In this document: piece by piece, positions 1 to 52,826 of the stretch
How the letters are laid out: each line of letters opens with the position of its first letter
How positions within the stretch are numbered: the first letter of the stretch is position 1
Assembly (NCBI RefSeq): GCF_002777915.1
Contig: NZ_NJGE01000007.1
Span: 6,692 to 59,517, forward strand
Length of the DNA stretch: 52,826 nt
Direction of reading: 5' to 3'
Origin: Bartonella tribocorum
Lineage (GTDB): Bacteria > Pseudomonadota > Alphaproteobacteria > Rhizobiales > Rhizobiaceae
Translations under genes and position numbers: made by a program
The notes under the pieces: model-generated
What the model was told of the DNA's origin: nothing
The model's input: the letters and a program-made list of their open reading frames with translations, nothing else
Database searches by the model: none

Positions 1-223
1 TATTTTTAAGAGAAGAAGGAGGCTTGTTTCTGGTGTGCTTGTTGCTTCTTGAAGCGTTTTGTTGTGATGGTGTTTTGTGTTTTCTAGTTTGTTTGTAGAG
101 GAATTGAGGGGGACAACAGTGTCAATAATATTGGCTAGGCTGTCATTGTATTTTTAGGTTTTTTGGGGTGCTTGATCGTTGGTGATGGTTTTGTGAACTA
201 TTTGTATGCGGGGTGTTCTATTG

Positions 224-400
224 CAAATTTGCAGGTTTTCTTTCCAAAAGCTCTCGGCTCGACTAGCGGATAAGCTAAATCAAGAGCAGCAGTGTCAAGA
301 CAAGCGAAGTTCTGTAGGCTTTCTCATCACAATTTTCCGAATTTTTTCATCATTTTCATCATATTGTGTGATTTGTTGAGATAGGTTGCGTGATGAGGAG
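224..400 (-). pseudogene. decayed internal fragment of suhB
   Basis: The stretch from about 224 to 320 matches positions 618-722 inside the neighbouring suhB gene base for base over long runs, with scattered substitutions and small indels. Weaker similarity continues to about 400. It corresponds to the part of the enzyme around the WDMA metal-binding motif. There is no start codon and no open frame, so it is a dead partial copy lying downstream of the intact gene. The rest of 1-466 contains nothing I recognise. Confidence 0.7.
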
Positions 401-466
401 TATTCAGAGGGGGCGTGTTCGTATTGCCTTTTAAAAAGACGTCCTTTTGAGCGCTTAATGTGAGGG

Positions 467-1258
467 CTAAATGCCTTTTTTGAGGGTTTTTTCTAACTTG
501 GTGCGAATGTGTTCATTGCCGGCGATGATGTTCTTTTTGCGGAAGATATCATCACCACCTTCTTTATCGGTGACAAAACCTCCAGCTTCGCGAACCATCA
601 ATATTCCAGCAGCCATATCCCAAATTTGCAGGTTGTCTTCCCAATAGCCATCAGTTCGACCAGCAGCAACATAGGCTAAATCAAGAGAAGCAGCGCCAAA
701 ACGGCGAAGTCCAGCAACTTCCATCATCACATTGCGCAATTCAATAAGATAGGTTCCATGACCAGGGCGACCAAAATGAGGCATGCCGGTGGCAATGACA
801 CAATCTTCTAGTCTTTTCCGTGCAGAAACGCGACAGCGCCGGTCGTTGAAAAAAGCACCACTGCCGCGTTCTGCGGTAAAGAGCTCATCATTTACGGGGT
901 TGTAAATGACACCCGCAACAATTTTACCTTGGCTTTCTAAAGCAATGGAAACAGCAAAAAAAGGAATGCCATGGAGAAAATTTGTGGTACCATCTAAAGG
1001 GTCAACAATAAAACGATGTTGTGAATCTTCTCCAACGATTTCTTCAGACTCTTCCATCAGAAAACCAAATTTGGGGCGTGCTTTGCTTAATTCGTTGAAA
1101 ATAATTTTTTCCGCTTTGCGATCGGCTTGGCTGACGTAATCGGCTGGCCCTTTTAAAGACACTTGCAAATTTTGTACTTCACCATAATCACGCACCAACG
1201 AGCGTCCTGCTTTCATGGCAGCTTGCACCATGACATTCATGATTGCAGAATGGGCCAT
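467..1258 (-). CDS. suhB: inositol monophosphatase family protein (SuhB-like)
   Basis: The 263-residue protein has all the signatures of the Mg-dependent inositol monophosphatase family. These are the acidic pair in LMEESEE (E69/E70), motif DPLDGTTNF (D86, D89) and the C-terminal motif WDMAAG (W213-D214) followed by REAGG. Family members hydrolyse inositol-1-phosphate and related sugar phosphates; in enterobacteria SuhB also takes part in rRNA transcription, but nothing here shows that role. The ATG is preceded by AAGGAA at good spacing. The gene begins 11 bases after efp ends on the same strand, so the two are probably co-transcribed. Length is normal. Confidence 0.93.
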   Translation of the reverse strand: MAHSAIMNVMVQAAMKAGRSLVRDYGEVQNLQVSLKGPADYVSQADRKAEKIIFNELSKARPKFGFLMEESEEIVGEDSQHRFIVDPLDGTTNFLHGIPFFAVSIALESQGKIVAGVIYNPVNDELFTAERGSGAFFNDRRCRVSARKRLEDCVIATGMPHFGRPGHGTYLIELRNVMMEVAGLRRFGAASLDLAYVAAGRTDGYWEDNLQIWDMAAGILMVREAGGFVTDKEGGDDIFRKKNIIAGNEHIRTKLEKTLKKGI

Positions 1259-1269
1259 TTTTTATTCCT

Positions 1270-1845
1270 TTATTTATCTTTTTCATTTGCACGACGCAAA
1301 TAAATCAATTCGTTGGTGTCGACAATGATACGCTCACCAGCATTCATAAAAGGAGGTACAAGAATACGAATCCCGTTTTCAAGAATGGCAGGTTTATAAG
1401 AAGCGGTGACCGTTTGTCCTTTGAGAGCCGGATCGGCTTCCACAATCGTGACAGCAACTTGATCAGGAAGTGAGATGCCGATAGGCTTTTCTTGATAAAG
1501 TTCAACTGTGACAGTCATTCCATCTTGCAAGAAAGCAGCACGTTCACCCACAAAATCCTTTTGAAGTTCAAGTTGTTCATACGACTCTGAATCCATAAAG
1601 ACCAAAGCATCTCCTTGTTGATAAAGAAAGGTAAAATCCTTTTGTTCAAGGCGAACGCGCTCAACCGTCTCAGCAGCACGAAAGCGTTCATTGAGTTTTG
1701 TCCCATCCAGTAAATTTTTTAGTTCAACTTGATTAAATGCACCACCTTTTCCAGGTTTAACGGCATTACATTTCACTGCAACCCACAAGCTTCCTTGATG
1801 CTCGATCACATTACCAGGACGAATTTCATTGCCATTAATTTTCAT
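1270..1845 (-). CDS. efp: translation elongation factor P
   Basis: The 191-residue protein matches EF-P along its full length. It has an N-terminal KOW-like domain with the conserved loop KPGKGGAF, whose lysine (K33 here) is the position that is post-translationally modified in many bacteria. OB-type domains follow, and the C-terminal signature runs from [12 protein letters not shown] to [16 protein letters not shown] binds the ribosome and relieves stalling at consecutive prolines. It is the first gene of a likely efp-suhB operon. No dedicated modification enzyme is visible in this window. Confidence 0.95.
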
Positions 1846-2507
1846 CGTTTCTATCCAATTCTATTTTTGCAAAAAGAGCTCTCGTGTTGCCTTTATGGCG
1901 CTTTTCTTTGCTGCCTTTAACAGTGAGCGCTTTTGTTATTTTGGGGCTCAAATTCCTTTGTTCGTCTTGCGACTTTCTCATGGTCCTCTGTGTGCTCTTT
2001 ATTGTTCTTGCTCAAACTCCCTTTGCGTATGGTTTTTGCAAAGAGAAAAGCTTAAGGACAAAAGGACCTTGATGTATTTTTGCTTTTCAACTCTTTGCAA
2101 GACCATAAAAAGTGCCAAGACGCAAGCTTTTTAAAAATTTGTGCAAAATTTTTTGAGACTTTTGGGAAACTTTTTTGGGGTTTTGGGGAAATTTTATTCC
2201 ATCATATCGTAAAATATTATTGAGATTAATGATAGAGGTTCTGTAAAACCATGAGGCATTTTTTATGAGAATGCGTGGTGAGAATGCATGGTGAATATGA
2301 GAAGGGGGAACTTGTCTGGATAATCTTGTGGAATAAACCCCATAAAATGGGAAGCTGAGTTTTGTTCTGAGAAGCCGGATTGCTGAGAAATTGGGTCGGG
2401 AAGGGGCTTTTGTCCTTTAAGGTGTATGAGGTCTGTTAAGAACAGAGCGTGTAGCACCTTATAGCGCGTATCGCGTTATAGAGAATGTGGTGCACTATCA
2501 CATAAGG
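1846..2507. repeat. gene-free repeat block upstream of efp
   Basis: No convincing gene is present. Two dispersed repeats account for much of it. Bases about 2040-2262 recur at 8520-8745 (a run starting near GAAAAGCTTAAG and ending in a T-rich, G-rich stretch). Bases about 2263-2480 recur at 5236-5440. Both lie near HTH or replication-type genes elsewhere in the window, so they look like flanks carried along by segmental duplication. No terminal inverted repeats or transposase were seen. Confidence 0.65.
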
Positions 2508-2873
2508 TTAGCTTGCGTTCTCATCAGCGATAAGCTGTAGAATGGCTCTTTGTTTTATCGAAGTGAGTGTTCTAAATCTTTTGAGCAACAGGTATTCTTC
2601 TGTGCTGAAGATGACTTCATCGTGAGAGGAGAGGGCATGTTGTTTTGTGATGACATCTGCATAAAAAAAGGAAACTGGAACATTAAGAATATCGGAAATT
2701 TCCTTTAACCGCCCTGCGCCGACACGGTTTAAGCCTTTTTCATATTTTTGAATTTGCTGAAAGCTTATTCCTAAAGCATGCCCTAAAGTTGTTTGAGACA
2801 TCTTTAGCATTTGTCGTCTCAAGCGAATTTTCTTGCCAACAAAAAGATCAATATTAAGATTTTGAGATTGCAT
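2508..2873 (-). CDS. XRE-family HTH regulator behind a Brt-like leader (copy A)
   Basis: This 121-residue protein has a Cro/C1-type helix-turn-helix at about residues 12-68 (IRLRRQMLKMSQTTLGHALG, then QQIQKYEKGLNRV). A short C-terminal part ends in LTSIKQRAILQLIADENAS. The ATG begins the conserved MQSQNLN start shared by the paralogues and follows a GGGG-type ribosome site directly after a structured leader. It is one of six related copies in 2508-13002. In B. henselae, proteins of this type encoded directly after Brt RNAs were reported as DNA-binding regulators influencing the badA adhesin gene. The targets of this copy are unknown. Confidence 0.85.
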   Translation of the reverse strand: MQSQNLNIDLFVGKKIRLRRQMLKMSQTTLGHALGISFQQIQKYEKGLNRVGAGRLKEISDILNVPVSFFYADVITKQHALSSHDEVIFSTEEYLLLKRFRTLTSIKQRAILQLIADENAS

Positions 2874-2889
2874 TGTTCCCCGCCAAGTG

Positions 2890-3086
2890 CGAGCGCCCTC
2901 GCATAAGTATTCCGGGAGTCAAAAATACTGAACTCAAATCAGCTTTTTTGCTTTTAGTGCTGGTAAGCACCTGGACATAGCAAAAACTCCCGGAATTCCG
3001 GGATACCCACAGAGTAGGGTAAATTCATGTTTGAGTTTTCGGGTTTTTGAATCCCTATTGGTCGTTGCGTATGCGACCAAAACACC
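2890..3086 (-). ncRNA. Brt-like structured RNA leader, copy A
   Basis: An approximately 195-nt leader lies directly upstream of HTH copy A. Read on the minus strand it has a 5' hairpin (TTGGTCG/CGACCAA), a long-range stem AACTCAAA/TTTGAGTT, a TTTTTGCT/AGCAAAAA stem capped by GTGCT-GGTA-AGCAC, the palindrome CCCGGAATTCCGGG, and a terminal hairpin GCGAG-GGCG-CTCGC just before the HTH ribosome site. Six related leaders occur in the window, and the AACTCAAA stem covaries among the intact ones. Length, structure and position match the Brt RNA family known from B. henselae. The 5' end is inferred from the promoter and the 3' end from the last hairpin. Confidence 0.8.
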
Positions 3087-3092
3087 TTTTAA

Positions 3093-3121
3093 CTCATAAA
3101 GGAATTTCAGCAAATTGGCAA
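3093..3121 (-). promoter_or_regulatory. promoter of Brt-like leader A
   Basis: On the minus strand TTGCCA (3121-3116) and TATGAG (3098-3093) are separated by exactly 17 bp. The same arrangement is kept upstream of leaders B, C, D, F and G, with either TTGCCA or TTGTAA as the -35 box. This supports it as a functional sigma-70-type promoter rather than chance. Confidence 0.6.
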
Positions 3122-3184
3122 TAAAAAACAGCTTTTTAATGAGAAGTGGTGTTTTTCTCATGAAAGAAATAAAATACTCCTAAA

Positions 3185-3335
3185 TGGGGAGACTTTGAAT
3201 AGAGCGTGTCGTTTAGCGTCTTATGAAGTGAATTGTATGAAATGGCGGCTCAAGAGGCGTTTTCAAAGGTTGGATTGTTTACAGATGACTGTTTAGTGGT
3301 GTGGATTAAGATCTTTGTTTTTTTGCAGTGTGGGA
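3185..3335. repeat. dispersed repeat R2, copy 1
   Basis: This segment (starting near GGGGAGACTTTGAATAGAG and running past GGATTGTTTACAGATGACTG) recurs at about 6864-7060 and 8747-8940. It contains no open frame worth calling. In each case it follows a leader or repeat block, so it marks the edge of a duplicated unit. Confidence 0.6.
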
Positions 3336-3456
3336 AAATCAGAACAGATATATTGATAGCAACGCGTGCACATCATTTCAAATCAAAAAGCATCGAGGAG
3401 GCTATTTTGTAAAATACGCGTGAATGTTTATGAACAGAGTGCGTTATCATATAATA

Positions 3457-3816
3457 TTAGCTTGCGTTTTCATCCATGATAAGCTGTAGAATGGCTCTTT
3501 GTTTTATCGACGTGAGCGTTCTAAATCTTTTGAGCAACAGATATTCCTCTGTGTTGGAGATGACTTCATCGTGAGAGGAGAGGGCATGTTGTTTTGTGAT
3601 GACATCTGCATAAAAAAAGGAAACTGGTACATTAAGAATATCGGAAATTTCCTTTAACCGCCCCGCGCTGACACGGTTTAAGCCTTTTTCATATTTTTGA
3701 ACTTGTTGGAAGCTTATCCCTAAAGCGTGCCCTAAGGCTTTTTGAGACATCTTTAGCATTTGTCGTCTCAAGCGAATTTTCTTGCCAACAAAAAGATCAA
3801 TATTAAGATTTTGAGA
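3457..3816 (-). pseudogene. XRE-family HTH regulator, 5' end lost (copy 2)
   Basis: The frame is nearly identical to the other HTH paralogues from the third residue (SQNLNIDLFVGKK) to the C-terminal DENAS. However, the ATG and second codon have been replaced by TAC AAC, and the Brt-like leader is absent. Homology to the other copies stops abruptly at 3816 and repeat R4 begins there. No in-frame start codon exists upstream before a stop. The first usable ATG, at 3771, would remove the N-terminal 18 residues, leaving a 104-residue protein that starts inside the first HTH helix. It is probably non-functional, though a truncated product cannot be excluded. Confidence 0.65.
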
Positions 3817-3865
3817 GTTGTATAAAATAGAAGAGCTTGTGTGAGGTTTTGAGCTTTTTGCGTTT
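3811..3865. repeat. short dispersed repeat R4, copy 1
   Basis: About 50 bases around TTGTATAAAATAGAA and GTGAGGTTTTGAGC recur at 9826-9880, directly after a RepL-like gene. Here the repeat abuts the truncated HTH copy, so it marks a recombination junction. Confidence 0.6.
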
Positions 3866-4019
3866 TTTAAATTTCACACATTGTATGCCGTTTCAGCACC
3901 CTAAGGGCGGGGCGTTCCGATAGAGTAGGGAAGGTATGAGCATACGGTAGGATAAGAGTATTCTTAAGCTGTTTACGTTTTAAAGTTTACGATAAATCAT
4001 AATTTTGGCAATATTTAGC

Positions 4020-4234
4020 TAAATATATGGAGTGCACTTACAACAGCTCGTTTAAGCCGAATAAGTGAGGGCCCTCATAGCAGATTTCCCATTTAAAATA
4101 TTAGAAAATGCTCTACGAGACAGAGCAAGTTATTCAGTTGCTTCAATCACAGGTCAGTCAAGTTTTGCGATTACATCTTCGCGTAATCATTCGCTAGGGT
4201 GTGGAGCATTTTCCATTGTTTTTAAAGTCATCAT
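4020..4234 (-). pseudogene. dead HigA-type antitoxin
   Basis: The minus-strand translation from the ATG at 4234 reads like a HigA/VapI-type XRE antitoxin: NAPHPSE, then LREDVIAKL, LALSRRAFSNILNGKSAM. It is interrupted by at least three in-frame stop codons. No matching HigB toxin frame is left beside it. A similar but differently broken antitoxin lies at 36509-36759. The bases around it (3866-4382) contain nothing else recognisable. Confidence 0.7.
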
Positions 4235-4382
4235 TCTCGTGTCGTTATGAAATACAGAAAAAAATTATTTTTATGGTTAAAAACGAGGGTTTTTATAGAA
4301 GTGAAAATTTCTGCGTTTTTTGCAAGAACTTTTAAGTCTTTACGTTTAAAATATCAGAGAGTGTTCACATTCAATCGTGGAT

Positions 4383-4781
4383 TCATTTAGGACGAGTACT
4401 GAGATAAGCACGTGGTTCTCCATCCACATTATATTGAAGTAAAGACACTATAACTCTATTATTTAATTGTATTCTATAACTCAAACTCACACCCATGTTT
4501 TGCTGTTTTTTGGGTTGATCTGTATAAATCACATTATATCGATTTTGTCGCAACATATTGATAAATAAAGGCGTAAAGTTGTCTGCTGTGTCATTTTTCT
4601 TTATAAGAAGTGTGGTTGTAGTTGGTGGTAAAGACCTTTTGATATTGCTAATAAAACTGTTAGCGACCAGTTTAGCCTGACGCTTCGTAAGATTTTGATC
4701 AACATAATTTGATGTATAACTGCTCACGGATACGCAACCAGCCACAAACACAACCGGTGACAAAAATAAATATTTTAACAT
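4383..4781 (-). CDS. TrbH-like conjugation-associated lipoprotein
   Basis: The 132-residue protein starts with a hydrophobic signal ending in the lipobox VAGC (Cys16), so it should be an outer-membrane or periplasmic lipoprotein. The rest, with PPTTTTLLIKKND, a central FTPLFINMLRQNRYNVI segment and a late LSYRIQLNNRVIVSLLQY strand region, has the layout I associate with TrbH of conjugative transfer (trb) operons. No other trb gene is recognisable nearby, and the next upstream frame is decayed. It looks like an orphan survivor of a lost conjugation module. The assignment rests on overall resemblance, not on a catalytic motif. Confidence 0.55.
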   Translation of the reverse strand: MLKYLFLSPVVFVAGCVSVSSYTSNYVDQNLTKRQAKLVANSFISNIKRSLPPTTTTLLIKKNDTADNFTPLFINMLRQNRYNVIYTDQPKKQQNMGVSLSYRIQLNNRVIVSLLQYNVDGEPRAYLSTRPK

Positions 4782-4832
4782 CTTACTCCCCCCTGCTTTA
4801 ATTCTATACTTTATTGTGAGTAATTTTACACC

Positions 4833-5120
4833 TTATAGGCTCTCTTGCGAAGCTTCTATTCCAGAAATAAGAGCAATTTCGCTTATAGCTATACTACAAC
4901 ATATTGGTTTCAAATCAAGTGGTAATTCATCAATGAATAATGACTCCGGCTTTAAGGTTGCTTCATGTGCTTCTTGCGGTGTCTATTTTAAATAAACGGT
5001 TGCTTTTGGTGACTGTGATAAAAAAGTAATCTTTTGCACTTGCATGTTCAGATCATGTTCTCTATCGTCATTATAAAATGATGTGTTAGGTACCGTTTTA
5101 GATTGACCAAATCAATTTTC
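4833..5120 (-). pseudogene. decayed reading frame of unknown family
   Basis: One minus-strand frame reads through about 95 codons (segments FGQSKTVPNTSFYNDD, QVQKITFLSQSPKATVYL, PESLFIDELPLDLKPICC) with only two stop codons breaking it and no start codon. The amino-acid composition looks like real protein, unlike the other frames. I do not recognise the family. It ends about 50 bases before the TrbH-like lipoprotein begins on the same strand, so the two may derive from one former operon. Confidence 0.4.
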
Positions 5121-5235
5121 AAACATTGCTTTTTGAGGGCTACCTTTTAAAAATATACATGAATGCTTATCCTGTTTGCTGTACAGTGCTATCGGTTGAG
5201 GTGTCACTGTAAGGCATAAAACTTTGCACATGTGA

Positions 5236-5440
5236 TGTTTTTACGAGAATGCGTGGTGAATATGAGAAGGGGAAACTTGTCCGGATAATCTTGTGGAATA
5301 AACACCATAAAATGGGAAGCGCAATGAGTTGCGTTCTGGAGAGGCCAGCTTGTTTGCTAACAAGATCGGGAAGAGATTTCTTTCCAGTGAAGATGTGTAA
5401 GGCAAGTCAAGAACAGAACATGGTGCGTCCTATAGTATGA
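5236..5440. repeat. dispersed repeat R3, copy 2
   Basis: This segment repeats 2263-2480 (shared landmarks GAATGCGTGGTGA, GGATAATCTTGTGGAATAAA, CATAAAATGGGAAGC). In both places it lies immediately downstream of an HTH gene on the minus strand, so it is part of the duplicated HTH unit. Confidence 0.65.
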
Positions 5441-5442
5441 TA

Positions 5443-5808
5443 TTAGCTTGCGTTTTCATCCATGATGAGCTGTAGAATGGCTCTTTGTTTTATCGAAGTG
5501 AGCGTTCTAAATCTTTTGAGCAACAGGTATTCTTCTGTGCTGAAGATGACTTCATCATGAGGAGAGAGGGCGTGTTGTTTTGTGATGACATCTGCATAAA
5601 AAAAGGAAACTGGAACACTGAGGATATCGGAAATTTCCTTTAACCGCCCTGCGCTGACACGGTTTAAGCCTTTTTCATATTTTTGAATTTGTTGAAAGCT
5701 TACACCTAAAGCGTGCCCTAAGGCTTTTTGAGACATTTTTAGCATTTGTCGTCTCAAGCGAATTTTTTTGCCAACAAAAAGATCAATATTAAGATTTTGA
5801 GATTGCAT
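5443..5808 (-). CDS. XRE-family HTH regulator behind a Brt-like leader (copy B)
   Basis: This is a 121-residue paralogue of copy A with the same domain plan. The HTH is near residues 12-68 and the C-terminal tail ends LTSIKQRAILQLIMDENAS. I placed the start at the ATG of MQSQNLN (5808). A longer in-frame start would add ten residues read from the terminal hairpin of the leader, which is unlikely to be translated. The ribosome site is GGGGAAA just before the ATG. Differences from copy A are a few substitutions, for example KALGHALGV instead of TTLGHALGI at the start of the recognition region, so the operators may be similar but not identical. Confidence 0.85.
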   Translation of the reverse strand: MQSQNLNIDLFVGKKIRLRRQMLKMSQKALGHALGVSFQQIQKYEKGLNRVSAGRLKEISDILSVPVSFFYADVITKQHALSPHDEVIFSTEEYLLLKRFRTLTSIKQRAILQLIMDENAS

Positions 5809-5821
5809 TTTCCCCACCGGT

Positions 5822-6019
5822 TGCGAGCGCCCTCGCATAAGTATTCCGGGAGCTTGAAAATACTGAAACCTAATCAGCCTTTTTGCTTTTAGTGCTTAAA
5901 GCACCTGGACATAGCAAAAACTCCCGGAATTCCGAGATACCCACAAAGTGGGGTAAATTCATGCTTAGGTTTCGGGTTTTCAAGGCCCTATTGGTCGTTG
6001 CGTATGCGACCAAGACACT
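5822..6019 (-). ncRNA. Brt-like structured RNA leader, copy B
   Basis: It has the same architecture as copy A. The long-range stem here reads GAAACCTAA/TTAGGTTTC, so both arms have changed relative to copy A and remain perfectly complementary. The apical hairpin is GTGCT-TAA-AGCAC and the terminal hairpin is GCGAG/CTCGC. The promoter on the minus strand is TTGTAA (6054-6049) and TATGAC (6031-6026), 17 bp apart. It directly precedes HTH copy B. Confidence 0.8.
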
Positions 6020-6183
6020 TTTCAAGTCATAAAGGAATTTCAGAAAATTTACAATAAAAAATAGTTTTTAGTGAGAAGTGGTGTTTTTCTCATGAAAGAA
6101 ATAAAGCCTCTATATCGAGGGAGTATGGCTTTGAACAACGCGTATCGCTTTGTAGAGAGCATGGAGTGCACTATCATATAATA

Positions 6184-6549
6184 TTAGCTTGCGTTCTCAT
6201 CAGCGATGAGCTGTAGAATGGCTCTTTGCTTTATCGAAGTGAGTGTTCTAAATCTTTTGAGCAACATGTATTCCTCTATGCTGGAGATGACTTCATCATG
6301 AGGAGAGAGGGTATGTTGTTTTGTGATGACATCTGCATAAAAAAAGGAAACTGGAACACTGAGGATATCGGAAATTTCCTTTAACCGCCCTGCGCTGACA
6401 CGATTGGCGCCTTTTTCGTATTTTTGAATTTGTTGAAAGCTTATTCCTAAAGCGTGCCCTAAAGTTGTTTGAGACATCTTTAGCATTTGTCGTCTCAAGC
6501 GAATTTTTTTGCCGACAAAAAGATCAATATTAAGATTTTGAGATTGCAT
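6184..6549 (-). CDS. XRE-family HTH regulator behind a Brt-like leader (copy C)
   Basis: This is a 121-residue paralogue with the shared MQSQNLNIDLFVGKK start (ATG at 6549), the Cro/C1-type HTH and a C-terminal LQLIADENAS. The frame stays open for another 32 codons upstream, but those lie inside the leader and begin at no conserved site. It carries KGANRVSAG where copies A and B have KGLNRV, and IEEYMLLKRF near the C terminus. Adjacent copies B and C are separated by only one leader and are read in the same direction, consistent with a tandem duplication of gene plus leader. Confidence 0.85.
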   Translation of the reverse strand: MQSQNLNIDLFVGKKIRLRRQMLKMSQTTLGHALGISFQQIQKYEKGANRVSAGRLKEISDILSVPVSFFYADVITKQHTLSPHDEVISSIEEYMLLKRFRTLTSIKQRAILQLIADENAS

Positions 6550-6561
6550 TTTCCCCACCGG

Positions 6562-6762
6562 TTGCGAGCGCCCTCGCATAAGTATTCCGGGAGTCTGAAA
6601 ACACTGAACCCTAGTCAGCATCTTGCTTTTAGTGCGGACAAGCACCTGGACATAGCAAAATCTCCCGGAATTCCGGGATACCCACAGAGTGGGTTTATTT
6701 TTACGCTAGGGTTTTAGGATTTTCAGTTCCCTCTTGGTCGTTGCGTATGCGACCAAGACACT
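6562..6762 (-). ncRNA. Brt-like structured RNA leader, copy C
   Basis: The long-range stem is AACCCTAG/CTAGGGTT, a third sequence version with pairing kept. The apical hairpin is GTGC-GGACAA-GCAC. The CCCGGAATTCCGGG palindrome and the terminal GCGAG/CTCGC hairpin are present. The promoter on the minus strand is TTGTAA (6797-6792) and TATGAG (6774-6769), with a 17 bp spacer. Confidence 0.8.
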
Positions 6763-6863
6763 TTTTAACTCATAAAGGAATTTCAGAAAATTTACAATAA
6801 AAAACAGCTTTTTTAATGAGGAGTGGTGTTTTTCTCATGAAAGAAACAAAGTACCCCCAAAAT

Positions 6864-7060
6864 GGGGAGACTTTAAATAGAGAGGGTAGCTTAGTGTCTC
6901 ATGAAGTGAATTGTATGAAATGGTTGCCTAAAAGGGCATTTTCAGAAGTTGGATTATTTACAGATGACTGTTTAGCGGTGTGAGGTTAAGGTCTTTTTTT
7001 TCGAAGTGTGGGGAGGCAAGCAAAATATTTAAAATTGATCATCGCTCTTTAAAATTCTTT
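6864..7060. repeat. dispersed repeat R2, copy 2
   Basis: It matches 3185-3335 and, more closely, 8747-8940 (shared GGTTGCCTAAAAGGGCATTT and AAAATTCTTTCTTT). It separates leader C from the first RepL-like gene. No coding frame is evident between 6763 and 7163. Confidence 0.6.
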
Positions 7061-7163
7061 CTTTTATTTAAGAGCGTGTGGAGGCAATTCTTTTACCATT
7101 GTGTTCTTTTTTCTCTTGAAATGTCTCATGGCAAAAAAGCATACACTGTTGAAAAAAATATTG

Positions 7164-7748
7164 TTAGCTGTGTGAAACAACATTTTTGTTATATTTTTCT
7201 CTGCGATTAACATGGCGTGGGAATATCACATGTTCTCCAATAAAAACAAAATTTGGATTGATAAAATACCAACCTTTGCGGATATGTTTGGCTATTATCT
7301 TAGCTTCTTCTAGCTCTGCCAAGCCACGTGAAAATGTTGATGATGATAGAGACGATGTATGTTTTTGAAGGGCGTGTTTTGGGGGTGCGTATTTTTTTTG
7401 ATTGAGAAAATCACGCAAAACAAAAACATCTAAAGGTATGGGATCTTTACAGATCGTCTTATTTTTAAATATCCACGCTAATATTTCAAAAGCCTTTATA
7501 CCCGATGAACCAAGCTTGTAAAATAACCCAATCTGAGAAACGTGTTGTTTTGTAAACTGTCTACACTCAAGATCTTCCTGAATCGTAGGAATGGTTTTTT
7601 CATCTGTTGAATAAGGGGATTTTTCTCTCAGTATGGATTCTCTTTTAATGGCAGGGTGCGCATCTCCAAATGGTTTTTGTCGTTCAAATGGATTTTTTAC
7701 ACACCTGATGGTTTGCTTTCTCTGTTTAGCTAATGTATGAATTGTCAT
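7164..7748 (-). CDS. RepL-like replication protein paralogue (divergent member)
   Basis: This 194-residue protein shares the architecture of the two plus-strand proteins at 7933 and 9273. A variable N-terminal half contains a CVKNPFERQ element resembling the ENPFLN motif of the others. A winged-helix-like region follows (SSSTFSRGLAELEEAKII), and then the signature YFINPNFVFIG. A Trp/Tyr-x-x-NP-x-x-x-F-x-G ending of this type is typical of RepL-like plasmid replication initiators. It is transcribed divergently from the next gene across about 180 bases. Whether it still drives any replication is unknown; a role as DNA-binding regulator is equally possible. Confidence 0.6.
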   Translation of the reverse strand: MTIHTLAKQRKQTIRCVKNPFERQKPFGDAHPAIKRESILREKSPYSTDEKTIPTIQEDLECRQFTKQHVSQIGLFYKLGSSGIKAFEILAWIFKNKTICKDPIPLDVFVLRDFLNQKKYAPPKHALQKHTSSLSSSTFSRGLAELEEAKIIAKHIRKGWYFINPNFVFIGEHVIFPRHVNRREKYNKNVVSHS

Positions 7749-7932
7749 TTAAATAATAATACAATTGTCAGTTTGGTAGCGAGTTTTAATGAGATGTAAC
7801 ATTTAACGAAATTTATGTCAATAATTTTCTTCTTTAGAAAGTAGAAAAAATATAGAAATTATTTCTTTTTGTATTTGATAGCTTGTTACAAGAGTGAAAT
7901 TGCTGCCTAAAAATTCTTGGTGGACAGTTATA
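7749..7932. promoter_or_regulatory. divergent intergenic region between two RepL-like genes
   Basis: This AT-rich spacer must hold the promoters of both flanking genes. TGACAATT occurs twice near the minus-strand start, once overlapping its ATG, and could be a short operator. The left half is repeated almost exactly at 9106-9140 as part of the duplicated unit. No iterons typical of a replication origin are visible. Confidence 0.35.
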
Positions 7933-8496
7933 ATGAACGATATTAATTTGCGAAAGTTAGAGTACTCGCCTATAAAAAATCCATTTCTGAATAAACATCA
8001 AATACGCATTTGTGGTAAAACTATTACAACAAATGTTGAATACCAAGAATTTAATAATCCCAATACACATGAAGCTGTGAGCATAATTTTGTCTCATATT
8101 GCTGAGGAAGAAGTTGAAGAAATTGTAAAAACAGATGAAAAATATTTTGTGGAAACATTTATTGAAAATGTTCGAAAAACTTTTAATCTAACCCGTACGG
8201 GATATCGTATTTTCATAGAGGTTTTTCAAATATATCAATCCACTCAATTAACAGATAGTATTACTTTAGCTTGGCTGAATGGTGGTTTAAATGGTGAAAA
8301 GTCTGATATGACTGACAGGACATTTCACAATGGCTTAAAAGAACTCATAGCTAAAGGTTTTTTAAAACCAAAATTGCGTAATCAGTATTGGGTTAATCCT
8401 GCGCTTTTCTTCAAAGGTGATCAATCTGTTGCATTCATACGAAAATACGAACTAAAATTATCTGCTTCTCATGAAAATCTTTCCAACAAAGGATAG
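7933..8496 (+). CDS. RepL-like replication protein paralogue
   Basis: This 187-residue protein begins MNDINLRKLEYSPIKNPFLN. A winged-helix-like segment follows (DSITLAWLNGGLNG, TFHNGLKELIAKGFL), then the signature QYWVNPALFFKGD. These features resemble RepL-type plasmid replication proteins. The start was chosen at 7933 because the paralogue at 9273 begins at the equivalent residue and GGTGGA precedes it; a start at 7894 is also open. The last 70 residues are nearly identical to those of the paralogue at 9273, while the first 110 differ strongly, which suggests either gene conversion of the 3' half or diversifying change in the 5' half. Confidence 0.65.
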   Translation: MNDINLRKLEYSPIKNPFLNKHQIRICGKTITTNVEYQEFNNPNTHEAVSIILSHIAEEEVEEIVKTDEKYFVETFIENVRKTFNLTRTGYRIFIEVFQIYQSTQLTDSITLAWLNGGLNGEKSDMTDRTFHNGLKELIAKGFLKPKLRNQYWVNPALFFKGDQSVAFIRKYELKLSASHENLSNKG

Positions 8497-8519
8497 CAAG
8501 TTAATCTCGTGGATTTTAC

Positions 8520-8745
8520 AAAATAGGAAAGCTTAAGTGCAAAAGGACCTTTATGTATTTTTTGCTTTTCAGTTCTTTGCAAGACGATGAAAAGCGTTTA
8601 GACGCAAGCTTTTTAAAAAATTGCACAAAATTTTTTGGGATTTTTGGGAAATTTATTCCGTTGTGTCGTAAAATACCATCATTTAGAGCGATGATAGAAG
8701 CTCCCTAAAACCATGAGGTATTTTTATGAGAATGCATGGTGAATA
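8520..8745. repeat. dispersed repeat R1, copy 2
   Basis: It repeats about 2040-2262 with roughly 85-90 percent identity by eye (shared AAAAGGACCTT, TTCTTTGCAAGAC, GACGCAAGCTTTTTAAAAA). It has no coding frame. It lies just downstream of the RepL-like gene here and upstream of efp in the other place. Confidence 0.65.
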
Positions 8746-8746
8746 T

Positions 8747-8982
8747 TTGAGAGTGTAGCTTAGTGCCTCATGAAGTGAACCGTATGAAATGGTTGCCTAA
8801 AAGGGCATTTTCAGAAGTTGGATTATTTACAGATTATGGTTTAGCGGTGTGAGGTTAAGGTCTTTTTTTTTCGAAGTGTGGGGAGGCAAGCCAAATGTTT
8901 AGAATTGATCATCGCTCTTTAAAATTCTTTCTTTTCTTTAAGAGCGTGTAGAGGTAATTTCCTTGCCATTGTGCCCTTTTCG
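8747..8982. repeat. dispersed repeat R2, copy 3, fused to a RepL-gene fragment
   Basis: It matches 6864-7108 and then joins directly to sequence equivalent to 7627 onward, so about 500 bases equivalent to most of the minus-strand RepL-like gene are missing. This junction shows that 6864-8496 was duplicated and the second copy then suffered an internal deletion. Confidence 0.6.
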
Positions 8983-9105
8983 TCTCAGTATGGATTCTCT
9001 TTTAATAGAAGGGTGCGTATCTCCAAATGGTTTTCGTCGTTCAAATGGATTTTTTGCACACCTGATGGTTTGCTTTCTCTGTTTAGCTAATGTATGAATT
9101 GTCAT
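8983..9105 (-). pseudogene. 5' fragment of a RepL-like gene
   Basis: The fragment matches the first 40 or so codons and the ATG of the gene at 7164-7748 with only a handful of changes. The rest of the gene is deleted. Its upstream region is retained and again faces a plus-strand RepL-like gene. Confidence 0.75.
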
Positions 9106-9272
9106 TTAAATAATAATACAATTGCTAGTTTGGTAGTAATAATAAGATGCAACAGTTTAGAGAAAATATGTCAATAAATTTTTCTTATAAAAGAAGAAAA
9201 ATTTCAAAAATATTCTTTTGTTGCTGTGATTACAATCTGAAAGCTGCCTATAAGCTTATGATGGGCAGTTAA

Positions 9273-9818
9273 ATGAATGACCTTAATTTGAGAAAATTAG
9301 AATATTCACCTCTCGAAAATCCTTTTCTCAATAAATCCACAATATGCATTCGGGATAAAACTGTTACGACTTGTATTGGGTATCAAAAGTTAGTCGATTA
9401 TAAGACGAATAAAATTTTAACTGTTCCTATTATTCATGTTAGAGATGAGAAAAATAATGAGGAACAGCTTTTACAAGCATTTGCAGACGGCATTCGAGAG
9501 GTTTTTAATTTATCCCTTACAGGGTATCGTGTTTTTGTCGAAGTTTTAAAAATATATCAATCTGTTCCGATAACAGATAGCATTACTTTAGCTTGGCTTA
9601 ATGGTGGTTTAAATGGTGTGAAAGTGGATATGACAAATAGAACATTTCACAATGGCTTAAAAGAACTCATAGCCAAAGATTTTTTAAAACCAAAATTGCG
9701 TAATCAGTATTGGGTTAATCCTGCGCTTTTCTTCAAAGGTGATCAATCTGTTGCATTCATACGAAAACACGAACTAAAATTATCTGCTTCGCATGAAAAT
9801 CTTCCAAACGATGAATAA
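9273..9818 (+). CDS. RepL-like replication protein paralogue (second tandem copy)
   Basis: The 181-residue protein starts at ATG 9273 with MNDLNLRKLEYSPLENPFLN. Residues from about 110 on (DSITLAWLNGGLNG through KLSASHENLPN) are almost identical to the copy at 7933-8496, including QYWVNPALFFKGD. The middle section is clearly different. It belongs to the second, partly deleted copy of a duplicated divergent gene pair. Function is inferred only from the RepL-like C-terminal signature and the winged-helix-like predicted fold. Confidence 0.65.
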   Translation: MNDLNLRKLEYSPLENPFLNKSTICIRDKTVTTCIGYQKLVDYKTNKILTVPIIHVRDEKNNEEQLLQAFADGIREVFNLSLTGYRVFVEVLKIYQSVPITDSITLAWLNGGLNGVKVDMTNRTFHNGLKELIAKDFLKPKLRNQYWVNPALFFKGDQSVAFIRKHELKLSASHENLPNDE

Positions 9819-9825
9819 AAAATGA

Positions 9826-9880
9826 TTTTGAAAATTGTATAAAATAGAAAGGGATTCTGTGAGGTTTTGAGCTTTTTGCC
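9826..9880. repeat. short dispersed repeat R4, copy 2
   Basis: It matches 3811-3865 over about 50 bases, starting a few bases after the RepL-like stop codon. The remainder to 10020 shows no feature. Confidence 0.55.
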
Positions 9881-10020
9881 TGCTTTAGCAGGTATAGAGC
9901 ATGGTGTTGTTCTTGTGTCTGCTGCCTTCTGGGTCTTGAAGCATCTTTTGTTTATTCTTTTGATAAAGCCTTTCTAAGAGAAATTTGTGTCACGCAAAAT
10001 TTAAGTTTGTTAAGGTGTTT

Positions 10021-11064
10021 TTAAAAAATAGGAAGGAGCTTTATGGCTTCTTTCTGCGCCTTTTCTCGTTGTGTGTTGTCCATCCCTTGGAGCATTATTT
10101 CAAGATCAGGGGCTTGCATTTTTGCTTCCTTTGCAAGCAGATACCATGCGGCTGCTGTTATTATATCGCCTTTTGTTCCGATGCCGTCTCGATAAAGCCT
10201 TGCAAGAGCAATTTGTGCTGGGGGTACCATTTTGGTGGCATTGTGAAGCAGCAAATGAAAAGCACGGTCAAAATCTTTCTCTCCGCCACGGCCTTGTATA
10301 AGCCATTGTGCTAAATGAAGCTGGGATTTTAAGTGGTTGTTTTGAGCTGCAACTTCCAGCAGTCTGCGGGCATTACGCTCATCCTTTGGTCGGTGTAAAG
10401 TGCCTAAGGAGAGAATTTTTGCCGCTGCAAAAGCAGCTTCTGCATCGCCAAGAGCAGCTCCTTTTAAGTGCCATTTTAAAGCTTGTTCGATGGCTTCATT
10501 TTCACTGCTTTGGGACGAGACGCCAGGGAGATTTTGTTTTTCCTGTGAGGCTTTATAAAGAAGAAGTTGTGCATAATAAAAATAGGCTTCCTTGACGCCT
10601 GCCTTGACAGACTGTCGAATAAACTGTTCACCAAGTTCTTGATTTTGTTTTACAAAATGTCCATCAAACAACATAAGTCCATAACGCAGTTGGGCTTGGG
10701 GTTCCCCTTGTCTTGCGGCGCGTTCAAACCATAACGCAGCCCGCGCCCCGTCAACAGGAACAGCGCATCCCTCCATATAAATTCGGGCAAGAAGCGTTTG
10801 GGCAAAAGGATCATTTTTTTCAGCACGCCGGAGAGCTTCACGAAAAGCTTTTAAATAATAGCCTTGGATGTAATAGTCATAAGCTTTGTCGTAGTCTCCA
10901 GCTTTTAAGGGCTGAAAATGTTCTTCTGGGTTTGAAGATTCTTGAGTCGTCTTGAAAGAGCGTTCAAAATCTGAGAGTTCTTCAATGTTTCCAGAAGAAT
11001 TTACAACAGAACTTGCAAATCCCATTATACCTAGGATAAGCAGTTTAACGCTTTTCTTGATCAT
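10021..11064 (-). CDS. secreted Sel1-repeat (TPR-like) protein
   Basis: The protein of about 347 residues has an N-terminal signal-like segment (KKSVKLLILGIMGFASSVV) and then a series of Sel1-like repeats. The A-x-x-x-L-x-x-x-Y-x-x-G pattern is visible in TLLARIYMEGCAV, QLRYGLMLFDG and IALARLYRDGIG, typically followed by A-A-x-W-x-x-x-A-A. Sel1 proteins are helical scaffolds for protein contacts. I chose the ATG at 11064, which follows GAGGAGGAAA, over an in-frame ATG 12 codons earlier. It is probably exported to the periplasm or cell surface. Partners are unknown. Confidence 0.8.
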   Translation of the reverse strand: MIKKSVKLLILGIMGFASSVVNSSGNIEELSDFERSFKTTQESSNPEEHFQPLKAGDYDKAYDYYIQGYYLKAFREALRRAEKNDPFAQTLLARIYMEGCAVPVDGARAALWFERAARQGEPQAQLRYGLMLFDGHFVKQNQELGEQFIRQSVKAGVKEAYFYYAQLLLYKASQEKQNLPGVSSQSSENEAIEQALKWHLKGAALGDAEAAFAAAKILSLGTLHRPKDERNARRLLEVAAQNNHLKSQLHLAQWLIQGRGGEKDFDRAFHLLLHNATKMVPPAQIALARLYRDGIGTKGDIITAAAWYLLAKEAKMQAPDLEIMLQGMDNTQREKAQKEAIKLLPIF

Positions 11065-11492
11065 CGATGTTTCCTCCTCATTACCAATCAGAGTTTTCAC
11101 ATTTTTCTTTTATCATTACAAGCCATATAAGAATCCCATTGCTCTCTTATTTTTCCTTTTCGTTAAGGGAGGTTTGGGCACGTTTATAAAAATAGCATAA
11201 ACGTTTATAAGAACCAGACTGTTTTAAACAGTGCTATTTTAAACAATTCAAACAACAAGGCTGAATGATCCAGAGAGACTATCTTTTCTTATAAACGCTT
11301 GTCATCCTTAAAATAAAAAGCGTCTACCATGAGGCAAAATACGCAATGAATTTTTAATGAAGAGTGGAGGAATTTTTAATGAAGAGCGGGGGAATTGCTG
11401 ATGAAAAGTGTAAAATGCTGATGAAGAGAGGTCTGTAGACTCTAGAGGCGCGTGTCACATTATAGAGCGTGTTCGCATTCTATCGCATGATT
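11065..11492. other. gene-free spacer with short direct repeats
   Basis: No gene is recognisable. Bases 11350-11420 hold imperfect direct repeats of TTTTTAATGAAGAG and TGATGAAGAG. The region after 11440 resembles the 3' flanks of the other HTH copies (TATAGAGCGTG and similar). Confidence 0.5.
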
Positions 11493-11858
11493 TTAGCTTG
11501 CCTTCTCATCAGAAAGTAACTGCAAAATGGCTTTCTTTTTTACAGTTGTTAGAACTCTAAATTTTTTGAGCAGTTGGTATTCTTCTGTGCTGGAAATGAT
11601 TTCATCATGATGATAAGGAGGCTGTTGTTTTGTGATGATATCCGCATAAAAAAAGGAAACTGGAACATTAAGAATATCGGAAATTTCCTTTAACCGCCCC
11701 GCGCTAACACGGTTGGCGCCTTTTTCATATTTTTGAACTTGTTGGAAGCTTATCCCTAAAGCATGCCCTAAAGTTGTTTGAGACATCTTTAGCATTTGTC
11801 GTCTCAAGCGAATTTTCTTGCCGACAAAAAGATCAATATTAAGAGTGTTGGTTTGCAT
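11493..11858 (-). CDS. XRE-family HTH regulator behind a Brt-like leader (copy D)
   Basis: This 121-residue paralogue begins MQTNTLNIDLFVGKK at 11858, after a GGGGACA ribosome-site region. The HTH is nearly identical to copies A-C. The C-terminal third differs as a block (KQQPPYHHDEIISS, KKFRVLTTVKKKAILQLLSDEKAS) and matches copy F instead. The six copies therefore form two subfamilies that share the DNA-binding part but differ in the tail, which may govern oligomerisation or a partner. An in-frame upstream extension of ten codons lies in the leader hairpin and was not used. Confidence 0.85.
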   Translation of the reverse strand: MQTNTLNIDLFVGKKIRLRRQMLKMSQTTLGHALGISFQQVQKYEKGANRVSAGRLKEISDILNVPVSFFYADIITKQQPPYHHDEIISSTEEYQLLKKFRVLTTVKKKAILQLLSDEKAS

Positions 11859-11871
11859 TGTCCCCACCGGT

Positions 11872-12067
11872 TGCGAGCGCCCTCGCATGAGTATTCCGGG
11901 AGTTAAAAGTACTGAACCTAAATCAGCATTTTGCTTTTAGTGCTGGTAAGCACCTGGACATAGCAAAATCTCCCGGAATTCCGGGATACCCGCAAAGCGG
12001 GGTAAATTCATGTTTAGGTTTCAGGCTTTTAATCCCTATTGGTCGTTGCGTATGCGACCAAGACACC
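11872..12067 (-). ncRNA. Brt-like structured RNA leader, copy D
   Basis: The long-range stem reads GAACCTAAA/TTTAGGTTTC, giving a fourth sequence version with pairing preserved. The palindrome CCCGGAATTCCGGG, apical hairpin GTGCT-GGTA-AGCAC and terminal hairpin GCGAG/CTCGC are present. The promoter is TTGCCA (12102-12097) and TATGAG (12079-12074) on the minus strand, 17 bp apart. Confidence 0.8.
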
Positions 12068-12119
12068 TTTTAACTCATAAAGGAATTTCATGAGGTTGGC
12101 AATAAAAAATAGTTTTTAA

Positions 12120-12255
12120 TGAGAGTCCGTGTGGTTTTGATGCAAGTAATAAAGCATAACTATTTTTCTTATTGGAGATTGTTTGCTCGGGCAGATGATA
12201 TAGTGTGTTTTCTTTGCCAATGAAAATGTCGTTAATTAAGCTTGTTGGTTTGCAT
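12120..12255 (-). pseudogene. remnant of an HTH regulator gene (first)
   Basis: After a leader-like ribosome region the start ATGCAAACCAACAAG resembles copy D, but the frame shifts and stops within a few codons. In another frame INDIFIGKE still echoes NIDLFVGKK of the intact proteins. The remaining 100 bases show only faint similarity to the HTH. A near-identical remnant lies at 13265-13418. Confidence 0.5.
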
Positions 12256-12267
12256 TTTTCCCCGCCA

Positions 12268-12468
12268 AGTGCGCGCGCGCCCTTATGCGTATTCCGAGAG
12301 CCAAAAATACTGAATCTCAATCAGCTTTTTTGCTTTTAGTGCTGGTAAGCATCTGGACAGAGCAAAAACTCCCAGAATTTCAGGAAATCCGCAAAGCGGG
12401 ATCAATTCATGTTTGTGTTTTCAGGATTTAGAGCCCTCTTTATTGTTGTGTATGCAATCAAAACATCC
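12268..12468 (-). ncRNA. degenerate orphan Brt-like leader, copy E
   Basis: It is alignable along its length with the other leaders but decayed. The EcoRI-like palindrome is reduced to CCCAGAATTTCAGG. The long-range stem arms (TTGAGATT and AACACAAA) no longer pair. The terminal hairpin is a GC run, and the -35 box at the expected 17 bp spacing is gone (TATCAT). It stands in front of an HTH remnant. It is probably not expressed as a folded RNA. Confidence 0.55.
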
Positions 12469-12636
12469 CTCAATGACATAAAGTAATTTTTAGGTAAATG
12501 ATAATAAAAAAGAATGTTTCTTAATGTATAGGTTTGTAAAGCGAAAAGCAGCGTGTTTTTTGATGCAAGCAATATAAAGCGTTCACAAAAGGGGAGACTT
12601 TGAATAGAGCGTGGTATGCGCCGCTATCGCATGATT

Positions 12637-13002
12637 TTAGTTTGTATTCTCATCAGAAATGAGCTGTAAAATGGCTTTCTTTTTTACAGTTGTCAAAACT
12701 CTAAATTTTTTGAGTAGTTGGTATTCTTCTGTGTTGGAGATGATTTCATCATGATGATAAGGGGGCTGTTGTTTCGTGACAATATCTGCATAGAAAAAGG
12801 AAACTGGAACATTAAGAATATCGGAAATTTCCTTTAACCGCCCCGCGCTTACGCGATTTAAGCCGTTTTCATATTTTTGAACTTGTTGGAAGCTTATCCC
12901 TAAAGCGTGCCCTAAAGTTGTTTGAGACATTCTTAGCATTTGTCGTCTCAAGCGAATTTTTTTGCCAACAAAAAGATCAATATTAAGATTTTGATTTTGC
13001 AT
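12637..13002 (-). CDS. XRE-family HTH regulator behind a Brt-like leader (copy F)
   Basis: This 121-residue paralogue begins MQNQNLNIDLFVGKK at 13002. It shares the copy D-type tail (VLTTVKKKAILQLISDENTN). The HTH region has MLRMSQTTLGHALG and YENGLNRV, the latter a K-to-N change in the otherwise invariant YEKG. Together with leader F, the HTH remnant and leader G it repeats the layout of 11493-12468, so the two about 1.1 kb blocks arose by tandem duplication. Confidence 0.85.
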   Translation of the reverse strand: MQNQNLNIDLFVGKKIRLRRQMLRMSQTTLGHALGISFQQVQKYENGLNRVSAGRLKEISDILNVPVSFFYADIVTKQQPPYHHDEIISNTEEYQLLKKFRVLTTVKKKAILQLISDENTN

Positions 13003-13016
13003 TTTCCCCACCGGTT

Positions 13017-13215
13017 TGCGAGCGCCCTCGCATAAGTATTCCGGGAGTCAAAAATACTGACCTCGAATCAGCTTTTTTGCTTTTAGTGCTGGTAAGCACC
13101 TGGACATAGCAAAAACTCCCGGAATTCCGGGATACCCGCAAAGCGGGGTAAATTGATGTACGAGGTTTCGGGTTTTTGAATCCCTATTGGTCGTTGCGTA
13201 TGCGACCAAAACACC
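13017..13215 (-). ncRNA. Brt-like structured RNA leader, copy F
   Basis: The long-range stem is ACCTCG/CGAGGT, a fifth version, again complementary. The palindrome, the GTGCT-GGTA-AGCAC hairpin, the TTGGTCG/CGACCAA hairpin and the terminal GCGAG/CTCGC hairpin are all intact. The promoter on the minus strand is TTGCCA (13250-13245) and TATGAG (13227-13222), with a 17 bp spacer. Confidence 0.8.
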
Positions 13216-13264
13216 TTTTAACTCATAAAGGAATTTCATGAGGTTGGCAATAAAAAATAGTTTT

Positions 13265-13418
13265 TAATGAGAGTCCGTGTGGTTTTGATGCAAGTAATTT
13301 TGATGCAAGTAATAAAGCATAACTATTTTTCTTACTGGAGATTGTTTGCGCGGGTAAATGATATAGTGTGTTTTCTTTGCCAATGAAAATGTCGTTAATT
13401 AAGCTTGTTGGTTTGCAT
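13265..13418 (-). pseudogene. remnant of an HTH regulator gene (second)
   Basis: It is almost identical to the remnant at 12120-12255, with an extra tandem duplication of TTTTGATGCAAGTAA. It has the same ATGCAAACCAACAAG start and the same early stop. It therefore arose by duplication after the gene had already decayed. Confidence 0.5.
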
Positions 13419-13435
13419 TTTACCCTCCCGCCGGT

Positions 13436-13635
13436 TGCGAGCGCCCTCGCATGCGTATTCCGGGAGCTTGAAAATACTGAGTTCTAGTCAGCTTTTTTTG
13501 CTTTTAGTGCGGACAAGCACCTGGACAGAGCAAAAACTCCCGGAATTTCAGGACACCCGCAAAGCCGGATCAATTCATGTTTGCGTTTTCAGGCTTTAGA
13601 GCCCTCTTGATCGTTGCATATACGACCAAAATAGC
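13436..13635 (-). ncRNA. orphan Brt-like leader, copy G, with intact promoter
   Basis: This leader keeps a good promoter (TTGTAA 13670-13665, TATGAG 13647-13642, 17 bp), the GCGAG/CTCGC terminal hairpin and the apical GTGC-GGACAA-GCAC hairpin. The long-range stem arms are no longer complementary (CTAGAACT against AACGCAAA), and the palindrome has decayed to CCCGGAATTTCAGG. The 5' hairpin has weakened too. It may still be transcribed, but without an HTH gene to lead into. Confidence 0.6.
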
Positions 13636-13761
13636 CTTTAACTCATAAAGGAATTTGAGACAATTTACAATAAAAGATAGTTTTTTAATGAGAGCCTATC
13701 CGCCTTTTAACCTCTCTGGAACGATAACCAAAATCATGATATCAGCCCCGTGCTTATCAAA

Positions 13762-13822
13762 AGGTCTAAAATGATTTTTTCCACGGTAATGAATTCACAA
13801 GCGGTTTCTTTATTAAAATTTG
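13762..13822 (-). pseudogene. small fragment of the thiE-like gene
   Basis: The minus-strand translation reads CEFITVEKIIL, matching CEFVAVEEVIL near the C terminus of the intact ThiE-like protein at 13995-14657. Only about 20 codons are recognisable. It lies downstream of the intact gene on the same strand, mirroring the suhB arrangement. The rest of 13636-13994 has no visible feature. Confidence 0.5.
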
Positions 13823-13994
13823 CACCACCGCTTGGCTATTGAAGAAGAGCAGGGGGCGACTGTTTCTTTGTCTTTAAAGAACGTGGGGGGTCTATGAGAT
13901 GCGGTGGAGTGCCATGGTTTTTTTGGGGGGGCGTGCGTTTTATTCTGGAGGCTTTTTCTTTAGATTTAAGAGCCGATTTTAAAAAGGAAGGGCT

Positions 13995-14657
13995 TTATAA
14001 GGGGGTGTTTTCACATTTTTCTTGCATTGTTTTTAGGAGCGGTAAGGGATTGTCGTTCCCCAAAATAACTTCTTCTACAGCAACAAATTCACATCCAGTT
14101 TTTAAGGCTTCATCAAAGGTTGCGAAATCGCTTCCTGCTTGAATAATGGCAGGGGTTTCCATAATTTCTGCCCACCATGCTGCTAATTGGAGATTACGAG
14201 GGTGCGCTTGGGGTTTTTTATCAGCCCCTAATTTGCCAAACAGAAGATAGTCAACATCTGTTTCTGCTGCAAGCATGGCGCTATGACGATTGCGTAGATT
14301 GCCAAAGCCTAAGATTTTTTGTTCCTTTTGCTGATTTTTAAAGCTTTCAAGCGCGTTAAAATCATCTTCTATATGCAAACCATCAGCTTTTATACGTCCA
14401 GCAATGCGGCTGTCATCAGCGATGAGAAGAGCGGCGTCATTGTTTTGAATATCTTCTGCGTAAATTTGCGCTTGTTGCTGTAGAAAAGAGCCATCATCTT
14501 TTTGCTTTTCAGAATCATAAAGAATGACGCATGCAAAAGACTTTGTTTGCAAAATAGGACGCAAAAAGTCGTGCGGGGTGTTGCGTCGAACATCGAAGGT
14601 TAAAACCAATTGAGGAAAAAGAGGGGATTCAATCGGTTTATTTTTTTGTTGTGTCAT
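13995..14657 (-). CDS. divergent thiamine phosphate synthase-like protein
   Basis: The 220-residue protein has the TIM-barrel pattern of ThiE: LVLTFDVRRN at strand 1, NDAALLIADDSRIAGRIKADGLHIED in the middle, then ILGFGNLRNRHSAMLAAETDVDYLLFGKL and PAIIQAGSDF. ThiE joins the thiamine pyrimidine and thiazole units. The usual GVHLGQ element is GLHIED here and the G-V-S-T loop is GFGNL, so substrate binding may be altered or lost. I set the start at ATG 14657; the longer frame begins with TTG at 14693. It has no thiamine-pathway neighbours in this window. Confidence 0.65.
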   Translation of the reverse strand: MTQQKNKPIESPLFPQLVLTFDVRRNTPHDFLRPILQTKSFACVILYDSEKQKDDGSFLQQQAQIYAEDIQNNDAALLIADDSRIAGRIKADGLHIEDDFNALESFKNQQKEQKILGFGNLRNRHSAMLAAETDVDYLLFGKLGADKKPQAHPRNLQLAAWWAEIMETPAIIQAGSDFATFDEALKTGCEFVAVEEVILGNDNPLPLLKTMQEKCENTPL

Positions 14658-14728
14658 GCCATATCCCTGATTTTTATAAAAAATGATGCTCAAAAATTAA
14701 ACTTTCATCCTCTTCATGTTTGTTTGCG

Positions 14729-14870
14729 ATGAGCGTAACCACTATTTTCCCATGATTTCAAGGGGAGATGTGGGGGAGTCCATTGACGAAATAGCAAGAT
14801 GTTTGAAATACCAAGCTGTTGTTAAGTATACGATATAACCTTTTCGTCGTGATACATGCATGGGTGTTTT
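14729..14870 (+). pseudogene. broken duplicate of the opgC 5' end
   Basis: The segment repeats 14949-15080, the upstream region and first codons of the OpgC gene. Shared blocks are GGGGGAGTCCATTGA, AAATACCAAGCTGTTGTT and CCTTTTCGTCGTGATACA. A stop and insertions break the frame within the first 25 codons. It lies directly upstream of the intact gene. Confidence 0.7.
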
Positions 14871-15009
14871 TTATCCTTTTGCCTTTAAAAAATAACACTT
14901 AAAAAGAAACTTGACTCTTAAAAGTTAAAGTTTCATCTTACCTTATTGTGATGAGCGTGACGACTTTTTTATGTGACTTAGGGGCTTTGTGACGTGTGGG
15001 AGTCCATTG

Positions 15010-16152
15010 ATGAAATACCAAGCTGTTGTTGATCATAATCCGCAGCCTTTTCGTCGTGATACACGCATTGATGTGTTTCGTTCTTTAGCCTTGTTGACGA
15101 TTTTCATCAACCATATCCCCGGTACTCTCTATGAGCATATAACCCATAAAAATTTTGGCTTTTCTGATTCTGCAGAGATTTTTGTTTTACTTTCAGGGAT
15201 TTCGCTGGGATTAAGTTTTCATGGGCGGTTAGAACAAAAGCCCTTTGCTTTTATTATCCGAAAATATTGGCAGAGAGCTTTTCAACTCTATGGCGCGTAT
15301 CTTTTGACTACTTTTGTCACGTTAAGCCTATTTTTAGGAGCATTTTTCTTATGGCAAACAGAAAAGCTGTTAGCGATAAATAATGTAGGGCTCTTTTTTA
15401 CAGAGCCTGTTATCGCATTTTTAAGCACCTTAAGCTTGGGGCATCAGTTAGGCTATAATAATATTCTGCCGCTTTATGTCGTTTTGATGTTTTTTGCACC
15501 TTTTATCCTATATTTGAGTTGTAAACAGACAAAGTGCCTGTTGTGGGGTTCATTTATACTCTATCTTGTTTGCGGACTTTATCAAATTGCGCCCCCTTCT
15601 TATCCTATAGAAGGAAAATGGTTTTTGAATCCTTTTTCTTGGCAATTCTTATTTGTTATCGGTTTGACCAGTACTTTAGCGCTTAAACAAGGAAAAACAA
15701 TCGCTTTTCAATCTTTTTGGCTGGTTTGTGCGGTAGGATATCTCTTGTTGGCACTGTTATGGGTTCGCTTAAATTGGTGGAGCATTTTGGGATGGTTGGG
15801 CTGGTCTTCGCCGTTGATCAACTTTAATAAAACCTTTTTAAGCTTGCCACGTTTGCTCCATGTTCTTGCATTATCCTTTCTCATTGTGTGCTTACCGCGC
15901 GTCAATAAATGGTTTTATGTTTCAGAGCAACATCCTTTAGCAATTTTGGGAAAACATCCTTTACCAGTCTTTGTAACAGGAACTATTTTTGCGATGTTTG
16001 GACAAATTGTAAAAATAGTGATGACAGGAACGTTTTTTTCCGATAGCCTCTTAATAATAACAGGTATTGTCCTGCAATTTGGAGTGGCCTATTATTATGA
16101 AAAACGGCAGTCTTTACAGAGAGCCTTTTCAAGGAAACTGATCCGTTTATAA
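15010..16152 (+). CDS. OpgC-family integral membrane protein
   Basis: The 380-residue protein has about ten hydrophobic segments and opens with RRDTRIDVFRSLALLTIFINH, followed by SAEIFVLLSGISLGL. This start is typical of OpgC-domain acyltransferases, which decorate periplasmic glucans with succinyl groups in proteobacteria. The ATG at 15010 follows GGGAG at seven bases and is preferred over a GTG at 14989. No other glucan-synthesis gene is nearby, so the substrate is not shown. Confidence 0.8.
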   Translation: MKYQAVVDHNPQPFRRDTRIDVFRSLALLTIFINHIPGTLYEHITHKNFGFSDSAEIFVLLSGISLGLSFHGRLEQKPFAFIIRKYWQRAFQLYGAYLLTTFVTLSLFLGAFFLWQTEKLLAINNVGLFFTEPVIAFLSTLSLGHQLGYNNILPLYVVLMFFAPFILYLSCKQTKCLLWGSFILYLVCGLYQIAPPSYPIEGKWFLNPFSWQFLFVIGLTSTLALKQGKTIAFQSFWLVCAVGYLLLALLWVRLNWWSILGWLGWSSPLINFNKTFLSLPRLLHVLALSFLIVCLPRVNKWFYVSEQHPLAILGKHPLPVFVTGTIFAMFGQIVKIVMTGTFFSDSLLIITGIVLQFGVAYYYEKRQSLQRAFSRKLIRL

Positions 16153-16336
16153 GAAAAACGCTCCCAAGGTGCTTGTTCGGCCGCGTTAACCTTAGTATAA
16201 AAAGTCCATTGCGCAAAAAATTTAAAAGAGGTAGTCATTTCAAAAAAAAAGCATTCTATACAGCAACAAAAGAAACTTTTTAAGACTCTGTTCGTTGAGT
16301 GGTGTGGTTTTGTGCTGATACTTGGAGTATAAAAGC

Positions 16337-16855
16337 GTGAGCGTACATAAACGTCCCTATGATGAACCTATTATCATGATTGAGCATAATGCTTTTGAAA
16401 ATGCTTTTAATCGTCTTTATGAAGAGACAATGGCGCTGATTGAAAAAACCGCAGCGTACATTGACTCAGAAGGCAAATTAGTGGCACGTTCCCTTTCAGC
16501 AGAGATTTCTGCAGTCTATGCAAAAGAGGCAATGTATTTAAGTACACGACTTATGCAAATTGCCTCTCAACTCCTTCTTCTTCGGGCAGAGCGAGAAGGG
16601 GAAATGTCACCAGAACAAATAAAAAAAGAAATCGTCAAAGTCTCTCTTCATACCCCGACCTTAGAATTTGAGACTCCTTATTGGAACGAACTTCCAGAAA
16701 TTTTCCGCCAATTTGTTGCGCATTCATTGCGTTTAGAGGCACGCATCAAGTATATGCGCGCGGGGTGGGAAACGGCTGCTTCCTGTGACTTGAGTGATGA
16801 AAATCCAGTAGGCAAACAAATCGAATTGCTGAAAACCGCCTTTGGGGGATCTTAG
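16337..16855 (+). CDS. rcdA: RcdA-like (DUF1465) regulator of CtrA degradation
   Basis: The 172-residue, mostly helical protein matches the DUF1465/RcdA family (FENAFNRLYEETMALIEKTAAYID, then YAKEAMYLSTRLMQIASQLLLLRA and MSPEQIKKEIVKVSL). In Caulobacter RcdA is an adaptor that helps ClpXP destroy CtrA at the G1-S transition. I chose GTG 16337, which follows TTGGAG and begins MSVHKRPYDEP; an in-frame TTG lies five codons earlier. The 3' half of the gene is repeated just downstream in broken form. Confidence 0.8.
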   Translation: MSVHKRPYDEPIIMIEHNAFENAFNRLYEETMALIEKTAAYIDSEGKLVARSLSAEISAVYAKEAMYLSTRLMQIASQLLLLRAEREGEMSPEQIKKEIVKVSLHTPTLEFETPYWNELPEIFRQFVAHSLRLEARIKYMRAGWETAASCDLSDENPVGKQIELLKTAFGGS

Positions 16856-16856
16856 A

Positions 16857-17195
16857 GGATATTTCCTTACTTTGCGCAAAGGGGAAATGTCACCAGAACA
16901 GATAAAAAAAGAAATCGTCAAAGTCTTTCTTCATACCCCGACCTTAGAATTTGAAACTCCTTATTGGAACGAACTTTCAGAAATTTTCTGCCAATTTGTT
17001 GCGCATTCATTGCGTTTGAGAGGCACGCATCAAGTATATGCGCGCGGGGTGGGAAACGGCTGCTTCCTGTGACTTGAGTGATGAAAATCCAGTAGGCAAA
17101 CAAATCGAATTGCTGAAAACCGCTTTTGGGGGATCTTAGAGGATATTCCCTTGGTTTGCGTGAAGGGGAAATGTCACCAGAACAGATAAAACTGG
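16857..17195 (+). pseudogene. tandem partial copies of the rcdA 3' end
   Basis: Bases 16857-17141 repeat about 16570-16856 (from GGGGAAATGTCACCAGAACA to the GGGGGATCTTAG end) with a frameshift at GTTTGAGAGGCACGC. A third, shorter copy starts at 17142 and breaks off near 17195. The unit is about 285 bases. These look like step-wise tandem duplications of the gene end. They have no start codon in a useful frame. Confidence 0.8.
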
Positions 17196-18337
17196 AAAGC
17201 GTGTGTTATACTGAATGCCTCAACCGGATATACTGGTGTTGCTAATCTGCCCTGCACGCTTCTTTCTTTAAAGAAATATCTCTTACAAGCGCGTCATATT
17301 TCCTTTTTGTGGCGCTCATCCGTGAATGGTATAAGGGTAAATTATCTCTCTATGAAGTGTATAACTTTCCCCATAAAATGTCTAAAAGCCATTGAACCCT
17401 CCATTTTTACGCTTTATTGCTATATTGCTATCAAATTCAGCTCTATCATACATTTTGCTAGCCTCTCATGTTATGACTAGTTCTTAATATTTGAAGATGA
17501 TTGATAAGAAGCATGTCTTTTCTCGTACAGTGTCACATGGCTCTTTCGCTTATGACGTAGAAGGGAATGGTTTTGATTAATACACCATAAAGCAGGTTTA
17601 CAATGAGAGAATCTTTTGATGTTTAGAACTTTCATTCAACATGAAAAATGCTGGGATATTATTCTTTTCAATTAATGCGTTTTCTCATGATCATGATGCA
17701 TTGTTCTTGTTTTTTGGGTTTTCGTTTTTGGGTTCTCTCAGTTTTAAGGGGGAGGGGTATAGGAGGGGCTCTCTTCACGGAAAATAAAACATCCAAAATC
17801 ACAAAATAAAGTGTTGTAAAAGCTCTATGGGGGATCATGGGGGGCTTTATAGGCTCCACCGTGTCTCATGCTCTTCCTACAATGTTATTGTGCTGTGAGG
17901 GGTTATTGTGCTGTGAGGGACCTGTAAAAAAATACTTCGCAATGTTTGTTCATGTCCATATCCATGGGTGGTATAACATAAAAAGACCCCGTGAATTCTA
18001 TACCGTCCATTGAAAGCATTTAAGAAGCATTTTTGCCATTTATAAATCACAAGCTTCTTTCTTTGTTTGCTTGTGGTGGTGTAATTGTTATGACATTGAA
18101 GATCAGATAGAAGGGGGCGATGAGATAAAAGGGAATTTTTATGCATTTCTTTTGTTTGCTTGTGAGGTGGTTTTATTGGATTGCATTTGTGCCTCATAAG
18201 CCTGCTGTTTATTCGTGTGTTATACTGTATAATTCATAACATATGTCCTTCTTTTTACTGGTTTTATGTTTTGCGGCTGTTTTCTTTGCGGCTTAAGCCT
18301 TTATTCAAAAGGGGGAAAAGTGTATAAACTAGCGTTT
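17196..18337. other. long gene-free spacer before ruvC
   Basis: I see no convincing gene, tRNA or known RNA in this 1.1 kb. A small tandem duplication of GTTATTGTGCTGTGAGGG lies at about 17884-17921, and GTGTGTTATACTG occurs near both ends (about 17200 and 18217). The short open frames lack ribosome sites and protein-like composition. Confidence 0.5.
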
Positions 18338-18853
18338 ATGGCAGAGACGATTCGTATTATAGGTATTGATCCAGGACTACGGTATACGGGGTGGGGCGTT
18401 ATCGATCTTGCGGGCAATCGTCTTCAGTTTGTTGCAGCAGGGACGGTTTCTTCTGATGTACAGTGTGATCTGGCTTCTAGACTCTGTCAAATCCATAAAG
18501 GTCTTTCAGAGGTTGTGCATCAATTTATGCCCCATGAAGCTGCGGTGGAACATGTGTTTGTCAACAAAGATGCTACAGCAACACTAAAACTTGGGCAGGC
18601 GCGTGCCATTGCACTGCTGGTTCCTGCGCAAGCAAATTGTCCTGTTTTTGAATATGCGCCCAACAAAGTAAAAAAATCGGTTATTGGTGTTGGGCATGGT
18701 GCTAAAGAACAAATTCATATGATGGTAAAAGTTCTTCTTCCACGGGCTGAATTTAATAGCAATGATGCGGCAGATGCCCTTGCTCTTGCTCTTTGCCATA
18801 GCATGCATCGTAAGAGAATTGATCAATCTTATCAGGCAAGGATGGCGATATGA
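18338..18853 (+). CDS. ruvC: Holliday junction endodeoxyribonuclease RuvC
   Basis: The 171-residue protein shows the RuvC fold signatures: the first catalytic aspartate in [12 protein letters not shown] (D11), the acidic residue in [12 protein letters not shown], and the C-terminal pair in [13 protein letters not shown]. RuvC cuts Holliday junctions symmetrically after RuvAB has migrated them. The start is placed at ATG 18338 (MAETIRI). A GTG at 18320, behind a closer GGGG, is possible and would add six residues. It is the first gene of a ruvCAB operon with ruvA 13 bases downstream. Confidence 0.93.
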
Positions 18854-18866
18854 TTGGGATGACACC

Positions 18867-19481
18867 ATGATTGGCAAGTTAAAGGGCACGCTTGAACATA
18901 TCTTTGAGGATTATATCGTTCTTGATGTTCATGGTGTGGGGTATGTTGTTTTTATCTCAAATCGCTTGCGTCCTTCTTTGCCTTCTGTTGGGGAGGCATT
19001 AAGTCTGTTTATTGAAACCCATGTTCGCGAAGAGGCAATCCGCCTTTTTGGTTTTGCAACAAGAGCTGAACAGGAGTGGTTTTGTATGCTCCAAAATGTT
19101 CCAGGTGTAGGGGCAAAGGTTGCTCTAGCAATCTTGGGGACTTTATCGCCCGATGAACTTGCACAAGCCATTGCCTTAAACGATGTGGCGATGATTAGTC
19201 GCGCACCAGGCGTTGGTAAAAAAGTTAGTGAAAGAATTGTGGGGGAATTAAAAAGTAAAACGCTTCCCTTTGAACAGACGGTCAAGACTGTTTCAATTCC
19301 TCAGCAGGAGATGACCAATCAACCTACCCATGATGCGCTTTCCGCGCTGATGAAGCTAGGCTTTGAACGGGAGCAAGCAGCCCGCGCTCTTGCTCTTGCG
19401 ATGAATGCTCTTGAGGGGGAAACCGTGTCTTCTGCTTTGCTGATCCGCCATAGTCTCAAATTGCTTTCTTCTCCTACTTGA
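18867..19481 (+). CDS. ruvA: Holliday junction branch migration protein RuvA
   Basis: The 204-residue protein has the three RuvA domains: the N-terminal OB fold ([12 protein letters not shown], then [12 protein letters not shown]), tandem helix-hairpin-helix motifs ([16 protein letters not shown] and [16 protein letters not shown]), and a C-terminal domain III ([20 protein letters not shown]) that contacts RuvB. It binds four-way junctions as a tetramer. The frame is open for 35 more codons upstream, overlapping ruvC, but MIGKLKG is the conserved start. Confidence 0.94.
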
Positions 19482-19494
19482 ATAAAAGGTAACA

Positions 19495-20586
19495 ATGCAT
19501 AAAGATGAAGATCAACGCCTTTTGGGGCCCGCTTCCCTTCCTAACGATCCGGATCGTTCCTTAAGACCACAAGTTCTTGATGACTTTATTGGGCAAGAGG
19601 CGGCGCGGGCAAATTTAAAAATATTTATTGAAGCTGCAAAAACGCGGCAAGAAGCGTTGGATCATGTTTTGTTTGTAGGACCACCGGGATTGGGAAAAAC
19701 AACGCTTTCACAGATTATGGCAAAAGAATTAGGCGTTAATTTTCGCTCTACTTCAGGACCAGTTATTGCTAAAGCAGGAGATTTGGCTGCTCTCTTGACC
19801 AATCTTGAAGAACGCGATGTCTTGTTTATTGATGAAATTCATCGCTTAAATCCAGCGATTGAAGAAATTCTTTATCCAGCCATGGAAGATTATCAACTTG
19901 ATTTGATCATTGGAGAAGGACCGGCAGCACGCTCAGTTAAAATTGATCTGGCTAAATTTACTTTGGTGGCGGCAACCACACGGTTGGGGCTTTTGACCAC
20001 ACCGCTGAGAGACCGTTTTGGCATCCCCATTCGTCTTAATTTTTATACGATAGAAGAATTGGAATATATTGTACAGCGTAATGCGCGGCTTTTTGCTGTC
20101 AAGATCAGTGATGATGGTGCGCATGAAATTGCACGCCGAGCACGAGGAACCCCGCGTATTGCTGGACGGCTTTTACGGCGCGTTTGTGATTTTGCTTTGG
20201 TAAAACAAGCAAAACAAATTGATCGAGAAATCGCTGATGAAGCCCTTTCGCGCCTTGAGGTCGATCATCTGGGGCTTGATCCGCTTGACCGGCGTTATTT
20301 GCTCCTGATTGCGCAAACTTTTTTAGGGGGACCGGTGGGCATTGAAACCATTGCTGCTGCTTTATCAGAACCACGCGATGCTATTGAAGATATCGTTGAG
20401 CCGTATCTTCTCCAACAAGGCTTTATTCAGCGAACCGCTCGTGGGCGCATTTTAACTGAAAAGGCGTGGAGCCATTTAGGGCTTTCTGCGCCTGCTTCAA
20501 CATCTATACAAAAGCGTACTCAACTTTCTGATGCTCAAGACAATGCTTCACTTCAGGCAACTTTATGGGATGGGGAAGATGACTGA
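19495..20586 (+). CDS. ruvB: Holliday junction branch migration helicase RuvB
   Basis: The 363-residue AAA+ ATPase has Walker A GPPGLGKT at residues 62-69, Walker [11 protein letters not shown], sensor 1 in VAATTR, and the arginine-finger region [13 protein letters not shown]. The C-terminal winged-helix part includes [13 protein letters not shown] and [10 protein letters not shown]. RuvB rings pump DNA through RuvA-bound junctions. The ATG at 19495 follows AAAGGT, 13 bases after ruvA. The C terminus is some 20 residues longer than in enterobacteria, with a Ser/Gln-rich tail. Confidence 0.95.
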
Positions 20587-20798
20587 GGTATCTTTTAAAA
20601 AAAACTGTGCCGATGGTTTATCGCAAACGCTTATAAAGATAAGAAGCGTTCTGCCTGTCCTTGTGTTTTGACTGAAAAGGTTTGGAACGATGGAGGATTT
20701 TGTTCTTTGGCTTTTCATAACTTCAACACAAAAATGTGTTGAATCTCTTGATTAATAAACAATTTGCTATCTAAATGATTTTATGGGACATGAAGTCA

Positions 20799-21239
20799 AT
20801 GACAGAAATAACGCCTTTCAAGAGCAATCATAAAAATGCTTTTCATAATTTTCAGGTGCGCGTTTATGTGGCTGATACAGATTTTTCCGGTGTGGTTTAT
20901 CATGCTCGTTATCTGGAATTTTTTGAACGGGGACGTTCAGAGTTTTTACGGGATGCCGGTTTTAATAATAAGATGTTAGCTGCAGGAACTGAGGGGGAAA
21001 AACTGTTTTTTGTTGTGCGCCATATGGAAATTAGTTTTTCACGACCAGCCAAAATTGATAATCTTTTAGTCGTTAAAACGCGTGTTGATCATATCCAAGG
21101 GGCACGCTTTTTTATGGAACAATCTATTGTACATGAGGCAACCACTTTGGTAACAGCGAAAGTTGAAATTGCTCTGATTAATGAGGAGGCAAAACCACGA
21201 CGTTTACCCAAAGAGCTTTTTGCAAAAATGCTGGGTTAA
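20799..21239 (+). CDS. ybgC: YbgC/Tol-Pal-associated acyl-CoA thioesterase
   Basis: The 146-residue hot-dog-fold protein carries the family signature VYVADTDFSGVVYHARYLEFFERGRSEFLR with its catalytic aspartate. YbgC hydrolyses acyl-CoA thioesters and is usually the first gene of the tol-pal cluster, as here. The start is uncertain: ATG 20799 (MTEITPF) was chosen, while ATG at 20793 or 20775 would add two or eight residues. It is separated from tolQ by about 700 bases, so it may not share a transcript with it. Confidence 0.88.
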   Translation: MTEITPFKSNHKNAFHNFQVRVYVADTDFSGVVYHARYLEFFERGRSEFLRDAGFNNKMLAAGTEGEKLFFVVRHMEISFSRPAKIDNLLVVKTRVDHIQGARFFMEQSIVHEATTLVTAKVEIALINEEAKPRRLPKELFAKMLG

Positions 21240-21943
21240 AACTGTTGTGCGTTGAATATACAACATTTTGATTTATAAAGAGAATATAGCATTCTTCAGC
21301 TTTAATAAAAATTTTGGGTGTCGTAAAATTGTCTTGTTTCAAATCTTTTCTCTATTGAAACAATGAAAACCATTTCCTTACTCTCTGCATAAAAGAGTAA
21401 TATAAATCATTGAAAAAGCGGTAAAAATTTAAAATAGATTCTCTTCAATCTCATCAAAGACCAATATCGCAAGTGAGCCAAAAGAATGAAGGGGTTGGTT
21501 TTCATGGAGTAAGAGAGTGAAAAGGCTTTTTTCTTGTCACAGGCGGGGTTAGTGTGTGGAGGACAAATAAGGATTGAGAAAAGCATAAAATTATCTTTTA
21601 TAAAGCTTTTCAAGAGCCAAGACTTATCGCAACATTTTGAGTTGGGAACACCGTATGATCGTTTAGCGTTCTTAACCTAAAGATGGGGATACATAATAGA
21701 TTGAATATTATGCTTTATATTATTTTATGGAAGGGGCAGGGTTTTATGCCGTTGTGAAATGGGAGTGAGGTGTATTGAGGGATGTTCTCGTACTCACTTT
21801 TTAAAGAAATTTAAGAAACAGGTCTTGTTTTAGCGCATGGATTTATGTGAAACTAAGGTTTTTTACTTAAATTTAGAAACTATAAAACAATCTGTTTTAT
21901 AGAATTTTAGGAAATGAACCTTTCATTTAGAGGGACAAAAATT
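21240..21943. other. gene-free region upstream of tolQ
   Basis: No credible gene is found on either strand in these 700 bases; the longest minus-strand frame (about 21407-21613) lacks a ribosome site. The AT-rich stretch from about 21690 to 21930 must contain the tolQ promoter, but I cannot single out a -35/-10 pair with confidence. Confidence 0.45.
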
Positions 21944-22657
21944 ATGCCGCATGTAGAACTAACGAATCCGGAAACAATGGGAATGTTGCATTTATTTATG
22001 CAAGCGAGTCTCGTTGTTAAAGTTGTTATGGTTGGGTTGCTGCTTGCTTCCATTTGGAGTTGGGCTATTATTTTTGATAAAATTTTTACCTATCGGAGAA
22101 TACGGCGTGAAATAAAGCAATTTGAACGGACATTTTGGTCAGGCAAAGCGCTAGAAGATCTGTATGCATCATGTAAAATTCAACGGACCAATAGCATATC
22201 TGCTGTTTTTATGGCGGCAATGGTTGAATGGAAAAAATCTCTTGAAAAAGGGACCCATACTTCAACAAGTTTGCAGAGCAGAATTGATAAGGCGATGGAT
22301 TTAACGCTGGGGCGTGAAAGTGAAAAAATAGAATCAAAGTTAAGTTTTCTTGCAACACTGGGATCTGCGGGACCTTTTATCGGTCTTTTTGGAACAGTGA
22401 TTGGGATTATGGAGTCTTTTCTTTCGATTTCAGCTTCTCAAAATACGTCTCTTGCCATTGTCGCTCCAGGGATTGCAGAAGCACTTTTGGCAACGGCTAT
22501 TGGTTTGTTTGCAGCAATTCCAGCTGTTATTGCCTACAATAAGTTGACCCATGAAAGTGCGCGCATCATTACACAAATAGAAAATTTTGCTGATGAATTT
22601 TCAACCATTGTCTCGCGGCGTATTGATGAAACACGCACAACACCTTCCCCTTTATAA
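21944..22657 (+). CDS. tolQ: Tol-Pal inner-membrane proton channel protein TolQ
   Basis: The 237-residue protein has three transmembrane segments, near residues 17-40 and in the two hydrophobic runs around FLATLGSAGPFIGLFGTVIGI and GIAEALLATAIGLFAAIPAVI, which are the MotA/TolQ/ExbB signature. TolQ with TolR uses the proton motive force to energise TolA. I placed the start at ATG 21944 (MPHVEL) behind GAGGGA rather than ten codons earlier. It is followed by tolR after 15 bases. Confidence 0.93.
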   Translation: MPHVELTNPETMGMLHLFMQASLVVKVVMVGLLLASIWSWAIIFDKIFTYRRIRREIKQFERTFWSGKALEDLYASCKIQRTNSISAVFMAAMVEWKKSLEKGTHTSTSLQSRIDKAMDLTLGRESEKIESKLSFLATLGSAGPFIGLFGTVIGIMESFLSISASQNTSLAIVAPGIAEALLATAIGLFAAIPAVIAYNKLTHESARIITQIENFADEFSTIVSRRIDETRTTPSPL

Positions 22658-22672
22658 ACAAGGAGCTTAGCC

Positions 22673-23125
22673 ATGGGAATTTCTGTTGCTTCTTCTTCTC
22701 GAAAAAAGATCCGTAGGCGGCATCATTCACGAAGCCAATTGATGAGTGAGATCAATGTTACCCCTTTTGTGGATGTGATGCTGGTGTTGCTCATTATTTT
22801 TATGGTTTCTGCCCCCCTCTTGGTGAACGGTGTTCCTTTGGATTTGCCACGCAGTCAAGCAGGACCCGTCCGCGCGCAAAAAGCGCCCCTTACGGTTTCA
22901 CTTGACGCGCAGGGGCGCTTTGCCATTCATCAAGAGTATTATGAAACATCACAGGCGTTGATTGCACAGCTTAAAGCGCTTCTGGAAGCAGATGCAACAC
23001 AAAAAGACCAACGGATTTTTGTGCGGGTGGCGAAAACTGTTGAATATCAACAAGTCTTAAAACTGCTTGCAGATATTCAAAAGGCAGGGTTTTCTCAAGT
23101 GGCACTAGCAAGTCTCGCACAATAA
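22673..23125 (+). CDS. tolR: Tol-Pal protein TolR
   Basis: The 150-residue ExbD/TolR protein has a basic cytoplasmic N terminus (KKIRRRHHSR), one transmembrane helix containing the proton-carrying aspartate in TPFVDVMLVLLIIF (D34), and a periplasmic domain ending in LLADIQKAGFSQVALASL. The ribosome site AAGGAG precedes the ATG. It works in the inner membrane with TolQ. The order tolQ-tolR-tolA-tolB is conserved. Confidence 0.93.
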   Translation: MGISVASSSRKKIRRRHHSRSQLMSEINVTPFVDVMLVLLIIFMVSAPLLVNGVPLDLPRSQAGPVRAQKAPLTVSLDAQGRFAIHQEYYETSQALIAQLKALLEADATQKDQRIFVRVAKTVEYQQVLKLLADIQKAGFSQVALASLAQ

Positions 23126-23231
23126 ATAACAAACAATAAAATTGTCTATAACGAATTGTTTTTAAATGTTTTAAAAGAGAAAAGCGTGGTTAAAAGTGAA
23201 AAAATACAAGGTATCAATGAAGGCATAAAAA

Positions 23232-24455
23232 ATGAACAAAGACTCCTATCATAGCATGAAACGAGGCTTGGTTTTATCCCTTGTGGTCCATGTTATTTTT
23301 CTCAGTTGGGGCGCCGTTCAGTTCATGAACTCTGTTTCTTTACCACAACCATTGGAAGAAATTCCCATTACTCTTGCTCCTTTGATGGAAGAGTTTTCCT
23401 CTCAACAAGGCTCCGTGGAAGCCCCTATCCATGCAGTCCCTGCCGTTAAACCAACCACTAAACCCCAAGAAAAAGAAGATGCCCGTCATATTGGAGAAGG
23501 ACAACGGGATAGTCTTGCGCCTCTTCAGCCAAAAGAAAAGCCGCATTCCGTTGAGACAACACCCCCGCCGACAAGCGATCCATTAGAAACATCTAAGCTT
23601 ACAGAACCAGTAGAGGAAAAAACAGAGGATGCGTCTAAGCTTGCGTCTGAGATGCCTTCGCAGGTACCAGAGGATGCGTCTAAGCTTGCGTCTGAGATGC
23701 CTTCGCAGGTACCAGAGGATGCGTCCAAGCTTGCATCTGAGATGCCTTCGCAGGTACCAGAGGATGTGTCCAAGCTTATTCTTAAGCCTGCGTACAAAAG
23801 TGAAGAGATAATATCGCCGAAAGAATTGGCTCCAGCGGTACAAAAGGCACCAGCAGAGCAGGTTGTTCAGCAAGCCCCTAAAATTGCACTTCCAGACAAA
23901 CCTCTTCTTCCACAGTTTAAACCAAAATTTGACGAAGGAGTTCCGATAAAGAAAGAGAGTGCATTGAAGCAAAAGATGCCAAAGCTTAACAAGAAAAATC
24001 AAGAGAAACAAACTATTGAAGATATTTTAGCTATAGAAGACAATAATTTGCTCAATCGTGCGCGCTCACAAGGAGGGGGAGCAAAACGGTCTCATACACC
24101 AGAAGCTTTGGGTGCAAGAAAAAATATTAATGATACCACAAAAATGGCACAAACATTGGTCAATATTGCGGGGGGATGCATTCAACAGAAGCTTAAACTT
24201 GTGGCACTTGGTGGCGATTTAAAAAACCGTCCCATTGTGCGGTTGCGATTTTACTTAGACCGTGAAGGGATGGTTATGGGCGACCCTATCATTGAGCCCG
24301 TAAGCGGTCTTGAGAGTCAACAAGCGATTATGATAAGGCAGGTGTATGCGGCTGTCTTTTCATGTCAACCTTATGCAGATCTTCCCCGTGATCAATATGA
24401 CCTGTGGGGGCAGGGTTTTGACTTTAATGTTGATCCCCTCCACGAAATAAGATGA
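23232..24455 (+). CDS. tolA: TolA, cell-envelope integrity protein with internal repeats
   Basis: The 407-residue protein begins with a single transmembrane anchor (residues about 10-31, GLVLSLVVHVIFLSWG). A long Pro/Lys/Glu-rich periplasmic arm follows, and then a compact C-terminal domain (CIQQKLKLVALGG, PIVRLRFYLDREG, QAIMIRQVYAAVFSCQPY) typical of TolA/TonB-like domain III. TolA spans the periplasm between TolQR and TolB/Pal. The arm includes three identical 15-residue repeats at residues 132-176. Its position between tolR and tolB confirms the call. Confidence 0.88.
   Translation: MNKDSYHSMKRGLVLSLVVHVIFLSWGAVQFMNSVSLPQPLEEIPITLAPLMEEFSSQQGSVEAPIHAVPAVKPTTKPQEKEDARHIGEGQRDSLAPLQPKEKPHSVETTPPPTSDPLETSKLTEPVEEKTEDASKLASEMPSQVPEDASKLASEMPSQVPEDASKLASEMPSQVPEDVSKLILKPAYKSEEIISPKELAPAVQKAPAEQVVQQAPKIALPDKPLLPQFKPKFDEGVPIKKESALKQKMPKLNKKNQEKQTIEDILAIEDNNLLNRARSQGGGAKRSHTPEALGARKNINDTTKMAQTLVNIAGGCIQQKLKLVALGGDLKNRPIVRLRFYLDREGMVMGDPIIEPVSGLESQQAIMIRQVYAAVFSCQPYADLPRDQYDLWGQGFDFNVDPLHEIR
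23625..23780 (+). repeat. 45-bp tandem repeats inside tolA
   Basis: Three nearly identical 45-base units start at 23625, 23670 and 23715, each coding EDASKLASEMPSQVP. A fourth, diverged part-unit follows (EDVSKLIL). A related element, LETSKLTEPVEE, precedes them. The number of units probably varies between strains through slippage and would change the length of the periplasmic arm in steps of 15 residues. Confidence 0.9.
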
Positions 24456-24498
24456 TAAATGAGAAAAAATAAATTCGTTTAACGAAAGGACACATTCC

Positions 24499-25824
24499 AT
24501 GATGACTATAACAAGACATAAAGTTTTTACGTGGTTTATAGTCACTGGTGGTTTGTGGCTTTCAAGTGTTTCATCAGTTTATGCGCAATTGAAAGGAACG
24601 ATTTCAAGCGCTGATTTTAATCCCATTCCCATTGCAATTACAGACTTTATTTCCAATGATTCGATTGGATCTAAAATAACGGCTGTGGTAACAGCGGATC
24701 TTGAACGGTCGGGGCTTTTTTTGCCGCTTGATAAGGAAAATTTTTTTGAAAAAATTTCTAATCCGAATAAACAACCGCATTTTGCTTCGTGGCAGAAAAT
24801 AAAAGCGCAAGGTTTGGTGACGGGGCAAGTCATGAGAGAAATCGATGGGCGTTTAAGGGTTGATTTTCGTTTATGGGATGTTTTTGGACAGCGACAATTG
24901 AAAGGACGGCGTTTTTATACCGCAACAGAACGTTGGCGGCGTGTGGCCCATATGATCGCAGATGAGATCTACAGTGAGATGACAGGAGAAAGTGGTTATT
25001 TTGATACAAGAATTGTTTTTATCGATGAAACAGGCCCCCAAAATGCACGCATTAAACGTTTAGCAATGATGGATCAAGATGGTGCCAATTTGATTTATAT
25101 GTCTGATGGAAGTGAATTGGTGCTTACACCGCGTTTTTCACCTAAAAGACAAGAAATGACCTACATGGCTTATGAGGACAATCAAGTGCCTCATGTTTAT
25201 CTCCAACAACTTGAAATGGGACAAAGAGAGTTGATTGGAACGTTTCATAACATGACAATTGCTCCGCGTTTTTCTTCTGATGGACAAAAGGTCATCATGA
25301 GTTTGTTGCAAAATGATGGCAGTGCAAATCTTTACACCATGGATTTACGCACCCGCACAATGACGCGATTGACAACAACTTCTGCCATTGATACCTCTGC
25401 TTCTTATTCACCAGATGGAAAACAAATCGTTTTTTCTTCAGATCGTAGTGGAAAGCCACAAATCTATAAAATGAATGCGGATGGCAGTGATATTCAGCGT
25501 ATTTCTTCGGGTGAGGGAAGCTATTCTACACCCATTTGGTCTCCACGGGGGGATTATATCGCCTTTACAAAACAATTAGGTGGACAATTCTCTATCGGTG
25601 TGATGCATCCTGATGGACAAGGAGAACGCATTTTAACCACAGGGTTTCATAATGAAGGCCCCACTTGGGCTCCTAACGGACGTGTCTTGATGTTTTTTCG
25701 CAAAAATCTAGGCATGGGACCCAAAATCTATACCATTGACATTACGGGACGCAATGAACGTCAACTCCCCACACCCAATGATGCTTCCGATCCAGCATGG
25801 TCGCCATTGCTCAATATACAATAA
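24499..25824 (+). CDS. tolB: Tol-Pal periplasmic beta-propeller protein TolB
   Basis: The 441-residue protein has an N-terminal signal peptide ending near VYAQ (residue 30), the TolB N-terminal domain ([19 protein letters not shown]), and five or six propeller blades of the PD40 type, seen as [29 protein letters not shown] and [13 protein letters not shown]. TolB links Pal to TolA at the division site. The ATG at 24499 is followed by a second ATG. It is the last gene of the tolQRAB run; pal lies 2.4 kb further on, separated by yebC and trcR. Confidence 0.94.
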
Positions 25825-26052
25825 AAAATATGCTCTTAAAAAACAAATCATAAAGAGGGAGCTGTAGGGGGCATTCTTAGAATATAGAAGAAAAGTGTCA
25901 GACTATAGAGTTTTGTATGCTTTGTTCATCAGAACTATTTGAGCATTCAAGGGTATTTGCTTTATGCTTTTATTTTCTCCAATCCGCTTTTATCGGCAAT
26001 TGGTTATATTTTTTGCGATTGATTGTGGTTTTCTTATTGCACAAATAGTTGA

Positions 26053-26080
26053 CCCCGCTCTTGATGCGGGGCTTTTATAT
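26053..26080 (+). terminator. rho-independent terminator after tolB
   Basis: CCCCGC and GCGGGG form a six-base GC stem with a seven-base loop, followed by CTTTTATATTT. The T-rich tail is on the plus-strand side, so it should end transcription from tolB, although it lies 230 bases after the stop codon. Nothing else is visible in 25825-26152. Confidence 0.65.
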
Positions 26081-26152
26081 TTGTGACTAAAGAGGAGAGG
26101 TGACAGACTTTTTCAGTCTCTCATAGGTGAAGAGAGAGCCCAATGATGTGCA

Positions 26153-26899
26153 TCATAGGGACAGTTTTGCTAAAATCTCATCACTGACATCAAAATTAGC
26201 ATAAACATTTTGTACATCATCATCTTCTTCTAATGTTGAAATCAGTCGTAAAACGGATAAAGCTTTTTCTTCGTCGATTGGTGCAAGGGTGGTGGCTTTC
26301 CAAATTGTTTTAATCGATTCTGCTTCTCCAAGTTTTGCTTCAAGTGTTTTTGAAACTTCACCAATATCTTCAAATGCGCAGGTAATATGATGGCCGCTTT
26401 CTTCTGATTGTACGTCTTCAGCACCGGCTTCAATGGCTGCATCCATGATATGATCTGCTGTTCCTGTTTCTGGTTTATAAATGATTTCTCCAATCCGATT
26501 AAACATGAAACTGACAGAGCCTGTTTCCCCTAGGGCGCCTCCTGATTTGGTGAAGGCGGCGCGTATGTTCGAAGCAGTGCGGTTACGGTTGTCTGTTAAA
26601 GCTTCAACAATGACGGCAACACCACCTGGTCCATAACCCTCATAGCGTACTTCATCATAATTTTCGACATCGGTTCCTGAAGCTTTTTTAATCGCGCGTT
26701 CAATATTATCTTTTGGCATTGACTGTGCTTTGGCATTTTGGACAGCCAGCCTTAAACGTGGATTCATGGCTGGATCAGGAGCACCTTGTTTTGCTGCTAC
26801 GGTAATTTCGCGTGCAAGCTTAGAAAATATTTTCGAGCGCACTGCATCTTGACGCCCTTTACGATGCATAATATTTTTAAATTGTGAATGGCCTGCCAT
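26153..26899 (-). CDS. yebC: YebC/PmpR-family protein
   Basis: The 248-residue protein starts [21 protein letters not shown] and has the conserved [34 protein letters not shown] and [14 protein letters not shown] blocks of the YebC/TACO1 family. Members act as translation factors that relieve ribosome stalling and have also been described as transcription regulators. It is read on the minus strand, interrupting the plus-strand tol-pal series between tolB and trcR. Length is normal. Confidence 0.94.
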
Positions 26900-27274
26900 A
26901 GTTTTCCTTCCTGTTTGAGGGTTGTTCTTCCAGTTGGATGCTTTATTCGAATTTAAGGCGATAAAACACGCATCCCACTAAAACAAATGTGCCACAGCAT
27001 GAGGTGAAATAATCGAATAAATCCTTTATAAGAAAATTCATCTTAAAGGTAAAGATACCTTCGTTGAGGATCATTCCAAGAGAGGTCTCTTGTCGTTGAG
27101 AAAAAATCACGCTATAACAGAATATAATCTCATGGCAAAATGGTTTATTCCATGTCTCGCTTTATTGATAAAAGTGGGTGGAAAAAACAAATATATAATT
27201 AAGAAGTTCCAGTGCTCTTGAGTGGGCGGTAACCTGCCTCGTCATAGAAGAGGCGCAGAAGAGGATTTATAAAA
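26900..27274. other. divergent promoter region between yebC and trcR
   Basis: The 375 bases hold no gene. They must contain promoters for both flanking genes. No tRNA-like cloverleaf or riboswitch was seen. A short hairpin-forming GC-rich stretch (GCCTCGTCATAGAAGAGGC) lies at about 27235-27255, just before the trcR start. Confidence 0.4.
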
Positions 27275-27970
27275 ATGGCAACGCAACTTTTGATGCCCAA
27301 AGCAACAGCTGTTTGGTTGGTTGATAATACAGCTCTTTCTTTTGAGCAGATTGCAGAATTTTGTAAATTGCATGTCTTGGAAGTAAAAGCTATTGCCGAT
27401 GGAGAGGCAGCTTATGGGATTAAAGGTCTTGATCCGATTAGTTCTGGGCAGTTGACGCGCAGTGAAATTGCACGGGTGGAGGCAGATCAAAACGCACGCT
27501 TGAAAATCTCTCAATCAAGGGTGCATATTCCTGAAAAAAAACGTAAAGGAGCGCGCTATATCCCTCTTTCTCGACGTCAAGATCGTCCTAATGGCATCTT
27601 ATGGTTGGTCACCAATCATCCCGAGTTGAAAGATGCACAAATTGCACGGTTAATCGGGACAACAAAAGCAACGATTGAACAAATCCGCTTCAGAACTCAT
27701 TGGAATAGTGCGAATTTGTCTCCTCTTGATCCTGTAGGTCTTGGCTTGTGTTCGCAAATCGATCTGGATTTTGAACTCCAGCGCGCGGCGAAAAATCGCC
27801 CTGTTGCGGCAGAGGAAGATAGGTCATTGCTTCCTGCTTCTGTGACGGAAAACGCTGTTCTAGAGGAAAATGAAAGTGAAGAAAATTCACCTGAGACTTT
27901 TGATGCTGATAAAGTTTTTGCAAAATTAAACGCGTTGCAAAAAGAGCGTCAAGAGCAAGAGGATGCCTAA
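27275..27970 (+). CDS. trcR: cell-cycle transcriptional regulator TrcR (DUF1013)
   Basis: The 231-residue protein matches the alphaproteobacterial DUF1013/TrcR family throughout: MPKATAVWLVDNTALSFEQIA, FCKLHVLEVKAIADGE, YIPLSRRQDRPNGILWLV and IARLIGTTKATIEQIR. The last of these is an HTH-like segment near residues 125-145. Family members bind DNA and are linked with cell-cycle transcription in Caulobacter relatives. The acidic Glu-rich C-terminal tail (EENESEENSPE) is less conserved. Confidence 0.88.
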   Translation: MATQLLMPKATAVWLVDNTALSFEQIAEFCKLHVLEVKAIADGEAAYGIKGLDPISSGQLTRSEIARVEADQNARLKISQSRVHIPEKKRKGARYIPLSRRQDRPNGILWLVTNHPELKDAQIARLIGTTKATIEQIRFRTHWNSANLSPLDPVGLGLCSQIDLDFELQRAAKNRPVAAEEDRSLLPASVTENAVLEENESEENSPETFDADKVFAKLNALQKERQEQEDA

Positions 27971-28194
27971 ACATCATGATGTATAAGGACAATATTCTCA
28001 ATTTCTCATAAAAATGTTAGAGAAAAAGCTGGGAAATGTTAGAAAAAGAGCTGGAGGGAAGAAAAATTGGCAGAGACTGAAAAATGATGACAAAAAAACA
28101 GAAAAATTTCGTCTTCATTAGGAATTAATGGTTATTCTTAAAAAATATTTTTAAGAATTCACCCTTCTTTACGAAATTCGAGGAGAAACAAACT

Positions 28195-28713
28195 ATGCGC
28201 TCTACCAAAAATACTCTCTCTCATTCCTTAGCTATGCTCTTTTTTTTCTCACTGTGCTTGGTTGGGTGTGGCAAAAAAAATATTGGTGCATTTAATGGTA
28301 TGAATGGCGCTTATATGAATGATGCTGCTTTGAATCAGGGCGCAGGTTCAGGACAAGAATTTACGGTTAATGTGGGGGACCGTGTGTTTTTTAGTCTCGA
28401 CTCTTCTTCATTGGATGCGGATGCTGAACGTATTTTAACGCGCCAAGCAGAATGGTTGCTTCATTATCCTTATTATTCTATTATGATCGAAGGTCATGCT
28501 GATGAAAGGGGAACACGTGAATATAACTTGGCACTTGGACAGCGCCGTGCTGTTGCTGTGCGAAATTATTTGGTGTCTCTTGGTGTGTCTGAACAACGGA
28601 TTCAAACAATTTCTTACGGAAAAGAAAGACCTGTAGCAGTGTGTGATGATATTTCCTGTTGGAATCAAAATCGACGTGCTGTGACAACGTTGAGTGATAT
28701 GAACAGTCGTTAA
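28195..28713 (+). CDS. pal: peptidoglycan-associated lipoprotein Pal
   Basis: The 172-residue lipoprotein has a signal sequence ending in lipobox LVGC (Cys25). Its OmpA-like peptidoglycan-binding domain contains VFFSLDSSSLDADA, IEGHADERGTREYNLALGQRRA and the late NRRAVTTL. Pal anchors the outer membrane to peptidoglycan and is the target of TolB. GAGGAG precedes the ATG. The gene is followed after 24 bases by the CpoB/YbgF-like gene, the usual order. Confidence 0.94.
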   Translation: MRSTKNTLSHSLAMLFFFSLCLVGCGKKNIGAFNGMNGAYMNDAALNQGAGSGQEFTVNVGDRVFFSLDSSSLDADAERILTRQAEWLLHYPYYSIMIEGHADERGTREYNLALGQRRAVAVRNYLVSLGVSEQRIQTISYGKERPVAVCDDISCWNQNRRAVTTLSDMNSR

Positions 28714-28737
28714 ATGAGCTCTTAAGGGGAGAAAAGG

Positions 28738-30486
28738 ATGTATCGTAAAATCAATTGGAAAACACTCTTTTATATGGCGCTTTTCATAGCTTGTTCTACT
28801 TCATTTGTTGAAAGTGCGGCACGAAAAGCTTCTGAATATCCAGCACATGATACGGATAAAGCTGGTGCTACCGATAAAGCTTCCGATGCAGTGGAAAAAG
28901 CTTCTGATGCCGCTGATAAGGCATCAGATGCAGTGAAGAAAGCCACCGATGCTGATAAGGCTGCTTCTGATGCAGTGGAAAAAGCTTCTGATGCCGCTGA
29001 TAAGGCATCAGATGCAGTGGAAAAAGCTTCTGACGCTGTCGATAAGGCAGCTTCTGATGCAGTGGAAAAAGCTTCTGATGCCGCTGATAAGGCATCAGAT
29101 GCAGTGAAGAAAGCTTCTGATGCCGCTGATAAGGCAGCTTCTGATGCAGTGGAAAAAGCTTCTGATGCCGCTGATAAGGCAGCTTCTGATGCAGTGAAGA
29201 AAGCTTCTGATGCCGCTGATAAGGCAGCTTCTGATGCAGTGAAGAAAGCCTCTGACGCTGTCGATAAGGCTGCTTCCGATACAGTGGAAAAAGCTTCTGA
29301 TGCCGCTGATAAGGCATCAGATGCAGTGAAGAAAGCCTCTGACGCTGCTGATAAGGCTGCTTCTGATGCAGTGGAAAAAGCTTCTGATGCTGCTGATAAA
29401 GCAGCCTCCGATGTGGTGGAAAAAGCTTCTGATGTCGTTGATAAGGCAGCATCTGATGCAGTGGAAAAAGCCTCTGATGCCGCTGATAAGGCATCAGATG
29501 CAGTGAAGAAAGCTTCTGATGCTGCTGATAAGGCTGCTTCCGATACAGTGGAAAAAGCCTCTGACGCTGTCGATAAGGCAGCTTCCGATACAGTGGAAAA
29601 AGCTTCTGATGCCGCTGATAAGGCATCAGATGCAGTGAAGAAAGCCTCTGATGCTGTCGATAAAGCAGCTTCTGATGCCGCTGATAAGGCATCAGATGCA
29701 GTGAAGAAAGCTTCTGATGCTGCTGATAAGGCTGCTTCCGAGAGGGTAGAAAAAGCCTCTGGTGTTTTGACGCATCAAGGAATTATTTTAGAGAATCAAC
29801 AAGTTTTATTTAAAGATTATGATTTAGATAAGCTTTTGCATAAGATACGGATGGTGCTTGAGCATAACAATTTGAAAAATGTTAACAAGCAATTTCACCG
29901 GCTTTTTGATAAAAAAGACACTTCTGTTTATTCTTGTTCCGTTGAAAGTGCTACTTTGGATGAAAAATCTCAGACTGTAAAAGAAGAGAGAGTTCAAGAG
30001 CTGAGCGCGGATGATCAGACAAAGGTTGCTGATGTAAAAGACCATGATGCAGCGGCAACAGGGAAGATTTTAAAAAAAGTGCATGACGTAAGTGCTCATA
30101 TTGCAGCCCATCAGAGTGATACTCTTTCTTCTTCCAAAGCTTTGTATAAGGAAGGGTATGATTTTATTCGTTCTGCCAACTATGTTGCTGCTGAAAAAAG
30201 CTTTTGCGCTTTTCAAAATCGTTACAAAAAAGATCCTTTGAGTGATGATGCTTTGTTTTGGTTGGCTGAATCTTTGTTGGGACAGAAACGCTATCATGAA
30301 GCAGCACAAGTTTATCTAACCGCATGGTATGCCGATAAAAAGAAGCTCTATACTTCCGAAATTTTGCTGAAATTGGCAAGAAGTATGATCACCCTTGAGA
30401 CGAATGAAGAAGATTGTGCTCTTTTTGCAAAAAACAAAAAACGTCATCAAATGTTAGAGTCTGTGTTTTGTAAATCCGCAAGATAA
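28738..30486 (+). CDS. cpoB: CpoB/YbgF-like Tol-Pal accessory protein with a huge repeat insertion
   Basis: The protein is 582 residues, roughly twice the usual CpoB length. It has a signal-like N terminus (TLFYMALFIACSTSFVESAA), then about 300 residues (roughly 41-341) made almost only of Lys, Ala, Ser, Asp, Val and Glu in units such as ASDAADKASDAVEK. A charged linker follows, and then the C-terminal TPR domain typical of CpoB (YKEGYDFIRSANYVAAEKSF, DDALFWLAESLLGQKRYHEAA). CpoB coordinates outer-membrane constriction with peptidoglycan synthesis. Its place after pal fits. The repeats probably form a long helical, coiled-coil-like rod in the periplasm. The start follows AAGGGGAG. Confidence 0.85.
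   Translation: MYRKINWKTLFYMALFIACSTSFVESAARKASEYPAHDTDKAGATDKASDAVEKASDAADKASDAVKKATDADKAASDAVEKASDAADKASDAVEKASDAVDKAASDAVEKASDAADKASDAVKKASDAADKAASDAVEKASDAADKAASDAVKKASDAADKAASDAVKKASDAVDKAASDTVEKASDAADKASDAVKKASDAADKAASDAVEKASDAADKAASDVVEKASDVVDKAASDAVEKASDAADKASDAVKKASDAADKAASDTVEKASDAVDKAASDTVEKASDAADKASDAVKKASDAVDKAASDAADKASDAVKKASDAADKAASERVEKASGVLTHQGIILENQQVLFKDYDLDKLLHKIRMVLEHNNLKNVNKQFHRLFDKKDTSVYSCSVESATLDEKSQTVKEERVQELSADDQTKVADVKDHDAAATGKILKKVHDVSAHIAAHQSDTLSSSKALYKEGYDFIRSANYVAAEKSFCAFQNRYKKDPLSDDALFWLAESLLGQKRYHEAAQVYLTAWYADKKKLYTSEILLKLARSMITLETNEEDCALFAKNKKRHQMLESVFCKSAR
28860..29762 (+). repeat. degenerate tandem repeats within cpoB
   Basis: The 900 bases are built of interleaved units of about 21-24 bases, around GCTTCTGATGCAGTGGAAAAA and GCCGCTGATAAGGCA, arranged in higher-order blocks that differ by whole codons. 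No frame-breaking indel occurs. Codon variants (GCTTCTGAT, GCATCAGAT, GCCTCTGAC) are mixed, which shows repeated unequal exchange rather than one recent expansion. Confidence 0.92.
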
Positions 30487-30504
30487 GTAGCGAGGTCGTT
30501 TTTG

Positions 30505-31992
30505 GTGTGCGTTAGACTGGCAAGAAATCTCTTTAAAACATCGGATTTTATTCAGTGTCAAAAGGTGATTCTTGCTGTCTCAGGGGGAAGTGATTCTTTG
30601 GCTTTGATGTTTTTGCTCAAAGAGTATTTTGAAATGCTCTCAGTTCCTCCGGAAATGATTGCTGTTACTATTGATCACCAATTGCGTAGAGAATCAGCGC
30701 GTGAAGCAGAAACTGTTGCGGAGATTTGTCGGGCCCATCACATTAAACATATCACTGTGCGGTGGGAAGGCAAAAAACCAAAGACACATATTGCTTTCAG
30801 CGCTCGTGTTGCACGCTATAATCTTTTGGTTCAGGAAGCGCAAGAACAAGGTGCATCCCTTATTATGACGGGGCATACACTCAATGATCAGGTGGAAACC
30901 TATCAAATGCGGTATCAACGTCTTCAAAAGAGTAGAGGTGCACTGCATGGTGAAGTTGATACTAGACGTGATGGTATTCTTGCGAGTGGTTTTGCCGGAG
31001 CGTTGCGCGATGAAACTGGTTCGATGTGTGGTGAAGATTATGCCAGAGAAACGAGAAGCGATCTTGCTGAAAAAAGCTATGGGGTTCTCTATGAGCGTGG
31101 TTTATCCTGTATTCCGCGTGAGGCATTGTTACACAGAAAAGTGCGTTTGATTCGACCGCTTCTTGGCATAAAACGCCAAACATTGCGGAATTATTTACGC
31201 TTACAAGGAAAAACATGGATTGATGATCCAACCAATGAAGATCGCAATTTTGAACGTGTGCGTGTGCGCCAATCTCTTTCTTCGCAAAAGCTTGCTGATA
31301 TTGCTCAAAAAATAAATGAAGCCGCGTTGCAACGTCGTCAACAAGCGCAAAATATGGCCGATTTAATCTTCGCTCTAGATATTACGGTTCAATATGGGCG
31401 TTGTTTTATCAAAAAGCCTGCGCCATTTTTACAGGAAAATGCCGGTTTTTCTTTCGTTATTGGGCTTTTTGCAGTGTTGATGGGTGGGGGATGTTATTTG
31501 CTCCCCAATCAAAAATTGAGCATGCTGGTTCAAAAACTCTGTCTCCATTCTCCAGAAAAGCGGCGTTTTACTTATGCGGGCTGTGTTATTGAATATAACA
31601 AAGCAGGCATTGCTTTGTGGCGTGAAGGGCGAAATATGAAAGAAGCTCTTGTAGCGCCCAATGAAGCTGTTTTATGGGATGGGCGCTATCAGATTGCCAA
31701 TCATGGATCTGAAGCTATAAAGGTTGGAGCAGCAAATTTAGAACAGCTCAAAATTTTATTGCAAAAGAGCGATTTTGATCTTGAAAAGCCTCATTTCCCC
31801 TCTTTACAATCGTTGCTGATGATTTCAAACGATAAAGGGTGTGATATTCCCGAGTTGATTTCTCAAGCGATTATTCATAAAAATGTTATCATCAAGCGGA
31901 TTATGGCGCCTTTCGATTGGCTTTCTTCACGTGAAGATGCTGCGCTGGTAAATGTTGTGGAACCTTTTTTTAATCTTGAGGTGAAAAGATAA
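30505..31992 (+). CDS. tilS: tRNA(Ile)-lysidine synthase TilS
   Basis: The 495-residue N-type ATP pyrophosphatase has the PP-loop VILAVSGGSDSLALMFLLK near residue 25-40, VTIDHQLRRES, the TilS motif MTGHTLNDQVET and the later LIRPLLGIKRQTLRNYL with WIDDPTNED. TilS converts C34 of the CAU-anticodon tRNA(Ile) to lysidine so that it reads AUA. The start is GTG 30505, 19 bases after the cpoB stop and preceded by GAGG; TTG 30502 is an alternative. pal-cpoB-tilS-ftsH is the usual order in Rhizobiales. Confidence 0.92.
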   Translation: MCVRLARNLFKTSDFIQCQKVILAVSGGSDSLALMFLLKEYFEMLSVPPEMIAVTIDHQLRRESAREAETVAEICRAHHIKHITVRWEGKKPKTHIAFSARVARYNLLVQEAQEQGASLIMTGHTLNDQVETYQMRYQRLQKSRGALHGEVDTRRDGILASGFAGALRDETGSMCGEDYARETRSDLAEKSYGVLYERGLSCIPREALLHRKVRLIRPLLGIKRQTLRNYLRLQGKTWIDDPTNEDRNFERVRVRQSLSSQKLADIAQKINEAALQRRQQAQNMADLIFALDITVQYGRCFIKKPAPFLQENAGFSFVIGLFAVLMGGGCYLLPNQKLSMLVQKLCLHSPEKRRFTYAGCVIEYNKAGIALWREGRNMKEALVAPNEAVLWDGRYQIANHGSEAIKVGAANLEQLKILLQKSDFDLEKPHFPSLQSLLMISNDKGCDIPELISQAIIHKNVIIKRIMAPFDWLSSREDAALVNVVEPFFNLEVKR

Positions 31993-32106
31993 AGAAAAAT
32001 GACTTTAAAAGAGAATAAACCGTCTCTCATCCCTTGGCAAGGGGCTTACAAGGTTATATGTTAAAGGGAACTGTTTGAAATCTATTTTTGATTAAGTGGG
32101 CTGAAT

Positions 32107-34275
32107 ATGAATTCCAATTACCGCTCTCTCCTCATTTGGGGAGTTATTGCCTTGATTTTGATTGTATCGTTTTCTTTCTTTAATGGAGAGAGCCAACGTT
32201 CTGGTGGTGGAGAAGTCTCCTATTCTGAATTTTTGCAAAAAGTTGAGAATAACGAACTAAAATCGGTGACTATTCAAGGTCAAAAGTTAACAGGAAAAAC
32301 TATCGAACATAGAACTGTTTCAACTTTTGCGCCACGTGATCCGGGGCTGATACAAAAATTGGAAAGCAAAAACGTCAATGTTAAAGCTATTCCTGAAAGT
32401 TCTGGAAATAGTATTTTCCTCAATCTCCTTTTTTCTTTGTTGCCTGTCATTATTATCGTTGGGGCGTGGGTCTTTTTTATGCGACAAATGCAAAATGGAT
32501 CACGTGGCGCAATGGGATTTGGGAAATCAAAGGCAAGATTGCTTAATGAAGCGCAAGGACGTGTTACCTTTAAGGATGTTGCTGGCGTTGAAGAAGCCAA
32601 ACAAGATCTCCAAGAAATTGTTGAATTTTTACGCGAACCACAAAAATTTCAACGCTTAGGGGGGCGTATTCCACGCGGTGTTTTGCTTGTTGGTCCTCCA
32701 GGAACCGGTAAAACTCTATTAGCGCGCTCTGTAGCGGGTGAAGCCAATGTGCCATTCTTTACCATTTCAGGGTCTGATTTTGTTGAAATGTTTGTTGGTG
32801 TTGGGGCGAGCCGTGTACGTGATATGTTCGAACAGGCTAAAAAAAATGCGCCTTGTATTATCTTTATCGATGAAATCGATGCGGTGGGACGCCATCGGGG
32901 TGCTGGACTGGGGGGTGGAAACGATGAACGTGAGCAGACCTTAAATCAGTTGCTGGTCGAAATGGATGGGTTTGAGCCCAATGAAAGTATTATCCTTATT
33001 GCTGCAACAAACCGCCCCGATGTGCTTGATCCTGCGTTATTGAGACCAGGACGTTTTGACCGACAAGTTGTTGTGCCAAACCCTGATGTTTCTGGTCGTG
33101 AGCAAATCTTGAAAGTTCATGTGCGTAATGTACCTTTAGCGCCGAATGTTGATTTGAAAGTTTTGGCAAGGGGAACACCAGGGTTTTCCGGCGCCGACTT
33201 GATGAATCTTGTCAATGAAGCTGCTCTTATGGCTGCAAGCCGTAATAAAAGAGTCGTGACGATGCAAGAATTCGAAGATGCAAAAGATAAGGTGATGATG
33301 GGGGCTGAACGTCGTTCAACCGCTATGACACAAGAGGAAAAAGAACTCACTGCTTATCATGAAGCAGGACATGCTATTGTGGCTCTCAATGTGCCGGTTG
33401 CTGATCCTGTCCACAAAGCAACAATCGTTCCAAGGGGAAGGGCATTGGGAATGGTGATGCAATTGCCTGAAGGTGATCGCTATTCCATGAGTTATCGGTG
33501 GATGATTTCGCGTTTGGCTATCATGATGGGCGGGCGTGTGGCTGAAGAATTGAAGTTTGGAAAGGAAAATATCACATCGGGGGCTTCTTCTGATATTGAG
33601 CAAGCAACTAAATTAGCACGGGCCATGATCACACGGTGGGGATTTTCTGATCTGCTTGGAAATGTCGCTTATGGCGATAACCAAGATGAGGTCTTTTTAG
33701 GCCATTCTGTTGCGCGAACACAAAATGTCTCTGAAGAAACAGCACGCATGATTGATATGGAAGTGCGTAAGCTTATTGATGATGCTTATAAAAATGCGAC
33801 CAATATTTTGAAAACAAAAAGAAAAGAATGGTTTGCTTTAGCTCAAGGCTTATTGGAATATGAAACTTTAACGGGTGCTGAAATTAACGAGGTCATTGCA
33901 GGAAAACCTCCTTCACGGACGCTAAAAGATGAGAGTGCACCACCACGGACTTCTTCTGTTCCAAAAACTGGAACAGTCAAGGCAGAGGGCTCTGTGGTTG
34001 ATGAAAAAGACGCCAAAACAGCCCCTAAAACAGCTGCCCATAAAGCAGAGACCGTTAAAGGTGAGGTAGGCAAGGCAGAGGGCGCTGTTGGAAAGAAAAC
34101 GACAAAGTCCAGCGGTACTCAATCAAAGGATACTGAGTCTAAAAAAGCGCAATCGGATGAAGCTGAGAAAAAAGCACAAAGTGCAAAAGGTTCCACCAAA
34201 TCAGTCAATCACTCTCAAAATAAAGGCAATGCTGAAAAAAAGTCAAAACCCGTGGGGTCTAATAAAGAAAAATAA
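32107..34275 (+). CDS. ftsH: ATP-dependent zinc metalloprotease FtsH
   Basis: The 722-residue protein has two N-terminal transmembrane helices flanking a periplasmic domain. The AAA module follows, with Walker A GPPGTGKT at 196-203, Walker [12 protein letters not shown] and the second region of homology [21 protein letters not shown]. The zinc-protease motif HEAGH lies at 418-422. FtsH degrades misfolded or short-lived membrane and cytosolic proteins. After residue 610 comes a long Lys/Ala/Ser/Thr-rich tail absent from the E. coli protein, low in complexity and probably unstructured. It is followed by a hairpin terminator. Confidence 0.96.
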
Positions 34276-34331
34276 GAACCTTAACGCTTGATTGACTATG
34301 TTTTGGAAAAAAATTTAAATTCTTTGAGAAG

Positions 34332-34360
34332 GGCGCGAGCATTGCTTGCGCCTTTGATGT
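34332..34360 (+). terminator. terminator after ftsH
   Basis: GGCGCGAGC and GCTTGCGCC form a near-perfect GC-rich stem with a three-base loop, followed by TTTGATGT. It begins about 55 bases after the ftsH stop. The downstream T run is short, so efficiency is uncertain. Confidence 0.6.
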
Positions 34361-34789
34361 AATCTTTACCAAAATATGGAAGAAAAAATTAAGCAAAGCT
34401 GTTGTATTATGACGGTTTAGCAGGGGATAAGGTGGTTTGTTGCCTTGCGGGTTGGGTTGAGGGTGTGAGATGTGATGATGGATTGCTGTGTGATTTGGAT
34501 CAAGGGTGTAAGATTATTCTTTGGTTGTGTTTAAGGGACAGCCAAGGGATGTTGTAAAGCTTTTTTAGAAGAGAATGTTGCTTTAGGGGTGGGATGTAGA
34601 AACATCATTGGTTGCGCGTGGTTTAGATGTGTCGATGGTGAAGAGGATTTTTGATGATCTAAAAAGATGAGAGGCACGTTAGTTTTATTTATAAGGTGAG
34701 GGGTATAAGGTGATGGAGCCTATTGTACCAAGGGGCTGTTGTTAGAGTTTAAAAAAAAGCCCAAGGGAAGACGTATAAAGGAAAGAGGC
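34361..34789. other. gene-free spacer before glmM
   Basis: I see no gene in these 430 bases. Composition is unusually G-rich on the plus strand compared with other spacers, with many GGGTG and GATG runs, as if derived from an old coding region. No frame gives a recognisable protein. The glmM promoter must lie here. Confidence 0.4.
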
Positions 34790-36160
34790 ATGGTACAAAA
34801 ATATTTTGGTACAGATGGGATTCGCGGAAAAGCCAATTCATTTCCTATGACACCTGATTTTGCCATGAAGGTGGGGATGGCTGTAGGGTTTTTATTCCGT
34901 TCACAACATCAATCGTGTCGTGTGGTGATTGGCAAGGATACGAGGTTATCTGGCTATATGTTGGAAAATGCTTTGGTTTCAGGATTGACTGCGGCGGGGA
35001 TGGACGTTTTTTTATTGGGGCCCGTACCAACACCTGCTGTTGCAATGCTTTGTCGTTCTTTGCGCGCGGATCTTGGGGTGATGATTTCTGCTTCTCATAA
35101 TCCTTTCTATGATAATGGAATTAAACTTTTTGGCCCTGATGGTTTTAAACTTTCAGATGAGATGGAAGCAAAAATTGAACAATTGATCGATACAGATCTT
35201 TCAAAATCTTTAGCAAGTTCTGCCGAAATTGGTTCCGCAAAACGGGTTGAGGGGGATATTTATCGTTATATTGAATATGCCAAACGAACTCTACCCCGTG
35301 ATGTTCGCTTAGATGCTGTGCGTATTGTTGTGGATTGTGCTAATGGGGCTACCTATAAAGCGGCACCCCGTGCTTTATGGGAATTAGGGGCTGAGGTTTT
35401 TGCGATTCATGATGAACCTAATGGAACCAATATTAATCAAAAATGTGGCTCAACCGATTTAAGCTCTTTAAAACGCAAAGTGCATGAAGTGCGTGCGGAT
35501 GTAGGGATTGCTCTTGATGGAGATGGTGATCGTGTTCTCATTGTTGATGAAAAGGCACAAACGGTTGATGGAGATCAGTTGATTGCTGTGATTGCTGAAA
35601 ATTGGCATAAAATGGGACGGTTACGGAGCAATGGGGTTGTCACAACGATTATGTCAAATCTGGGACTGGAGCGGTTTTTGAATGGCAAAGGGTTGGATCT
35701 TATCAGGACAAAAGTTGGAGATCGTTATGTTGTCGATGCCATGCGCAAAAAGGGATATAATGTTGGAGGTGAGGTTTCGGGGCATATTGTGCTGAGTGAT
35801 TTTGGGACAACGGGTGATGGGTTGGTGGCAGCTTTGCAGATTTTAGCTTGTATGAAAGAAAGTCAAAGCCCTATGAGCCAATTGTGTCAACGGTTTGAAC
35901 CTGTACCGCAAATTTTAAAAAATGTAACAATTAAAAATAAAAATGTCCTGAAAAAAAATCCTGTCAAAACGGCTATTGATCAAGCAGAGAAGCGGTTGGG
36001 AAAAGAGGCAAGGTTGGTAATCCGTGCTTCTGGAACTGAGCCGGTTATCCGCCTTATGGCTGAAGGCGATGCACGAGAAGTGTTGAATACGGTCGTGACA
36101 GAGTTGATGGATGTTATTATTCATCATGATACTTGCTTGGGTGATGCACTTGAAAAATAA
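34790..36160 (+). CDS. glmM: phosphoglucosamine mutase GlmM
   Basis: The 456-residue protein starts [13 protein letters not shown] and has the phosphorylated active-site serine in MISASHNPF (Ser102), the metal-binding loop [13 protein letters not shown], the sugar-binding GGEVSGH and the phosphate-binding [12 protein letters not shown]. It converts glucosamine-6-phosphate to glucosamine-1-phosphate for peptidoglycan and LPS precursors. ATG 34790 is preceded by AAGGAAAGAGG; the frame is open for 17 codons upstream, but those codons do not match the family. ftsH-glmM neighbourhood is typical. Confidence 0.95.
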
Positions 36161-36224
36161 AGAGATGAGAAAGCCATGTGATATAAAAATAATAAATTTT
36201 TTGTATTTTTGTCGTGTTACACAC

Positions 36225-36500
36225 TATAGGATTTTAGGATTTAAACATAAAAGGATTGAAGCCTTCTATAATACTGGCACGACTAAAGGGATTAGAATTG
36301 CCTATGCTGTTCTAGGTGTTTTTGAAAGAGATGTATCCCCAAAAGATTTAAAGTTATGAGTCCTTTTGATTGTATTTGCTAAAAAGTGTTTTCAAGGATT
36401 ATTGGTCGGTTATTGTTAATGGAAATTGTCGTGTAATATTTCGCTTTGATGGCGTAGATGTTTAAATGGTTGATTATCTAGATTATCATCAAAAAGGAAA
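36225..36500 (+). pseudogene. dead HigB-type toxin
   Basis: One frame reads ILGFKHKRIEAFYNTGTTKGI then VSPKDLKL, the start and middle of a HigB/RelE-superfamily toxin. It stops at 36359. In another frame the family ending VNGNCRVIFRFDGVDV and VDYLDYH follows, with a stop in between. At least two lesions and the loss of the start codon make it non-functional. It precedes a broken higA, the normal higBA order. Confidence 0.75.
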
Positions 36501-36508
36501 TTGAAACA

Positions 36509-36759
36509 ATGACGAAGAATCCTTCACATCTTGGTGAATTATTATGTGAAGATGTGATCAAAGAGCTTGGTTTATTGGTTAATGAAGCAGCAGAGCGGTT
36601 TGGTATATCTCGTGTAGCACTTTCTAGAGTTTTATAAATGGGAAAACCGCTATGAGTGCTAATCTTGCTATTAGGCTTGAAATATCTAACGTAAGCACAG
36701 CACCTGCTTGGCTCGCACTGCAAACAAATCATGATTTATTAAAAGAAATTTCTCAATAA
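36509..36759 (+). pseudogene. frameshifted HigA-type antitoxin
   Basis: It starts MTKNPSHLGELLCEDVIKEL and continues LLVNEAAERFGISRVALSRVL, an XRE-type HTH, then stops at about 36636. In the next frame NGKTAMSANLAIRLEISNVS and APAWLALQTNHDLL complete a standard HigA. A single-base indel near 36634 explains it. Together with the fragment before it, this is a relic higBA module. The end coincides with the start of a 200-base direct repeat. Confidence 0.8.
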
Positions 36760-36954
36760 CAGTTTCATGATAAATATTGCATAAAAGAGTTTCAAATGGC
36801 GGTTAAATTTTTGCAACAGAGAGATATACAAGAGCAAAGCAACGCATATGAGCGTATAAAATCAAAAGATGTGAGACGGTAAAGATAAGGAATAAAATCT
36901 TGTGTCTGTGGCCTATTCGAGCCATAATGAAGATAAGCCAAAGGAGGATTTTAT
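36755..36954 (+). repeat. direct repeat flanking the vbhA/fic module, left copy
   Basis: The 200 bases match 38529-38732, including the last codons of the VbhT-like gene (IKEFQTAIKFLQQRHIKE equivalent), its stop codon and the AAAGGAGG ribosome-site leader. The right copy belongs to the broken effector gene and the leader of relB; this left copy provides the leader of vbhA. Coding remnants in the left copy imply that another effector-type gene 3' end once stood here. Confidence 0.8.
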
Positions 36955-37143
36955 ATGTTGAGTGAAGACGAAATTAAGCGGCGTCGCTTTGCTGCTAAAA
37001 ATGCATTAGCAAGCCAACGTTTAGAGGGATTGGAACCAGATCCACAGGTCGTTGCTCAAGTAGAGCGTTATATTATAGGTGAACTTGAAATAAGTGATAT
37101 CATAAAAGATTATATAGAACGGATAAAACGTGGGGAAGTATAA
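36955..37143 (+). CDS. vbhA: VbhA-like antitoxin of a Fic toxin
   Basis: The 62-residue protein closely resembles VbhA of Bartonella schoenbuchensis. It contains the inhibitory helix motif S/T-x-x-x-E-G/N as SQRLEG (in NALASQRLEGLEPDPQ), followed by VAQVERYIIGELE and IKDYIERIKRGEV. In class I Fic systems this glutamate blocks the ATP site of the Fic enzyme and stops AMP transfer. AAAGGAGG precedes the ATG. The gene overlaps the Fic frame by 14 bases, so the two are translationally coupled. Confidence 0.9.
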   Translation: MLSEDEIKRRRFAAKNALASQRLEGLEPDPQVVAQVERYIIGELEISDIIKDYIERIKRGEV

Positions 37144-37768
37144 AGGGAGCGATGATCCTTATACTGATCCTAAAACCGGAGTGTTGTATAATCGGTTTGG
37201 TATTAAAGACAAAGCCACACTGCAGCGTGTAGAGTCTACTCTTACTTATACCAGATCTCTTGAACTTAAGCGTAATCCTATTAGGGGTAAGTTTGATCTG
37301 GGGCACATGAAAGAGATCCATAGAAAATTGTTTGGTGACATCTATGAGTGGGCGGGACAAATTCGTTCAGTGGATATTGCCAAAGGCAATAGTATGTTTG
37401 CTAGTTATCATCAGATTGAAAGTTATGCCCCGAAGATTACACAAAAGCTTGCAAAAGAACAGTATCTGCGTGATCTTGATATGGATAAATTTAGCCAAAG
37501 GGCTGGATATTATATGGGTGAGTTGAATGCGTTGCATCCGTTTCGAGAGGGAAATGGGCGTACTCAACGTGAATTTATGGAGCAACTTGCTCATGAAGCT
37601 GGTTATAATATCAACTGGGACGGTATCACGCGAGAGGAAATGATAGAGGCATCAATTGCGGCACATTTTGGTAATTCTGAATTACTGTCTGAGCTTATTC
37701 GTAAGAACCTTACTGAATTTACAAAAAATAAAAGTGTTGGTGTTTCTCAAGGTCTAGGGGAAAAATAG
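37130..37768 (+). CDS. vbhT: VbhT-like Fic-domain AMP transferase, truncated after the Fic domain
   Basis: The 212-residue frame starts at GTG 37130 (MGKYKGSDDPYTDPKTGVLY) and contains a full Fic domain. The active-site motif HPFREGNGRTQR is at 136-147 (catalytic His136, Arg144, Arg147), with LFGDIYEWAGQIR and the flap region upstream. Fic enzymes AMPylate target proteins; the VbhT Fic domain is toxic in bacteria and inhibited by VbhA. The frame stops at 37768, where full-length VbhT continues into a BID secretion domain. That part remains downstream but broken. The enzyme domain itself shows no lesion, so it may act as a plain toxin paired with VbhA. Confidence 0.85.
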   Translation: MGKYKGSDDPYTDPKTGVLYNRFGIKDKATLQRVESTLTYTRSLELKRNPIRGKFDLGHMKEIHRKLFGDIYEWAGQIRSVDIAKGNSMFASYHQIESYAPKITQKLAKEQYLRDLDMDKFSQRAGYYMGELNALHPFREGNGRTQREFMEQLAHEAGYNINWDGITREEMIEASIAAHFGNSELLSELIRKNLTEFTKNKSVGVSQGLGEK

Positions 37769-38656
37769 CCTTTGATGTTCAGAACAATAAGGAATTATCC
37801 GAAAAACAAAAGGAAAAAATTACAACTATTTTTAATAAAGTTAAGACAGGTTTTTCGAAATCACAAAAAGAAGAACTTAAACTTCAACAATCACAAAAAG
37901 ATTTGAATGTTGCTTCAAGAGCAACAGAAAAAGCCCCATGCCTTGCGACTTATATAGATAACTCTAATCTAGAACAAAAAGTGCACAGTGCTCTTAGAAA
38001 TGAAAAATCTTATATTGATACGTTTAAAGAATTGAACAATCGTTTAGCATCTATCTATAAAAACCCCCAAGCGGCTGCACTCAAAATTGAGCAAACAATT
38101 TTAGCAGGGAAAGGCGATAAACTCCCTGATATTTTTAGCTAAGTCTCTAGAGAAAGCCGGTGAATTGCGTGGGTCAGATCGTTTGATAGATCGGTTTAAA
38201 ACAGCAGGAAAAGAGCGTGAAGCAGCGCTTCATAATGTTCCTCTTGCTGTTTCTACTATAAGAGAGCTTCAATCCTTTTATAAAAATTCCTATGAGATCC
38301 ATATGGATAGGGTTACACGTGATCGTGAGAGATTGAAAATTGAAGTTCCGTCACTTTCATAAGAAGCAGTGACTTATATGAAAAATGTAGAGGCTGGCCA
38401 GACTACTTATTCTAAAATACCAGAGCAGGTTCATCAAGAATTTTCAGAGCTTCAAAGTGCTTTGGACAAACGTTTTGGACATGATGCCATTCATAAACAA
38501 GATTTTGATTTATCAAAAGTGCTCCCTCAACAACAGTCTCATGACAAAGACCGTATAAAAGAGTTTCAGACAGCGATTAAATTTTTACAACAGAGACATA
38601 TAAAAGAGAAAAACAATGCTAAGACGCGTACAAAGTCAAAAGATGTGACACGGTAA
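37769..38656 (+). pseudogene. decayed linker and BID secretion domain of VbhT
   Basis: A one-base indel in the GGGGAAAAATAG run near 37760 would restore the frame (AFDVQNNKELSEKQKEKI onward) up to a second frameshift near 38135. A third section, KSLEKAGELRGSDRLIDRFK and NVPLAVSTIRELQSFYKNS, has the look of a BID domain, the signal used by Bartonella T4SSs. It is cut by TAA at 38360-38362. The tail YMKNVEAGQTTYSKIPEQV runs to 38656. Three separate lesions mean that read-through by a single slip cannot rebuild the effector. Confidence 0.8.
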
Positions 38657-38732
38657 GGCAAGGAATAAAATCTTATTTTTATAGCCAGATTAAGCCATAT
38701 GACAAAAGAGAGATAATCAAAGGAGGTTTAAT
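38529..38732 (+). repeat. direct repeat flanking the vbhA/fic module, right copy
   Basis: It matches 36755-36954. It comprises the 3' end of the VbhT-like gene and the untranslated leader with an AAAGGAGG ribosome site, here serving the RelB/DinJ-type gene. The two copies are 1.77 kb apart in the same orientation, so homologous recombination could delete or amplify vbhA-vbhT as a unit. Confidence 0.8.
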
Positions 38733-38996
38733 ATGAGTGTAGAAAAAGATGTTGTACGTGCACGCATAGATAAGACGTTAAAAAAACAAGCCCATGAAAT
38801 ATTGGAAAATCTAGGACTTACGGTGTCTGATTTTATGCGGATTGCTTTAACAAAAGTTGTTAATGAAAAAGGATTGCCGTTTGATATGTATGTTCCTAAT
38901 GCAAAAACACTTGAGACTTTTGAAAAAAGTGAAAGAAGAGAAGATATATATGTAGCTAAAGATATGGATGATTTGTTTCGTGATTTGGATATTTGA
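38733..38996 (+). CDS. RelB/DinJ-family antitoxin
   Basis: The 87-residue protein has a ribbon-helix-helix N terminus typical of RelB/DinJ (VRARIDKTLKKQAHEILENLGLTVSDFMRIALTKVV, then EKGLPFDMYVPNAKT). DinJ-type antitoxins bind and silence YafQ/RelE toxins and repress their own promoter. No YafQ-type toxin frame follows. The next gene, 120 bases later and with its own promoter, is of another toxin family. It is intact, and its leader is shared with vbhA through the direct repeat. Confidence 0.82.
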   Translation: MSVEKDVVRARIDKTLKKQAHEILENLGLTVSDFMRIALTKVVNEKGLPFDMYVPNAKTLETFEKSERREDIYVAKDMDDLFRDLDI

Positions 38997-39071
38997 TATT
39001 TTTGATCATTTACTTAAAGCAAATTAGCTTTTAATTTATATCATTATAGTTACGGGTATCACGGATTTTTA

Positions 39072-39099
39072 TTGACAATTTGCGGGTATTCCGTATATT
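39072..39099 (+). promoter_or_regulatory. promoter and likely operator of the RelE/HigB-like toxin gene
   Basis: TTGACA (39072-39077) and TATATT (39094-39099) are separated by 16 bp, the strongest sigma-70-type match I noticed in the window. ACGGGTATCACGG just upstream and GCGGGTATTCCGT between the boxes share CGGGTAT and probably form an operator for the encoded antitoxin or toxin-antitoxin complex. The predicted transcript starts only some ten bases before the GTG start, so the mRNA would be almost leaderless. Confidence 0.6.
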
Positions 39100-39117
39100 A
39101 AATAATGTACGCAAACA

Positions 39118-39450
39118 GTGATCGAAACGCCAGCTTATTTAACTTCTGCGAAAGAAGAGGGTGTATCAAGCGAAGAATTATTTGATATTGTTTCTTTTAT
39201 TGCTGCGAATCCAGATGCTGGTGATCTGATGCAAGGAACCGGTGGAGCAAGGAAAGTCAGATTTCCAACAAAGCATAAGGGTAAAAGTGGGGGATGTAGG
39301 GTTATCACCTTTTTCGGTGGTCAAAATATTCCGGTGTTTCTCTTAGATATTTACAGTAAATCATCTCAAGGAAATTTGACAAAATCAGAGAAGAATGAGT
39401 TGAAGAAAATTTTAACTGCACTTCTTGATGGATATCGAAAGGAAAAATAA
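39118..39450 (+). CDS. RelE/HigB-superfamily toxin
   Basis: The 110-residue protein begins at GTG 39118 ([19 protein letters not shown]) and has the blocks [36 protein letters not shown] and [17 protein letters not shown]. These are characteristic of a RelE-like mRNA interferase family usually found with a downstream XRE-type antitoxin. The frame is intact. Its own antitoxin frame starts at the ATG overlapping the stop codon, the standard toxin-first order, but that partner is broken. Either the toxin is inactive or it is controlled by another antitoxin. Confidence 0.8.
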
Positions 39451-39774
39451 TGGATAAAACAAGTAAAGCAGGATCTCGTATATTACAAGGTGCTCGTGAA
39501 GCTCTTGCCTATGCCAAAGGTGAAGCGGATGTTACAAAATTTGGTATCCATATTCCTGCAAATGTTGATGTCAAAAAATCAGAAAAAATATTGGGCTGAC
39601 ACAGATCCAATTTCAGGGACGTTTTGGTTTTTTTGTGGGACGTATTCGTGATTGGGAACAGGGGTGATGTTCTATAGATACTTCTTCTCGTTTGTTATTT
39701 TCATGTTATTTTCAATCATTGAAAATGAATCTGAAGCGATCAATCGTGTTCTTAAAAAATCTCTATTGGCATAA
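39450..39774 (+). pseudogene. frameshifted XRE antitoxin partner of the preceding toxin
   Basis: The first frame reads DKTSKAGSRILQGAREAL through GIHIPANVDVKK and stops at about 39599. In the next frame IRKNIGLTQIQFQGRFGFFV and GRIRDWEQG give the expected HTH. A further shift leads to the ending IIENESEAINRVLKKSLLA at 39774. A one-base indel in the AAAAAA run near 39575 is the first lesion and a second lies near 39665. The ATG overlaps the toxin stop by one base. Confidence 0.8.
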
Positions 39775-39794
39775 GAGAGGGATGGGTATATTTT

Positions 39795-40847
39795 TTAAAA
39801 AGCATCACGGCGTTTGAAGGGGTCGTAATAGATTTCTGTTACACGAAATTTGCCTTCTAAACGTTTGCATTGGATGATGACATCGATCATCGAGATTAAT
39901 AAGCCGCGGATGTCATCGCGTGCTAAATTACCCCCGCCGTCACTTTCTTTGACAAGGAGGGTCATTTGTTCGAAAGCTGCAAGTGCTGTAGAGGCATGGA
40001 CGGTGGTGATAGAGCCGGGGTGACCAGAGTTGACATTACGGATATAGTAAAAGGCTGTGCCATCACGCAGCTCTTGTAGGAGGATTCTATCGGGGCGCAT
40101 GCGGAGTCCCGATTCAAGCAGTTCTTTTGCGCCAGCTTTTGCTAAACCTTGGTTATCTTTTGAATAAAAAAGTTGGACTTTGTTGGCGTGTGGAACGACG
40201 AGTTCTGGGGTGTCTTCAATGGTGAGAATTCGTTCATAGTCAGGGATTTTGGCAATTAAAGCTTTGGAGAGGGTTGTTTTACCAGAACCAGTTTTTCCAG
40301 AGATTAAGATATTTTGTTGTGTAATGACGGCGCGTTCTAAAAATTTACAAAAGTCTTTGGCGATAAAAAGATCTGTTAGTTCTTTTTCTGTATCAGAGAG
40401 TTCATTTTCTCGTTTTTTCATTTGTTCAAGGGGGGTGAAACTGACGTTTCTTGCTACAGAGAACAATTGGTTTTCGTGTAAACTTTCAAGGGAAAAAGTG
40501 CGTGATGAGGGTTTGCGAATGGTCATGCTAATGGTATTGGGCGCAACAGCAGGGGGCATAACAATTTGTATGCGTTCATTATTGGGAAGTGTTGCGGAGA
40601 GAACAGGATTTTCTACACTGATTTTTTGTGTTGTGTAGGCAGCAACAACTTTTGCAATGCCTTCTAGCTCGCTGTAGGTCAATTCTTGTATGGTGTGGGT
40701 TTGCCAACCATTTGGTCCTTCAACAATCACTTCACCGGGGCGGTTGACGACAATTTCAAATAAATTATCATTATTGAGGAAGTCATCTAAGATTTTTAAT
40801 TTTGTTAAAACGATGGAAGCGCGTTCTATATTTTTTGCTGCTGGCAT
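39795..40847 (-). CDS. virB11: T4SS ATPase VirB11
   Basis: The 350-residue protein is a VirB11-type secretion ATPase with Walker A GKTGSGKT at 184-191, the Asp box ILTIEDTPEL, the LRMRPDRILLQELRDG Walker B region and the His box GHPGSITTVHAS. It forms a hexameric ring at the cytoplasmic face and powers pilus building and substrate transfer together with VirB4. It is the last gene of the minus-strand operon, 63 bases after virB10. No virD4 follows; the toxin-antitoxin cluster converges on it instead. Confidence 0.94.
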   Translation of the reverse strand: MPAAKNIERASIVLTKLKILDDFLNNDNLFEIVVNRPGEVIVEGPNGWQTHTIQELTYSELEGIAKVVAAYTTQKISVENPVLSATLPNNERIQIVMPPAVAPNTISMTIRKPSSRTFSLESLHENQLFSVARNVSFTPLEQMKKRENELSDTEKELTDLFIAKDFCKFLERAVITQQNILISGKTGSGKTTLSKALIAKIPDYERILTIEDTPELVVPHANKVQLFYSKDNQGLAKAGAKELLESGLRMRPDRILLQELRDGTAFYYIRNVNSGHPGSITTVHASTALAAFEQMTLLVKESDGGGNLARDDIRGLLISMIDVIIQCKRLEGKFRVTEIYYDPFKRRDAF

Positions 40848-40910
40848 AATATACTTTTATTTACTGTATGGGGTTTATATTTACTTTATGGGGTTTACTG
40901 AACGTGAGAG

Positions 40911-42098
40911 TTAAAAAAAGGAATAGCTTGGCGTAGAACGCGAGAAAGTGTTTCTCTTTTTTCTTGTGATTGTTAATTTATAAACGGAGGAAAAATCGAG
41001 ATCTTTTGCGACGAAAATGTTGACCAGTTCGCCTTGAAATTTTTCTAAAGTAGGAGGAATATTGATTTGATTTTCAAGGGCAATACTGGCAGCTTCTTTT
41101 CCGGTGTTGTTTGCGCCTTCAAAACCGTTGTTGCCAGAGTTGTTTGAACCGCTTTTATTGGAATTGCCTACTATTTTATTTGTTAAGACTGTTGTGGCAC
41201 CATCAATCACGGTTAACAAAAGGGAAGAGCCAAAGCGTTCCCACCAATGGGTGTTGATGTTGCCATCAAAACCGGCTCTTCCTAAACTGTCGGTTGCGGG
41301 TGAGGCAAGGTCGATGATAACACCGGTTGGGGTTTTTGCTCTGGTCCAGAGGACGAAGAGGCGGGATTGACCTTGTTTTATTCCTCCGCGGTATTCGCCA
41401 ATCACTTGGGTTCCTTTATCAAGTAACACAACGCGACCATTGTCAGAGAGGATATCACGGTTAATAATGCAGCTTGCAAAGCCTGGTTGGTCACTGTTTA
41501 AGGCGGTTTCTAAGATACAGGGGATAGAGGTTCCCATGGCGATGATAAAGTTTCTATTGCCGATGAGTTTTGCTTTGGCTTCTTCTGTTTTGGTCGGTTG
41601 TAAAAGGGTGGCAAAATTTTGTGTATTTTGAAGGGCAGAAGAATTTTGCATATTCATATTGGCGAGATTTTCAAGGGCATTAAATTTATCAAGGGGGTTG
41701 AGAGTCGTGTTGACGATGTCTTTTAATTGAGACTTAGAGCCTTTGGCAAAAGCAAGAACGGGGGCGCGTCTTGCGGCATCAAGTAAGGGATCATCTTTTT
41801 TGGGTTCTGGTGCGAGTGGTTGTGGGGGTGGCAAGGTTATGGGTGCCATTTTTGCGTGCGGGTCAGCGGGGGCTAACTCTAAAGGCGTGAGGGAATTGTG
41901 AAAGCTTTGTGCTTGTTTTTTATGTGCTTTTGCGGTGTCTTTTTGCTCTGTGGGGCTGGATAAGATGTTCCAGAGTACATAGCCACAGAGTCCTATACAC
42001 GCTATTGCAACAGCTATTTTTTTGCCAACGGTTTTGGATGCGCTGTTTTTGCCATCTCCAATTGATCCTCGATCTTCTATGGTGGTTGTATCACTCAT
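40911..42098 (-). CDS. virB10: T4SS core-complex protein VirB10
   Basis: The 395-residue protein has a short cytoplasmic N terminus and one inner-membrane helix at about 27-46. A Pro-rich periplasmic linker follows (TLPPPQPLAPEPKKDDP), and then the C-terminal TrbI/VirB10 barrel domain with FIIAMGTSIPCILETALNSDQPG and the membrane-crossing region containing GRAGFDGNINTHWWERFG. VirB10 spans both membranes and senses energy from the ATPases. A Ser/Asn/Gly-rich loop (NSNKSGSNNSGNNG) is at the expected antenna position. Confidence 0.93.
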   Translation of the reverse strand: MSDTTTIEDRGSIGDGKNSASKTVGKKIAVAIACIGLCGYVLWNILSSPTEQKDTAKAHKKQAQSFHNSLTPLELAPADPHAKMAPITLPPPQPLAPEPKKDDPLLDAARRAPVLAFAKGSKSQLKDIVNTTLNPLDKFNALENLANMNMQNSSALQNTQNFATLLQPTKTEEAKAKLIGNRNFIIAMGTSIPCILETALNSDQPGFASCIINRDILSDNGRVVLLDKGTQVIGEYRGGIKQGQSRLFVLWTRAKTPTGVIIDLASPATDSLGRAGFDGNINTHWWERFGSSLLLTVIDGATTVLTNKIVGNSNKSGSNNSGNNGFEGANNTGKEAASIALENQINIPPTLEKFQGELVNIFVAKDLDFSSVYKLTITRKKRNTFSRSTPSYSFF

Positions 42099-42133
42099 AT
42101 GTTCTCCCCTTTAATTCCCGCTTTATTTAAAAT

Positions 42134-42985
42134 TTAAAGATCTGATGCAATTTTACGTTCAACAGATGGTGAGGTTGTTCCGGTATCCGGATTGATGCCT
42201 TTTGGTTGATAGGCTTCGTTAAAGACGCATAGGACATTTTTTCCCTGTCTTAGGGTGAATCTGGCACTAATGGCATGGACAATAACCATGTTGCCTCTTG
42301 TGGTTTTGGGAACAAGCGATTCTGTCCCGTCGTTGCCTACAATATAAATGGCAGGGATTTCTTGGTTGTCAGGAAAAGAAAATGTTGTGGTTTTTCCATT
42401 GTCATAAACGGCAGATGGTTCAAGAATGCTTGATCCTTGCGCAGTGTAAGCCCAATTGCGTGGTCCGTAGGTTTCATAAGCGTTGAAGGCACCATCAATC
42501 TGCTGGGCTTGTTTTTTTTCTTGGCGCAGAAGGGCGGCGAGTCTTCTTTGTTCTGCTTCTTCTTGTGGGTAGCGAAATTTCACAAGGAAATAGGTTTCTT
42601 GTCCAGAGGAAATTTCTCCATCTTTGACCATGAGTTCAAATTGATAGGAGCGTTTTGAGCCATCAAGCTTTGTGGTGACGACTTGGAGATTGGTAATGGG
42701 TTGGACTTCGCGTGCTTTAAGGAACAGAATATTACCCGCTGGTGCTACTTCCCATGCAACGCTGTTGCCAATGGCGACATGAGCAATTTCTTCATTGGCA
42801 GAAAATTCTATTTGTACCGATGAGCGTATGGAGCCAATAATTTTTGTGACATTATAAGCATCATAATTGATAAAGCGAATGCGGCTGTCGCTAGGCGCGC
42901 GGGTGGGAAAAACACTGGCATGGCCCAAATGAGCAGAAGAAAGAGCAATGGCGCTTAGAATGAGAAAAAGAATTTTTTTTGTCAT
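42134..42985 (-). CDS. virB9: T4SS core-complex protein VirB9
   Basis: The 283-residue protein has a signal peptide (ILFLILSAIALSSAHLGHAS), the N-terminal VirB9 domain (RIRFINYDAYNVTKIIGSI) and a C-terminal domain (YGPRNWAYTAQG, YDNGKTTTFSFPDNQEIPAI) that binds VirB7 at the outer membrane. It begins two bases after virB8 ends, so the operon is tightly packed here. Confidence 0.92.
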   Translation of the reverse strand: MTKKILFLILSAIALSSAHLGHASVFPTRAPSDSRIRFINYDAYNVTKIIGSIRSSVQIEFSANEEIAHVAIGNSVAWEVAPAGNILFLKAREVQPITNLQVVTTKLDGSKRSYQFELMVKDGEISSGQETYFLVKFRYPQEEAEQRRLAALLRQEKKQAQQIDGAFNAYETYGPRNWAYTAQGSSILEPSAVYDNGKTTTFSFPDNQEIPAIYIVGNDGTESLVPKTTRGNMVIVHAISARFTLRQGKNVLCVFNEAYQPKGINPDTGTTSPSVERKIASDL

Positions 42986-42987
42986 GA

Positions 42988-43659
42988 TCAGTTGACCACT
43001 TCCGGATCAGTTCTATATTCACTAACAATAAATCCAAGAGGATTTATCAAACGGTTTTCGACAGAGATAGGGGCATTGATATATTCAAAGGTGAGCGTTG
43101 CAACCCAGTGGGTGATGAATTCTTTTTTGGTTTGATTGTCACGCACAGTTTTGTAGTAGCGCACTTGGGCGACGTCTTGGTTGATAAAGGAGATTGATTT
43201 TATCGTGACGGTGACACTGGCGTTTTTATAGAGAATTTGAGGACTTTGTGGATTTCTTGCTCCATACCAGCTGGCAAATCTTTCTTGCTCTTCAGGAGAG
43301 GAGAGGAGAGAGACGGTTTGGAAATTGTGTTGGATCTCTTCGGTTGCAAAGCCTTCACGGCAGCGAACATATTTTGCGGCAAAATAGCGTGTGATGGCTT
43401 CATCCACATTGGTGGGACCTTCTTTTAAAGTGTCGACGACTTCAACGATGCCAGTTGAATTGTCCACACGGATGACAAAAGGTTCTACGGTTTTAAGCGG
43501 TGTGAGGGTGATGACCGCCAGCGAAGAGATGAGCGCGACGACGACAGCTATGCCAGCGATAGCGAGAGAAGCGCGGGTGGTGCGGCGTGAGGCGAGCATG
43601 CGGTCTTGGTCAAAAGAGCGTGCCTCAGCAATATATTGTTCGATATCTTGTTGTTTCAT
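42988..43659 (-). CDS. virB8: T4SS inner-membrane protein VirB8
   Basis: The 223-residue protein has a cytoplasmic tail ([20 protein letters not shown]), a single membrane helix around residues 31-54 and an NTF2-like periplasmic domain ([32 protein letters not shown], the later QVRYYKT and [15 protein letters not shown]). VirB8 is an assembly hub. Its ATG at 43659 overlaps the virB7 stop codon (ATGA), which supports this start over one five codons upstream. Confidence 0.92.
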
Positions 43660-43937
43660 GCTTTTTGCCCGCAATTTTTGTAAGATTTTATTTCTTCATC
43701 GGTTAATTTTTGTGTGAGAAGCGTTTCCAACTTGCCCTCTTTTAGGGGGGAGGGGGTGTTGTTACTGATGATAATGGGCGTGGGCGTGGGTTTTTTCCCT
43801 TCCCAATTCCACATGGATCGGTTGAGTGGACGCTTAGAATATCCATCACATTTTGGCAGTGACTTCAGCGTGTTTGGTGAAGACATACAGCCACTGAGAA
43901 AAAGAAATGGCAAGATTACCCCAATTTTTTTTAACAT
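43656..43937 (-). CDS. virB7: T4SS lipoprotein VirB7
   Basis: The 93-residue lipoprotein has the signal [17 protein letters not shown] with lipobox LSGC. It then has [13 protein letters not shown], the conserved element near the mature N terminus of VirB7/TrwH-type proteins, and a C-terminal [13 protein letters not shown] with one cysteine. VirB7 anchors VirB9 in the outer membrane. The ATG at 43937 follows AGGAAATGGAAG; a start six codons earlier would overlap virB6. The four EexN-like lipoproteins upstream lack the PLNRS element. Confidence 0.82.
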
Positions 43938-43951
43938 TCTTCCATTTCCTT

Positions 43952-44863
43952 TCATTTTATTAGGCCTAATACTGCCATTGCTTTCTGTTCCATCTTATCC
44001 ATACGCTTCTTCATAGCTTTGAAAGGAGCTTTTACTGCGTCGACACCTGCTTTCGTTGATCCTGTAAGAGCAGCTCCACCAGAAGCTAAAGCCGATGCGA
44101 TTTCTGGCAATTTGTAAAAGATAAGAATACCACAACTGCTGATACCTAAAAATTGCACTAAAGCAATGATCATATCCAGAACGCTTCTTGAAAGGATGGT
44201 CGTTGCAAGATCGACATATAAATCACCGATTATGACTATTAATACCTGAAGTATGATGAAATTTACTGTTTGATTTAACCATGCTTCTGTAAACCTTCGT
44301 GTTGCTGAAAACATATAAAGGCTTATAAAAAGTGGACCTACTGATAGGACAAGAAACAAACCAATTTTAGCATATACTGAGACGAAAAAACCGACACCAC
44401 AAAAGAGAGCAGAAACTCCTAAGCAGAAAAGACCAGCAAGCCAATAGACAGCAAATGTAAATGTATGTTCTCTGTTGGCAGCATCAAAAACGTGTCCAGC
44501 AGCAGTTTGTATCATATTATCCCATACATTTTTATCTGAATGTGCTCCTTGAGTGACATTTGCAATGGCATTCGGCAGATCGTTGAAGAATATATTCCTA
44601 ACCCAAGTATTATAATGGGTGGCGTTTGTGGCAAGTGCAACAATAATGCCAAGTTTGAAAACTGTTGCTATAAAGTCCCATAAAGGCATGGAAGAACGCC
44701 CATAGATGATATTGTACCCTATAAATATAATATAGATTGTACAAGACGCTTTAAGCGGAGTAGATAAAGACGATGAGAGATTTCTAATGGTGTCATCCAT
44801 TACCTTTGTGAGGGGCTCCATCAACCCGTTGTCTATCATGGTAAATATATCATACGCTGCCAT
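43952..44863 (-). CDS. virB6: T4SS polytopic membrane protein VirB6
   Basis: The 303-residue protein has at least five hydrophobic helices and begins MAAYDIFTMIDNGLMEPLTK. It has the TrbL/VirB6 layout with a central periplasmic loop (HSDKNVWDNMIQTAAGHVF) and the conserved region LVLSVGPLFISLYMF with TEAWLNQTVNF. VirB6 guides substrate through the inner membrane. The ATG follows GGAGG at seven bases. The N terminus is repeated in a truncated copy at 45275-45496. Confidence 0.9.
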   Translation of the reverse strand: MAAYDIFTMIDNGLMEPLTKVMDDTIRNLSSSLSTPLKASCTIYIIFIGYNIIYGRSSMPLWDFIATVFKLGIIVALATNATHYNTWVRNIFFNDLPNAIANVTQGAHSDKNVWDNMIQTAAGHVFDAANREHTFTFAVYWLAGLFCLGVSALFCGVGFFVSVYAKIGLFLVLSVGPLFISLYMFSATRRFTEAWLNQTVNFIILQVLIVIIGDLYVDLATTILSRSVLDMIIALVQFLGISSCGILIFYKLPEIASALASGGAALTGSTKAGVDAVKAPFKAMKKRMDKMEQKAMAVLGLIK

Positions 44864-44925
44864 TGTTTTCCTCCGTTCCTTATCGTACGGGTTTCGCGTT
44901 CCATACTAAGTTGAATTTTTATGCT

Positions 44926-45228
44926 TTAATTACTGTCCTCTTTCTTTTCAGATTGTTCTTTCGTTTTTTGTTTATCGTCATTTGTACGATATTTATTTAG
45001 ATATTTTTGAAAGGATTCTTTACCAAGTTCGTCTATTGCTTTTCCTAAGTTTTCACAATTTTGAGGAGATTCTGTTTCAGAAGGTTTTTTCCACATACAT
45101 TTAGGTGTCCACTCATTGCGTAATTTTTCATCTTTTTTAAATTCTGCGACGCTATGGGTTTTTTCGCATCCAGCTGTGATGAGCCCTGTGCAAAGTAGCA
45201 ATGTTGTTATGAGAACTTTATTCATCAA
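44926..45228 (-). CDS. EexN-like lipoprotein, copy 1
   Basis: The 100-residue lipoprotein has a signal ending ITAGC (Cys21), then EKTHSVAEFKKDEKLRNEW, a cysteine (KCMW) and NCENL. This spacing (SV-x5-12-C-x-NC) is that of the EexN/TraN-type entry-exclusion lipoproteins found in conjugative T4SS operons, which block uptake of DNA from an identical donor. The tail is Lys/Glu/Gln-rich. It lies between virB6 and a virB6 fragment. Whether exclusion matters in this T4SS is not known. Confidence 0.7.
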   Translation of the reverse strand: MMNKVLITTLLLCTGLITAGCEKTHSVAEFKKDEKLRNEWTPKCMWKKPSETESPQNCENLGKAIDELGKESFQKYLNKYRTNDDKQKTKEQSEKKEDSN

Positions 45229-45274
45229 TATTTCCCCTTCATTTTTTCAGTTTTACAAGGTTGGAGCACAATCT

Positions 45275-45496
45275 TTAAATTATGCTTGTGTTATCGGTTG
45301 TTTCACAACCAGTGATGATAAATCTAGGGCACAGACATATTGTTGCCATAAATCTATTACAAAATGAGTGAAACTTTTTAAGTTGAGCAGCTAAAACGCA
45401 ATAGCGAGAGGCAATGGTTTTATCCATTGTCTTTGTAAGTGGCTGCATCAACATATTGTCTATATCAGTAAATACACCTTTGGTTATTATTGCCAT
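45275..45496 (-). pseudogene. truncated virB6 duplicate
   Basis: The first 25 residues of this 73-codon frame (GVFTDIDNMLMQPLTKTMDKTI) parallel the start of VirB6 (DIFTMIDNGLMEPLTKVMDDTI). The rest lost similarity and the membrane helices are missing. It is flanked on both sides by EexN-like genes, so it is what is left of a duplicated virB6-eexN unit. Confidence 0.75.
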
Positions 45497-45532
45497 TTAG
45501 ATGCTCCGCTATTCAGTGTGTGTTTTTATAAT

Positions 45533-45925
45533 TTAATCGTTATTCTGTGCGCGTTCTTTTGCTCTTCGTTCTTCTTCAGCGCGTGTTTCCGCTCTTTGTT
45601 TTTCGAGTATTTTTTGAGTCTCAGCGTCCATTTTTTTAAGTCTGGCTTCCATTTCAGCTTTAGCCTTTTCCATTACTTTACGATACCTTTCATCATCTTC
45701 ACGCGCTCTTTCTTCCGCTTTTGCTTCATATTCCTTTTCAAGTTCAAGTTGTGCTAATCTTAGGTTTTCACAATTTTTTGAAGTTCCTGCTAATCCACAT
45801 TTAGCAATCCACTCTTCCATCAACTTTGGATTTTTTTTCAATTCTGCAACACTATAGGTTTTTTCACAACCAGCAGTGATGAGGCCTGTGCAAAGCAGCA
45901 ATGTTGTTATGAGAACTTTATTCAT
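45533..45925 (-). CDS. EexN-like lipoprotein with coiled-coil tail, copy 2
   Basis: The 130-residue lipoprotein shares its first 60 residues with the other copies (signal and lipobox ending ITAGC, EKTYSVAELKKNPKLMEEW, KCGLAGTSKNCENLRLAQLE). From residue 62 it turns into an extremely charged Glu/Lys/Arg/Ala helix (AKAEERAREDDERYRKVMEK and on) of about 65 residues, probably a coiled coil in the periplasm. Such a tail is not normal for EexN-type proteins. Confidence 0.72.
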   Translation of the reverse strand: MNKVLITTLLLCTGLITAGCEKTYSVAELKKNPKLMEEWIAKCGLAGTSKNCENLRLAQLELEKEYEAKAEERAREDDERYRKVMEKAKAEMEARLKKMDAETQKILEKQRAETRAEEERRAKERAQNND

Positions 45926-45927
45926 GG

Positions 45928-46332
45928 TTAATGATTATCCTGTTGTTGTTTAGCACGCTCTTCTGCTTCTCTTTCAGCTTTTTCTTTCGCTTCTTGTTCG
46001 GCTTGAGCTCGTTTCTTAGCTTCAAATTCAACTTTCCATTTTTCATATTCAGCTTTTTGTTCGGCTATAAGTTTATCCATACGTTTCTTATTCTCTTCTG
46101 CTGCTCTACGCGCTCTTTCTTCGGCTTTTGCTTTATATTCTTTTTGAAGTTCTAAAGCTGCTAATCTTAGGTTTTCACAATTTTTTGAAGTTCCTGCAAA
46201 TCCACATTTAGCATCCCACTCTAAGCGTAAATTTTTATCTTTTTTAAATTCTGCGACGCTATAGGTTTTTTCACAACCAGCAGCGATAATTCCAGCGCAA
46301 AGTAGTAATGCTGGTATGATGATTTTATTCAT
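45928..46332 (-). CDS. EexN-like lipoprotein with coiled-coil tail, copy 3
   Basis: The 134-residue paralogue of copy 2 has the signal IIAAGC, then EKTYSVAEFKKDKNLRLEW, CGFAGTSKNCENLRLAAL. A charged helical tail follows (EERARRAAEENKKRMDKLIA, then KAEREAEERAKQQQDNH). It is packed two bases from each neighbour, so the eexN genes form a continuous sub-operon. The head is about 80 percent identical to copy 2 by eye, while the tails diverge. Confidence 0.72.
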   Translation of the reverse strand: MNKIIIPALLLCAGIIAAGCEKTYSVAEFKKDKNLRLEWDAKCGFAGTSKNCENLRLAALELQKEYKAKAEERARRAAEENKKRMDKLIAEQKAEYEKWKVEFEAKKRAQAEQEAKEKAEREAEERAKQQQDNH

Positions 46333-46334
46333 GA

Positions 46335-46601
46335 TTAATGACTGTCCCCTTGTTTTTCAGATTTTTGCTGCTTATCATTTGTAGAGCCAAAACCTCTCCA
46401 TTTCTTACGGGTTTCAAATTCAGCTTGCTCTGCGTTTTTACAATTTTTCGATTTAAGATCCCCTGATGTCAAACATTTCACGAGTACTTCTTCCATCAGT
46501 TTTTTGTCTTTTTTTAATTCTTCTACGCTGTAGGTTTTTTCGCATCCAGCAGCGATAAGTCCTGTGCAAAGTAGCAATGTTGTTATGATGATCTTGTTCA
46601 T
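46335..46601 (-). CDS. EexN-like lipoprotein, copy 4
   Basis: The 88-residue lipoprotein has the signal ending IAAGC, EKTYSVEELKKDKKLMEEV, CLTSGDLKSKNCKNAEQAEFE and a short tail. Of the four copies, this one is nearest in length and pattern (C...NC-x-NA) to plasmid EexN proteins. It follows virB5. ATG 46601 was chosen because it aligns with the other copies; an ATG two codons upstream is also possible. Confidence 0.75.
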   Translation of the reverse strand: MNKIIITTLLLCTGLIAAGCEKTYSVEELKKDKKLMEEVLVKCLTSGDLKSKNCKNAEQAEFETRKKWRGFGSTNDKQQKSEKQGDSH

Positions 46602-46624
46602 ATTCAAGCCCCTTTTTTTACCCT

Positions 46625-47377
46625 TTATTGACCACGGAGTTTTTTGGCATAATCTGCATATCGCGCTGCAAATTCTTCGTAAGCACGTTGTTCGGCTGCT
46701 TTTTCTTCAGCTTGTTGAATCATGGCGGCGGCTTGCATTTGGAGAACTTTTGTTTGGAGGTCTGCTTGTATTGCGGATAATTGTGCTTGAATGCCTTGAA
46801 TTTCACCAGCGTCTTTCGTATTTCCAAGTTTGTCGAGCAGCTTGTTAATGTTTTTTTGGGTTTCACTGGCTTCTTCGTAGACGTCTTGGCCTTTTGCCGC
46901 TTGTCCTACTACGCGCTGTTCAGCTTTTTTGACTTCCTCTGCGTAAAAAGCATCCACGGCCTCTTTTGAGCCAGCACCCCCTGAGGGCTCTTTGTATTTA
47001 AGCTCTTCTTGCCATTTTTGCGTGTTTTTACTGCCGCCGCCGCTACCTCCGCCGCCGCCCCCGCTGCCCATTGAGTGTTGAAAGTTATTAAAATCAGAAG
47101 GAAGGGCGCCACTGCTCCCTTGCTTGTTGAACATTTCTTTCAATCCCGAGATATCAGGCTTGACATTCAAAGAGTTATAAAGATTCTTCATTTGGTCAAG
47201 CTGACCTTTTAATTGATTGAGTTGGTCTGCACCTTGCTGGAATTGTTTTAATGCTTGTTGATATTGCTGAGCCAATTTTGCCGCAGCTGTAGGATCAAAT
47301 ACCACCATGGCAAAGGCATTTGTTTTTAAGCCAAAAGAAATTGCGCAAAGAGCTGTTGCCCATAAAAGCTTCTTCAT
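46625..47377 (-). CDS. virB5: T4SS minor pilin VirB5
   Basis: The 250-residue protein has a signal peptide (MKKLLWATALCAISFGLKTNAFA) followed by VVFDPTAAAKLAQQYQQALKQ, the usual start of VirB5/TrbJ-type proteins, and long helices with Gln-rich heptads. Residues about 104-116 form a Gly/Ser run (GSGGGGGGSGGGS), an unusual flexible linker. VirB5 sits at the pilus tip and helps attachment. The ATG overlaps the virB4 stop codon (ATGA), fixing the start. Confidence 0.85.
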   Translation of the reverse strand: MKKLLWATALCAISFGLKTNAFAMVVFDPTAAAKLAQQYQQALKQFQQGADQLNQLKGQLDQMKNLYNSLNVKPDISGLKEMFNKQGSSGALPSDFNNFQHSMGSGGGGGGSGGGSKNTQKWQEELKYKEPSGGAGSKEAVDAFYAEEVKKAEQRVVGQAAKGQDVYEEASETQKNINKLLDKLGNTKDAGEIQGIQAQLSAIQADLQTKVLQMQAAAMIQQAEEKAAEQRAYEEFAARYADYAKKLRGQ

Positions 47378-49734
47378 TGTTTTGACCTTTCTTGGAAAAT
47401 GGGGAGCCATTTTTCTGGAGATTGTCCAACTTCATCCATAATGGTCTCTAAAAGTTCAATGTTTTTGGTGGTGCCACTTAAAATGGCTATTTCATCATCA
47501 AAACCGCGTAAATTCAGTTCTGCTACAACAGAGCTTTGTCCTTGTTTGATGAGAAAACGCCGCGATTCACGGCTTAATTCTGCTTGTATTAGGTTAAACT
47601 CTCTGTCAGATAATTTAAAACCTTCTACATAATCCCCATGGTTGCCCTTTTGATTGGGAAAATAAATCTGAGTGGGACATTGTTCTATAATGGTGTGCGC
47701 AATGGTTGAATTGATCGCATCTTTGGGAGATTGCGTGGCAAACAACATCAAACCATTCTGCTTACGAATGGTCTTCAGTCGGTCTTGCGCAAAAGCTTTA
47801 AAGGAATCATCCTCTAAGGCTTTCCAAAATTCATCAATGACAATGATAATACGACGCCCGTCAATCAAAGAGAGAATTCTATGAAAAAGATACATCATCA
47901 AGGGTGGACGAATTTCATCATTGTCCAAAAAATCCGTCATATCATAACCAATAAATTTGGCATCAATGCCAATGTCGTCATCCGGATTGTCAAAAACCCA
48001 TCCCAAGGCATTGCCTTTACACCATCTCTCTAATCGTCCCGCTATCCCCTCCCTGTGGGTGGTGTCAAAAAACATTTGTAAGGCGGATATGGTCCGTTGT
48101 TCTTTTGGCAACAGTGCAAGCTGGTCAACAGCAGCAGAAATATCTTGTCTTTCCGCTTCACTGATCTTTTGATCTTCAGAAGAAACAAGCTTGATAATCC
48201 ATTGGCGTAAAAAGACCCTATCTGCTGGATTGTTATAGTCTAAACCTTTGAGCGGCGCTATGCCTGTGGGCTTCCCATTCTTCAAAGGCATATAGGTGCC
48301 GCCACCGGCTCTGACAAAAAGTTCTGCACCGCGATCTTTATCAAAAAAGACCATATTGGGATCATGCTTTTGAAGTTGTGCTAAAAGAAAATTAACAATA
48401 ACCGTTTTCCCAGAACCAGAGGGTCCACAAACAAACGTATTGCCTAAATCACCAAAGTGAAAGTTAAAATAAAATGGTGAACCAGCAGAGGTCTTCATCA
48501 AGGCTACCGCGGGTCCCCATACATTGCCATCTATTTTGCCAACCGGAAAAGAATGAAATGGAGAAAGTGCTGCATAGTTGCGGCTGGTTATCGCACCAGA
48601 ACGCGTGCGATACGCATAATTCCCTGGCAATTGTGCCCACCAAGCCGCTGCTAACCCTAAATCTTCCCGTGCAATCACAGCGCCACCATCTGTAAGACGA
48701 GAACGCGCTTTGGCAAGATTGTCCGCTAACTCTTGCGGAGCATCCGCAAAAACTGCCAATGATAAATGATGCTCCCCTAAAACAAAACGATTCGATTCAA
48801 GATCATCAAGCGCATCATCCAGTTCCACAATTTGTGAACCCGCGCGGTCGCCCGCATTGACCATTTGATTCTGTTTGCGCCCCATAATCTGCTTGGCAAC
48901 ATTTTTGCTCTTGAAAACAAATGATTGGGTGAAAATAAACTCAAAGGGAAGCGTTAAAAGACCATCCGCCATGCCTACTCTGGTTTTGGCTGGATATTCT
49001 TTCCAACCAAACATGCCCGCAAATCGCTGTCCCGCTTCAGTGCGTATTTCGATGATCTCTTTCCCAAAAATAAGACGATCTGAGTAAACCGTCGAAGCTA
49101 TCGTCCCCCATGTAAGAGGAATACGCTCACGACGCCCTCCCACCAATTGGTGGATAAACTCACTTTGCTGCGAATAAATATTGCCTTCATGTTCATAAAG
49201 ACTCAACCTTCTTGCACCATAGCGCTCTAAATTTTGAATAAGATCTGTTGTAATATCTTCAAGCTTACGAATGGATTCTTCATCAACTTCTGTCTTTTCT
49301 TGCTTGGCTTTTCCTAAACGTTTGAAAAATTCTACTAATTTATCCGTTTTATCAACGTGAGGATTCCACAAAATTGAAAGATAGAGTTCATTGCGATAAA
49401 GATCTTGAGAGATCATCCGTTCGCGATATTTATCATCCAATTGCTTCGCAAATGCCGATCTAAAAGTGCCATCCGGATAAACCGTTTCACGCTTTCTGAT
49501 AATATGGCTATAAAGCGCTATCCGTTCATCCGCAATGTTTTTAAACAGATTATTCAGCTGTTCGTGAAGCACATTCAGATCAATAATATCCGCTGTCTCA
49601 AAGTTAATCCCTTCAAGTTTAATAACGGACATGAGTGCCCGTGAATCCAGCGCAATGATATGCTTGTTAACATGGCGCACGTAAGGAATGATCGCCTCTG
49701 GCTGCTTTTCACGTTTGCGCTCTGTTGTTTTCAT
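47374..49734 (-). CDS. virB4: T4SS ATPase VirB4
   Basis: The 786-residue protein is a VirB4/CagE-type ATPase with Walker A GPSGSGKT at 437-444, FFDKDRGAELFVRA just after it, Walker B RIIIVIDEFWKAL and the motif LMLFATQSPKDAI. It energises pilus assembly at the inner membrane. Its length is close to that of the VirB4 of Bartonella VirB systems as I remember it. The ATG overlaps the last base of the virB3 stop (TAATG). Confidence 0.95.
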   Translation of the reverse strand: MKTTERKREKQPEAIIPYVRHVNKHIIALDSRALMSVIKLEGINFETADIIDLNVLHEQLNNLFKNIADERIALYSHIIRKRETVYPDGTFRSAFAKQLDDKYRERMISQDLYRNELYLSILWNPHVDKTDKLVEFFKRLGKAKQEKTEVDEESIRKLEDITTDLIQNLERYGARRLSLYEHEGNIYSQQSEFIHQLVGGRRERIPLTWGTIASTVYSDRLIFGKEIIEIRTEAGQRFAGMFGWKEYPAKTRVGMADGLLTLPFEFIFTQSFVFKSKNVAKQIMGRKQNQMVNAGDRAGSQIVELDDALDDLESNRFVLGEHHLSLAVFADAPQELADNLAKARSRLTDGGAVIAREDLGLAAAWWAQLPGNYAYRTRSGAITSRNYAALSPFHSFPVGKIDGNVWGPAVALMKTSAGSPFYFNFHFGDLGNTFVCGPSGSGKTVIVNFLLAQLQKHDPNMVFFDKDRGAELFVRAGGGTYMPLKNGKPTGIAPLKGLDYNNPADRVFLRQWIIKLVSSEDQKISEAERQDISAAVDQLALLPKEQRTISALQMFFDTTHREGIAGRLERWCKGNALGWVFDNPDDDIGIDAKFIGYDMTDFLDNDEIRPPLMMYLFHRILSLIDGRRIIIVIDEFWKALEDDSFKAFAQDRLKTIRKQNGLMLFATQSPKDAINSTIAHTIIEQCPTQIYFPNQKGNHGDYVEGFKLSDREFNLIQAELSRESRRFLIKQGQSSVVAELNLRGFDDEIAILSGTTKNIELLETIMDEVGQSPEKWLPIFQERSKQ

Positions 49735-50057
49735 TATAATTCCTCATAATTACGAATTAATCGTAATGGAGAAATACTTCCCCCACCCCATAGACTCGAA
49801 TTTCTGGCAAAAATACTTGTCTTTTGCCATGTCAGAAGAATACGAAATTTGTTATGGTCATGCTTGAGGATTTCCTTAAATATGAAATGCATCATCACAC
49901 CAAAGGTTAAAAGAAAAATATTGCCTGACATAATAAACAATATCATCGTCCCCATCCCATTTAATCCCATAGCTTCCACCGTCACACCTGCAATCATGGC
50001 AGGGCGTGTGCAAGCAAGAAACAACGTATCTTCTGTTAACTTCTCGCGCTCTTTCAT
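49734..50057 (-). CDS. virB3: T4SS inner-membrane protein VirB3
   Basis: The 107-residue protein has the family start LTEDTLFLACTRPAMIAGV followed by membrane helices (NGMGTMILFIMSGNIFLLTFG) and the ending RLIRNYEEL. VirB3 works with VirB4 in pilus assembly. It lies between virB2 and virB4 with a 19-base gap upstream and a one-base overlap downstream. Confidence 0.9.
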   Translation of the reverse strand: MKEREKLTEDTLFLACTRPAMIAGVTVEAMGLNGMGTMILFIMSGNIFLLTFGVMMHFIFKEILKHDHNKFRILLTWQKTSIFARNSSLWGGGSISPLRLIRNYEEL

Positions 50058-50076
50058 GGTTTTGAAAGGCTAAAGT

Positions 50077-50427
50077 TTAATTGGCAAGCATTGATACAAT
50101 TTGTGATGCACCCATAACAATGCCGATGCCAACACAAACAAAAAAAGCTTTACGCATTTCAACATAACCAGCAATCCAGGCAAGCCCAATACCAGCAACC
50201 GAAATCGTTGCAATTGATGTTGCAATGGGACCTGTTAAAGCTTTGACTATTTTTTGAAGTGCATCATCAATTTTTCCGAAGTCGCCTGCTGCAAATGCTG
50301 GCTCACTGAGTGCAATGAAGGCTATAAACAGCATTAATACTGTTGTTAACCATTTCTTTTGTGTATTGGATAAAGTAACTTTTTGTAAGGTGTGTTCACA
50401 ACTGAACGAATTATTCATGTTTTTCAT
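50077..50427 (-). CDS. virB2: T4SS major pilin VirB2
   Basis: The 116-residue pre-pilin has a long signal (LTTVLMLFIAFIALSEPAFA, cut before AGDFGKI) and a mature part with two hydrophobic helices separated by a short basic loop (VEMRKAF). It is the first gene of the minus-strand operon, so the promoter must lie within 50428-50577, an AT-rich region shared with the divergent nuclease-like gene. There is only one pilin copy, unlike the tandem pilin genes of Bartonella Trw systems. Confidence 0.88.
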   Translation of the reverse strand: MKNMNNSFSCEHTLQKVTLSNTQKKWLTTVLMLFIAFIALSEPAFAAGDFGKIDDALQKIVKALTGPIATSIATISVAGIGLAWIAGYVEMRKAFFVCVGIGIVMGASQIVSMLAN

Positions 50428-50577
50428 GAAAAACCCCCGCTTTATGTTTAAGTTAATATAAGATTAATATTTTAATCGGGAATCATATAAATGAAAAAAA
50501 TTATTTTTTCTACTATAAAATTACCAATATTTAATATTCTATAATTTGATGAACAATAAAATATATTAATATTCAAA

Positions 50578-51321
50578 ATGATACTTTTTAAACATTTTCG
50601 ATCAGTACTGAAATATATTGTCTTAATTTGTGTTGTTATTTTAGGACACTTTTATTTGAGTGAAAATACTGAACAACTGATTCAAGCTTTTTTTCATGTA
50701 AAAGAAAATACAATAGAAAAACCAGTTCAAAATCTGAAATCACAATTGACGGATTATAAAAATCAACAAGACGCAAACCAACAAAATATGGTACTGCATC
50801 CAGAACCATTGGCATCCCAATTTTATGAAGAAAATGTACCAGTTTATTCTGGTGCTATACAGGTAACAAGTGGTGTGACCTTTAAAATGATCACACTTGT
50901 CGATGAGGGGTGGAGAAAAAAAATCGTTCGCAATATCCGCTTATATGGTGTTGAAACCTGTGAAACACGCCAATTTGCCTCACGCAATGGTATTAAGTGG
51001 CCCTGTGGTGCTTTTGTAACGGCTTGGCTTGTCTCAAAAACAATCGATAAAAATGTTACCTGTCGGCAAGCCCGTGTTATTCAACAAGTTCATTATGCGC
51101 AATGCTTTGTTGATGGCGTTGATCTTGCACGCTTGGGGCTTATCGAAGGATTGATGGTGTTGACAAAAGATCAGCATAATTTCCCATCGCCCGCAGACTA
51201 TAAAAACTTACAATTGACAGCTCAAAAAGCACAAAATGGCTTGTGGTCAAGCCAATTTCAACAACCAGAAGATTGGCGAAGAGATCATGGGAGTTATAAT
51301 CCCATTGATCATAACGGATAA
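50578..51321 (+). CDS. membrane-anchored thermonuclease-like (SNase) protein
   Basis: The 247-residue protein has one N-terminal membrane helix (YIVLICVVILGHFYL), a polar stalk and a C-terminal domain with the staphylococcal-nuclease layout. The parts seen are MITLVDEGWRKKIVRNIRLYGVETCETRQFA (where nucleases have R-L-x-G-I-D-x-x-E), then FVTAWLVSKTIDKNVTCRQ, YAQCFVDGVDLARLGLIEGL. Several cysteines could form disulphides in the periplasm. It is divergent from virB2. Such proteins often occur on conjugative elements; whether the catalytic arginine and glutamate are complete needs alignment. Confidence 0.65.
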   Translation: MILFKHFRSVLKYIVLICVVILGHFYLSENTEQLIQAFFHVKENTIEKPVQNLKSQLTDYKNQQDANQQNMVLHPEPLASQFYEENVPVYSGAIQVTSGVTFKMITLVDEGWRKKIVRNIRLYGVETCETRQFASRNGIKWPCGAFVTAWLVSKTIDKNVTCRQARVIQQVHYAQCFVDGVDLARLGLIEGLMVLTKDQHNFPSPADYKNLQLTAQKAQNGLWSSQFQQPEDWRRDHGSYNPIDHNG

Positions 51322-51506
51322 AATTTATTGTGTTTGGAAAATAATTGTATGTAACGTTTGCGTATTTGTATAGGTTGGTCACCACAGCGCTCTATGAGCG
51401 CGCATTCCCTTCTTATGCGTCATTTCGCTTCACTGTTGTGATAGGTTGTATGGGCAAAAAAATAGTCATTTGAAAGCTTTACTATATTGAAAATCTTTTT
51501 TCTAGA

Positions 51507-51920
51507 ATGCAAAAAATCGTTCATATTATTGGCCAGTCGGCCAAAGCTTCGGTGGAAAAATTGCACAAGGAAATAGGTTTTTTTGAAGGGATTTTACAAC
51601 GAGGTTTTAAAGTAAAAAAATCAAAAACGACATACATATATGTCGCTAGTGACATACACATAGAACATACAACCCCTAACTTAAATTGTAATTGTAACAA
51701 AAATGAAGGTTCAGAAAACTCTGAGCACACTCAAATCAATAACATGGCCTTCGATCATGAAAAAAAGGCTTATGAAAAAATAGAAAAAAGCAAAACTGAA
51801 TCCACCCTACCTTCAAAAAACAGCAAATCGCTTCAAATCAAACCAAAAATTTTAACGCAAGCATTGCATCATGTTGCTATGTTCGTGAAAAATAGGGCGT
51901 GCAATCTGAAAGAGATTTAA
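51507..51920 (+). CDS. uncharacterised basic protein
   Basis: The 137-residue frame starts at ATG 51507 and is rich in Lys, Asn and Ser. It has a helical start (ASVEKLHKEIGFFEGILQRG), a Cys-x-Cys (NCNC) at about 62-65 and a basic end. I do not recognise the family. No strong ribosome site is visible, and the codon pattern is not clearly coding. It may be a relic belonging to the T4SS island. Confidence 0.35.
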   Translation: MQKIVHIIGQSAKASVEKLHKEIGFFEGILQRGFKVKKSKTTYIYVASDIHIEHTTPNLNCNCNKNEGSENSEHTQINNMAFDHEKKAYEKIEKSKTESTLPSKNSKSLQIKPKILTQALHHVAMFVKNRACNLKEI

Positions 51921-52004
51921 TCGAGCCTATGGAGTTTTGAGCGAAAATGAAAGGGTATTTTTTCTCAAAAGTTTGAAGAAGCTAAAAAGACTTGGAAAAC
52001 AAAA

Positions 52005-52038
52005 GGGTGTTTTCTCTCTCGAAAGAAAGAAAACACCC
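52005..52038 (-). terminator. terminator for the holin-like gene
   Basis: GGGTGTTTTCT and AGAAAACACCC are perfect 11-base inverted repeats with a 12-base loop. On the minus strand the stem is followed by CTTTTGTTTTCC, while on the plus side it is followed by a G run. It should therefore stop transcription coming from 52062-52826. Confidence 0.65.
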
Positions 52039-52061
52039 GGGGGGGGATTAGAATGACAGTG

Positions 52062-52514
52062 TTACATATTTTCATCCGAAAAGCGGTCTTTTTTATCTTT
52101 TCTCCACAGAAAATAAGTTGCTAATCCCAGAATGGGCACACCCAATTTGGCAAAAGGCAGATGTTGGCTGAGCGCAGCTAGGCTGGAAATCGTCGCATCC
52201 GTTATGAGTTGGTGGCGTTGTTCTTCAGTCTTTTTTTGCTGATCATAGCGTTGATAAGCCTTGAGAACTCGGTTGATCATAAAGGCTAATCCTGCAAGAA
52301 AAAGCCAAATTAAAAACAGGATACCGGCGGCGGCGGCAGGCTTCATAACCATACATAACGCAAGAAAACCAATCATGCATAAAAAAAGCAAAGCCATGAA
52401 TAATGAAATACCAATAAATCCACAGCAAATGGCTTGAAGGCGCACTTGCTTAACCGTGCTTTTAAGCCCTCCACCGACAAGATGGTTTAAAAGAGGAGCG
52501 ATAAATTTATGCAT
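52062..52514 (-). CDS. phage-holin-family/DUF1469-like membrane protein
   Basis: The 150-residue protein has two adjacent membrane helices (CCGFIGISLFMALLFLCMIG and AAAGILFLIWLFLAGLAFM) preceded by an amphipathic start, then a charged segment (YQRYDQQKKTEEQRH) and a weaker C-terminal helix. This matches the holin-superfamily-like envelope proteins often found beside DUF883 genes in proteobacteria. They are not phage lysis genes in this context. It follows the next gene with only three bases between. Confidence 0.6.
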   Translation of the reverse strand: MHKFIAPLLNHLVGGGLKSTVKQVRLQAICCGFIGISLFMALLFLCMIGFLALCMVMKPAAAAGILFLIWLFLAGLAFMINRVLKAYQRYDQQKKTEEQRHQLITDATISSLAALSQHLPFAKLGVPILGLATYFLWRKDKKDRFSDENM

Positions 52515-52517
52515 TGC

Positions 52518-52826
52518 TTAACGACGCAGTAATTGAGAAAGAATAAAACCAACCCCTGCGGCAAACAAAACGCTTTTGCCAGGATTTTTGCGAACGCATT
52601 GGTTCATGGTTTGTTCAAGATCACTGATTTTATCTTTTGCTTGAGACATGATGTCCTCACTGCTTTCCTTTGCTGAGTGATACAGTTTTTCCGCTTTGTC
52701 TTTGGCTGCATTGAATTTTTTTGCACCAAGATCTGTCAGTGTTGAGGTCATCCCTGAAATTTCATGGCGTAATGTTTCTAGTTGTCCTTGGAGCTCATTT
52801 TGTAGGTCTTTTTCTGCGGCGGTTTT
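52518..52826 (-). CDS. DUF883 (ElaB/YqjD-type) protein, 5' end outside the window
   Basis: The frame is open from the right edge of the window (EKDLQNELQGQLETLRHEISG) through MTSTLTDLGAKKFNAAKDKA to the C terminus NPGKSVLFAAGVGFILSQLLRR. The last part is the GxxxG-containing membrane-tail motif of the DUF883 family, whose E. coli members bind ribosomes at the inner membrane in stationary phase. An internal ATG at 52751 exists, but the open frame upstream with coiled-coil character suggests that the gene starts beyond 52826. Confidence 0.7.
   Translation of the reverse strand, partial: KTAAEKDLQNELQGQLETLRHEISGMTSTLTDLGAKKFNAAKDKAEKLYHSAKESSEDIMSQAKDKISDLEQTMNQCVRKNPGKSVLFAAGVGFILSQLLRR

What the first reader, a model, noticed from the sequence alone, without database searches (positions are those of the whole stretch)
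2890..13635. Seven Brt-like RNA leaders with covariation supporting a long-range stem
In the five leaders that precede a complete HTH gene, the same two positions, about 80-90 bases apart, read (plus strand) AACTCAAA/TTTGAGTT, GAAACCTAA/TTAGGTTTC, AACCCTAG/CTAGGGTT, AACCTAAA/TTTAGGTT and ACCTCG/CGAGGT. The arms differ between copies while staying complementary, although the flanking sequence is almost unchanged. This is direct comparative evidence for a conserved base-paired element. The variation could also make each copy self-specific, for example preventing pairing between RNAs of different copies. The family as such (Brt RNAs upstream of HTH genes) is known in B. henselae; the covarying, copy-specific stem is what deserves attention.
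Basis: partly seen in the sequence, partly recalled or inferred. Interest (0 to 1): 0.85.

Follow-up and report, generated by a model that had tools for sequence, protein, structure and literature searches.

The report
Bartonella Brt leaders with covarying arm-loop
In Bartonella bacteria, a repeated RNA element ahead of regulator genes carries a small hairpin loop that pairs with a matching stretch about 90 bases upstream; both sides change together from copy to copy, which points to a working RNA switch in front of each regulator gene.

Summary
The five window leaders that precede a complete HTH gene have complementary arms 90-91 nt apart (7/7 pairs in four, 6/7 in one); the two without a gene do not. 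The 3' arm is exactly the loop of a conserved hairpin (CUGA-loop-UCAG, RNA on the minus strand). Of 199 gene-linked copies from 38 genomes of the genus, 175 keep a 5-bp core match; random same-genome pairs match in 394 of 3970 by a related test. Where the gene is lost, arm-loop pairing, outer stem and a terminator-like hairpin decay, while an 88-nt module (stem E with hairpins C and D) stays. The two folds exclude each other. I read this as a cis-acting two-state leader in which arm-loop pairing belongs to the fold opposing an attenuator. Copy self-recognition is not supported: the outer stem is equally diverse, and 57 of 138 loops also fit another leader of the genome. Brt RNAs are known; this architecture was not found in the library searched.

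The parts
2874..3080 (-). Leader 1 (hairpin P0 to base before ATG) of the HTH gene 2508-2873
   Evidence: among 32 matching places in this genome
3030..3036 (-). 5' arm of leader 1 (ACTCAAA in RNA sense)
2928..2942 (-). Hairpin D of leader 1; loop 2932-2938 is the 3' arm (7/7 complementary)
2508..2873 (-). HTH_3 (XRE-type) regulator gene, trp-like
5809..6013 (-). Leader 2 of the HTH gene 5443-5808
5965..5971 (-). 5' arm of leader 2 (AACCTAA)
5863..5877 (-). Hairpin D of leader 2; loop 5867-5873 (7/7 complementary)
5443..5808 (-). HTH_3 regulator gene
6550..6756 (-). Leader 3 of the HTH gene 6184-6549
6706..6712 (-). 5' arm of leader 3 (ACCCTAG)
6604..6618 (-). Hairpin D of leader 3; loop 6608-6614 (7/7 complementary)
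6184..6549 (-). HTH_3 regulator gene
11859..12061 (-). Leader 4 of the HTH gene 11493-11858
12013..12019 (-). 5' arm of leader 4 (ACCTAAA)
11912..11926 (-). Hairpin D of leader 4; loop 11916-11922 (7/7 complementary)
11493..11858 (-). HTH_3 regulator gene
12240..12461 (-). Leader 5 (low end approximate), orphan without HTH gene; arm and loop do not match; stem E still pairs (two G-U) and hairpin D is kept
13003..13209 (-). Leader 6 of the HTH gene 12637-13002
13159..13165 (-). 5' arm of leader 6 (CCTCGTA)
13057..13071 (-). Hairpin D of leader 6; loop 13061-13067 (6/7 complementary)
13116..13125 (-). E5, 5' strand of stem E in leader 6 (ATTCCGGGAG), shared with the 3' side of terminator-like hairpin B
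13036..13047 (-). E3, 3' strand of stem E in leader 6 (CTCCCGGAATAC); its UCCC also pairs in the base of stem P1
13018..13031 (-). Hairpin F of leader 6 (GCGAG/CTCGC), just before the ribosome site
12637..13002 (-). HTH_3 regulator gene
13405..13629 (-). Leader 7 (low end approximate), orphan without HTH gene; arm and loop do not match; stem E and hairpin D kept

Best explanation
Each element is a Brt-type leader RNA of an XRE regulator (trp) gene with two competing folds. Fold S2: stem E (AUUCCGGGAG/CUCCCGGAAU) encloses hairpins C and D, and the variable loop of D is free. Fold S1: the loop of D pairs with the 5' arm about 90 nt upstream (helix P2), the outer stem P1 zips up next to it, the base of P1 takes the UCCC of E3, and hairpin B keeps E5, so E cannot form. 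Shown by comparison: P1, P2, C and E are conserved helices; E excludes B and the base of P1; P2, P1 and B are mostly kept where a trp gene follows and decay where it is gone. Inferred: S2 is the attenuating (OFF) state and S1 the anti-attenuating (ON) state; arm-loop contact helps start S1; the pairing acts in cis. Sequence diversity of the arms is most simply compensatory drift plus recombination in a helix whose pairing, not sequence, is selected.
For: Covariation: P2 738 and P1 554 against a null maximum of 248 in 60 simulations; 7 of 7 P2 pairs with changes on both sides. Fixed place: matches start at -91 to -98 from the hairpin in 161 of 163. Gene linkage: 5-bp core kept in 175 of 199 gene-linked copies and 29 of 104 orphans. 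Shared fate with B: orphans 20 of 33 with P2 when B is intact, 9 of 71 when B is lost; gene-linked 160 of 173 and 15 of 26. In orphans E and C stay paired (cells .968; C .945 and .978) while P0, P1, P2, A, B and F fall (.881.789.712.720.816.838). The D stem, checked without selecting on it, is exact in 97 of 106 orphans and 191 of 197 gene-linked copies. Detection with the 5' half alone still finds the module in 74 of 78 gene-less copies. Energy: S1 lower than S2 in 140 of 196 gene-linked rows, median -5.4 kcal/mol; in 91 orphan rows 21, median +9.9. Single non-Watson-Crick exceptions favour G-U over A-C, as sense-strand RNA would (P0 53:6, C 37:1 and 20:1, E 16:1, P1 6:0; weaker in A 22:8, B 6:3; none in P2 1:2, F 2:2). 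Five plasmid copies looked at later match at 7/7 (four) and 6/7 (one). Published, seen only as passages of a review: deleting the 3' part of brt1 raises trp1 transcription (PMC8070961).
Against: At single-pair level only 66-169 and 70-165 reached E below 0.05; the other P1 and P2 pairs had E of 0.27 and above, and one of the top 12 column pairs (79-83) is no base pair. RNAalifold returns E and C, not P1/P2. The minimum-energy fold of window leader 2 uses E and D, not the arm helix. Both drawn folds are partial: means -48.6 and -45.3 against a minimum of -73.4 kcal/mol. 24 of 199 gene-linked copies lack the core match where expected, 2 of them matching elsewhere, so it is not indispensable. P2 itself gives no strand signal by G-U. 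Stem E has no run of U behind it. Decay of S1 parts in orphans could reflect age. The ON/OFF assignment has no direct test. The tree under the null is unsure because copies recombine.
Confidence: 0.45

Rival explanations
1. The arm-loop code works in trans: the loop of abundant Brt RNA pairs with the arm of RNAs of the same type, so each locus (or plasmid) has a private channel, as in antisense control of plasmid copy number.
For: In a fixed register the 5-bp core is all Watson-Crick in 158 of 199, with one G-U in 2, one A-C in 2, one other in 3, two or more faults in 29 and no anchor in 5, although other variable helices use G-U freely; 25 core types; U at loop position 2 in 190 of 199 and YUNR in 179 of 199; within a genome loop types repeat less than between genomes at matched flank identity; plasmid copies.
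Against: Counted by alignment column, 12 of 358 P2 cells in 53 leaders are G-U. The outer stem shows the same within-genome pattern (0.48 against 0.57). 57 of 138 self-matched loops also fit another leader of the genome. Loops of mismatched orphans find arms in the same genome no more than expected (29 of 61 against 27.9). The pairing is mostly lost when trp is lost.
Confidence: 0.15
2. Only a passive structural stem: P1 and P2 hold the leader together or protect it; there is no switch, and hairpin D is incidental.
For: P1 and P2 columns change about equally often; the nested fold explains both.
Against: Stem E, incompatible with the base of P1 and with B, is itself conserved with G-U to A-C exceptions of 16:1 and changes on both sides at 2 of its 10 pairs (one sequence each of 53), and is kept in orphans; the stem of D is kept in orphans too (97 of 106).
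Confidence: 0.25
3. The 3' module (E, C, D) is a trans-acting small RNA in its own right and the 5' half is an add-on for cis control; the loop of D aims at mRNAs.
For: Module outlives trp: among gene-less copies 25 have only the module and 4 only the 5' half, one of those 4 running into masked N. A review reports unpublished Brt1 pull-down of several mRNAs (PMC8070961 passages).
Against: No module copies in this genome outside the same 32 places; no mRNA target tested here; orphans may lack a promoter because their 5' end decays.
Confidence: 0.12
4. Paired DNA inverted repeats (operator for Trp or a recombination site) rather than RNA.
For: P2 shows almost no G-U in a fixed register, as a DNA palindrome would.
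Against: The HTH regions of the window's proteins look nearly identical by eye while arms differ; neighbouring helices P0, C and E show sense-strand G-U preference.
Confidence: 0.03

Closest known systems
Brt1-9 RNAs of Bartonella henselae (Tu et al. 2016, PMC5387305; seen: abstract, passages, results part 1 of 3, discussion part 1 of 2)
   Same: Same arrangement: about 200-nt leader directly ahead of an XRE/HTH gene, multi-copy, reported only in Bartonella, many copies in rodent species, one plasmid copy in B. grahamii.
   Different: In the parts I saw, structure rests on single-sequence folding; no arm-loop covariation, outer stem, competing stem E or orphan analysis. RNA abundance was not tested here.
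Transcription attenuators and riboswitches with mutually exclusive stems (recalled)
   Same: Two conserved helices share one strand, upstream of the controlled gene.
   Different: No Rfam match in the window; the competing helix closes through a hairpin loop; its sequence differs from copy to copy.
Loop-linear antisense recognition in plasmid control RNAs (recalled; one search gave a listing only)
   Same: Short loop with U at position 2, near-strict complement, many specificities.
   Different: Both partners lie in one transcript and on one strand; trans action not shown.
Phage P4 immunity RNA (recalled; the listing gave nothing usable)
   Same: As recalled, a leader RNA segment complementary to another part of the same leader gives self-specific termination.
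   Different: Analogy from memory only; the leader has no match in the phage collection.

Membership tests
Brt RNA family | About 194-203 nt, ending 10-18 nt before an XRE/HTH gene | tested here: inconclusive
   Hairpin P0 to ATG is 203-207 nt in the five gene-linked leaders and the genes are HTH_3; transcript ends were not measured.
Brt RNA family | Restricted to Bartonella, multi-copy | tested here: met
   46 of 71 genus genomes match, 0 of 60 genomes of other genera of the family, 32 places here, plasmid matches 5, all Bartonella, no phage record.
Brt RNA family | Sequence similarity to the published Brt1-9 | not tested
   Houston-1 sequences were not fetched by name; identity inferred from arrangement, size and genus.
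Brt RNA family | Highly transcribed while trp is silent | not testable with these tools
   No RNA data.
Intrinsic-terminator attenuator | GC hairpin followed by a U run at the RNA 3' end | tested here: not met
   Hairpin B with a U run is called terminator-like (window 11400-13800 only) but lies about 100 nt before the published RNA end; stems E and F near that end have no U run.
Metabolite riboswitch | Known aptamer | tested here: not met
   0 Rfam matches at gathering score in the window.
Metabolite riboswitch | Ligand-dependent control | not testable with these tools
   A review reports more reporter signal at low heme (PMC8070961 passages).
Trans-acting antisense recognition system | Partner on another RNA, matched within the genome above expectation | tested here: not met
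   Mismatched orphan loops 29 of 61 against 27.9 expected. Tandem neighbours match in 21 and 22 of 159 (two directions) against 394 of 3970 random same-genome pairs, a slight excess not tested for significance.

The most novel reading that the evidence does not exclude
Brt loci form a family of RNA identity tags: a near-strict Watson-Crick loop-to-arm code with at least 25 core types gives each regulator locus, chromosomal or plasmid-borne, its own RNA channel, so that dozens of near-identical leaders in one cell are controlled with little cross-talk.
Probability: 0.12. Interest if true: 0.85.

Novelty: new variant of a known kind. Interest (0 to 1): 0.6.

Why it matters
Brt/Trp pairs are reported to control adhesion and biofilm genes in B. 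henselae, and in the papers seen it is unsettled how Brt RNA holds trp silent. A comparative structure with two exclusive folds turns that into specific, testable base pairs. Dozens of natural copies, with compensated, chimeric and gene-less variants, make a rich natural mutational series of one RNA switch. If the pairing also works between RNAs, it would be a natural set of orthogonal RNA tags.

Tried and rejected
Tandem cross-pairing (loop of one copy with the arm of its neighbour): 21 of 159 in one direction and 22 of 159 in the other, against 394 of 3970 random same-genome pairs; a slight excess, not tested, and far below the self-match, so not pursued. Loop-specific selection for distinctness: not separable from the outer stem (difference interval includes zero); a genome-label shuffle gave 42 same-type within-genome pairs against 53.4 expected, P 0.06. 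Orphan loops aimed at other leaders: no excess. Stand-alone mobile module: the module alone finds the same 32 places. An apparent excess of A-C over G-U in P2 was an artefact of register at the constant ACCCGAA stretch. The U at loop position 2 and the purine run suggest a U-turn, but transition-only compensatory change would keep the purine/pyrimidine pattern, so I give it little weight.

Limits: the set is biased to stretches with the best matches (79 stretches built from the listed part, which was cut off), so all genomes but the window's own are partly covered. 38 of 453 hits without the CUGA-loop-UCAG pattern were left out of the counts, so D-stem figures there are by selection; one search repeats the check without that filter (23 hits without anchor set aside). 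The 316-copy set leaves out the loci of named contigs. 'Gene-linked' means an ORF of at least 95 codons starting where trp starts; 193 of 199 show a crude HTH motif; 13 copies with 70-94 codons were dropped. Different definitions of the arm-loop match give 177, 175 and 158 of 199. R-scape itself was not run; the null was my own parsimony replay. Searches for prior work; one search lists three papers naming the transcripts (PMC5387305, PMC8070961, PMC8859334; the last seen as one passage). Okaro et al. 2020 (Microb. Pathog. 147:104272) was not read.

Full report
What is there. The window lies in a genome of 2.19 Mb in 98 contigs. That the genus is Bartonella is inferred: contigs of its same-genus relatives have the lengths of named B. 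tribocorum and B. queenslandensis contigs. Seven Brt-like leaders lie on the minus strand at about 2.87-13.63 kb. Five run directly into HTH_3 regulator genes; two (about 12240-12461 and 13405-13629) have lost theirs. The same genome holds 32 matching places.

The observation. In RNA sense the 3' arm is the whole loop of a hairpin with stem CUGA/UCAG. The 5' arm lies 90-91 nt upstream and complements the loop at 7 of 7 positions in leaders 1-4 and 6 of 7 in leader 6; leaders 5 and 7 do not match.

Genus-wide set. A profile of 96 leaders found 453 hits in the fetched loci, 415 with the hairpin pattern and 323 distinct cores. After leaving out loci of named contigs and repeated contexts, 316 copies in 44 genomes remained, 199 of them followed by an ORF of at least 95 codons, in 38 genomes. 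The 14 non-Bartonella loci of the protein search gave no leader hit, and 0 of 60 genomes of other genera of the family matched.

Covariation. Arm and loop match over at least L-1 contiguous pairs in 163 of 205 gene-linked distinct leaders, full length in 131; 300 loop shuffles gave means of 26.9 and 11.5 and maxima of 41 and 21. With other definitions the match is 177 of 199, 175 of 199 (5-bp core; 2 of the 24 misses match a little outside the expected place) and 158 of 199 (core in a fixed register; 100 shuffles, mean 16.9, maximum 26). In an APC-corrected G test on 194 non-redundant leaders, five P2 pairs and four P1 pairs are among the top 12 of about 26,800 column pairs; single-pair E-values were below 0.05 only for two P2 pairs, and one of the top 12 is no base pair. 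At helix level P2 scores 738 and P1 554; the maximum over 60 simulated alignments is 248. On 53 leaders aligned separately (five from the window, 48 others of the 199, chosen to be dissimilar), all 7 P2 pairs and 7 of 11 P1 pairs have changes on both sides, and none of 500 shuffles reached any of the five whole-structure measures. Five plasmid copies from B. grahamii, B. krasnovii, Bartonella sp. TT0105, B. harrusi and B. kosoyi match at 7 of 7 (four) and 6 of 7 (one); none is identical over 110 nt to another fetched locus, though some of their types occur in the set.

A competing fold. Stem E (AUUCCGGGAG with CUCCCGGAAU) is nearly invariant, with G-U to A-C single exceptions of 16:1 and changes on both sides at 2 of its 10 pairs, one sequence each. 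Its 5' strand is the 3' side of hairpin B and its 3' strand supplies UCCC to the base of P1, so E excludes B and that base. Evaluated energies are close in gene-linked rows (S1 lower in 140 of 196, median difference -5.4 kcal/mol) and favour S2 in orphans (S1 lower in 21 of 91, median +9.9); both drawn folds are partial and lie well above the minimum energy. RNAalifold gives E and C for the gene-linked set and parts of them for orphans. The window's own minimum-energy folds differ between copies.

A natural experiment. In 104 distinct orphan rows the paired cells of P2, P1, B, A, P0 and F fall to .712.789.816.720.881 and .838, from .897.914.976.847.989 and .985 in 196 gene-linked rows; E and C stay at .968 and .945-.978. 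Those rows were chosen with the D pattern; without that filter the exact D stem is present in 97 of 106 orphans and 191 of 197 gene-linked copies. Detection with the 5' half only finds 78 gene-less copies, 74 with the module; in the module-first search 25 gene-less copies lack the 5' half, against the 4 without the module, one of which runs into masked sequence. P2 and B are kept or lost together. So P2 goes with B and P1 as a unit tied to the gene, and E, C, D form a separate unit.

How it probably works. I read the leader as two-state. Published work, of which I saw review passages only, says that removing the 3' part of brt1 turns trp1 on and that low heme raises a reporter behind brt1 (PMC8070961). 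That fits E as part of an OFF state. S1, started by contact of arm and loop, would take E3 away and allow trp expression; it would then be kept mainly where there is a trp to switch on, as seen. This assignment is inference. The end signal is unclear: hairpin B has a U run but lies too early for the published 194-203-nt RNAs, and E and F have none.

Against the self-specific reading. Within-genome pairs share loops less than between-genome pairs at matched flank identity (odds ratio 0.57), but the outer stem does the same (0.48). 57 of 138 self-matched loops would also fit another leader in the genome, somewhat fewer than the 69.7 expected. Mismatched orphan loops show no excess of partners (29 of 61 against 27.9). 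What remains for a recognition code is the rarity of G-U in the 5-bp core in a fixed register (2 of 199; by alignment column 12 of 358 P2 cells) and the U at loop position 2 (190 of 199).

Verdict. The RNA family is known, while the covarying arm-loop helix, the outer stem, the competing stem E and their link to the gene were not found in the library searched.

Noticed in passing
window 3457-3771 (-): A sixth HTH_3 gene, shortened at its start and without a Brt leader.
   Followed up: partly
window 7164-9818: Duplicated block: two 181-200 aa proteins on the plus strand with a 194 aa partner and a remnant of it on the minus strand; no Pfam match for the three scanned.
   Followed up: partly
L220-L224: Five Bartonella plasmids each carry one Brt leader with an HTH gene; in four a ParA gene is near.
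   Followed up: partly
L004 14113-14669 (G000 contig C16): Three tandem leaders about 275 nt apart with arm and loop of different types, apparently recombination products.
   Followed up: partly
L087 14393-14488: A leader cleanly lacking everything between E5 and E3.
   Followed up: no
alignment columns 135-141: The loop of hairpin C is hypervariable; no partner was looked for.
   Followed up: no
L174: Hairpin D stem is CTCA/TGAG, a compensated change of CTGA/TCAG in a distant copy.
   Followed up: partly
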